From NCBI GenBank assembly GCA_003551565.1, contig PUMZ01000177.1:1-40191 (forward strand): 40,191 bases of DNA. The letters run 5' to 3'. The translations under genes were made by a program, and so were the position numbers. Below the pieces are notes generated by a model. The model saw only the letters and a list, made by a program, of their open reading frames with translations. It made no database searches and had not been told where the DNA came from. This document shows positions 1 to 40,191 of the stretch, one piece after another (the first letter of the stretch is position 1; every line of letters starts with the position of its first letter). Source of the stretch: Candidatus Brocadiaceae bacterium. GTDB lineage: Bacteria > Planctomycetota > Brocadiia > SM23-32.

Positions 1-273
1 CGTATCGCCCAGCTTCCGGCCTGTCGCATCCTCAAGCCTTCTGATATGTTCTTCGACCTCTTCTTCCAGACCTTCCGGCCAGCCACCGACCTCCTGGTAT
101 TCCTGACATGTCTCGGTCGTGAGCGTGAAACCGGGGGGGACAGGCAGCCCCACATTGGACATCTCGGCGAGGTTGGCCCCTTTCCCGCCCAACAGCCATT
201 TCAGATCAGTGCGTCCTTCCGCATCGCCCTGCTTGAAAAAATACACGCGCTTCTTTGCCTTTCTTTTGCTCAT
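1..273 (-). CDS. ppdK: Pyruvate, phosphate dikinase, N-terminal part (cut by window edge)
   Basis: Only the first 91 residues are in the window; the gene runs off the left edge. PPDK interconverts pyruvate, ATP and phosphate with phosphoenolpyruvate, AMP and pyrophosphate in the cytoplasm, working in glycolysis or gluconeogenesis. The visible part carries the start of the ATP-grasp nucleotide-binding domain: a YFF-x-QGDAEG segment at residues 11-20 and the family signature GGKGANLAEM at about 29-38, followed by PVPPGFT. The AEG-x(5)-LLGGKG spacing fits PPDK better than PEP synthase (PpsA). The ATG at 273 is preceded by a GAGGAG Shine-Dalgarno sequence with good spacing. The gene is divergent from the aminotransferase to its right. 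The catalytic histidine and PEP domains lie outside the window and cannot be judged. Confidence 0.9.
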   Translation of the reverse strand, partial: MSKRKAKKRVYFFKQGDAEGRTDLKWLLGGKGANLAEMSNVGLPVPPGFTLTTETCQEYQEVGGWPEGLEEEVEEHIRRLEDATGRKLGDT

Positions 274-660
274 AAAAACATTCTCCTCGCTCGCTGAGTA
301 ATTTTGCTATCGTCCGGATATCCCGATCGACTGGCCTCAACCACACCGCAAATGCCGTTCAACGGCCGCACGCCGGTTATCGGCCCAACCCGGCTCCGGG
401 AAATCAGATGGAAAACAGTGATATTCCGGAGGCATACAGCTTACAACAAAAAGGATAATCATTCAAATGCACTGTGCTGTGTCCCATGATTTTTTCGATA
501 CCGGCATGGGAAAAACCGTTTTTTTTTGACAGATGCGGAATAACCCCCGAAGCGGTGCCATTCCGTTCCGGGCCGGATTTGACATCTTCGCGGGGGAACG
601 CTATAGTAATGCGGTAGTCTTTTCCCGTTGCTTTTAACCGAAACTATTGGCCCATCGGAA
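274..660. other. Divergent intergenic region, ppdK / aminotransferase
   Basis: This 387-base gap contains no convincing gene; the short open frames on both strands lack good start sites and recognisable protein content. On the plus strand it holds a near-consensus promoter at 579-607. Homopolymer T runs occur around 511-528. I found no convincing minus-strand promoter for ppdK. Confidence 0.6.
579..607 (+). promoter_or_regulatory. Sigma70-type promoter for the aminotransferase
   Basis: A perfect TTGACA (579-584) is separated by 17 bases from TATAGT (602-607, five of six matches). Transcription would start near 614, leaving a leader of about 47 bases before the ATG at 661. This placement supports the ATG at 661 over an in-frame TTG at 628. 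Confidence 0.75.
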
Positions 661-1842
661 ATGAACATCAGACCATCAAAGCGCGTTCGATCGATCGGAA
701 GCTATGCGTTTGCCGAAGTGGATCGGCAGGTGACCAAATTGCGTGAGCGGGGAATAGAGCCCGTGGACTTCGGTGTCGGCGACCCGACCATACCACCGCC
801 CCCCGCCGTGCGGGAAGCGGTGAAGGAGGGTGTGGAACGGCACAGCACGGCCGGTTACCCCAGCTATATCGGTATGGAGCGCTACAGGCAGGCGGTCGCA
901 GACTGGTCCGGGCGCCGCTTCAATATCGAGCTCGATCCGGAAACGGAAGTCACGTCGACAATCGGCTCCAAGGAGGCGGTGTTCCACTTTGCCGGGGCTT
1001 TTGTTGACCCCGGCGACGTCGTGATTGTCCCCACACCCGGATACCCGCCCTATACCAGAGGGACGCACTTTGCCGGGGGAAAGCCCTTTTACGTGCCGCT
1101 GCTTGAAGAGAACGGTTTCCTGATCGACTTCGATGCCATACCGGATGATGTCGCGCGGGCGGCCCCGCTGATGTGGGTGAACTACCCGAACAGTCCGACC
1201 GGAGCTTCCGCACCGGCGGAGTTTCTGGAAAGGCTGGTCGCTTTTGCCAAAAAATACGGTATCATCATCGCAAGCGACGAGGCCTACAGCGAGATATATT
1301 TTACCGCCTCACCGCCCCAATCTCTGCTCGAGATCGAACGCGACGGGGTGGTCGTCTTCCAGAGTCTCTCCAAACGCAGCGCGATGACGGGCTACAGGAT
1401 CGGATGGGCGGCCGGAGACAGGCGTATAATCGATGCGTTCAAGAAGGTCAAGACCAATATCGACAGCGGGACTCCCGATTTCATCCAGGAAGCGGCCATA
1501 GCGGCTCTGGCCGATGAGGCGCACGTTGAAACCGCCCGCGTGGAATACGGCAAAAAACGCGACATGCTGGCCGGGGCGCTCTCCGAAAGCGGTCTGGAAG
1601 ACTGCCGGCCGGATGCGACCATATACCTGTGGCAGAAAGTCCCCCCCGGCTACTCGAGCGTCGATTTTGCCACAAGGTTGCTCGAACCGGATATTGCGGT
1701 GGTTACGACGCCCGGCACATGGATAAGCGATGATGCGGGAGGCGGTCTCAATCCGGGAGAAGGTTTTGTCAGGTTCGCCCTGGTGCCGGATCTTGCGGAC
1801 ACGCAAGATGCCGCCGAAAAGATCGCCGCTGCAAATTGGTGA
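661..1842 (+). CDS. PLP-dependent class I/II aminotransferase (DapL/DapC-like)
   Basis: A 393-residue fold-type I aminotransferase, the usual length for the family. Visible motifs are FGVGDPT near the N-terminus, GSKEAVFHF (start of the PLP phosphate-binding region), PTPGYPPY, NYPNSPTGA (arginine/aspartate region), ASDEAYSEIYF, and SLSKRSAMTGYRIGW with the Schiff-base lysine at K238. This pattern matches LL-diaminopimelate aminotransferase and N-succinyl-LLDAP aminotransferase, which act in lysine and peptidoglycan synthesis; related alanine and aspartate aminotransferases cannot be excluded. No other dap gene is nearby, so the substrate is inference. The ATG at 661 is used because a strong promoter ends just upstream and similarity begins at RPSKRV. 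The Shine-Dalgarno sequence is weak. trpS follows 56 bases downstream and may be co-transcribed. Confidence 0.82.
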   Translation: MNIRPSKRVRSIGSYAFAEVDRQVTKLRERGIEPVDFGVGDPTIPPPPAVREAVKEGVERHSTAGYPSYIGMERYRQAVADWSGRRFNIELDPETEVTSTIGSKEAVFHFAGAFVDPGDVVIVPTPGYPPYTRGTHFAGGKPFYVPLLEENGFLIDFDAIPDDVARAAPLMWVNYPNSPTGASAPAEFLERLVAFAKKYGIIIASDEAYSEIYFTASPPQSLLEIERDGVVVFQSLSKRSAMTGYRIGWAAGDRRIIDAFKKVKTNIDSGTPDFIQEAAIAALADEAHVETARVEYGKKRDMLAGALSESGLEDCRPDATIYLWQKVPPGYSSVDFATRLLEPDIAVVTTPGTWISDDAGGGLNPGEGFVRFALVPDLADTQDAAEKIAAANW

Positions 1843-1898
1843 GGCCGGCCTGTTTTTCCGCTCCCGACACGTATGGATACAACCAGGACAAAAGATCA

Positions 1899-2972
1899 AT
1901 GACCAAAGGGACGCACGCAAAAAAAACAGTTTTCAGCGGCATCCAGCCGACCGGTGTGGTGCATATCGGAAACTACCTCGGCGCCCTCCGCAACTGGGCG
2001 GACATGCTCGATGATTACGACTGCATCTTCTGTGTCGTTGACCTCCATGCCATGACCACCCCCTACGACCCGGCGGCGATGCCCGAAAGCGTGCGGGAGA
2101 CGCTCATGGTGAACATGGCGGCAGGGCTGGATCCCGAGCGCTGCACGCTCTTCGTGCAGAGCCATGTGCGCGCCCATGCCGAGCTGACCTGGATACTGGG
2201 CACCTGCGCCTCGTACGGCGAACTCTTGCGTATGACGCAGTTCAAGGACAAGACCAGCCGCTATCCCGAAAACGTCAACTGCGGACTGTTCACGTACCCG
2301 ATCCTGATGGCGGCCGATATCCTGCTGTACAAGGCAGAGGTCGTGCCGGTCGGGGAGGACCAGACGCAGCATCTTGAGTTCGCCCGCGAGGTGTGCCGCA
2401 GTTTCAACGGGAGGTTTGGCGAGACCTTTCCCGAGCCTCAACCGAAATTCGGCCCCGTCACGCGGGTGATGGGGTTGGAGAACAAGGCCAAGATGAGCAA
2501 GAGCCTGGGCAACCATATCCCGCTTCTTGCCGAACCGGAGGAGATATGGTCGCTGCTGCGTACCGCCGCCACCGACCCGGCGCGGGTCCGGCGCACCGAT
2601 CCGGGCACGCCGGAGATTTGCAACATCCACACCATTCATCTGGGCTTCTCGTCCGAAGAGGATATTCTGTGGTGTGAAGAGGGCTGCCGCAGTGCAGGTA
2701 TCGGGTGCGTTGATTGCAAAAAACGCCTGGCAGGGAATATGAGCGCGTCGCTTGCGCCGGTCAGGGAGAGATACAAACAATACGCCGCCGAGCCCGATTA
2801 CGTCCACGATGTGATGCTGCACGGGGCAAAACAATGCGAGCAACGGGCGGAGAGGACCATGCACGAGGTGCGAAAGAAGACCGGGTGCACAACGAAATCC
2901 AATCGCTACCTCAGTCCGAAAGGAATCCAGCTTTTCAGGTCGGAAAACAGCAAACAAACACGGGAGAACTGA
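1899..2972 (+). CDS. trpS: Tryptophanyl-tRNA synthetase
   Basis: A 357-residue class Ic aminoacyl-tRNA synthetase that charges tRNA-Trp in the cytoplasm. The start SGIQPTGVVHIGNYLG holds the HIGH-type signature as HIGN (residues 22-25), and the KMSKS loop is intact at residues 198-202. Between them are the conserved QSHVRAHAELTW, YPILMAADILLY and VGEDQTQHLEFAREV segments that form the Trp and ATP pocket. The C-terminal GIGCVDCKKRLA helix start is also typical. The last 25 or so residues, rich in S, K and N, are a nonconserved tail. The ATG at 1899 has an AGGAC-like Shine-Dalgarno about nine bases upstream and fits the N-terminus of homologues. It lies 56 bases behind the aminotransferase. Confidence 0.96.
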   Translation: MTKGTHAKKTVFSGIQPTGVVHIGNYLGALRNWADMLDDYDCIFCVVDLHAMTTPYDPAAMPESVRETLMVNMAAGLDPERCTLFVQSHVRAHAELTWILGTCASYGELLRMTQFKDKTSRYPENVNCGLFTYPILMAADILLYKAEVVPVGEDQTQHLEFAREVCRSFNGRFGETFPEPQPKFGPVTRVMGLENKAKMSKSLGNHIPLLAEPEEIWSLLRTAATDPARVRRTDPGTPEICNIHTIHLGFSSEEDILWCEEGCRSAGIGCVDCKKRLAGNMSASLAPVRERYKQYAAEPDYVHDVMLHGAKQCEQRAERTMHEVRKKTGCTTKSNRYLSPKGIQLFRSENSKQTREN

Positions 2973-3013
2973 GCCGGGTTGGGCAAACAATCCATGATTC
3001 GGCTCCCGGGTTG

Positions 3014-3053
3014 ATCCGCGGTTTCAGAGGCGCCTGAGGGGCGCCGGGCGGAT
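3014..3053 (+). terminator. GC-rich hairpin after trpS
   Basis: An outer stem ATCCGC (3014-3019) / GCGGAT (3048-3053) encloses an inner GGCGCC / GGCGCC stem (3029-3034 and 3040-3045) with a TGAGG loop. Only a short T stretch follows, so it may be a weak terminator or an mRNA 3'-end structure rather than a strong intrinsic terminator. Confidence 0.4.
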
Positions 3054-3089
3054 TTGACTTCCAGATCCAGATAATGACAGGAGATGGTG

Positions 3090-4169
3090 ATGAGTATGAA
3101 ATTTCGGGAGGATTGCAGGTATTCTCTGCTGGTGCCGACCAGCATGGGCGTACGTCTGACTCCGGTGGCCAACCAGCCGATGCACAGCAGCGACAATCTT
3201 GTGATGCACGCCACCAGTGCGGAGACCAACGTGGCGAGCGTCTCATCATTTCTCGGGCTGCCGGTGAAGGTGCTGACCGCGTTTGTGAAAGGATCTCCGA
3301 TTGCCCGGTATATCAAGGACGATCTGGCGCGGCGGCATATGGATTACGAGGGTGCGGACGTCGAACAGGGGGGGCCCTGGGGCTACCGCCATCAGTTCAA
3401 CCTGGCCGACAGCGGCGGCGGAACCCGCGGTCCGCGCGTTTGGAACGACCGGTCGGGGGAGGTCGGGCGGAACCTCGATGTGGAGGATTTCGATCTTGAC
3501 CGCATTTTCGGAGAGGAGGGCGTTCAGCTCGTCCACCTGTCGGGGCTCATCGGCGCCCTGTCGCCCCAGAGCAGCAAGTTCTGCCTGGAGATTGCCCGTG
3601 CCGCCAGGAAATATGGAACGCGTATCTCCTTCGATCTGAACTACCGTGCCTCGTTCTGGGAGGGGCGTGAGAAGGAACTCCGCGAGATTTTCACCGAGAT
3701 CGCCGGCGTATCCGATATCCTTGTCGGCAACGAAGAGGATTTTCAGCTCTGCCTCGGCATCCAGGGCCCGGAGCCGGGCGGGGAAGATGTCGGCGCCAAG
3801 ATCGATAGTTTCAAGGAGATGATCCGGCGGGTGCAACAGACCTTCCCCGATGCATCGGTCTTCGCCACGACGCTCAGGGAGGTCGTCAGCGTGGATTGTC
3901 ACCGTTGGGGGGCGATCATGTTTGAGAACGGCAACTGGCATGTGGTCCGGCCGCGCGAGATCGGTGTGCTGGATCGCATAGGCGGCGGCGACGGCTTCGT
4001 GGGAGGCATGCTCTATGCCATCCTCAAAGGGTGGGAATCCGAACAGTGGATCCGCTTCGGCTGGGCGAGCGGGGCGCTGGCGGTGACTTTCGCCACCGAT
4101 TACGGCCAGCCCGCCGATGAAGAACAGGTCTGGAGCATCTGGGAGGGCAATGCGCGCGTGAAGCGTTGA
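3090..4169 (+). CDS. PfkB/ribokinase-family sugar kinase, KDG kinase-like
   Basis: A 359-residue cytoplasmic kinase of the ribokinase (PfkB) superfamily that transfers ATP phosphate to a sugar or sugar acid. The N-terminus carries a GVRLTPV substrate-side strand; later come HLSGLIGAL, ISFDLNYRASFW (a signature of 2-keto-3-deoxygluconate and fructokinase-like members), LVGNEEDF, and the anion-hole/catalytic motif DRIGGGDGFVGG, with the catalytic aspartate at D301. Family members usually have GAGDAF, so the GGGDGF variant fits the KdgK subgroup. KDG kinase would serve pectin or alginate breakdown, which agrees with the glycoside hydrolases 8 kb away, but the substrate is inference. Three in-frame ATGs (3084, 3090, 3096) follow an AGGAG site at 3079-3083; 3090 has the best spacing (six bases). 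Confidence 0.85.
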   Translation: MSMKFREDCRYSLLVPTSMGVRLTPVANQPMHSSDNLVMHATSAETNVASVSSFLGLPVKVLTAFVKGSPIARYIKDDLARRHMDYEGADVEQGGPWGYRHQFNLADSGGGTRGPRVWNDRSGEVGRNLDVEDFDLDRIFGEEGVQLVHLSGLIGALSPQSSKFCLEIARAARKYGTRISFDLNYRASFWEGREKELREIFTEIAGVSDILVGNEEDFQLCLGIQGPEPGGEDVGAKIDSFKEMIRRVQQTFPDASVFATTLREVVSVDCHRWGAIMFENGNWHVVRPREIGVLDRIGGGDGFVGGMLYAILKGWESEQWIRFGWASGALAVTFATDYGQPADEEQVWSIWEGNARVKR

Positions 4170-4301
4170 GGAGAGCGCCCATTTTCTGCTGAAATCCGCC
4201 AGGACAGAGATAATTATCTGCTGCAGCTCCATGAAACAAGCGGATTCCGGGGGGACTCATGCCCGGATGCCGGACCCTCTGCTCCCGGTGCCCGGCGCCC
4301 A

Positions 4302-5114
4302 TCACATCGGCAGGAGAAGCTGGATGCCCGTTATCAGGGTCACGGCATAGACCGCAACCATGAAATGTTCTCCCGTTATTCTCCGGTTGAGATGCAGACC
4401 CAGCAGTGTGCCGAACGCGGCGAAGGGGAAGAGCAGCAGGGCCGTTCCGAGTCGCGGGGGGGTGAACATGTTCCGGGCGGTGAACGGAACCAGTTTGATG
4501 AGGTTCCCCATGAAAAAATACGTTACGACGGTGCCCACAAAAATGCTTTTCTCCAGCTTTTGAGGCAACATGAAGACGCTTATAATCGGGCCGGCCGAAT
4601 GGGCGAGTGTGGAGGTCAGCCCGGCGGCCGTACCGACCGCCACGCCATGGGCCGGGGCCGGACGGTAGGGGGGGGCATCGTTTCTTTTGCCGGTTGCTCC
4701 CAGGAAACGCCACATCTGGACGAGGACAAACGTTACGCAGATGCCCCCGACAAGTTTGTTCAATATCACTTCACCGGTCAGGGACGTCGTGCCCACCGTC
4801 ATCGCGTCGAGATCGCCGAGCAGATGGAGCACGGCCCATCCGGCGCCCACCCCGAGGAGGCATCCTCCGAGAAGCATGGAAAGCACACGCCAGTTCTGCC
4901 GGCCCCGGTAGTGGATTATGGAGAAGACATCTCCGCAGATCAGAACCGGAAGCAACACCGCCAGCATGTGCTGAGCGCTGCCGGTTGCAAGGGTCAGCAG
5001 CGGCACGGCGACGATCCCGGCGCCGGTGCCGAATCCGGCTTTTGACATGCCGATAATCATCGCGGCCACGGCCGCCGCCAGCCAGCCCGTGAGTGAGAGA
5101 GGGAGATAGGTCAT
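4302..5114 (-). CDS. TSUP (TauE/SafE) family membrane permease
   Basis: A 270-residue, very hydrophobic inner-membrane protein with about seven or eight predicted helices. The first helix contains GMSKAGFGTGAGIVAVPLL, the typical first repeat of the TauE/SafE (TSUP, DUF81) family, and the second half holds the matching GLTSTLAHSAGPIISVFMLPQ and FFMGNLIKL segments. Family members export or import small organic or inorganic sulfur anions such as sulfite, sulfoacetate or thiosulfate; no substrate can be assigned here. The gene stands alone on the minus strand, convergent with the kinase and divergent from the secreted-protein operon. Its promoter places the transcript start only about six bases before this ATG, so translation is probably leaderless or nearly so; a later start would delete most of the first helix. 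Confidence 0.87.
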   Translation of the reverse strand: MTYLPLSLTGWLAAAVAAMIIGMSKAGFGTGAGIVAVPLLTLATGSAQHMLAVLLPVLICGDVFSIIHYRGRQNWRVLSMLLGGCLLGVGAGWAVLHLLGDLDAMTVGTTSLTGEVILNKLVGGICVTFVLVQMWRFLGATGKRNDAPPYRPAPAHGVAVGTAAGLTSTLAHSAGPIISVFMLPQKLEKSIFVGTVVTYFFMGNLIKLVPFTARNMFTPPRLGTALLLFPFAAFGTLLGLHLNRRITGEHFMVAVYAVTLITGIQLLLPM

Positions 5115-5126
5115 TTTTTCCGCCGC

Positions 5127-5155
5127 ATTATACGTACAATGAGCCTGCCTGTCAA
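5127..5155 (-). promoter_or_regulatory. Consensus sigma70 promoter for the TSUP permease
   Basis: Read on the minus strand, a perfect TTGACA (5155-5150), exactly 17 bases, then a perfect TATAAT (5132-5127). Initiation would fall near 5120, about six bases before the ATG at 5114, implying a leaderless or near-leaderless mRNA. Confidence 0.8.
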
Positions 5156-5278
5156 AAAAGACGCCCCAAACTCAATCGGTATCTTTGTTGTAAGTTGTTT
5201 CAGGAGGGACGTCCAGGGATCAAGCTTCTTCTGATGTTCCCGGCCGGATGCCGGGTGGCAGCGAACCCGCCGGGCGGC

Positions 5279-5307
5279 TTGTCCGGCGTTGCAATTTTTG
5301 GTATAAT
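5279..5307 (+). promoter_or_regulatory. Extended -10 promoter for the secreted-protein/ABC operon
   Basis: TTGTCC (5279-5284), 17 bases, then TATAAT (5302-5307) with an extended -10 TGG directly in front (5299-5301). Initiation near 5314 leaves a leader of about 150 bases before the ATG at 5468; I see no known riboswitch in that leader. Confidence 0.7.
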
Positions 5308-5467
5308 CGATCTGCCCGCGGAGGACTGAACTGACGGGGTTTTTGCGGCAGCGTTTTCACCGGATTTCTGCGGAAAATGAACTTTTCCGGCTCAAAAGCT
5401 ACCAATCCTACAGAAGAAGTTGCAAATAAAAAGATTCCATCAAAAGAACGATCTCAGGAGGCCCGGT

Positions 5468-6448
5468 ATGCAAAGGGGAAGAGGGACGATGTGTCTTTTT
5501 TCGTGGTGTCTGGGAGCCGTTTTCATGTTCGTCGTCATCACCCGCGCCTCCGCCTGTCCGATACCTGTTTTCCAGTATTCACTGGAATACTGGAGTTCGG
5601 ATCCGTATGACGTTGTGGTGCATTACAACGGGGAGTTTACGGACGAGCAGCAGGTGCTCGTGGATCGGTTGAGGGAAGCTGCGGGGGGGGGAAGCTCGGG
5701 GGCCAATATAAAACTCACCTGGCGGGATTACTCCGCGGCCACCATCGCTCCGGCGGCGGATCGGGACCTCCCGGGGCTTGAGGTGCGTTATCCGGGCGTC
5801 TCCGGTCTGCGCGGTACGTTATGGGAGGGTCCGCTCGAGCACGATGCGATCGAAGAAATGCTGCATTCTCCGATGCGGCAGGAAATTGCGGAGAAACTCC
5901 TTGATCGGCACGCCGGGGTCTGGATCCTTCTGGAAAGCGGCAACCCCGACGAAGACACGGAGGCGCGCAGAATCCTTGAGGAAGAATTGGCCAGGCTGGA
6001 AGAGACATTGAAGGTTCCCGATCCGTCGGAAGAATACGGAATAGATTTTGGAGAGATCTACACCGATATCCGTTTCAGTTTGTTGACTCTGGGCCGTGAT
6101 GATCCCGAAGAGCAGATGTTCATCAGGATGCTGCTCGGCACGGAACAGGATCTGGAGGATTATGCGGACAGGCCCATGGTGTTCCCGATTTATGGCAGGG
6201 GTCTTATCCTCTATGCGCTGGTCGGCGATGGCATCAACCCATGGACTCTGGCCGAGGCCGGTGCGTTCCTTACCGGGCCTTGCTCGTGCCAGGTGAAAGC
6301 TTCCAACCCCGGAACGGATATATTGATGTCCTTCGACTGGAAGTCGCAGGTGGAACGGCGTTCGACCTACAACGTGCCCGATGCGCCCGCTACCGGAGGT
6401 TTTCTGGATCGTATGGATGAAGCCGAAGACCGGCTGAGGAACGAATGA
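5468..6448 (+). CDS. Uncharacterised secreted protein with N-terminal CPIP and C-terminal CSC motif
   Basis: A 326-residue exported protein. Residues 1-29 are a signal peptide (RGRG positive start, hydrophobic core to VVIT, then RASA) ending just before C30 of CPIP. ASA-C could be read by signal peptidase I or as a poor lipobox. The mature part has a possible thioredoxin-like first half (YDVVVHYNG strand, NIKLTWRDYS), an acidic helical middle (about 160-185), and a conserved-looking end, FLTGPCSCQVK, with C272 and C274. No catalytic CXXC is present. The ATG at 5468 follows a perfect AGGAGG at 5456-5461. The FtsX-like permease and ATPase follow 61 bases downstream. From memory, similar CPIP...GPCSCQVK proteins occur in planctomycetes next to ABC transporters, without assigned function. 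The two cysteine sites suggest metal or redox handling, but this is speculation. Confidence 0.72.
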   Translation: MQRGRGTMCLFSWCLGAVFMFVVITRASACPIPVFQYSLEYWSSDPYDVVVHYNGEFTDEQQVLVDRLREAAGGGSSGANIKLTWRDYSAATIAPAADRDLPGLEVRYPGVSGLRGTLWEGPLEHDAIEEMLHSPMRQEIAEKLLDRHAGVWILLESGNPDEDTEARRILEEELARLEETLKVPDPSEEYGIDFGEIYTDIRFSLLTLGRDDPEEQMFIRMLLGTEQDLEDYADRPMVFPIYGRGLILYALVGDGINPWTLAEAGAFLTGPCSCQVKASNPGTDILMSFDWKSQVERRSTYNVPDAPATGGFLDRMDEAEDRLRNE

Positions 6449-6509
6449 CAGTGGATCCTCTGCAGATCGGACGCTGTTCGCCGAATATCTACTTTGAGAA
6501 GGAGCTGAT

Positions 6510-7898
6510 ATGAAACGGGATAACATGAATATATGGGCCCTGGTCAGCAGGGAAATCCGTTACCGGAAGGCCGGGTTTGTCATCGGATTGATATGCGTTG
6601 CTGTCGCCATCGGGAGCCTTGTCGGCGCCGTGACGCTCCTGAATGCTCACGAAACCCATACCGAAACGGTGCTGGAGCAGAGGGCGCGGGAAACCGATAA
6701 TCTGCTGGCCCGAAAGGAGCGGGAAACACGGGAAGAGATGGACAGGCTCGAGGACGATTATCGCAGGATCATGAGGGATATGGGGCACAATGTTCTCATA
6801 CTCCACGAAGACCAGAGCCTGGCAAGACTCAGGTCGGCCGGTTATCCCGACACGACCATGCCCGAGGATTATGCCTACCGGTTGGGCGAGGGGTATATCG
6901 AGACGCTGAACCACCTGCTGCCCGTCTTGCAGGAGAGGATACCGTGGCCGGAACATGATGATCTGGAGATCATCCTGACCGGCACGCCCGGACAGGTGCC
7001 GGTGTCTCATCTGAGCCGTTTTTTGACCGAGGACGGCGAGGCTTACAGAAACCCGATCGTGGATCCCATTCCCGAAGGCGGCCTGAAAGTCGGCCATGCA
7101 GTGGCGCGCGAGCTGAATTTGAGACCGGGTGATACCGTGTCGCTGCGCGGTGAAGAGTTTAAGGTCCATGAAATACAACCGCCCCAGGGTGACCAGGAAG
7201 ACATCATGGTGTGGTGCAACCTGGAGGTGGCCCAGCGGTGGCTGGAGAAGGAAGGTCGGATAAATGCCATCTTCGCCCTGGAATGCATATGCGACATCGA
7301 TGCGCTGGGGCAGATCATGGACGAAGTGGAAGAGATTTTGCCGGACGTGCAGGTGCTGGAGTTCAGTTCCAGGGTCAAAGCCCGTGGCGAGGCCAGGCAG
7401 CGGGCGGAAGAGGAGGCCAGAAGATCTGTTGCCGCCGAGATTGAGCAGCGGGAGAAGATGCTGGCGGGCGAGATCGAACACAGAGAAGAGGTCCTGAACG
7501 AGCTGCACAGGCTCGCAAGTATTCTCGTGCCGGTCGTCCTGCTTGCCTCGGGACTCTGGATTTTTTTCCTGGTTCTGGGAAATGTGCGGGAACGCGAGGC
7601 CGAGATCGGAATACTGAGGGCGATCGGCGTGCGGGAATCGAAGATCATGGCGGTGTTCCTTTCCAGGGCGGTGATCATCGGGCTGATCGGCGCGGTTTTC
7701 GGATATTTTGGCGGAATCATCGTCGGGGTTGCCTGGAGCGAGGTTCCGGTCTTTTCCACGGATTTTTTCCGCATGTTCAACCCGCTGCTGTTTATCGCGG
7801 CCCTTTTCACCGCCGCGATACTGTGTGCGGTCGCCGGCTGGCTTCCCGCCCTTAAAGCGGCCAACAGCGATCCGGCGGACGTGTTGAGGCAGGATTGA
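6510..7898 (+). CDS. FtsX/MacB-like ABC transporter permease with periplasmic coiled coil
   Basis: A 462-residue inner-membrane subunit of a MacB/LolC-type mechanotransmission ABC system. One transmembrane helix lies near the N-terminus (about 21-44), followed by a large periplasmic domain of about 290 residues, then three helices (about 340-362, 385-415, 430-455). The cytoplasmic coupling loop reads NVREREAEIGILRAIGVRESKI, the FtsX family hallmark, and the C-terminus LKAANSDPADVLRQD is also typical. Unusual features are a charged stretch after TM1 (about 50-90) and a second E/R-rich coiled coil (about 285-335) before TM2. Such proteins power periplasmic work or lipoprotein release rather than classic uptake. 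GAAGGAG at 6498-6504 supports the start. It overlaps the next reading frame region by zero to a few bases and sits between its secreted partner and ATPase. Confidence 0.88.
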   Translation: MKRDNMNIWALVSREIRYRKAGFVIGLICVAVAIGSLVGAVTLLNAHETHTETVLEQRARETDNLLARKERETREEMDRLEDDYRRIMRDMGHNVLILHEDQSLARLRSAGYPDTTMPEDYAYRLGEGYIETLNHLLPVLQERIPWPEHDDLEIILTGTPGQVPVSHLSRFLTEDGEAYRNPIVDPIPEGGLKVGHAVARELNLRPGDTVSLRGEEFKVHEIQPPQGDQEDIMVWCNLEVAQRWLEKEGRINAIFALECICDIDALGQIMDEVEEILPDVQVLEFSSRVKARGEARQRAEEEARRSVAAEIEQREKMLAGEIEHREEVLNELHRLASILVPVVLLASGLWIFFLVLGNVREREAEIGILRAIGVRESKIMAVFLSRAVIIGLIGAVFGYFGGIIVGVAWSEVPVFSTDFFRMFNPLLFIAALFTAAILCAVAGWLPALKAANSDPADVLRQD

Positions 7899-7948
7899 GG
7901 CCGCCGGGACAGCCCATAGGGGATAAAAATTCATCAAGGGATATGACC

Positions 7949-8614
7949 ATGAACGATGTTTTAACGATGCACAATGTGACGAAAACATACCGCCCTCCGG
8001 GCCGCCATGAGGTGGTGGGACTGAAAGATGTTTCACTGAAAGTGGAATCGGGGGCATTCAAGGTGGTGTGCGGTCCCAGCGGAAGCGGTAAAACCACCCT
8101 TCTCCTCGCCGCGGGCGGGCTTCAGAAACCGGAATCGGGATCGGTGAAGGTCGGGGGGGAGGACATCTACGCATTGTCTTCTGAAAAAAGGGCCCGTTGC
8201 AGGGCGGGACAGATCGGATTTGTCTTCCAGCAGTTCCATCTCATACCGTTCCTTAGCGTTCTCGAGAATGTCCTCGCCCCTACGCTTGCGGTACCCGGCA
8301 ACGATTCCGAAGAGAAGGCGAGATGTCTTGTTGATTTTTTCGGGATCTCGCACCGGATCGATCATCCTCCGTCGGAACTGAGCACCGGCGAACGCCAGAG
8401 GGTCGCGCTGGCCAGGGCGATGCTGAACGATCCTGCGCTGGTTCTGGCGGATGAGCCGACGGGGAACCTGGATGAAAAGAACGCTGAGGTGGTGCTGAAA
8501 CATCTGCGGGACTTTGCCGCGCGGGGCGGCGCAGTACTGGTGGCGACCCACGACACCGGGATCAAGGCGGATGAGAAGATTCAGCTCCTGGACGGCGCCC
8601 TCGCCGGGCCATAA
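7949..8614 (+). CDS. ABC transporter ATPase (LolD/MacB class)
   Basis: A 221-residue ATPase subunit that would drive the FtsX-like permease just upstream. Walker A is GPSGSGKTT (residues 42-50); the Q-loop region is FVFQQFHLIPFLSVLENV; the signature is LSTGERQRVALARA (S-T-G-E instead of S-G-G-E); Walker B plus D-loop is LVLADEPTGNLD; the H-loop is ATHD. The EPTGNLD and FHLIP features place it in the LolD/MacB class. Two ATGs occur at 7943 and 7949; the second has better spacing from AAGGG at 7936-7940. The TAA stop is formed by the first bases of a dispersed repeat (8612-8663): the coding sequence runs ...GGGCCA and then into ATAACCCGC of the repeat. Confidence 0.93.
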   Translation: MNDVLTMHNVTKTYRPPGRHEVVGLKDVSLKVESGAFKVVCGPSGSGKTTLLLAAGGLQKPESGSVKVGGEDIYALSSEKRARCRAGQIGFVFQQFHLIPFLSVLENVLAPTLAVPGNDSEEKARCLVDFFGISHRIDHPPSELSTGERQRVALARAMLNDPALVLADEPTGNLDEKNAEVVLKHLRDFAARGGAVLVATHDTGIKADEKIQLLDGALAGP

Positions 8615-8663
8615 CCCGCATATTTCATAAACCAAAAACGATAGGTGAAATAAGCGGGATAAG
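8612..8663 (+). repeat. Dispersed inverted-repeat element, copy 1 (short)
   Basis: Left end ATAACCCGCATATTTCAT (8612-8629) and right end GTGAAATAAGCGGGATAAG (8645-8663) are imperfect inverted repeats (14 of 18 positions match when one is reversed), separated by only 15 bases. Related copies lie at 10737, 18903, 29039 and 39518. The left end supplies the stop codon of the ABC ATPase gene. Confidence 0.75.
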
Positions 8664-8746
8664 CGCCTCCATGTTGAAAGCCGTATCGTCGCAGTTCGTA
8701 TATTGCTTTTCATGACGGGTCCAATAACTTTTTTAGCGAAAATGCA

Positions 8747-9622
8747 ATGGGAATCAAGCGTATGGTGATGTATGCCGTTCCGCTGGTGCTGCTGGCGCTT
8801 CTGGGGATTGTCGCGTTCGCTCTGCTGCGCGGTGGCTTTTTCCGGCCTGCCCCGTCCGCCGGACCCGCACTGCCGCGCGTAACGGAAGGGCTGTTGCTGC
8901 TCTGCGATGAAAACGTCCGTTATCCCGTTACGGCTCCGGATGTGGAGCACGAGAAAGGAGCGGTCGGCCTGTACCAGCGCCGTGCCGGAGTCCGGGTGGA
9001 GGTCCGCCATGGCCCGGCGGCGGAGTTGATCGATGCGTTGCGGGTCCAGCAAGCAGGCGACCTGTTTCTGGCGGGCGACGGCTATTATATCGAACAACTC
9101 AGGGAAAACGGTCTCCTGCACGCAACCCGGCCGGTGGCCCGGCTGGTTCCGGTCATACTGGTGCGGAGTGGAAATCCACTGGATATCGGCGGCGTATCGG
9201 ACCTTTCCGATCCGGACCTGCGCCTGGCGGTGGCGGGGGAACGTACCGGCCTGATGGGGAGGGTGACCGCCGAGGTGCTCCGCAAAAATGCGATGGATCC
9301 GCGCGGCCTGGACAATATACGCTTGACCGCCGGCACGGCTTCTGAAGCCGCCCGGGCGGTGGTTACGGATCGCGCCGATGCCGCGATCGTCTGGCGTCCG
9401 GTGGGCATATTCTATTCCCGCCACACCGAAATGCTCGGGATCGCTCCGGAAAACAACGTTATATCGCAGGCGGAAGTTGCCGTTCTCAACACGTCCGAAA
9501 ACAAAGAAAGGGCGTTGCAACTGGCCGATTTTCTCTCCGGCCCCGCCGCCCGGGAGGTTTTCGGGAGTTATGGTTTCGATGTTGAACCGCTTTCCTCCCC
9601 GGAAGGCGGTCGCCGGGACTGA
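8747..9622 (+). CDS. Periplasmic molybdate-type (ModA-like) solute-binding protein
   Basis: A 291-residue protein with an N-terminal hydrophobic helix (about 8-30) that can act as uncleaved anchor or signal. The rest follows the cluster D solute-binding fold of ModA-like proteins: LLLLCDENVRYP (first strand), GDLFLAGDGYYIEQ, ARLVPVILVRSGNP, LSDPDLRLAVAGERTGLMGR, RADAAIVWRP, and a C-terminal ALQLADFLSGPAAREVFGSYGF. The family binds tetrahedral oxyanions or small acids; the ligand is unknown here. It follows the FtsX-type transporter operon with a 132-base gap containing repeat copy 1, so co-transcription is uncertain, and no ModB-type permease is present. The ATG at 8747 has no clear Shine-Dalgarno sequence. 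Confidence 0.78.
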   Translation: MGIKRMVMYAVPLVLLALLGIVAFALLRGGFFRPAPSAGPALPRVTEGLLLLCDENVRYPVTAPDVEHEKGAVGLYQRRAGVRVEVRHGPAAELIDALRVQQAGDLFLAGDGYYIEQLRENGLLHATRPVARLVPVILVRSGNPLDIGGVSDLSDPDLRLAVAGERTGLMGRVTAEVLRKNAMDPRGLDNIRLTAGTASEAARAVVTDRADAAIVWRPVGIFYSRHTEMLGIAPENNVISQAEVAVLNTSENKERALQLADFLSGPAAREVFGSYGFDVEPLSSPEGGRRD

Positions 9623-9651
9623 AGAAAGAACATTATTTTCGCCGGGCAGCA

Positions 9652-10728
9652 ATGGTCATGACATCAAAAGAACGGGTGATGACAGCGTTTTCCTGTCAGG
9701 AACCGGACCGGGTGCCGATGAACTACGCAGCAAATCCCGGGATCGATGCCCGATTGAAGGCGCATTTCGGGCTCGACCCGAAGGATTCAACGGGATTGCT
9801 GGAGGCGTTGGGGGTGGATTTCCGGGGAGTCGGGGCGCAGTACACCGGGCCCCGATTGCACCACGACATCCCGGAAAGGGGCATCAGGGTGGACAACTGG
9901 GGAAAACACGTGCGCTGGGTCGAGCACGATACCGGCGGCTACTGGGACTACTGCGAGTTTCCACTCCGGGACGCCGATGAGGAAACGGTGCGAAACTGGC
10001 CGATGCCTTCGCCGGATGACTACGACTATTCCCGGATCAGGGATCGTACCCGCCAGATGCGGCAGTATGCGATCTATACCGGCAACGCCGGACTTGGGGA
10101 TATTATCAATACCAACGGCATGTTGCGTGGTACGGATCAGACGCTGGTGGATTTGATCACGGAGGACCCGGCCGGGATGCTTCTTGCGGAGCGCCGCACC
10201 GCTATCAGTATCGAAATCACCCGACGCATCCTTGAGGCTGCCGAAGGGGGCATAGATTTCCTGTGGATGGGGGAAGACCTGGGCACGCAGATAGCGCCCA
10301 TCATCAGTCCTGGGCTTTACCGCAAGACGATCCGGCCGCTGCACCAGCAGTTTGTTGACCTCGCCGGGAGCTTCGGCATTCCCGTCATGATCCACACCTG
10401 CGGTTCCAGCAGCTGGGCGTACGAAGACTTTATCGCAATGGGGATACAGGTGGTGGACACGCTCCAGCCCGAGGCGGCGCACATGTCCCCGAATTACCTG
10501 AAGAGCACGTTCGGAGGGCGCCTTGCCTTCCACGGCTGCATCAGTACCGCCGGTCCGGTGGCGACCGGCACCGTCGCAGAAACCATTCGCTATTGCCGCG
10601 ACATCCTTGATATTATGACGCCCGGCGGCGGTTACTGTTTTGCCCCCACCCATGCACTGCAGGATAATTCACCGACCGAAAACGTCGTGGCAATGTACGA
10701 GGTGGCGCGGGAATACGGGAAACGTTGA
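9652..10728 (+). CDS. Uroporphyrinogen decarboxylase-family (MtaA/HemE-like) protein
   Basis: A 358-residue TIM-barrel protein of the UroD superfamily. It begins with the family start TSKERVMTAFSCQEPDRVPMNY, which is typical of the methylcobamide:CoM methyltransferase-like branch rather than true HemE. Further family segments are IDFLWMGEDLGTQIAPIISPGLYRKTIRPLHQQ, an HTCG zinc-site-like motif (H about 248), and GGGYCFAPTHALQDNSPTENVVAMYE at the end. The branch contains corrinoid-dependent methyltransferases and many proteins of unknown substrate that sit beside sugar hydrolases in PVC bacteria. The HxC-type motif favours zinc-dependent methyl transfer, but no corrinoid protein or activase lies nearby. 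ATGs at 9652 and 9658 are both possible; neither has a strong Shine-Dalgarno sequence. A second family member is at 39558-40191. Confidence 0.85.
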   Translation: MVMTSKERVMTAFSCQEPDRVPMNYAANPGIDARLKAHFGLDPKDSTGLLEALGVDFRGVGAQYTGPRLHHDIPERGIRVDNWGKHVRWVEHDTGGYWDYCEFPLRDADEETVRNWPMPSPDDYDYSRIRDRTRQMRQYAIYTGNAGLGDIINTNGMLRGTDQTLVDLITEDPAGMLLAERRTAISIEITRRILEAAEGGIDFLWMGEDLGTQIAPIISPGLYRKTIRPLHQQFVDLAGSFGIPVMIHTCGSSSWAYEDFIAMGIQVVDTLQPEAAHMSPNYLKSTFGGRLAFHGCISTAGPVATGTVAETIRYCRDILDIMTPGGGYCFAPTHALQDNSPTENVVAMYEVAREYGKR

Positions 10729-10736
10729 AACAGCGG

Positions 10737-10790
10737 TTTGCTTTCTGCCACATCTGCACCACGGAGAACGCGTGAAATGCGCGGGCTAAG
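10737..10790 (+). repeat. Dispersed inverted-repeat element, copy 3 (right half)
   Basis: This stretch matches the right part of copy 2 (19007-19059) almost base for base: TTTGCTTTCTGCC, CATCTGCACCACG, AGAACGCGTGAAAT, then GCGCGGGCTAAG. No left end is present. In reverse orientation its terminal CTTAGCCCGC supplies the TAG stop codon (10788-10786) of the GH127 gene. Confidence 0.75.
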
Positions 10791-12492
10791 CTCCTTTGGT
10801 CGGCGCAACTTGATGCCCGGATGCTTTGCGGCGTTCGGCAAGCTCGGCGGCCACATCGTCTTTTTCCGGCTGCGTGCGAACGTAGAGTCGCAGCGGCAGA
10901 CCGGCGGGGGCCAGCCTGACAACATCGGGCCCCCTCCAGTGCACCTTGTAATGCACACCGCGCACCGTCTCGGATCTTACCGATGTCTGAATCGGATGCT
11001 GCAGGCTGACCCTGTCTCCGTCCGAAACGCCGGGTATTTTTGCCGCGTTGCCGCACCGGAGCAGGGGCACATCCTTGCCGTTGACCGCAATGGTTATCGG
11101 CCCCATCCATTCTGCGGTCCGTATGTAAAGGTCGCAGTTGTTTTTGACCTCGACGTGAATAGAACCGTCATCCGGATAGCCCGTCGATACATCCGCATCG
11201 GGGCTCCGGCGGTCGATGGGCAGATTGATCCATACCGCTCCGCCGTCCCGTTCGATGCTCCGCTCATAAACCGTGGCCAGTGCCTGCGGCGCCATTCCGG
11301 CGCAGCAGCCTGCAACCGAGCGGAAGCGCTGGAGCGAGATGCTGTTGGGTTCGGAACCGCCGCTGAAACCACCGACTATCCGCCGGTCCAGTCCATGCCA
11401 GGTCGTACTCCGGGTATCCTCACGGGAGTTGTCAACGGTCCCCTCCAGGAAGGAACCGTCTCTGATCTGGTTTTCGATGAGCTGATTGCGGGCGAAACGG
11501 TTGACGACATCCCAGTAATCCCGACCGCTCTCAGAAAGTTGCAGGGCGCACTGTATGACATCGTTGATGCAGCATGTCTCGCAATGTTCGCTGTGGTGAG
11601 GATGCCACTGCGCGTATTCGGGCACCCATCCGAACGAACTGGAGAGGCCGAGTACGTATTCCAGTATATTCCCGGCGTGCGTGACGTATTGCTCTTCGCC
11701 GGTGATCTGCCCCAGCAGCGCCAGTCCCCTGGCCACCCACACCGCGGAATGGACATGCCCGAAAAACTCCCCCCTGTGATTGAAATAACGGCTGGTGCCC
11801 AGCAGGTGGCGGGCCAATCCGCGGGCCAGATCAAGCGCTGTCTCGTGGCCTGTCAGCTCGTAGTAGTGCGTGAGAGGGTGGAGCATCATGGCGTTGCGGA
11901 TCGCCTGTTCTCCGCGCCCCGTATGGCAGGTCATGTCCCATTTGCGGTCGAGAAAATACACATCGTTGGGGAATTCATATTCCCACCTGTCAGGCGGCAG
12001 GGGGGTATCACCGCCCCAGAATGCCAATGTCCGCCGTTCGATGACCAGTCCGCGCATGCCCTCGACAAGATCGTGGGCGCGCCGACGCACCTCCTGAGGG
12101 TGCGTGTCGTCTTCCTCAATGGACCGGTTCAGCGCAGCCAGGATATAGGCCATCTCATGGAACGATGAATGCAGTGAATCCGTCCACGGATAGTCTTCAT
12201 GATAACGGAGTCCTTCCGGACCCCAGGACTTCAGCAGGTGCCGCTTGAACCCGGCCTGGACTTCGGCGCCTTCCTCAAAACCGAAAACACGCCTGACAGC
12301 GGTAATGGCCTCATACCAGCTTGCAACAAGTTCCGCGTCGTCCACCCGGCAATGCCTTGCGAAGGGAGGAGTGACATGGATTGATATAAGCCAGTACGGC
12401 AGATAATCGAGTTCAGGATCCACCATGCTCGTGAGATAGTTCAGCGCCATGCGTGCATTGTCACGCAAATCCAGTTTGTGGCAATATTGCAT
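10786..12492 (-). CDS. GH127-like (DUF1680) putative beta-L-arabinofuranosidase
   Basis: A 568-residue all-helical toroid protein of the GH127/GH146 clan (DUF1680), whose characterised members release beta-L-arabinofuranose through a zinc-bound cysteine nucleophile. The expected metal site is visible as E305-T-C307 (in EHCETCCIND) and the CC pair C396-C397 (in VAGCCAGMA), equivalent to the Glu/Cys and Cys-Cys ligands and nucleophile of HypBA1. It has no signal peptide, so action is cytoplasmic. The ATG is preceded by GAGAGG. It is divergent from the GH172 gene, and both probably act on furanose-containing oligosaccharides. A consensus promoter with a palindromic operator candidate lies about 220 bases upstream. 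Substrate assignment is inference; many GH127-like proteins are uncharacterised. The stop codon lies in repeat copy 3. Confidence 0.82.
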   Translation of the reverse strand: MQYCHKLDLRDNARMALNYLTSMVDPELDYLPYWLISIHVTPPFARHCRVDDAELVASWYEAITAVRRVFGFEEGAEVQAGFKRHLLKSWGPEGLRYHEDYPWTDSLHSSFHEMAYILAALNRSIEEDDTHPQEVRRRAHDLVEGMRGLVIERRTLAFWGGDTPLPPDRWEYEFPNDVYFLDRKWDMTCHTGRGEQAIRNAMMLHPLTHYYELTGHETALDLARGLARHLLGTSRYFNHRGEFFGHVHSAVWVARGLALLGQITGEEQYVTHAGNILEYVLGLSSSFGWVPEYAQWHPHHSEHCETCCINDVIQCALQLSESGRDYWDVVNRFARNQLIENQIRDGSFLEGTVDNSREDTRSTTWHGLDRRIVGGFSGGSEPNSISLQRFRSVAGCCAGMAPQALATVYERSIERDGGAVWINLPIDRRSPDADVSTGYPDDGSIHVEVKNNCDLYIRTAEWMGPITIAVNGKDVPLLRCGNAAKIPGVSDGDRVSLQHPIQTSVRSETVRGVHYKVHWRGPDVVRLAPAGLPLRLYVRTQPEKDDVAAELAERRKASGHQVAPTKGA

Positions 12493-12604
12493 AAAAACCT
12501 CTCAATAAATGGAGCAAGCACCGCCGGCAGTGCGGGGCGCAAACAATAGCTTTATCGGCAGAACCGATGGCCCGGGGGCGCGACCAGAAAACCGGGCTCC
12601 TCGT

Positions 12605-12624
12605 GGGACGCTTCCAAGCGTTCC
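12605..12624. promoter_or_regulatory. Inverted repeat in the GH127 leader
   Basis: GGGACGCTT (12605-12613), CC, AAGCGTTCC (12616-12624): nine-base arms with one mismatch; the inner six base pairs are perfect. It lies about 90 bases downstream of the predicted GH127 transcript start and could be a second operator or a small hairpin. Confidence 0.45.
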
Positions 12625-12716
12625 TGAGTCAGCGAGCGCCGTGTTTTCCCGGAGTCCGGAGCCCATGAAGGGGCTCACTGCGAACCCGTTGCAAACTTCC
12701 GTGGCATGCTCCCAGG

Positions 12717-12746
12717 ATTATAACGACCCGGGTCGATGGCTGTCAA
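12717..12746 (-). promoter_or_regulatory. Consensus promoter for GH127 with palindromic operator candidate in the spacer
   Basis: On the minus strand: perfect TTGACA (12746-12741), 18 bases, perfect TATAAT (12722-12717). The spacer contains the perfect 12-base palindrome CGACCCGGGTCG at 12724-12735. A dimeric repressor bound there would block RNA polymerase. Transcription would start near 12710. Confidence 0.75.
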
Positions 12747-12825
12747 ACCGTTATTATGTCGTCTCTGCCCTCCGTTCTTCCGTGCTTTCGGCGTCCTTTG
12801 CGGAGCGGGAAAGTGCACCCTTCAC

Positions 12826-12854
12826 TTGCCTGTCCGTCGCAAATTGGTTAGAGT
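12826..12854 (+). promoter_or_regulatory. Possible promoter for GH172
   Basis: TTGCCT (12826-12831), 17 bases, TAGAGT (12849-12854): four of six matches in each box. An imperfect inverted repeat AGAGTG-TAA-CGCTCT (12850-12864) overlaps the -10 box. It is weaker than the divergent promoter and may need an activator. Confidence 0.4.
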
Positions 12855-13011
12855 GTAACGCTCTTACCGGTGCGGCGGAGCCCGGAAGGTGTGGAGGAAG
12901 CGTTCCGGCTTGCCCGGCGGGGCCAATTCGGCGGCCGGGATCACCCATCAGCGGGCAAAAGACTCCCGGAAGGTGGGCGGAAGATCGATATTTTTAAACG
13001 GAGAAACGGAT

Positions 13012-14148
13012 ATGATCACCGAACTGTCAAAAATACGCAGCGGGAAATCCGGCAGGTTTTCTTCCTGGGACACGACCGGCCGCAACAACGATGCATGGAC
13101 AATCGAACCGGGCGAGACGAAACGGCTTGCCGATATCAAAGGCCCGGGCGCAATAACCCACATCTGGATGACTCAGCAAAAAAACTACCGGGAGTGCCTG
13201 TTGAAAATCACGTGGGACAATTCCGAGAGGCCCAGTGTCCTGGCGCCGCTCGGCGATTTTTTCGGACTCGGACACGGCATAGTCAACAGCTACCAGTCGC
13301 TGCTGTTTACTGCTTCCTGCACCGGGGAACGTGCAAACCGGTTCAACCGTGGTTGTGCCCTGAACAGCTACGTTTTCATGCCCTTTAAAGAACGTGCTGT
13401 GGTCGAGCTGATCAACGAGAGCAAGGAACCCCACCGGCAGTATTTTTATGTCGATTACGAAACCTACGACGAAGCGCTGCCGGAGAGCGGTTATTTTCAC
13501 GCTGAGTTCCGGCGCACCAATCCTTTCGGTGGGTGGGGACCCGAAATACTTGTGAACACCCCGGAAGCCGATGTCGAGAACATGGGAAAAGATGCGTGGG
13601 ATAACAATTACCTGATACTCGGCACTTCGGGCCGCGGCCATTACATCGGTTGCGTTCTCTCTGTCACCAATTTTCAGGGCACCTGGTGGGGCGAAGGAGA
13701 CGATATGATCTGGGTGGACGGCTACAAATGGCCGCCCGATCTGCACGGCACCGGAAGCGAGGATTACCTGAACCAGGCCTGGGGCATGCAACCCAACGCG
13801 TTCCTGCGCCACGGCTCCTCGATCTATGAGGGTGATACGGGTGGATACCAGACCAGCTACGTCCTCCACGTTGAAAACCCGGTGCGGTTCGAGAAAGAAA
13901 TCCGGGTCACCATTGAACACGGCCACGGCAACCATCTGGCCAACGAAATGTCCTCGGTGGCTTACTGGTATGCCGAGCGGCCGACGCCTGCCGCGGATCC
14001 TCCCGGCGTTGAACAAAGGATGCCTGTGCTCAGGGATAACATGGGAAACTGGATCAACGACGCTTCCAATCAATGCCCCGGAAAGAGACTGCCCCTCAGT
14101 GATGAGATGAAGGCGATGAAGCAGAGGTGGGCTGAGAAAGAGGAATAA
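13012..14148 (+). CDS. GH172 (DUF2961) glycoside hydrolase
   Basis: A 378-residue protein of the DUF2961 family, now GH172, whose studied members act on alpha-D-fructofuranosyl or alpha-D-arabinofuranosyl linkages. It folds as two jelly rolls and works as a homo-oligomer. The sequence opens with FSSWDTTGRNNDAWTIEPGET (family start), then ITHIWMT, PLGDFFGLGHG, and the family signature GTGSEDYLNQAWG, followed by YRT-like GGYQTSYVLHVENPVRF. It lacks a signal peptide. The ATG at 13012 follows GGAG at 13000-13003 with eight-base spacing. Divergent pairing with GH127, another furanosidase, suggests a small locus for furanose-containing glycans. The exact sugar is not predictable. A bulged AT-rich inverted repeat lies just after the stop. 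Confidence 0.88.
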   Translation: MITELSKIRSGKSGRFSSWDTTGRNNDAWTIEPGETKRLADIKGPGAITHIWMTQQKNYRECLLKITWDNSERPSVLAPLGDFFGLGHGIVNSYQSLLFTASCTGERANRFNRGCALNSYVFMPFKERAVVELINESKEPHRQYFYVDYETYDEALPESGYFHAEFRRTNPFGGWGPEILVNTPEADVENMGKDAWDNNYLILGTSGRGHYIGCVLSVTNFQGTWWGEGDDMIWVDGYKWPPDLHGTGSEDYLNQAWGMQPNAFLRHGSSIYEGDTGGYQTSYVLHVENPVRFEKEIRVTIEHGHGNHLANEMSSVAYWYAERPTPAADPPGVEQRMPVLRDNMGNWINDASNQCPGKRLPLSDEMKAMKQRWAEKEE

Positions 14149-14155
14149 GCGCCCA

Positions 14156-14190
14156 ATTCTTATTCAACACTTTACTTTGCTTGAAAGAAT
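14156..14190. terminator. AT-rich hairpin between convergent genes
   Basis: ATTCTT-ATTCAA (14156-14167) pairs with TTGAAAGAAT (14181-14190) around a 13-base loop, with a two-base bulge. It sits between GH172 and the convergent DUF2520 gene and may act as a bidirectional 3'-end structure; there is no GC-rich stem. Confidence 0.35.
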
Positions 14191-14192
14191 GA

Positions 14193-15098
14193 TCATGGCC
14201 GGTCCTCTCCGCCGTCCCGGCCCCGTGCGCCAAGCATCTGCCGTATGGACGCGGCGTCTTCCTCACTGACTCCGCCCTGCTGTATGCCCAGTTCCAGGGC
14301 CCGCAACGCGAGCGATCTGTAGGCGGGCAGGGCCGCGGGGCAGTGCCGGTGCATGTTCTCCATGTGCATTTTTACCGTGTTGCAGTCGCCCCGTGCCAGA
14401 GGGCCGGTAAGGGCCCTGGCGGCCCCCAGGTTTTCCACATTCTCCAGCGTTGCCCGTACCAGCGGCAGAAACGGCGCCAGGGCCTCCTCGGGCGACAGAC
14501 CGGCGGCGGACTCCAGATCCTGCGCTATGTCCAGAAGCGCCACCAGGAAATTGGACGCCATAACGGCGCCGGCGTGGTAGAGGGGTTTCTTATCGGTCGG
14601 TATCCGCAGCATGCGGAGTTGGAGAGCATCGGCCATTGCGTGCAGCAGTTGCATACTCCTGTGGTCTCCTTCGATGCAGCAGTAGGAGCCCGGCAGCATC
14701 CGCACCGCGTGACGAGCAGTGGGAAAGGACTGTATGGGATGCATGCTGCCGGTGTGCGCTCCGCTCCGTTCGGCCGGCGCCAGGACGGAAGAGTTCAGCA
14801 CGCCGCTGCAATGCGCCACGACGCTTCCTTCGGCGAATCCGCCGCGGACGGCGATCGCGCGGCAGACGGGGCCGATGGCGTCATCGGGGGTTGTGATCAT
14901 TACCAGGCGGCTTTTTGCGGCGATGGTTGCCGGATCGGTTACGGCCAGTCCGCCTCCCGCCGCCGCACACGCCCTTTCGGCGCCGGCGATGTCCCGGCCG
15001 CAGGCTCCCGTAAACCGCCATCCTTTTCGGCCAAGCAACACTGCAAGGGCGGTGCCGAGCCTGCCCGGTCCTATGATGCAGAAATCGGTCGTTTCCAT
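14193..15098 (-). CDS. Rossmann-fold DUF2520 protein, dehydrogenase-like
   Basis: A 301-residue two-domain protein. The N-terminal Rossmann domain shows CIIGPGRLGTALAVLL (dinucleotide loop), a following GACGRD strand end, and VMITTPDDAI; the middle has VVAHCSGVLNSSVLAP and GSMHPIQSFP. The C-terminal helical DUF2520 domain includes KKPLYHAGAVMASNFLVALLDIAQDLESAAGLS. The architecture resembles F420-dependent NADP reductase and 6-phosphogluconate dehydrogenase-type enzymes, but the family has no established reaction as far as I know. The ATG at 15098 is preceded by a GACGGGG site; a GTG at 15110 directly abuts the stop codon of the upstream phosphohexuloisomerase gene. The tight spacing argues for one transcript with hxlB and the hxlA fusion. 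Confidence 0.83.
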   Translation of the reverse strand: METTDFCIIGPGRLGTALAVLLGRKGWRFTGACGRDIAGAERACAAAGGGLAVTDPATIAAKSRLVMITTPDDAIGPVCRAIAVRGGFAEGSVVAHCSGVLNSSVLAPAERSGAHTGSMHPIQSFPTARHAVRMLPGSYCCIEGDHRSMQLLHAMADALQLRMLRIPTDKKPLYHAGAVMASNFLVALLDIAQDLESAAGLSPEEALAPFLPLVRATLENVENLGAARALTGPLARGDCNTVKMHMENMHRHCPAALPAYRSLALRALELGIQQGGVSEEDAASIRQMLGARGRDGGEDRP

Positions 15099-15110
15099 AA
15101 GCCCCGTCAC

Positions 15111-15686
15111 TTATTCCAGGTTGGTATGCATCTCCTGCAGTCTTCCTATCGGGATGCCTTCGTGGCTGAGCATATACTGGACGACGGCATCAAAATACAG
15201 CAACAGTGCTTCTTCGAAAAGGGTGTTGTTGTGCGGGCCTATTACGTAACGGTAGCTTCTTTCAACGTCTTTTCCCCGGACGGGGACAAGGATCGACTGG
15301 TCGGAGACCCGGGCCAGGGGGGAGTCCTGGTCGGCCGTCGTTGCTATCACGAAAGCGCCGGAATCTTTTGATATCTTCGCAAGTTCGACCGTTGTCACCG
15401 TGTGGCCGGAACAGGAGACGGCAATCATCAGGTCGCCCGGCCCGATGCGCCGGCACGTGGCTTCGCCGGGGACATGGACGGTAAATCCCATCTGCATCAG
15501 GCGCATGGCCAGACACGATGCGATGTATCCGGAGCGTCCTTTCCCGCTGACGAACACGGCATTTGCGTCCAGGATGCGGCGCATCAGTTCATGCGGAGCG
15601 TTCTCCCCCATGCGCGAGACGAGCTCTTCGATCTCTTCCAACCGTGCTTTGAGCAGGTCAAAGACGCTGCATTTATCCGTTTCCAT
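15111..15686 (-). CDS. hxlB: 6-phospho-3-hexuloisomerase (SIS domain)
   Basis: A 191-residue single SIS-domain enzyme that converts arabino-3-hexulose 6-phosphate to fructose 6-phosphate, the second step of the ribulose-monophosphate pathway. Visible SIS motifs are VFVSGKGRSGYIASCLAMRLMQMGFTVHVPGEAT (sugar-phosphate binding serine loop and family-specific HVPGEAT), PGDLMIAVSCSGHT, FVIATTADQDSPLA, and YVIGPHNNTLFEEALLLYFDAVVQYM. Length fits PHI proteins. The ATG at 15686 overlaps the end of the hexulose-phosphate synthase fusion by 14 bases, implying translational coupling. A longer open frame upstream is only the shadow of that fusion. Confidence 0.93.
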   Translation of the reverse strand: METDKCSVFDLLKARLEEIEELVSRMGENAPHELMRRILDANAVFVSGKGRSGYIASCLAMRLMQMGFTVHVPGEATCRRIGPGDLMIAVSCSGHTVTTVELAKISKDSGAFVIATTADQDSPLARVSDQSILVPVRGKDVERSYRYVIGPHNNTLFEEALLLYFDAVVQYMLSHEGIPIGRLQEMHTNLE

Positions 15687-16995
15687 CCTGTTTTCCCTTT
15701 TTGTGATGCTCCCATCGTATGAGTTCGGATATCCTGCCGAGGGTGCTTCCGCCCTCAATCTCGGACATCTCGCGCTCCTCGCGTTCCAGCACCGACTGGG
15801 CGCGATTGGCCACTTCCACGGCCTTCTCTTTGGGTATGACCACCACGCCGTCGTCGTCGCCGACAATCCAGTCGTCGGTGCGGATGCGCTGCCCGCCGAT
15901 ATTCAGGGGCACGCCGATCATGCCCTGCCCTTTGGGTTCTCCGGCGACGGGCGTTATCAGTCCGGCAAAGGCGGGGAACCGCATTTCCCGGATGTTCACA
16001 ACGTCCCTGATCGCTCCGTGTATGACGACACCGGCAAGCTTGCGTTGAAGGCAGCTCATCGTGGCCTTCTCGCCCCAGACCGCCGGCGGCCGTCCGCCCG
16101 CATCGATAACGATCACCCGGCCTTCGGAGGCGCGGTCGATGGCCTGCACCGGTTTGGCCCAGTCGCCCGGATACGTCCATACCGTCAGGGCCGGGCCGGC
16201 TATTTTGAGACCTTCCGCAACGGGCCGGATCCCCTCGATGGCGCCGGAGTTGTGGAGGGCCTCGGTGATATCGGCTGCGGAGGTCCTGGCCAGCACGTCG
16301 GCAATCCCTTTTTCACCGGACCTCCTGAACATCTCCGTCTCTTCCGGGATGCCACTGGACATGGCTTTTTTGATCTTTTCCGTTGCACCCCTGGCATCCG
16401 CCGCCTTGGCTATGGCGCCGCCAACAATGACGATGGAAGCGCCGGCTTCAACCGCCGCAGGTGCGGTTTCGGAGTTGATCCCGCCCGCCACGGCAACCGG
16501 GATCGCGACCGCGTCCGCGACCGCCTCCAGAAAACGGAAGGGGGATTCGGCGCGCATTTGCTGGTCGATCGGTGTATGCACGCAGACGCTGTGTGCGCCG
16601 AGAACCTCAACCTCGGCGGCGCGTTTGACGAGGCTTTCACGGGAGGACTCCCCCATGAGATCGACACAGACCGTTGCATCGTAGCGGCGTGCGGACTCCA
16701 CGCATTCCCGGATGGTGGAATCGGATGCGGCCCCGAGCACGTGGACCACATCCGCTCCGGCCCTGGCGGCCGCTTCCGTCTCCACGCGGCCGGCATCCAT
16801 AACTTTCATATCCGCCACGATGCATGCGTCGGGGAACCCGGCCCGGAGCCGCCTGACCGCTTCAAGCCCTTCGCTCTTGATCAGTGGCGTGCCCGCCTCG
16901 AGGATGTCGACCCCGCCTTTGAAAGCCTCTTCGGCCACACGCAGGGCCTGCGAGAGGTTCACGAAATCCAGTGCCAGTTGAAGTGTCGGCGCCAC
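15673..16995 (-). CDS. hxlA: Bifunctional hexulose-6-phosphate synthase / RraA-like fusion
   Basis: A 440-residue fusion. Residues about 1-210 are an orotidine-phosphate-decarboxylase-fold 3-hexulose-6-phosphate synthase (QLALDFVNLSQAL, ILEAGTPLIKSEG, DMKVMDAGRVE, VHVLGAASDSTI, VAVAGGINSETAP, VIVGGAI), which condenses formaldehyde with ribulose 5-phosphate or runs in reverse for pentose supply. Residues about 225-425 are an RraA/HMG-aldolase-like domain (VIVIDAGGRPPAVWGE, GVVIHGAIRDVVNI, GVPLNIGG, VGDDDGVVVIP). The same fusion is known in archaea and some bacteria. In RraA aldolases the RD is normally followed after two residues by D or E; here it is RDVVN, so metal-dependent aldolase activity is doubtful. 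The GTG start at 16995 is supported by a GGGAG site. It overlaps hxlB. Confidence 0.9.
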   Translation of the reverse strand: MAPTLQLALDFVNLSQALRVAEEAFKGGVDILEAGTPLIKSEGLEAVRRLRAGFPDACIVADMKVMDAGRVETEAAARAGADVVHVLGAASDSTIRECVESARRYDATVCVDLMGESSRESLVKRAAEVEVLGAHSVCVHTPIDQQMRAESPFRFLEAVADAVAIPVAVAGGINSETAPAAVEAGASIVIVGGAIAKAADARGATEKIKKAMSSGIPEETEMFRRSGEKGIADVLARTSAADITEALHNSGAIEGIRPVAEGLKIAGPALTVWTYPGDWAKPVQAIDRASEGRVIVIDAGGRPPAVWGEKATMSCLQRKLAGVVIHGAIRDVVNIREMRFPAFAGLITPVAGEPKGQGMIGVPLNIGGQRIRTDDWIVGDDDGVVVIPKEKAVEVANRAQSVLEREEREMSEIEGGSTLGRISELIRWEHHKKGKQDGNG

Positions 16996-17039
16996 CTTTT
17001 ACTCTCCCGGTTAAAAATCTTCTCCATACGACCCAGGGC

Positions 17040-17063
17040 TTTTTCAAGACGGAGCTTGAAAAA
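17040..17063. repeat. Perfect AT-rich inverted repeat between ammA and hxlA
   Basis: TTTTTCAAG (17040-17048), six-base loop, CTTGAAAAA (17055-17063): nine perfect base pairs. Both strands show T on the 5' side and A on the 3' side, so it is not an intrinsic terminator; it could be an operator or mRNA structure ahead of the RuMP genes. Confidence 0.5.
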
Positions 17064-17078
17064 TGAATGCCCGCAGAA

Positions 17079-17639
17079 TCAGGGTCGGGAACGGATAACT
17101 TCGGCGGTGAAAAGATAAACCTCTGTAGCGGGGTCATCCCGCCAGACCCCGGGCGGCAAACCGGCTTTATGGCTGCAGCAGTTGTCCAGAAATAGCTCCT
17201 TGTTCCAGCCCGCTTCCAGCGCCACCTGCGGCAAAAAACAGCCGGTCCGTTCCCCCCGACGGATATAAATACCGTGCTTGCCGAGTTCCATTTCCTCGAT
17301 CGGATCCTCCGTTTTTTTCAGCGGAGACAGCACGGATATTTCGATTTGCAATTCATCGAGTTCCGGGGGAGTTATGCGATCAGCAACGAATCGCGGATCT
17401 TCCCTGGCTGCAGCCACGGCCATGTCCCGGACGGTTTTCCACAGCGGATCGTCCGCAACAAAACGGCCCAGGCAGCCGCGCAGGCGACCTGATGTTTTCA
17501 GCGTGACAAACGCCCCGCGTGCATCCTGCAATGCCCTGCTGCCAACGACGCCATCGGGAACGGGTTCGTCCCTGACCGCAGCCTGCACGGAATTCCGGGC
17601 AAGTTGCAGGAGCGTTTTTCTGTCCTTTTCGCCGAGCAT
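17079..17639 (-). CDS. AMMECR1-domain protein (AmmeMemoRadiSam protein A)
   Basis: A 186-residue protein of the AMMECR1 family. The hallmark LRGCLGRF occurs near residue 60, followed by DPRFVADRITPPELDELQIEISVLSPL and the GIYIRRGERTGCFLPQVALEAGWNKELFLDNCCSHKAGLPPGVW segment, all typical of bacterial and archaeal AmmA. Family members are often linked to a Memo-like protein and a radical SAM enzyme in the AmmeMemoRadiSam system; neither partner is here. The molecular function is not established. The ATG at 17639 is preceded by AGGTGAG; a GTG at 17654 is an alternative start. It has its own promoter at 17681-17709 and lies 83 bases before the hxlA fusion. Confidence 0.87.
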   Translation of the reverse strand: MLGEKDRKTLLQLARNSVQAAVRDEPVPDGVVGSRALQDARGAFVTLKTSGRLRGCLGRFVADDPLWKTVRDMAVAAAREDPRFVADRITPPELDELQIEISVLSPLKKTEDPIEEMELGKHGIYIRRGERTGCFLPQVALEAGWNKELFLDNCCSHKAGLPPGVWRDDPATEVYLFTAEVIRSRP

Positions 17640-17680
17640 TGGATCTGTTCTCACCTGAGTATCACATTCAACAAAAGATC

Positions 17681-17709
17681 ATTATTGCAAATATTCCGGA
17701 CAATTTCAA
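17681..17709 (-). promoter_or_regulatory. Promoter for the AMMECR1 gene
   Basis: Minus strand: TTGAAA (17709-17704), 17 bases, AATAAT (17686-17681), five of six matches in each box. Initiation near 17674 gives a leader of about 35 bases before the ATG at 17639. Confidence 0.6.
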
Positions 17710-17768
17710 ACGCAGCCAACGTGTGAGGAATTTGCGCTCCGAGATCGCTGCATGCAGGACGAACCTGA

Positions 17769-18728
17769 GGACAATTTGCGCCCCGGCACGCGCAAAAATC
17801 GCTACTGCGCAAAGTCCACATCGAAGGCAACCGGTTTTTCCTCAACAACGAGCCGCTATACCAGCGCCTTGTGCTGGACCAGGGCTTCTATCCCGACGGC
17901 ATCTGGACGGCGCCCAGCGACCACGCTCTGCGCCGAGACATCGAGCTGTCGCTGCGCGCCGGGTTTAACGGCGCCAGACTGCACCAAAAAGTTTTCGAAG
18001 AGCGCTTCCACTACTGGGCCGACCGGCTCGGCTACCTCACGTGGGGCGAGTCCGCCTCGTGGGGTTGCGACTACAATTCCCTCCAGGGAGCACGCAACTT
18101 CCTCTCCGAATGGGGAGAGATCATTGTTCGCGACCGCAACCACCCCTCGATCATCGTCTGGACACCATGGAACGAGACGGGTAACACCGCCGTCTGCAAC
18201 CGGCAGCATGTCCGCGTCCACCGCGACAGCTACCGGATCTGCAAAGATTTGGATCCAACCCGTCCGGTCAATGACGCCAGCGGCTACATCCACCGCCAGA
18301 CCGACATCTGGACGGTGCACAACTACGAGCAAAATGCCGCCAGACTGGCAGACATCCTCACACCATCGCCGCAAACCGGTGTCTGGCGCAATGCTCCTCA
18401 ACACGAGGTCGAGTATGCCGGACAGCCTTACATTGTCGATGAGTACGGCGGCATCAAATGGGTTGACCCACAAATGCTCCCTTTCGCGGAAAACTCCTGG
18501 GGATACGGGGACGGACCGAAAACCGTTGCGGAGTTCATGCGGCGGCTGGAGGATTTGACCAACGCCATCCTGGAACAAACTCACATCGTCGGATACTGCT
18601 ACACCCAGCTGACCGATGTCGAGCAGGAGCAGAACGGTATCTACAACTACGACCGCGGCGAGAAATTCGACATGGCGGCAATCCACCGGATCTTCTCGAG
18701 GAACGGCGGGCGCTATACTCAGCAATGA
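17769..18728 (+). pseudogene. N-terminally truncated GH2 glycoside hydrolase (catalytic domain only)
   Basis: About 305 residues of clear glycoside hydrolase family 2 similarity, starting abruptly at RKVHIEGNRFFLNNEPLYQR, normally the linker into the TIM barrel. The sugar-binding and immunoglobulin-like domains (about 300 residues) are missing. In the remaining barrel both catalytic acids are intact: WNE (Glu codon 18174-18176) in NHPSIIVWTPWNETGN, and DEYGG (Glu codon 18441-18443). The first in-frame start after the break is a GTG at 17871, inside the domain and without a Shine-Dalgarno sequence. The junction lies close to the ammA promoter. The rest of the frame is free of stops, so the deletion is probably recent. 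A functional short protein cannot be excluded. The original substrate would be a beta-galactoside or beta-glucuronide. Confidence 0.75.
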
Positions 18729-19220
18729 CGGTTCCGCAACAGAGGCTGCCAAATTGACAGAAGCGGCGGTGGTTCGACTCCTCTTCTGTCGGATTGACAG
18801 TGGGCGGCGCCAGGCGAGCCGGGGCATGCATCGGCTCGGGCGGAAGGCGTCGTATGGTTCCATGCTTATCGCTCACGCCGCACGCGACCCGGTCTGCCCT
18901 GTATAACCCGCATATGTCATCAACCAAAGGCAATCATTAATATACCTGTCTGCGCCTGCCTGTCGCTTCCGCGACGCAGACAGGGGCGCGCACAGGCAGG
19001 CGGCGCTTGCTTTCTGCCGCATCTGCACCACGCAGAACGCGTGAAATAAGCGGGATAAGGCGCAGGCGCGGTGCGGACCGGTGCATCCCCATCGTTACCG
19101 TGCTGCCACGTGTTTTGGGATTCTGGCACGGTGTTTGCTGTTAATGAGCATGGCAGAGGATGTATTTTGTCAAATTGCTATGGAATTTTTTCCCTAGAAA
19201 AGTTTGGAGGTTATTCGAAG
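18729..19220. other. Intergenic region with mini-hairpin, repeat copy 2 and groEL1 leader
   Basis: No convincing gene. 18756-18790 holds GACAGAAG and CTTCTGTC arms enclosing a T-loop-like GGTTCGACTCC. 18903-19059 is the longest copy of the dispersed element. 19060-19220 is the groEL1 leader; I found neither a CIRCE operator (TTAGCACTC-N9-GAGTGCTAA) nor a clear heat-shock sigma box. Confidence 0.5.
18903..19059 (+). repeat. Dispersed inverted-repeat element, copy 2 (full length, 157 bp)
   Basis: Left end ATAACCCGCATATGTCAT and right end GTGAAATAAGCGGGATAAG are imperfect terminal inverted repeats. The interior has nested hairpins: CCTGTCTGC ... GTCGC-TTCC-GCGAC ... GCAGACAGG, and CCTGCCTGT against ACAGGCAGG. 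The left 42 bases match copy 4 and the right 53 bases match copy 3. No transposase is encoded. Confidence 0.8.
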
Positions 19221-20894
<1,674 letters not shown>

Positions 20895-20916
20895 GAATAA
20901 CGTAACGGCATCCTCC

Positions 20917-20942
20917 CCCTGCATGCGGCGGCGCATGCAGGG
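20917..20942 (+). other. Strong hairpin between groEL1 and groES
   Basis: CCCTGCATGCG (20917-20927), GCGG loop, CGCATGCAGGG (20932-20942): 11 perfect base pairs. No T run follows, so it is more likely an mRNA processing or stability element or partial attenuator than a terminator. Confidence 0.6.
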
Positions 20943-21010
20943 TTGGTGCCGCAATTCAGGTCAGCAGGAGAACCAAAAACATACTTTTGTCGATGATGGA
21001 GGTTGATGTT

Positions 21011-21325
21011 ATGGCGAAGAAGAAAACTCAGAAAGTCGGTATTCGGCCGTTGGACGACAGGGTGGTTGTGGAAGCGAAGGAAAGCGGCGATAAAACCGCA
21101 GGTGGCATTTACCTGCCCGATACTGCCAGGGAAAAGCCGCAGGAAGGTGTGGTTGTCGCAGTTGGTCCGGGGAAAGTTCTCGAAAGCGGGGAACGCGCTG
21201 AGCCGTCGGTCAAAGTGGGCGACGATATTCTCTACGGCAAATACGGCGGCACGGACATCGAAGTGGACGGTAAGGAATACCTTGTCATGCGTGAGAGCGA
21301 TATTCTGGCCAAAGTGGAGAACTGA
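21011..21325 (+). CDS. groES: Co-chaperonin GroES
   Basis: A 104-residue GroES, the heptameric lid of the GroEL chamber. It shows [45 protein letters not shown], the mobile loop being [14 protein letters not shown] with the GGI(Y/V)LP hydrophobic contact, and ends [37 protein letters not shown] basic MAKKKTQK extension precedes the usual start. The ATG at 21011 is preceded by GGAGGT at 20998-21003; an earlier in-frame start at 20987 has no such site. It is placed between two groEL genes rather than ahead of one. Confidence 0.96.
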
Positions 21326-21374
21326 TCACGCATTTGGGTTATTTGCAAACAACAAGCCAGTGAGGAGATAACTT

Positions 21375-22991
21375 ATGGCAGCGAAGCAGCTGATATACAG
21401 TGAAGAAGCGCGGAAACAGATCCTGAACGGTGTCAAGAAGCTCAATGACGCTGTCAGGGTCACAATGGGGCCGACCGGCCGCAATGTGATATTACAGAAA
21501 AGCTACGGCAGCCCGACCATCACAAAAGACGGGGTCACCGTGGCAAAGGAGATCGAGCTGGAAGGCAAGTTCGAGAACATGGGCGCCAAGATGGTCAATG
21601 AAGTCGCCAGCCGTACCAGCGACGAGGCGGGTGACGGGACGACAACCGCCACGGTATTGGCCGAATTGATCTACAGGGAGGGGCTGAAGGCGGTGGCTTC
21701 CGGCGCCAATCCCATGGCGATCAAGCGCGGCATCGACGGTTCCGTTGATGCGGCGGTTAAAAGGCTGGGCGAGATGAGCCGCGATGTGAAGGAGAAAAGC
21801 GAGATCGCTCAGGTTGGCACCATCAGCGCCAACAACGATCCGGAAATCGGCAATCTCCTGGCGGAAGCGGTGGAAAAAGTCGGGAAAGATGGAGTGATTA
21901 CGGTGGAAGAAGGTCGTTCGACGGAGACCACCCTCGATTTTGTCGAAGGCATGCAGTTCGACAAAGGCTACCTCTCGCCATATTTCGTTACCAATGCCGA
22001 GCAGATGGAAGTCGAGCTGGAAGATGCATATATTCTCATTTATGAGAAGAAACTCAGCAATATCCGCGATCTGGTTCCGGTGCTGGAGAAGGTCGCGACC
22101 GCGCAGAAGCCTTTGCTGATCGTAGCGGAAGATGTGGAAGGCGAGGCGCTGGCGGCGCTGGTTGTCAACAAGCTCAGAGGGACGCTGCAATGTTGTGCGG
22201 TCAAGGCCCCCGGGTTCGGGGAACGGCGCAAAGCGCAGCTCAGCGACCTTGCGGTGCTGACCGGCGGACGCTTTATTAGCGAAGATCTCGGCGTCAAACT
22301 GGAAAACATCCAGCTTGAAGATCTCGGGCAGGCCGGCCGAATCTCCATTGATAAGGACGAGACGACCATCATCAGCGGCAAGGGCGCTCAGAAGGACATC
22401 AACGGGCGTATCGGCCAAATCCAGCGACAGATCGATAGCACCACCAGTGATTACGACCGCGAGAAGCTCCAGGAGCGCCTGGCGCGTCTTACTGGAGGCG
22501 TGGCCGTTGTCAAGGTTGGAGCGGCAACCGAAGCGGAAATGACGGAAAAGAAGGCAAGAGTGGAGGATGCACTCCATGCCACCCGCGCTGCCGCTGCCGA
22601 GGGTATCGTTGTGGGCGGCGGGTGTGCTCTCCTGCGGTGCCGTGATGCCGTGGCGAAGAGGCGTGAGAAACTCCGCGGTGATGAGAAAATGGGTGCCGAT
22701 ATCGTGACCAGGGCCGTGGAGGCGCCGGTGCGGAACATTGCCGAAAACACCGGCCATAACGGCGCTGTGATCGTCTCAGAAATACTCGACCTTGATCCGG
22801 AAGAGGGGTTCGATGCCAATACCGGCAAGTTCGTCAACATGTTTGATGCCGGCATCATCGACCCGACAAAGGTGACCCGCATCGCTTTGCAAAGCGCTGC
22901 GAGTATTGCGGGGCTGCTGCTCAGCACCGAAACAATGATCACGGATGTCGGCGACAGTGATGAAGAAAAGGTCGAAGGCAGCGTGCGGTAA
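21375..22991 (+). CDS. groEL2: 60-kDa chaperonin GroEL, paralogue 2
   Basis: A 538-residue GroEL with near-canonical core motifs: [94 protein letters not shown], and [32 protein letters not shown]. The C-terminus ends [12 protein letters not shown], with no Gly-Met repeat. It follows groES by 49 bases and has a GAGG Shine-Dalgarno at about 21361. The more conserved core suggests this is the housekeeping copy and paralogue 1 the specialised one, although only paralogue 1 has the GGM tail. It shares strong nucleotide-level similarity with paralogue 1 in conserved blocks, consistent with old duplication. Confidence 0.96.
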
Positions 22992-23183
22992 CCGCCTGCC
23001 GGTTGCGAGCTGGTCGCTGAGAAATGACTTGCTGCTGACGGATGTTTCGGCGGCTTGCATACAGCAATCAACGTGCAACCATCGGTTAACGATGCAATGT
23101 GATAAAAAAGACGTAACCTGTTGTGACGAACGTGAGGACAACCGCGAAGAGGGCGGATGAGGACGTTCTCCGTCGCATACCTG

Positions 23184-23215
23184 ACAGAGGGTTGTCTACC
23201 ATGGCAATCCTCTGT
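23184..23215 (+). other. Hairpin between groEL2 and dnaJ
   Basis: ACAGAGGGTTG (23184-23194) and CAATCCTCTGT (23205-23215) form 11 pairs including one G-U, with a ten-base loop. Only TTCCC follows, so terminator function is weak; the rest of the 251-base gap shows no gene and no clear promoter. Confidence 0.45.
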
Positions 23216-23242
23216 TCCCTGTACACAATAAAATACTGAGCC

Positions 23243-24370
23243 ATGGCACGGGAGTATTATACAACACTGGGAGTGTCTCCTGACGCTTCCCAACAGGAGA
23301 TAAAAAAGGCCTACAGGAAGATGGCGTTCAAGTATCATCCGGACAGAAATGCCGACGATCCTGGTGCCGCAGAGAAGTTCAAGGCCGCTTCCGAAGCTTA
23401 TGATGTTCTGGGCGATGAGGATAAGCGGAGGATATACGATCGCTATGGCGAGGAAGGACTCAAGGGCGTCAACCGGCACGATTTCAGATCGACTGAGGAT
23501 ATATTCGATGCGTTCCGTGACATTTTCGGCGGCGGGAGTCCTTTCGGGGAGTTTTTCGGCCAGCGGGGGGACAGGGGCGGAAGAGCGCGTGGACGCAACT
23601 TGCGCGTGAATATCGAGGTCTCCCTGGAGGATGCCGCGACGGGGACCCAAAAAGTCGTCAACCTCCGGAAGCGTGACATCTGCTCCGAATGCACGGGAAG
23701 CGGGAGCGCCCCCGGTACAGAACCGTCGACATGTTCTTATTGCAGGGGATACGGGCAAGTGGAGCAAAGGCAGGGTTTTTTTGCGGTGCGCGCCACCTGT
23801 CCCCGATGTCAGGGGAGCGGTTCGATCATCAAATCCCCCTGCACCGCATGCCGCGGGCATGGCCTGGTGGAGAACACCTCGGAAATACAGGTTGACATAC
23901 CGGCCGGGGTCGAATCCGGAACGCGACTGAAAATGCCGAACGAAGGCGAGCCTGACCCCGAAACTGGCAGGAAAGGGGATCTTTACTGCGATATTTCCGT
24001 TAAGGAGCATCCCATTTTTATCAGAAGGGGCCCGGATCTGGTTTGCAACTTGCCTTTGCCTTACACCCTGGCCGCCCTGGGAGGCCAAACCGAAGTGCCT
24101 ACGCTCAAAGCCGGTAAGATGGAGATCAATGTCCCGAAAGGGACCCAGAACGGCGATGTGCTGCGGTTGAAAAATGCGGGCCTGCCGGACATCCGCTACG
24201 GACGGAGGGGTGACCTTCTGGTCAAGGTGTTCGTGGAAGTGCCGCGAAAACTCACGAAACGCCAGAAAGAGCTTTTGCGGGAGTTGTCGGAGATCGAAGG
24301 AGCAAATATCGGCCAGGAACGGCAGGGATTCCTGGACCGTCTGAAAGAATACGTCAAACATGTTGGTTAG
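23243..24370 (+). CDS. dnaJ: Chaperone protein DnaJ (type I), first copy
   Basis: A 375-residue class A J-protein. The J-domain (residues 1-70) contains the HPD motif in YHPDRN; a short G/F region ([11 protein letters not shown]) follows; the zinc-binding region has four intact CXXCXGXG repeats ([32 protein letters not shown]); then the two C-terminal substrate-binding beta-domains and [25 protein letters not shown] dimerisation end. It delivers clients to DnaK and stimulates its ATPase. The ATG at 23243 matches homologues, although the Shine-Dalgarno sequence is weak. It sits between groEL2 and grpE; dnaK is not in the window. A second class A DnaJ lies at 35347. Confidence 0.94.
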
Positions 24371-24504
24371 CAGACAAACCCACGGCCGGGATGAAAGCCC
24401 GGATTCTTACGCCTGTTCCTGAAATATGGTCGCCATGCGGCAGGTTGCCGGCCCGTCCTTCCGGGAGCCGGGAGAGCTTTTTACGATAACAACAGGGAGC
24501 ATAT

Positions 24505-25218
24505 GTGGTGTTGGAAAAAAATAAGAAAGAACAAAGGGAAGAGAAAAACCGTAACAGTTCAGAGGCCGTTCCTGAAAATTCCCGGGAGGGTCATACTGTT
24601 TCGGATGATGTGGCCGGCGGGGGCGAAGGCGAAAACAAAGGGGCGGAGGAACGCTCCCAAAACCATATGCAAAATGTAACAATCAGCTACGCGGAGCTTG
24701 AAGAATTAAAAACGCTTGCACGGGAACGCGATGATTACCTTGAGCGCCTGCGCCGTGCGGTGGCGGAGAAAATGAACCTGCAGAACAGGATCGAAAAAAT
24801 CCGGGGCAAGGCGGGAAAGGAGGCACTGCGCGAAGTGGGCCGGAGAATCGTTCCCATAGCCGACGGACTGGCGCGGGCTGTCGAGAACGCGGAAAGCACA
24901 GAGGGCGCCGAAGCCATCTGTGAAGGGCTTCGGATGACCGAACAGGAGTTTTATGATGTCCTTGGTGAACTCGGGATTGAACCGATCAACGCTTTGGGAG
25001 AGCACTTCGACCCCGAGTACCATGACGCAGTCTATCAACAGCATACACGGGAAGCGGAGCCGAATACTGTTGTGAACGAACTGAAAAAAGGATTTTTAAT
25101 AGCCGGCGAACTGTTGCGCCCCAGCCAGGTCGTCGTTGCCGTTCCACCCGAAAGTGACGGTTCGGATAACGCCCCGCCGGGAAATGCCGAAGGAGAGGAG
25201 AATGAAGGAAGCAGGTGA
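24505..25218 (+). CDS. grpE: Nucleotide exchange factor GrpE
   Basis: A 237-residue GrpE, the DnaK nucleotide exchange factor. After a charged, low-complexity N-terminal stretch of about 60 residues comes the long dimerising helix (ELEELKTLARERDDYLERLRRAVAEKMNLQNRIEKIRG) and the core LREVGRRIVPIADGLARAVENA, then the beta-domain GIEPINALGEHFDPEYHDAVYQ with TVVNELKKGFLIAGELLRPSQVVVA, the family signature. The reading frame requires GTG at 24505 or 24508, served by AGGGAG at 24494-24499; an overlapping ATG at 24503 is in the wrong frame. yacG overlaps its last 17 bases. The C-terminus is extended by about 18 acidic and Gly/Asn residues. Confidence 0.93.
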   Translation: MVLEKNKKEQREEKNRNSSEAVPENSREGHTVSDDVAGGGEGENKGAEERSQNHMQNVTISYAELEELKTLARERDDYLERLRRAVAEKMNLQNRIEKIRGKAGKEALREVGRRIVPIADGLARAVENAESTEGAEAICEGLRMTEQEFYDVLGELGIEPINALGEHFDPEYHDAVYQQHTREAEPNTVVNELKKGFLIAGELLRPSQVVVAVPPESDGSDNAPPGNAEGEENEGSR

Positions 25219-25423
25219 AGCCGGGCCTATCGAAACACGATGTCCTTCATGTGGCGCAACAGTCGTGTACCGCGGGCTCGATAACAACGCATTTTTTCCT
25301 TTTTGCTCAAAAAGATGTCAGCTCGTTGACCTGGACAAGTGGTTTGAAGAAGAGCACAGGATCCAATCCGAACTGAAAGATGCCGGTGGAAGGGATGGAG
25401 GCGGGAACGGCACAACATCCTGA
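25202..25423 (+). CDS. yacG: YacG-type zinc-binding DNA gyrase inhibitor
   Basis: A 73-residue zinc ribbon protein. The four ligands are C14 and C17 (CPSC) and C35 and C39 (CSKRC), followed by the family sequence QLVDLDKWFEEEHRI. In Escherichia coli YacG binds GyrB and inhibits gyrase. The ATG at 25202 is preceded by a purine-rich GGAGAGGAG and lies inside the end of grpE, giving a 17-base overlap and likely translational coupling. The C-terminus after residue 60 is glycine-rich and not conserved. Confidence 0.88.
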   Translation: MKEAGEAGPIETRCPSCGATVVYRGLDNNAFFPFCSKRCQLVDLDKWFEEEHRIQSELKDAGGRDGGGNGTTS

Positions 25424-25501
25424 CCGATCCCGCGTTGAGGCATGGGCACCGCGGCGCCAGGAGTTGCCGGCCGGATGGTGAACGGGGGAGGAAGAGAGTT
25501 G

Positions 25502-27034
25502 TTATGCATGCCAGGCGTGATAAAGCACGCAATCCCGGCAACCGCTTTCCGTCAGGCAGCAATCGTTGTATAATTGCTGCATTCCCTGTTGCTTGCGGAA
25601 TGATCGGACGGATTGCCCTGCCCCCTTTTCGTTGGGGAACAGTTGATGGCCCATGCGTTTGAGTATGCGATTGGGGGGGCTTCCGGGCAGTCGGGACCAT
25701 ATCATGAAGACGTTGTTTTCAAGCTCTTCTTCATCTTCCTTGCGGGCGTAGGCCAGCAGCAGGGGGAGAAGCACATTGGTGAGGATGGCGCCGGCGCGCT
25801 GGGTTCCTATCAGCGCGGTCGGTTGTTCGATGGGGCGGGAGTGGAAATTGTAGCGGTAGGACCAGTAGGGTGCCCGGAGCCCCGTAAATATCGAGGTCAG
25901 CTCATCGCGCATAACGGTGTCGGCTCTTCTCCGTCCCCTTGCACAGCCGGATTGCATGCAACGGACAATCCGGCCGAAGAGACCTTCATGCAAATGGGTG
26001 GCGTAAAGGCCTGCCAGAGCGGCGATGCGGCGCACAGGATGGTTTGCAGGTCGGGTGCCGGTAATTATCCAGTGAGCGGGGGTCATTTGGGTGCCGGGGA
26101 TTTCCTTCGGGAAGGTATCCCATATCTCTCTTAAATCGGAGACATATTGCGCGCTCTCTCCGTCCAATGCTTTGGTATCGGCCGCATCCAGGAAAGCTCC
26201 GGTTCCTAAAAACACCGCTTCCAGGATTTTGCTTCTCTGTTCAGCCGTCGCATCGGCGGGGGTGATTTCCCGAAGGGTTTTGAGCGGCAGATGACGGGTT
26301 AACTGGATAAACGGCATGCGGTTGTTTTTGTAGCCCAATGCCTCGGAGATGTTGCGGTAGAGCACCCGTTCGATCGGTCTGTCGGTGAGCAGTTGACCGA
26401 ACATCCCGGCCTTGTATTGAAGCCTGTGGTCGCCGGCAGCCTCGAGGAACCTCTCCAGCCATTGGGGGGGGATGTCGCCCTCAGTCAACGCGCGGGTACA
26501 GAAGCGCTCGGCGTGACCGCCGCGTTCCTCTTCCATATCGAAGATATCGGCCAGTTCGGCCATCTCTTCTTCGATGTAGTCGTTCAGGGTGAGTTGTGGT
26601 ACCTGTTCGCCGTTTTCCTTGACGACCGGTCGTTCACCGGCGTCGTTCCACATTGCCACGTGGAGGGCGACATTGTTATATTCCGGCTGCCGGTGATGTC
26701 CGTGCCTCCACCATGCGCCGGCGCAGGTATGCACTTCCACGTCGCCGGTGAGGCGCCCTGCATTTTCCATCAGGAATTCGGCGCGGATGAAATCGGGGCC
26801 GCCCTCGACATTCCACCACCCCGGGTTGAGCACTTCCAGACGTTTGCCGCAGTCGGTTGTCAGTTCATCCTGGGGGAAATGGCCGCCAAACCACAAACAG
26901 CGCACGATTTCTTCGCGGATAACGGCATTTTCGCCGCCGTACCGGGACACCGATTCGCCGGTATGCGCGCTCAGTTCCGTTCGCAGGTCCGTGTAACTGG
27001 TGAGGAATCCGTCAGCCATAAGCGTTGCAAGCAT
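25502..27034 (-). CDS. DUF2851 family protein, function unknown
   Basis: A 510-residue protein of the DUF2851 family, found in Bacteroidetes, Chloroflexi and PVC bacteria, with no known role. Recognisable family segments are VLNPGWWNVEGGPDFIRAEFLM, GDVEVHTCAGAWWRHGHHRQPEYNNVALHVAMW, and a C-terminal cysteine group CCLTESGCRDCVLYH that looks like a metal site. The first part, with GPDF and EVH motifs followed by H-rich HGHHR, resembles the core of a PD-(D/E)XK-type nuclease; this is a guess from pattern only. The GTG at 27037 and ATGs at 27034 and 27019 are all possible; 27034 is chosen without strong Shine-Dalgarno support. It lies 23 bases downstream of efp on the same strand and may share its transcript. 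Confidence 0.82.
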   Translation of the reverse strand: MLATLMADGFLTSYTDLRTELSAHTGESVSRYGGENAVIREEIVRCLWFGGHFPQDELTTDCGKRLEVLNPGWWNVEGGPDFIRAEFLMENAGRLTGDVEVHTCAGAWWRHGHHRQPEYNNVALHVAMWNDAGERPVVKENGEQVPQLTLNDYIEEEMAELADIFDMEEERGGHAERFCTRALTEGDIPPQWLERFLEAAGDHRLQYKAGMFGQLLTDRPIERVLYRNISEALGYKNNRMPFIQLTRHLPLKTLREITPADATAEQRSKILEAVFLGTGAFLDAADTKALDGESAQYVSDLREIWDTFPKEIPGTQMTPAHWIITGTRPANHPVRRIAALAGLYATHLHEGLFGRIVRCMQSGCARGRRRADTVMRDELTSIFTGLRAPYWSYRYNFHSRPIEQPTALIGTQRAGAILTNVLLPLLLAYARKEDEEELENNVFMIWSRLPGSPPNRILKRMGHQLFPNEKGAGQSVRSFRKQQGMQQLYNDCCLTESGCRDCVLYHAWHA

Positions 27035-27057
27035 CACCCTGGGAGAAAGAAGCGCTT

Positions 27058-27618
27058 TTATTCCCGTCCGAGGAATTCACGGCTGCGCGTATCCACCCGC
27101 ACCCTGTCGCCTTTGCTTATATGGCCGGGCACTTTAATGCTGGCGCCGGTTTCAAGCTCGACCGTCTTTGTGACCGATGTCGCGGTGTTGCCTTTAACGG
27201 CCGGCTCGGCTTTTGTGACCTCAAGTGCCACACTGGGGGGCATATGAACTCCTACGGTTTTATCCTGGTAAAAATCCAGGTCCAGTTCCATGTTGTAGGC
27301 CAAAAAATCCTTCTGATCACCGAGAAGATCCTGATCCACGTGATATTGCCGGCCGTTCTCCGGATCCATGAAAACATACCCGCCCGTATCTTCGTAGAGG
27401 TACGTCAGTTTTCTGGTCTCGACATAGGCTTTTTCGAGTTTGTCGGAGGTTGAAAACCGCTGGGTTTCGATATGCCCGTCTTCGAGATTTTTCATCTTGA
27501 TCTGGGCGTATTTGCCGCGTTTGCCGACGAATGCTTCCTGGACATCGGTGACATTCCAGAGCGCCCCGTTGTATTCCAGAATATTGCCCTTTCTTATTTC
27601 TCCTGCCTGTATCAGCAT
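27058..27618 (-). CDS. efp: Translation elongation factor P
   Basis: A 186-residue EF-P that rescues ribosomes stalled at proline runs. All three beta-barrel domains are present: KGNILEYNGALWNVTDVQ at the start, LTYLYEDTGGYVFMDPENGRQY in the middle, and KTVELETGASIKVPGHISKGDRVRVDTRSREFLGR at the end. The domain I loop that carries the modified residue reads GKRGKYA (about 32-38) instead of KPGKG, and is about two residues shorter than in E. coli. K36 could be the modified residue, or the protein could work unmodified; no epmA, epmB, earP or ymfI-like gene is nearby. The start matches homologues with a modest AAAGG Shine-Dalgarno. Confidence 0.93.
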   Translation of the reverse strand: MLIQAGEIRKGNILEYNGALWNVTDVQEAFVGKRGKYAQIKMKNLEDGHIETQRFSTSDKLEKAYVETRKLTYLYEDTGGYVFMDPENGRQYHVDQDLLGDQKDFLAYNMELDLDFYQDKTVGVHMPPSVALEVTKAEPAVKGNTATSVTKTVELETGASIKVPGHISKGDRVRVDTRSREFLGRE

Positions 27619-27641
27619 TTTTCGTTACCTTTGTACCGGAA

Positions 27642-28745
27642 CTAGTCCATTATTTTCAGTATCGCTTTAACAGATTCCTTCGACTCGGTGACCCGGAGTC
27701 CCTCGGTCGCTTCCTCGAGCGGAAACGTGTGCGTGATGAGTTTTTCGAAAGGAAAGGCGCCGTTAGCCACCAGTTTTGCTGCGCTCCACAGATGAGAAGT
27801 GTCGCTGACCCAAACGCCCTGGAGGCGCAGATTTTTTCGTGCAACCGTTCTGAAAATTTCCAGAGGGATTTCTTCCTGCGGCGTGGCGATTCCCGGTATC
27901 GAATACGTGCCGCCCGGCGCCGTGAGATCTATCCACTGCGGCAGCACCCCGGCATGCCCGCTGCAGTCCAATATCACGTTCGGGCCCACCCCGCGGGTCT
28001 TGTCCATGATACATTCCCGGATCTCATCCCCTCCCATCGTGTCCACATCGAACGCGTTGGCGGCCCCGAACTCCAGCGCCATCTCAAGTCTGCTTCGGTC
28101 GGCATGTGTGCCGGCGATCCAGACCTCTCCCGCACCTGCATGGAGAAGTTGCGCCAGTGCAAAAAGTCCCACCGGCCCCGGACCGACCACCATGGCGAAA
28201 TCGCCCGGCTGCAAGCCGGAGGTCTCGACGGCATGCGCCGCGGTGGCGCCGCTGCAAGTGGCCGGGACCAGAACCTCCGGTTCAACGTCCAGATCAAGTT
28301 TTATCATGGGGTGCCGGGCGCGCAGGTGCAGGTAAGTGCCGTAGCATCCCAAAAAATGGGGCGGTTCTTCACAGGAGTATGAAATGCCGTATGTTCCCCG
28401 GGTGGGGCACAGGGCCGGCTGTTTTCTGATAGTGCAGTAGTAACAATCGCCGCACATCACACCGCGTTCCCATAGCACCGCATCCCCCGGGTTGAGTGTT
28501 CGGCCGAAGATATCTTTTTTTTCCCCCGACATTTCGTCGATGTATCCAATGCCTTCGTGTCCGGGGATCATCGGCAGGGGCGCACGCGGATCGTGTCCGC
28601 GCCAGATGTGGACGTCACTTCCGCATATGCCTGCATGGGTTATTCGCACGCGCACTTCGCCGTCCCCGAGCGGTGTAAGGGGAAAGGATCGCATCTTGAG
28701 CGGCTCGTTGAAGTCCTCTATCACTGCGGCTGTGGCCTGTTCCAT
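27642..28745 (-). CDS. Zinc-dependent alcohol dehydrogenase (MDR family)
   Basis: A 367-residue medium-chain dehydrogenase/reductase. The catalytic zinc site includes CGSDVHIWRG and GHEGIG, the structural zinc loop is CGDCYYCTIRKQPALC (four cysteines), and the Rossmann motif is VVGPGPVGLFALAQLLHAG. The form resembles sorbitol, threonine or L-idonate-type dehydrogenases rather than ethanol dehydrogenase; IWIAGTHADRSRLEMALEFGAA suggests NAD binding, but the conserved acidic residue is replaced by T-H. The ATG at 28745 is preceded by CAGGA. Longer upstream in-frame sequence crosses a low-quality, nonconserved region and is rejected. It lies 23 bases before efp. Substrate is unknown; a sugar alcohol is plausible given neighbouring carbohydrate genes. 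Confidence 0.88.
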   Translation of the reverse strand: MEQATAAVIEDFNEPLKMRSFPLTPLGDGEVRVRITHAGICGSDVHIWRGHDPRAPLPMIPGHEGIGYIDEMSGEKKDIFGRTLNPGDAVLWERGVMCGDCYYCTIRKQPALCPTRGTYGISYSCEEPPHFLGCYGTYLHLRARHPMIKLDLDVEPEVLVPATCSGATAAHAVETSGLQPGDFAMVVGPGPVGLFALAQLLHAGAGEVWIAGTHADRSRLEMALEFGAANAFDVDTMGGDEIRECIMDKTRGVGPNVILDCSGHAGVLPQWIDLTAPGGTYSIPGIATPQEEIPLEIFRTVARKNLRLQGVWVSDTSHLWSAAKLVANGAFPFEKLITHTFPLEEATEGLRVTESKESVKAILKIMD

Positions 28746-28867
28746 TGTTTTTATCCTGATTGAAAGGCAGTCAAAAAAATTTGTGCGAAACGCCGTGGCG
28801 ACCGTTTGCCGAATGCAGCCTGTTTTTTTCAATGCACGGCATCTTTGCCATCGGCAGATTGGTATAC

Positions 28868-28896
28868 AGTCTATCAGATACTTTCCTGCCGGGCAA
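28868..28896 (-). promoter_or_regulatory. Possible promoter for the alcohol dehydrogenase
   Basis: Minus strand: TTGCCC (28896-28891), 17 bases, TAGACT (28873-28868), four of six matches in each box. Leader would be about 115 bases. Confidence 0.35.
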
Positions 28897-28911
28897 CTGA
28901 AGGCGGGACCC

Positions 28912-28925
28912 CACCTTTGAAGGTG
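28912..28925. promoter_or_regulatory. Palindrome between the divergent promoters
   Basis: CACCTT-TG-AAGGTG is a perfect six-base-arm palindrome located upstream of both the alcohol dehydrogenase and coaX promoter candidates, a suitable position for a shared operator. Confidence 0.35.
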
Positions 28926-28974
28926 CCGAAGCGAATTGCTGATCCGCCCAAAGATGCGGCGGCCGGGTTTTTGT

Positions 28975-29003
28975 TTGAATTTGTGTGCTCTTGCGGTTAT
29001 AGT
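28975..29003 (+). promoter_or_regulatory. Promoter upstream of coaX
   Basis: TTGAAT (28975-28980), 17 bases, TATAGT (28998-29003). Initiation near 29010 would give a leader of about 215 bases that includes the diverged repeat copy 5. Confidence 0.6.
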
Positions 29004-29038
29004 AAACATACAGCAAACAATTGGTGGCGTGGCTCCTA

Positions 29039-29120
29039 CCCCGCTTATTCCGCGCGTTCTCAAGCTGTATCGCAGGTCTGTGTACGTGCGCACGGGCAGG
29101 GTGTGGCAAAAAGCAAGCGC
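29039..29120 (-). repeat. Dispersed inverted-repeat element, copy 5 (diverged right half, inverted)
   Basis: Read in the same sense as the reverse of copies 2 and 3: CCCCGCTTATTCCGCGCGTTCT at the end (29039-29060), then a 38-base unrelated insert, then GTGTGGCAAAAAGCAAGCGC (29101-29120) matching their GCAGAAAGCAAGCGC-type segment. Similarity is partial, so this is an older or rearranged copy. Confidence 0.5.
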
Positions 29121-29224
29121 TGCGACGGCATGAAGTGCCGTGTGGGGTTGGAAAGTATGGATTCCGCCCGGCCTGTGCCAGCCCGGATTTTACTGATCTC
29201 AGAAGTGAAACGGAAAGGATTCCA

Positions 29225-30013
29225 ATGCAATCCGCTACAGCTATGATCGGGATTGATGCGGGTAACAGCGCTGTGAAAGTCGCGTTACTGCGTAAGGGAG
29301 AGGTCGACCGCACTGTTGCCGTATCGACACGGCCTGTGGACCGTCTTTGCGGGGAACTTGTAAGTTATGCCGGGGATTTCAGTGGGATACCGGAGGCGGA
29401 GCTGGCCGTAGTCAGCTCGGTATGTCCTGAAGCGAATGCGGCTATTGAGAAGTTTGCACGAACGCTGGATTCGGTCCGGAGTTTTTTTTTCCTGGCCCGC
29501 AGGCATGTTCCGCTGAGGATAAGTACGGCGGTGACGCATCCCGACACGGTGGGCATCGACAGGCTGTTGTGCGGATATGCGGCTGCTGAACTGTATGGTT
29601 TTCCGTGTGTTGTGATTGGGGCGGGCACGGCCGTGACGGTGGATTTGATCGGCGATTCCGGCGAGTTTGAGGGCGGCGCTATCGCTCCCGGATTCAGGCT
29701 TGCAGCACGTTCTTTGAGCGAATGGACGAGTTGCCTGCCCGAGGTCGCACCGAAGGCGCCGGAGTCCATCTGCGGGCGAAATACGGAGGAAGCGATACAG
29801 AGCGGCGTATATCATTTTTGCAGGGGGGGAGCGACTATGCTTGGAAAGGGATTGCGCAGGAGTTGCAAAGGTGACGCCGTGACGGTGATGACGGGGGGGG
29901 ATCTTGAATATCTTGGCGCTTTGGATGTTGGCGGAAGATGTTATTCCGACCCCCATCTGCTGTTCAAAGCGATCTGGCATATTGGACAAACAGGTCCGGA
30001 GCCGGGAGAGTAA
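29225..30013 (+). CDS. coaX: Type III pantothenate kinase
   Basis: A 262-residue CoaX-type pantothenate kinase, catalysing the first step of coenzyme A synthesis. It belongs to the ASKHA fold. Visible motifs are IGIDAGNSAVKVAL (phosphate 1), SSVCPEAN, the conserved THPDTVGIDRLLCGYAA (pantothenate-binding aspartate region), VIGAGTAVTVDLIG (phosphate 2) and GGAIAPGF. Later comes VMTGGDLEYL (adenosine motif). Type III enzymes need a monovalent cation and are not feedback-inhibited by CoA. The ATG at 29225 follows GGAAAGGA at 29213-29220; the longer open frame upstream runs through the repeat and is rejected. A run of nine T's follows shortly after the stop, without an obvious stem. Confidence 0.93.
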   Translation: MQSATAMIGIDAGNSAVKVALLRKGEVDRTVAVSTRPVDRLCGELVSYAGDFSGIPEAELAVVSSVCPEANAAIEKFARTLDSVRSFFFLARRHVPLRISTAVTHPDTVGIDRLLCGYAAAELYGFPCVVIGAGTAVTVDLIGDSGEFEGGAIAPGFRLAARSLSEWTSCLPEVAPKAPESICGRNTEEAIQSGVYHFCRGGATMLGKGLRRSCKGDAVTVMTGGDLEYLGALDVGGRCYSDPHLLFKAIWHIGQTGPEPGE

Positions 30014-30125
30014 GATCGTTTTTTTTTCGTCTCTTCCGGTGGCGAGGAAGGTCGGAACGCTCTTGTTCAGGGCATGCAGGAAGAAGCAGTCATAATTATT
30101 TTTTTGGTTGTGGAGGGTGATTGGC

Positions 30126-30962
30126 ATGTTCAAGAGGGTCGTATCACAACTGACCGGGGAGACGTATAAGCGGAAATATCGGATTGTTCGCAAGATATTT
30201 ACCGCGGCTTTCTCCGATGTCTATGAGGCTGTCGACAAAGACGACGGGCGGAGGGTGGCGTTGAAAATACTGAACGAAGCGGGGGAAAGGATAGCCGTAA
30301 GGCTTGACCGGGATGAAGAAGCGATGTGGGAAGGCGAGTTGCTGCTTTCTCTGAATCATCCGAATATCGTGAAGTGTTTTGACTGCGACAGCGGGAAGAA
30401 GTATTGGATTGCAATGGAATACTATAAATCCACGTTGCACTCCTATATTGCCGCAAATCGGGACGGGCGGGACGAAGCCAAACTGATCGGGATTTTTCAC
30501 GGCATCGCGAGTGCCGTTGATTATGTGCACAAGCGGGGGGTGGTACATCGCGACATCGCTCCGGACAACATCATGCTGGCGGGCTCAAGTGCGAAACTTA
30601 TAGATTTCGGTATGGCGATTCCCATCGGCTCGAAGGCTGTCCGGGGCAGGGTCGGCACGCCGAGTTATATGGCGCCGGAGATGATAAGGAAGACCGAATC
30701 CAAGCCCGGTGTGGATATCTACTCGCTTGGTATCGTGATGTATGAGGTGTTGACCGGCGTGAAGCTTTTTGCCGGGAGGCTGAAGGAAGAGCGCATGACG
30801 CGAGTCTTGAATGTGCACCCGTTATCGCCCTCCGAGCTTGAACAATCCTGTTCCCCTCAGCTTGAGGAGCTGATCATGCGTTGCGTCTCGAAAAAAGCCC
30901 ATGAAAGGCCAAAGGATGCCGGGGAAGTGGTCAGGTTGCTGGATGCCATGCGCGACGGATAA
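30126..30962 (+). CDS. Hanks-type Ser/Thr protein kinase with degenerate glycine loop
   Basis: A 278-residue kinase consisting almost only of the kinase domain; no transmembrane helix or sensor domain follows. The ATP-binding lysine K47 (VALKIL), the C-helix glutamate (EEAMWEGELLLSLNHPNIV), the catalytic loop HRDIAPDN (141-148, Asp143), the metal-binding DFG (160-162), and MAPEM are intact. The glycine-rich loop is not: after YRIVRKI the expected GxGxFG reads FTAAFSDV (25-32). HRDIAPDN also has Ala where Ser/Thr kinases have Lys. ATP binding may be weak or need a partner, so it may be a pseudokinase-like regulator. The ATG at 30126 is preceded by GGAGGG at 30112-30117. It lies 112 bases behind coaX and is convergent with ribBA, with an 11-base gap. 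Confidence 0.88.
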   Translation: MFKRVVSQLTGETYKRKYRIVRKIFTAAFSDVYEAVDKDDGRRVALKILNEAGERIAVRLDRDEEAMWEGELLLSLNHPNIVKCFDCDSGKKYWIAMEYYKSTLHSYIAANRDGRDEAKLIGIFHGIASAVDYVHKRGVVHRDIAPDNIMLAGSSAKLIDFGMAIPIGSKAVRGRVGTPSYMAPEMIRKTESKPGVDIYSLGIVMYEVLTGVKLFAGRLKEERMTRVLNVHPLSPSELEQSCSPQLEELIMRCVSKKAHERPKDAGEVVRLLDAMRDG

Positions 30963-30973
30963 GGCAAAAAGAT

Positions 30974-32257
30974 TCATTTCCCGGTGTCTTCAACATTGTT
31001 TTCACGGTGTTCCAATTCAAGGAGGTGGCCCATTTTCTCGCATTTTGTCCGCAGGTAGTCGATATTTTCCTTGCGCGGATTGATATGGATCGGCACTCTT
31101 TCGACGATTTCGAGCCCGTAACCTTTCAGGGCGTTGAATTTGCGCGGGTTGTTGGAGATCAGCTTTATTTTCCTCACTCCCAGATGCCTCAATATCTGAG
31201 CCCCCAGGCCGTAGTCGCGTTTGTCGGCGGGGAACCCCAGTTTTTCGTTTGCTTCCACGGTATCGAGTCCCTGTTCCTGGAGCGCGTAGGCGTGCAATTT
31301 GTGTTCCAACCCGATGCCGCGCCCTTCCTGCCGCATGTACAGCACCACCCCGCGCCCGGCCTTCTGGATCCTGGCCAGTGATTCGGCAAGCTGTTCGCCG
31401 CAGTCACACCGGTAAGAACCCAGAATATCACCGGTGAAACATTCGTCGTGCACGCGGACCATGACGGGTTCCGGTATTGCTTTTGCCGGCGATTTGTCAG
31501 GACTTCCGATATCACCGCAGCATATGGCGATATGCTCTTTATTGTCCACTTTTGAACGGTAAAAATAGAGGGTGAACCGGCCCCATTTGGTCGGCAGATT
31601 GACCGATACGTTTTTTGAAACGAGATACTCGAAACTGTGTCTGTATCTTATAAGATCGACAATGGAGCAGATTTTCAGCCCGTGTTTGCCGGCAATGCGG
31701 GTCAGTTCGGGCAATCGGGCCATCGTTCCATCCATGTTCATCGCCTCGCAAATCACTGCGGCCGGTTTAAGGCCCGCTATCCGTGCAAAATCGACCGCGG
31801 CCTCGGTATGCCCGGCTCTGACCAGTGTGCCTCCTGTACGTGCCTGCAGGGGCAGAACATGGCCGGGGCGCACCAGATCCGCCGGCTCCGCATCGTCATC
31901 GATCATGGCCTTGATGGTCTGTGCCCTGTCATGAGCGCTCACGCCGGTGGTAATCCCTTCAGCTGCATCCACCGAGACGGTAAAGGGGGTGCCGTACCGG
32001 CTCTGGTTTTCGGGGACCATCGGCGACAGCTCCAGTTGTTGTGCTATTGCGGGATCGATGGCCAGGCAAAGGAAGCCCCTGATCTCGTTGATAAGGAAGG
32101 CAAGTTTCTCGGCGGTGACATGTTCCGCAGCGATTGCCAGGTCCCCTTCATTTTCCCTGTTTTCATCGTCGACAATGATGATAAATTTGCCTTTCCTGAA
32201 GTCCTCGATGACTTCAGGTATGTCGCTGAATATACATTCCTGCTCTTGCGTATCCAT
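30974..32257 (-). CDS. ribBA: Bifunctional DHBP synthase / GTP cyclohydrolase II
   Basis: A 427-residue riboflavin enzyme. Residues about 10-210 are 3,4-dihydroxy-2-butanone 4-phosphate synthase: VDDENRENEGD (metal-binding acidic loop), SRYGTPFTVSVDA, GHVLPLQARTGGTLVRAGHTEAAVD. Residues about 215-420 are GTP cyclohydrolase II: HDECFTGDILGSYRCDCGEQL with three zinc cysteines, RQEGRGIGL, DYGLGAQILRHLGV, and LISNNPRKFNALKGYGLEIVERVP. Together they make the pyrimidine and butanone precursors of riboflavin. The ATG at 32257 is preceded by GGAGAG. It is divergent from pilB with a 182-base gap. No ribD, ribE or ribH lies in the window. Confidence 0.96.
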   Translation of the reverse strand: MDTQEQECIFSDIPEVIEDFRKGKFIIIVDDENRENEGDLAIAAEHVTAEKLAFLINEIRGFLCLAIDPAIAQQLELSPMVPENQSRYGTPFTVSVDAAEGITTGVSAHDRAQTIKAMIDDDAEPADLVRPGHVLPLQARTGGTLVRAGHTEAAVDFARIAGLKPAAVICEAMNMDGTMARLPELTRIAGKHGLKICSIVDLIRYRHSFEYLVSKNVSVNLPTKWGRFTLYFYRSKVDNKEHIAICCGDIGSPDKSPAKAIPEPVMVRVHDECFTGDILGSYRCDCGEQLAESLARIQKAGRGVVLYMRQEGRGIGLEHKLHAYALQEQGLDTVEANEKLGFPADKRDYGLGAQILRHLGVRKIKLISNNPRKFNALKGYGLEIVERVPIHINPRKENIDYLRTKCEKMGHLLELEHRENNVEDTGK

Positions 32258-32314
32258 CTCTCCGTTTTCTCCCGCTTTTTGAATGTTGGTGTCTTGCCCG
32301 ATGAACTTTCGCAG

Positions 32315-32343
32315 TTGAATTGGAAGAGATTATAACATATAAT
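32315..32343 (+). promoter_or_regulatory. Promoter for pilB; overlapping opposite -10 box
   Basis: TTGAAT (32315-32320), 17 bases, perfect TATAAT (32338-32343). On the minus strand another TATAAT (32334-32329) lies inside this spacer and may serve ribBA, although I see no good -35 for it. Initiation for pilB near 32350 gives a leader of about 90 bases. Confidence 0.6.
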
Positions 32344-32439
32344 GGACACGATAGCATGTGAACACCAGGCAAGCCGGTGCCAAAGTGTTTCGGTAAATTT
32401 CCGCCGGAAATTCACTTTTTTTCGACACGAGATTATACA

Positions 32440-34161
32440 ATGGCGAAACAGGAACCTTTGGGACGGAAGCTGATGGAGAAGGGGTTGATCGACAAGACCC
32501 AGCTGGATCAGGCCCTGGAGTACCAACAAAAGTCCAGCGAAAAAGCACGCATCGGCGAAGTTTTGTGCAAGTTCGGATTCACGGAGCAGAAAGAGGTGTT
32601 GAAGTGTCTGGGAGAGCAGTATGATGTTCCGGTGGCGGACCTGATGCGTATTAAACCGCAAAGCGAGGCCGTCGAGGCCGTGCCGAGAGATACGGCCAAG
32701 ATGCACAACATCATGCCGTTGCGACTGCGCGATTCGCGATTGACGATCGCGATATCCGATCTGGACTTAAGCACGATCGACAATCTCCAGTTCATCCTCA
32801 ATCGCGAGGTGAAACCCGTGCTGGCCATCTCGGAGGATATCGAGAAAGCGATCGAGCGGTATTACGGCCGTGAGGAATCCACCGTGGATACGATGTTGCA
32901 GGAATTTACCGAGAGCGAAGTTTCATTTGCGGAGCTTGCCGTTGAAGAGGAATCGGCGGGTGGGGGAGGAGGCGGGAACGGGGACGATGCAGCCATTATC
33001 CGCCTGGTCAACCTGATCATCGAGGAAGCGGTCAGCGCCAGAGCAAGCGATATTCATGTCGAGCCGTTGTCCAATCGGCTGCGGATCCGGTACAGGATCG
33101 ACGGTGTATGCTCGGAGGTGGAGTCGCCTCCGAAGCAATTGCAAAATTCCCTGACGGCGAGGATGAAACTTATGTCGGGAATGGACCTGGCAGAGAAACG
33201 TCGTCCACAGGACGGACGTATAATCCTCAAATGTGCCGGCAAACCGATTGATCTGCGCGTTAGCAATATCCCGTGCACCAACGGCGAGAGTGTTGTTATG
33301 CGTATTCTGGACAAGGAATCGGTGAGGGTGCAGTTGCCCGAACTGGGTTTTCACGAGGGAGACCTCAAAAGGTTCCAGAATATTATCAGCCGTCCCAACG
33401 GTATATTTTTGGTAACGGGACCGACAGGCAGCGGAAAGACCACCACCCTCTATTCCGCCCTGAATGCCCTGAACCGCCCCGACACCAAGATTCTTACCGC
33501 TGAAGACCCGGTGGAATACCAGATATCCGGTATCAACCAGACGCAGGTGAATACGAGCATCGGGCGCACGTTTCCCATGATTCTCCGCGCCATGCTCCGG
33601 CAGGCTCCGGAGGTTATTCTGGTGGGTGAAATACGTGATAAGGATACGGCGGAAATAGCTATGCGAGCTGCGCTGACCGGTCACCTTGTTTTCAGCACGC
33701 TCCATACAAACGACGCCCCCACGGCAATACCCCGGCTGATCGACCTGGGCATCAAGCCGTTTCTGGTCGCCTCTTCCGTCGTTGCCTCGATGGCGCAACG
33801 CCTTGTAAGAAATATCTGTAAGAATTGCAAAGAGCCCTACGACCATCCCGACCACTATTACCAGGCTCTGGGTTTAAATGTCGAGGATGCAAGGGAAATG
33901 GTTTTTTACAGGGGGGCCGGGTGCAACGCTTGCGACGGTACCGGCTACAGCGGGCGCACGGGTATATTCGAGCTGATGGAGATGACACAGGAATTGCGGG
34001 ATATGGCTTTTGCCGGCGCCCAGGCGGGGGAGATACGCGCAAAAGCACGCTCGGAAGGGATGGTCACGCTGCTGGAAGATGGCCTGCGCAAGGCTCAGGC
34101 CGGCGTTACAACCCTGGAAGAAGTCATGCGTGTGGCCGGCGAAGTTGAATACGCCGTCTGA
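32440..34161 (+). CDS. pilB: PilB/GspE-type assembly ATPase
   Basis: A 573-residue secretion-type ATPase that powers type IV pilus extension (or a type II secretion system). An N-terminal MshEN/T2SSE_N domain (LGRKLMEKGLIDKTQLDQAL) is followed by the N2 and C domains: EAVSARASDIHVEPL, Walker [10 protein letters not shown] (327-335), Asp box TAEDPVEYQ, Walker B VILVGEIRDKDTAEIA, His box [13 protein letters not shown], and a tetracysteine zinc site CKNC...CNAC before GYSGRTGIFELM. Next to pilT, pilB is the better name than gspE, but no pilus structural gene is present here. The ATG at 32440 has only a weak Shine-Dalgarno. Confidence 0.9.
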   Translation: MAKQEPLGRKLMEKGLIDKTQLDQALEYQQKSSEKARIGEVLCKFGFTEQKEVLKCLGEQYDVPVADLMRIKPQSEAVEAVPRDTAKMHNIMPLRLRDSRLTIAISDLDLSTIDNLQFILNREVKPVLAISEDIEKAIERYYGREESTVDTMLQEFTESEVSFAELAVEEESAGGGGGGNGDDAAIIRLVNLIIEEAVSARASDIHVEPLSNRLRIRYRIDGVCSEVESPPKQLQNSLTARMKLMSGMDLAEKRRPQDGRIILKCAGKPIDLRVSNIPCTNGESVVMRILDKESVRVQLPELGFHEGDLKRFQNIISRPNGIFLVTGPTGSGKTTTLYSALNALNRPDTKILTAEDPVEYQISGINQTQVNTSIGRTFPMILRAMLRQAPEVILVGEIRDKDTAEIAMRAALTGHLVFSTLHTNDAPTAIPRLIDLGIKPFLVASSVVASMAQRLVRNICKNCKEPYDHPDHYYQALGLNVEDAREMVFYRGAGCNACDGTGYSGRTGIFELMEMTQELRDMAFAGAQAGEIRAKARSEGMVTLLEDGLRKAQAGVTTLEEVMRVAGEVEYAV

Positions 34162-34231
34162 ACCGGCGCAAACGACTGATGCCGCCTGTTCATGTTGTCC
34201 AAAACCCTAAGATAAAAGTTGGTTGATAAAT

Positions 34232-35320
34232 ATGATTCAAATGGAGAAGTTGCTGACGGCCGCTATACAGAAGGAAGCAGAGGACATAATACTGACCGTC
34301 GGACGGCCGCCGGTTTTCAGGCTCTATGGCGAGCTCAGAAGCTTGCAGACAAAAGTCCTGGAACCGGAAGATACCGTTGCATTGATGAAAAGCATTACGC
34401 CCGAGCACAAGCAACAGGAACTTCAGGAGATGGGTTCCACCGACTTCGGTTTCGCTTTCCAGAAAAAAGGGAGGTTCAGGGTCGCTGTGTTCCGCCAACA
34501 GGGCAATGTGTGTGTCGTACTGCGACTGATACCATGGCGGATTCTTACCTTTCGGGAACTCGGGCTGGACGAACGCATTCAAGAATTGCTGTACAGGCCG
34601 CGCGGTCTGATTCTGGTAACCGGCCCCACCGGCAGCGGAAAGACGACAACCCTGGCGACGATGATCGATTTCATCAATAAAAACCGCAGGGTTCATATTA
34701 TCACGATCGAAGATCCCATTGAATACCGCCATGAGCACAACGAAGCGGTCATAACACAACGTGAACTGGGCGCCGATGTGTCCAATTTCAAGGAAGCGTT
34801 GCGGAGAGCGCTCAGGCAGGCCCCGGACGTCGTTCTGGTCGGGGAGATGCGCGACCTGGACAGCACGCAACTGGCCATCGCCGCCGCCGAAACCGGCCAC
34901 CTCGTATTCTCCACCCTTCATACAAACAGCGCACAGGAGACGGTGGAGCGGATTATCGATCAATTTCCCTCCTCCCAACAGGAACAGGTGCGCACGCAGC
35001 TGGCATCCACGCTGGTGGCCGTCCTCAGCCAGTCATTGGTGCCCAAAGCCGACGGCAAGGGACTTGCCGCGGCATACGAGATACTGATCGCCAACAATGC
35101 AGTACGAAATCTTATCCGGGAAAATAAGATGTTCCGCATCGATTCCACCATCCAGACCAGCAGGGACAAGGGGATGAAATTGCTTGATGACGCCCTGATC
35201 GAACTCTACGGCAGCGGGGTGATCAGCCGGAACGAAGTCCTGACGCGCTGCCGCTACAGCGATGATACCAGCAATCGGGTGCGGGAGCTTGCCGTAGCCG
35301 AAGAGAGCGGAAACGGGTAG
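34232..35320 (+). CDS. pilT: PilT retraction ATPase
   Basis: A 362-residue hexameric ATPase for pilus retraction and twitching. It has the N-terminal PAS-like domain ([14 protein letters not shown]), Walker [10 protein letters not shown] at 131-139, [56 protein letters not shown] (Asp box and Walker B), [15 protein letters not shown] (His box) and the AAAYEIL segment before the C-terminal helices. The usual SDLHL near the start is EDIILT here. The final 30 residues are serine- and glutamate-rich. ATGs at 34232 and 34241 and a TTG at 34223 are possible; none has a strong Shine-Dalgarno. It lies 70 bases after pilB, probably in one operon. Confidence 0.91.
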
Positions 35321-35346
35321 CTGATAATCGATATCTACGAGAGTTT

Positions 35347-36447
35347 ATGGCTGAGAAAAATTACTATAAAATCCTTGGCGTCCCGCCACAGGCTTCGAGC
35401 GAAGACATCCACAAGGCATATCGGAAGCTGGCGAAGAAATACCACCCCGACAGAAACAAGGGAAGCGACGCCGCCCAGGAGAAGTTTAAGGAGATCAGCG
35501 AAGCGTATAACGTTCTTTCAAAACCGGAAAAACGGAAAAAATATGATGAGTTGCGCCGGATGCAGGAACAGGGCGGTATGGGCCCGGGCGGCAGGGGATT
35601 TGAGGATATTTTCGGATCCCAGCGGGCGGGGGCCGGCCACGCAGGTCCGGATTTTTCCGATACCGGTTTCAGCGACCTGTTCAGCAGTATCTTCGGGGAA
35701 GGCAGAAGCGCCGGGCCGGGATATGGGATGCGCGAACGCGGCCGTGATATGCACAGCCGTATCACAATCCCGTTTGAAAAGGCCATAAAAGGCGGGAAAG
35801 TCTCTGTCAGAGTGCCCCGCCAGAGTGAATGTGTTCGATGCGGAGGCACCGGTGCGGCGCCCGGCACCCGTACAGAGATATGCCCGAGCTGCGGCGGAAG
35901 GGGGCGTACAGCAAGCGGAAGAGGCGGATTCAGCATCGCACAAACCTGCCCGCAGTGCTTTGGCAGGGGCAAAATTATCCAGAGCCCCTGTTCTATTTGC
36001 CATGGGAGCGGCAATACGGAAGTGGAGGCGGATATCGACGTAAATATACCGCCCGGCATCGATGACGGACAGAAGCTGAGGCTGAAAGAGATGGGCGGGC
36101 AGGGCAGCGCGGGCGGAGATGCCGGCGACCTTATATTGGAGGTGGGTGTTGAAAAGCATCCCCACTTCGACAGAAAAGGCCTGGACCTGTATGGAACGGT
36201 TGAAGTGGATATGGTGGAAGCTGCGCTGGGCGCCATGAAGGAGGTCGATATCATGGACGGTAAGGTGACTCTGAAAATACCTCCGGGAACACAACCGGGC
36301 CAGAAATTGCGACTGAAAGGAAAAGGTATCAGGGCGAAAAACGGAAGGAGGGGAGATCACTACGTGGAAGTGAAAGTGAAAATCCCTGAAAACCTGACCG
36401 AGGAGCAGGAAGCGTTGTTGATGAAATTTTCCGGCGCCGGGTCATAA
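35347..36447 (+). CDS. dnaJ2: Chaperone protein DnaJ (type I), second copy
   Basis: A 366-residue class A J-protein, only about a third to a half identical by eye to the copy at 23243. The J-domain has YHPDRNKG; a long Gly-rich linker follows, about 70-125 ([25 protein letters not shown]...), with [12 protein letters not shown]; the four zinc repeats are [24 protein letters not shown] and CSICHGSG; the C-terminal domains end [23 protein letters not shown]. The start ATG follows GAGAG. It lies 26 bases after pilT and 30 bases before hsp20, so it is likely part of a pilBT-dnaJ-hsp20-lon transcription unit. Confidence 0.93.
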
Positions 36448-36477
36448 GTGCGTGATTTTGTAAGGAGGAGTTCGGCC

Positions 36478-36894
36478 ATGAGAGACAATGCCAGGGTCCG
36501 TTTTTTTGTCAATCCACTGCATGTGCACCAGAGACAGACCGAGGGATATTGTTCGCATAATGCCTGGGCGCCTCCTACAGACGTTTATGAGACCAAAAAA
36601 GCACTGGTCGTGAAAATGGCGCTGCCGGGGGTGCGGGTCGGCGATGTCAGAATCCGGTTCGCTCCGGGCGTGATCGCGATATTCGGGCATAGAGATTTTC
36701 AAAAAGATACCGAAATACTGACATACCACAGGATGGAAATCAGAAGCGGTCGTTTTGAACGGAGAATTAAAGTCCAATTGCCCCTGGATCCCGAAAACAC
36801 CACGGCAAGATATGATGACGGATTTTTGACCATCTGGATTCCCAGGTCCAATACGCATCTCCAGGAAGTCTATACCGTGAAGCTCATGCTATAA
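36478..36894 (+). CDS. Small heat shock protein, Hsp20/alpha-crystallin family
   Basis: A 138-residue sHSP that would hold unfolding proteins for refolding or for degradation by Lon. The alpha-crystallin domain runs from about residue 37: PTDVYETKKALVVKMALPGVRVGDVRIRFAPGVIAIFGHR, then YHRMEIRSGRFERRIKVQLPLDPENTTARYDDGFLTIWIPR, with the A-x(n)-GFLTIWIPR end typical of the family. The N-terminal arm (about 35 residues) is short and basic. The ATG at 36478 is preceded by GGAGGAG at 36463-36469. It stands between dnaJ2 and lon, a stress-response arrangement. Confidence 0.9.
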   Translation: MRDNARVRFFVNPLHVHQRQTEGYCSHNAWAPPTDVYETKKALVVKMALPGVRVGDVRIRFAPGVIAIFGHRDFQKDTEILTYHRMEIRSGRFERRIKVQLPLDPENTTARYDDGFLTIWIPRSNTHLQEVYTVKLML

Positions 36895-36953
36895 CCATTC
36901 CGGGCTCTAATCTTCCCCTTCCAGGTTTACTTACTACAAAAGAGGTGTCACAG

Positions 36954-39401
36954 GTGGAGGAAAAGAAGAATTATACAGAAAAAAACGCTGAGCGTGAAGC
37001 CGCCGCCGGGGAAAAGGATGCGGCACAGGCGCATATAGATTCTGAACAGGATCCGAAATCTCCCGATGATATCGGGACCGAGGGAGCGTCAAAAAAATTT
37101 CCTTCCACCCTTCCCGTCCTCCCCCAACACGGAAATGTGGTCTTTCCCGGCATGGCCATGCCGGCGCATGTGAAAGAAGACAGATACAAGAAAATGCTCG
37201 AAAAGATTGTAATGAACGATAAGTTTTTCATTGCCGTTGCCGCCAGAGAAGGGGAAACATCGGCCGCAGAGGACGACCAGCTCTACAGTGTGGGCACCGC
37301 TTGTGTGGTTGTCCAGATGGCCCGCTCCTCCGATGGATCGGTACGTTTCATCGCACAGGGACTGCACAGGGCCGGGATCGATAAGCTTGAGAAGAAAGAC
37401 TCATTCCTCCAGGCGAAAGTATCGTATCTGGAGGACCGGCATGAAAAAGACGACGAAACAGAGGCTCTGGTCAGGAACCTGAAACAACAGTTTCTGTCCC
37501 TTCTTGAAGGGCTTTCCGATGCGCCCGAAGACATCGATTCATTCATCGAAACCATCGACAATCCCGCGCGGCTCGCCGACCTCATTTGTTCCCATCTGGA
37601 TATCGGGGTCGATGAAAAACAGGAGGTGCTGGAAACGCTTGATGTCAAAAAAAGGCTGACAATGGTGGGTCGCTTGCTTGCAAAGGAAATCGAATATATG
37701 CAGGTAACCCACAAGATTCGCAATCAGGCCATAGATGAGATCAACAAGGGGCAAAAAGAATATTATCTCCGCCACCAGCTGAAAGCCATCCAGGAGGAAC
37801 TCGGTGAAACCGATGTACTGGGCGCGGAAGTCAATGAAATAAAAGAAAGGCTGGAAGGAAAGAACTTGCCGGCCAAGGCAAGAGAAGCCGCCGAACATGA
37901 ATTGAAACGCCTGGAAGCCATCAATCCGGCCAGCCCCGAATATAATGTCGTGCGCACCTACCTGGATTGGATCCTCAAATTGCCATGGCTCGAAGGCAAC
38001 GAAGAGAACCTGGATTTGGAACATGCCCGGGAGATCCTGGATGAGGACCACTTCGGGCTCGAAAAGGTCAAAGAACGCATCCAGGAGTTTCTGGCCGTGC
38101 GGAAGCTGAGAAAGGACATGAAGGGGTCGATATTATGTTTCCTGGGCCCGCCCGGGACGGGGAAGACTTCCATTGGAAAGTCCATTGCCCGCTCGACGGG
38201 AAGAGAATATGTGAGGGTTTCTCTGGGCGGGGTGCGCGACGAGGCCGAGATCAAAGGGCACCGCAGAACCTATATCGGCGCACTCCCCGGACAAATTATC
38301 ATGGGAATCAACAAAGCCGGTTCCAACAACCCGGTTTTCATGCTGGATGAAGTCGATAAATTGAGCTCCGACTTCCGGGGCGATCCGGCAAGTGCATTGC
38401 TGGAAGCGCTTGATCCGGAACAAAACGATTCCTTCACGGACCACTACCTCGATCTGCACTTCGATCTTTCCAGGGTGCTGTTCATCTGTACGGCAAATAT
38501 CCCGGATACCATCCCACCGGCCCTCAAAGACCGTATGGAGATGCTCGATTTCCCCGGTTATACCGAAGAAGAAAAGCTGAAAATCGCGGAAAAATACCTT
38601 ATCCCCAAACAAATAGAAGCCCATGGGCTCAGTGAACAGAATCTCTCCTTCACCGGCGGCGCCGTATCACGCATTATCAGTGAATACACCAGGGAAGCGG
38701 GAGTGAGGAACCTTGAGCGCAATATCGCCTCCGTCTGCCGGAAAGTGGCCCGGAAAGTCGCCGCGCGCGAAGGCCATTCCCAGCGAGTGTCCAAAAGAGA
38801 TGTCGACGATCTGCTCGGGCCGCCGCGGTATATACCCGAGGTGGCCGAACGCGTGGATGAACCGGGCGTGGCCACCGGCCTCGCCTGGACCTCGGAGGGG
38901 GGCATGGTTATGTTCGTGGAGGCCAACAAAATGCCCGGTGACGGCAAACTCACCCTGACAGGACAGCTTGGCGATGTGATGAAGGAAAGTGCTCAGGCCG
39001 CTATAACCTATATCCGTGCGCACACCGACCGTTTCGGGCTCGAGCCGGAAATGTTTCAGGAAAACGATTTTCATATTCATGTTCCCGCAGGGGCCATCCC
39101 GAAAGACGGCCCCTCCGCCGGCGTTACCATGGCGCTTGCACTGGTATCGCTTTGTACGGGCAGAAAAGTGAAGCATAACGTTGCAATGACCGGTGAAATC
39201 ACGCTGAGGGGAAAAGTTCTGCCGGTCGGAGGCGTCAAGGAAAAAGCGATCGCCGCCAAACGCGCCGGACTGGACACCGTCATCATACCGCAGCAGAACG
39301 AAAAAGATATGCCCGACGTGCCCCGGCATGCAAAAAAGAAACTGGAGTTTCGCTTTGTGGACCGGATCGATGAAATCATGCCGATCGCGCTGGAGGATTG
39401 A
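36954..39401 (+). CDS. lon: ATP-dependent protease La (Lon)
   Basis: An 815-residue LonA protease. After a charged, low-complexity head of about 45 residues comes the substrate-binding N domain (LPVLPQHGNVVFPGMAMPAHV, then a long coiled coil ending in KGQKEYYLRHQLKAIQEELGE), the AAA+ module with Walker A GPPGTGKTS (398-406), Walker B PVFMLDEVDKL, and GVRNLERNIASVCRK sensor region, and the protease domain with catalytic S721 (KDGPSAG) and K764 (GGVKEKAIAAKRAG). The GTG at 36954 has AGAGG eight bases upstream; a GTG at 36945 is possible but lacks such a site. It degrades damaged and regulatory proteins. A GC-rich hairpin follows the stop. Confidence 0.96.
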   Translation: MEEKKNYTEKNAEREAAAGEKDAAQAHIDSEQDPKSPDDIGTEGASKKFPSTLPVLPQHGNVVFPGMAMPAHVKEDRYKKMLEKIVMNDKFFIAVAAREGETSAAEDDQLYSVGTACVVVQMARSSDGSVRFIAQGLHRAGIDKLEKKDSFLQAKVSYLEDRHEKDDETEALVRNLKQQFLSLLEGLSDAPEDIDSFIETIDNPARLADLICSHLDIGVDEKQEVLETLDVKKRLTMVGRLLAKEIEYMQVTHKIRNQAIDEINKGQKEYYLRHQLKAIQEELGETDVLGAEVNEIKERLEGKNLPAKAREAAEHELKRLEAINPASPEYNVVRTYLDWILKLPWLEGNEENLDLEHAREILDEDHFGLEKVKERIQEFLAVRKLRKDMKGSILCFLGPPGTGKTSIGKSIARSTGREYVRVSLGGVRDEAEIKGHRRTYIGALPGQIIMGINKAGSNNPVFMLDEVDKLSSDFRGDPASALLEALDPEQNDSFTDHYLDLHFDLSRVLFICTANIPDTIPPALKDRMEMLDFPGYTEEEKLKIAEKYLIPKQIEAHGLSEQNLSFTGGAVSRIISEYTREAGVRNLERNIASVCRKVARKVAAREGHSQRVSKRDVDDLLGPPRYIPEVAERVDEPGVATGLAWTSEGGMVMFVEANKMPGDGKLTLTGQLGDVMKESAQAAITYIRAHTDRFGLEPEMFQENDFHIHVPAGAIPKDGPSAGVTMALALVSLCTGRKVKHNVAMTGEITLRGKVLPVGGVKEKAIAAKRAGLDTVIIPQQNEKDMPDVPRHAKKKLEFRFVDRIDEIMPIALED

Positions 39402-39414
39402 CGCGCCCGCAGGG

Positions 39415-39433
39415 CCTGCCTGCAGCAGGCAGG
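39415..39433 (+). terminator. GC-rich hairpin after lon
   Basis: CCTGCCTGC (39415-39423), A, GCAGGCAGG (39425-39433): nine perfect pairs with almost no loop, 14 bases behind the lon stop. No T run follows. The CCTGCCTG motif also occurs in the interior of repeat copy 2, so this may be part of copy 4. Confidence 0.45.
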
Positions 39434-39517
39434 TCAACCGCCGTCTGTCCGGCGCCGATGCACACTGCAGGATCCGAAACCCCGAAGAATGCGCCCCACC
39501 ATACTGTTGTTACATCC

Positions 39518-39561
39518 TTTATATTAATAATTGCCTTTGGTTGATGAAATATGCGGGTTAA
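39518..39561 (-). repeat. Dispersed inverted-repeat element, copy 4 (left end, inverted)
   Basis: Read on the minus strand from 39560, TAACCCGCATATTTCATC, AACCAAAGGCAATTATTAATATA matches the left 42 bases of copy 2 with about two differences. The first bases supply the TAA stop of the second UroD-family gene. No right end is recognisable before lon, but the hairpin at 39415-39433 may be a remnant. Confidence 0.75.
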
Positions 39562-40191
39562 TACCGTCCGCTCCCGTAAGCCGTTTCATACATTGCCACG
39601 ATATTTTCCGGCGGGCTGACGGCCTGGATGTTGTGGCAGGGGGCGAGGATGTACCCGCCTCCTTTGCCGAGGATATCAATGTTCTCGATGACTTCACGCC
39701 GCACCTCTTCCACGGTGCCGTAAGCAAGGGTGTATTGATTGTCCATGGCGCCGTGAAATACCAGATCGTCGCCGAAATCCTTTTTCAAACCCTCCCGTTC
39801 CATGCCGGGACAACGCCACTGGACGGGGTTTATCACGTCGGTTCCCGCCGCGATCAGGTCGGGCAGTACGGGTCTGACAGCCCCGTCGGAATGGGTGAGA
39901 ACGTAGGCGCCCTCCGCGTGCACAAGATCCATCATGCGCCGCATTCCCGGCAGGAGAAATTGCCGGATATGATGACGGCTCATCAAAAGGCCTTCCTGCG
40001 AACCGAGGTCCTCAGCGACATAGCTGATCAGCACCTTTCCGGGGATCTGTTCGAAGATGCGGCGGGTTGATTCGTAAGCAAGATCGAAGAGCCGTTCCAG
40101 GCAGTAATGCACGATCCCGGTGTTGAGAGCCAGGTCCATGTAGGCCTGCTCCATGCCGCGCAGCCGCGTATATATCAAAAAGGGTTCGGAC
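39558..40191 (-). CDS. Uroporphyrinogen decarboxylase-family protein, C-terminal part (cut by window edge)
   Basis: The 3' part (about 210 residues) of a UroD-superfamily protein; the 5' end lies beyond the right edge. It shows the second half of the barrel: GKVLISYVAEDLGSQEGLLMSRHHIRQFLLPGMRRMMDLVHAEGAYVLTHSDGAVRPVLPDLIAAGTDVINPVQWRCPGM and the C-terminal GGGYILAPCHNIQAVSPPENIVAMYETA. At the metal-site position it has THSDG instead of the HTCG of the copy at 9652-10728, so the zinc-ligand cysteine is absent, which places it in a different branch with unknown chemistry. Its TAA stop codon lies in repeat copy 4. It is convergent with lon. Confidence 0.85.
   Translation of the reverse strand, partial: SEPFLIYTRLRGMEQAYMDLALNTGIVHYCLERLFDLAYESTRRIFEQIPGKVLISYVAEDLGSQEGLLMSRHHIRQFLLPGMRRMMDLVHAEGAYVLTHSDGAVRPVLPDLIAAGTDVINPVQWRCPGMEREGLKKDFGDDLVFHGAMDNQYTLAYGTVEEVRREVIENIDILGKGGGYILAPCHNIQAVSPPENIVAMYETAYGSGRY

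Follow-up and report, generated by a model that had tools for sequence, protein, structure and literature searches.

A conserved cell-envelope gene module links a predicted thioredoxin-fold exported protein and an FtsX-type ABC transporter to large exported propeller proteins

Four genes in a row on the + strand of the window (the whole 40,191-nucleotide stretch analysed here) encode an exported protein (S), a permease of FtsX/MacB topology (F), an ATPase (A) and a ModA-like solute-binding protein (SBP). S, F and A together with one SBP almost certainly form the core of a conserved, widespread cell-envelope module, and a family of large exported proteins, here called P, is probably its main client. 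We tentatively read the whole as a thiol or metallo-chaperone relay, energised by the ABC transporter, for the maturation of P; the genomic linkage is observed, and the chemistry and substrate are what we infer.

S (326 aa, 5468..6448) starts with ATG at 5468, and its signal peptide (5468..5554) ends in an A-x-A type cleavage site just before Cys30 (codon 5555..5557), the first residue of the mature protein; a C272-x-C274 motif lies at 6281..6289. F (462 aa) occupies 6510..7898 and carries a C259-x-C261 motif of its own at 7284..7292, followed by A (222 aa, 7946..8614) and the SBP, which has a membrane-anchored N-terminus (8747..9622), with gaps of 61, 47 and 132 bases between the four genes. 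The operon genes, their coordinates and the residues C30 and C272-S-C274 as given in the sequence-only reading all agreed on re-check of the sequence. The same reading had called the operon uniquely promoted: a promoter-like site, TTGTCC-17-TATAAT with a TG-extended -10, is indeed present at 5279..5307 of the + strand (10 of 12 consensus positions), but the scan returned 3 matches against 1.9 expected by chance, which is not above chance for the region. The URO-D gene about 30 bases downstream (9652-10728) was considered as an operon member and placed outside the module, a related gene being found in only 1 of 106 loci with S. Anti-phage defence was also discarded, as PADLOC gave no match for S or the SBP and matched the permease and ATPase only via generic domains. 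Plasmid-borne copies were looked for and none was found.

S matched no family in Pfam or NCBIfam even at E = 1. A query of genome contigs with the single protein gave no relatives, while an alignment query of GTDB genomes, one per species (84,980 genomes), gave at least 569, the best 80 of which were kept. According to the recorded taxa, some of which may be wrong for MAGs, the relatives lie mostly in Planctomycetota, Verrucomicrobiota and Omnitrophota, with further members in Kiritimatiellae, Armatimonadota, WS1, Latescibacterota, KSB1, Hydrogenedentota and others. S occurs in 7 of 58 relatives of the source genome and, by a profile of 90 members, in 56 of 392 genomes phylum-wide. Mature S contains three cysteines only (C30, C272 and C274), within the motif CxxP[VL][FY]...GPCxC, and the CXXC active site of PDI/thioredoxin oxidoreductases is absent from it. 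Cysteine conservation had been set beforehand as a test of the sequence-only reading, and it held: no sequence lacks C30 or C274, and C272 is kept in 98 of 99, in an alignment whose 98 members had been filtered on the N-terminal motif. That motif is also present in most members added later through the profile alone; the sole profile match without it, at L096, is incomplete at its start. The pattern used for the 84,980-genome scan begins just past Cys30 and excludes the C-terminal motif. The C-S-C described near the C-terminus is conserved as C-x-C, but its middle serine varies. The residue preceding the N-terminal cysteine is alanine in 88 of 98 relatives, and the -3/-1 positions of the family fit A-x-A, with E, W, R and D occurring at -2. 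The lipobox [LVI]-[ASTVI]-[GAS]-C is not found in S, which reads ASA-C in the window. A hydrophobic C-terminal stretch of membrane-span length is present in 80 of 98 members and absent from the window's own group.

Structure prediction of the secreted protein alone, which had been proposed as a check, gave a tandem thioredoxin-like fold (AlphaFold2 from the 90-member alignment, pLDDT 92.4, pTM 0.87). Sequence similarity of S to PDB chains was not detectable, and Foldseek matched the model to PDI a-b, ERp57 bb', calsequestrin and ERp44, with the best E of 4e-4 for PDI a-b. TM-scores over the whole chain against PDB chains were low (0.2-0.3), which would follow from a different arrangement of the two domains, and for this reason the fold was assigned from E-values, probabilities and the order of secondary-structure elements. 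On these modest Foldseek scores, S is predicted to carry two thioredoxin folds in tandem, like PDI but without CXXC.

F matches the Pfam FtsX-like permease C-terminal domain (65 bits, cut-off 25.5), and four hydrophobic stretches can be read from its sequence, one before residue 45 and three after residue 330. Because of the positions of these stretches, C259-x-C261 is placed in the periplasmic domain. The two cysteines are kept in 61 and 60 of 63 aligned F proteins, respectively, the exceptions being divergent or second copies; this invariant CxC of the permease had gone unnoticed in the earlier reading. A is an ABC_tran protein of the LolD/FtsE/MacB class with LolD as the nearest family (197 bits, under the equivalog cut-off of 308). 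F stayed below the equivalogs of LolC/E (lolCE, 52 bits against 362) and MacB (50 against 966; MacB_PCD, 13 against 27), and the FtsEX equivalogs were likewise missed (FtsX, 23 against 255; FtsE, 179 against 265). F and A are separate genes, without an ATPase-permease fusion of the MacB type. Lipoprotein handling, one of the roles suggested earlier, is therefore unsupported, since the permease and ATPase fall far under the LolCDE cut-offs and C30 is preceded by A-x-A without a lipobox.

The gene neighbourhood of S was compared across 106 loci, many of which end at contig edges, so that all counts are lower bounds. F lies directly 3' of S on the same strand in at least 64 of these loci and A usually comes next (at least 49 in a strict test), which upholds the conserved linkage of the secreted-protein family that had been set beforehand as a gene-neighbourhood test. 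Near S we counted P at about 50 loci, SBP at 38, ModB at 33 and MoeB/ThiF at 16; ModABC and MoeB are linked to S in a minority of loci only. The fullest order, P-S-F-A-ModA2-ModB-ModC-MoaD-MoeB, is found at L121 and L123, with MoaD fused to MoeB at L123, and L072 has the order P-S-F-A-SBP-SBP-SBP-ModB-ModC. Relatives carry S-F-A-ModA(1-3)-ModB-ModC, often with MoaD/MoeB. A cysteine is present in the ligand loop of 42 of 68 SBP domains. The SBP of the window aligns with the first of the three SBPs at L072; in profile searches it scores 134 bits for SBP_bac_11 and 53.8 bits for ModA, under the equivalog cut-off of 62.5. The window holds a partial form of the module. In the same genome, contig C38 encodes ModA-ModA-ModB-ModC (L155:7995-11688), and contig C275 carries a second oxyanion-type set. 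The earlier observation of a lone ModA-like protein without ModB is accordingly true within the window, but ModB occurs elsewhere in the genome and in the loci of relatives, and the SBP probably belongs to a ModABC set whose genes are dispersed, rather than being a stand-alone oddity.

P proteins are exported, some 1,300 residues long (range about 1,200-1,800) and have a signal peptide of their own. They combine a PQQ-type propeller with a methyltransferase fold, another propeller and an end that resembles malectin. The closest structural match of this second propeller (propeller 2) is tetrathionate hydrolase (E 8e-16), followed by BamB and L-sorbose dehydrogenase. Two histidines and four cysteines in this propeller (H2C4: H629, H666, C1004, C1042, C1062 and C1064 in the numbering of P0002 of L123) are conserved in 41 of about 41-42 sequences spanning the region, and the same six columns are invariant in a separate alignment of 40 P sequences. 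P matches lie on at least 20 contigs of the source genome and are often accompanied by LamG, Ig, HEAT or malectin domains. An expansion of 28 'BamB' proteins is reported for the planctomycete Tuwongella immobilis (PMC8567305), and planctomycete 'BamB' expansions such as this one may include P.

S is genomically tied to the P family. Among 392 genomes of the phylum, 56 have S, 52 have P and 50 have both (Fisher p = 7e-54, kinship ignored), P being absent from 334 of the 336 genomes without S; an HMM detected P in two further genomes with S. Four genomes (G163, G192, G223 and G318) keep S-F-A, or S with ModABC/ThiF, and have no P match or a marginal one, so the module may have clients besides P. 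At many loci the genes for P and S abut or share a few bases, and elsewhere the order is S-F-A-P. The two are also naturally fused at L056:808-5571, in one frame of 1,587 residues with no signal peptide between the end of P and the S domain. As the equivalent of C30 is internal in this fusion, lipidation and a free N-terminus cannot be essential in that protein. At several loci S is accompanied by P alone, with F and ModABC not nearby.

In the mechanism we propose, F and A would form an ABC complex of the MacB/FtsEX type, and its ATP-driven periplasmic movement would drive S, as suggested by mechanotransmission in the MacB, LolCDE and FtsEX families. S would act as the periplasmic effector of F-A, a PDI-like chaperone that presents three thiols (Cys1 and the CxC), and thiol transfer could run from F (CxC) through S (C + CxC) to P. 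The cargo may be a soft metal or a sulfur-bound cofactor destined for the H2C4 site of propeller 2. This relay is preferred mainly because a nearly invariant CxC is found in each of F, S and P, in all three on one side of the membrane. The association with a ModABC-type importer and with MoaD/MoeB hints that molybdate or tungstate and/or activated sulfur goes into the delivered group. Delivery of a metal or cofactor, rather than plain disulfide chemistry, is a leaning that we hold with somewhat less than even confidence. A full extracytoplasmic metallocofactor pathway of a new kind, with ModABC-imported molybdate or tungstate thiolated via MoaD/MoeB, exported through the CxC of F, taken over by S (C + CxC) and placed in the H2C4 site of P, would be a long shot. 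The broad guess of the sequence-only reading, that the locus encodes periplasmic machinery for inserting a metal or for redox maturation, is still the best one; it was incomplete, in that P, the thioredoxin-like fold and the link to MoaD/MoeB had not been seen.

The cysteines of the module could instead be structural or redox disulfides. S might use its CxC to work as an isomerase or reductase partner in thiol-disulfide exchange, with F re-reducing or driving it, and would then shuffle or form disulfides among the four invariant cysteines of P with no metal involved. The predicted thioredoxin/PDI fold of S speaks for this, as does P, a large exported protein with four invariant cysteines including a CxC. 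However, S has no CXXC active site, its cysteines lie at the N-terminus and past the last helix, away from the active-site position of thioredoxins, and no electron donor of the DsbD/DsbB type was found among the recurrent neighbours of S. Redox maturation also leaves ModABC and MoaD/MoeB without explanation, and we consider it a serious though less likely alternative.

The topology of F and the LolD class of A would also suit an export or anchoring machine, in which F-A carries P, or a lipid or carbohydrate bound to P, through the envelope or out of it, much as LolCDE or MacAB do, and S serves as a periplasmic adaptor. The carbohydrate-binding additions on P fit this reading. Yet P already has a signal peptide, the LolC/E, LolD and MacB equivalog cut-offs are missed by far, MacA and TolC are absent among the recurrent neighbours of S, and the invariant CxC of F would go unexplained, which makes such a machine improbable. 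Even less probable is that S-F-A serves oxyanion or metal homeostasis or sensing (control of molybdate/tungstate or soft-metal uptake) and lies near P by chance. The persistence of the ModABC/MoeB linkage in genomes missing P, together with the frequent cysteine in the SBP ligand loop, speaks for this role, but the very strong co-occurrence of S and P, their fusion and the loci with S and P alone speak against it. The thiol or metallo-chaperone relay maturing P is thus the reading we retain, at the tentative level given above.

No description of the S-F-A-P set was found in the literature searched (open-access only). Every fold in the module is already known, the S family has no model, and the module is apparently undescribed. 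S, F and P span several environmental phyla with no described function within the searches made, and P is strongly expanded in the source genome. If S-F-A matures P, a single deletion in an experimentally tractable planctomycete would probe the function of dozens of 'BamB-like' proteins together, and the matching cysteine motifs allow a metal or cofactor relay to be tested directly.

In comparison with known systems, the module resembles an ABC mechanotransmission system with a new partner (S) and client (P). F shares with the type VII mechanotransmission ABC systems FtsEX, LolCDE and MacAB a single membrane span at the N-terminus and three at the C-terminus, flanking a periplasmic domain, and, as in these systems, a separate LolD-class ATPase and a periplasmic partner are encoded next door. 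F differs from them by its invariant periplasmic CxC and by scores under every equivalog cut-off, and the partner is predicted to be thioredoxin-like where those systems use EnvC, LolA or MacA. S is predicted to have two tandem thioredoxin-like domains, as do PDI b-b', ERp57 bb', ERp44 and calsequestrin; unlike in PDI-type proteins, its conserved thiols belong to the Cys that starts the mature chain and to a CxC past the last helix of domain 2. Compared with tetrathionate hydrolase, BamB and PQQ-type propellers, P adds a second propeller, a SAM-methyltransferase fold, a malectin tail and the H2C4 set. The linked SBP, permease and ATPase of relatives best match ModA (103 bits, cut-off 62.5), Mo_ABC_porter and WtpC of the ModABC/WtpABC importers, but the SBPs of the module are duplicated, fused or triplicated, often with a cysteine in the ligand loop, and the window has a single SBP below the ModA cut-off in place of a full ModABC set.

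Upstream of the gene for S, the exported tandem thioredoxin-fold protein, lies a divergent TauE/SafE-type permease gene (4302-5114, minus strand), which is preceded by a perfect promoter match (TTGACA-17-TATAAT, 12/12; 5155-5127, minus strand). Downstream, a URO-D/MtaA-type methyltransferase-like gene (9652-10728, plus strand) starts about 30 bases past the gene for the ModA-like binding protein, and it showed no conservation beside the module in other loci. The window also carries two consecutive Cpn60 (GroEL) genes that are unlike each other (19071-20894 and 21375-22991, plus strand), with a DnaJ gene (23243-24370) next after the pair.

Propeller/methyltransferase-fold proteins of the exported partner family P are expanded in the source genome, where at least 20 contigs gave matches (including C319, C404, C242, C87, C27 and C164) and one such protein reaches 2,190 residues (locus L166, 3127-9699). 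The exported P proteins, such as that of locus L123 (5099-8893), enclose a class I methyltransferase-like fold; S-adenosylmethionine is not expected at the site of an exported protein.

In locus L188, P is adjoined by a divergent pair of S and the FtsX-type permease F (2770-5227, minus strand), the latter without CxC, and this pair might serve as nature's own control for the proposed thiol relay from F through S to P. The CxC context is GPCxCxxKxxNPGxDLL in S versus TCxCxYQNQTSLAL in P, and in sequence the two look alike enough there for MAFFT to place one against the other.
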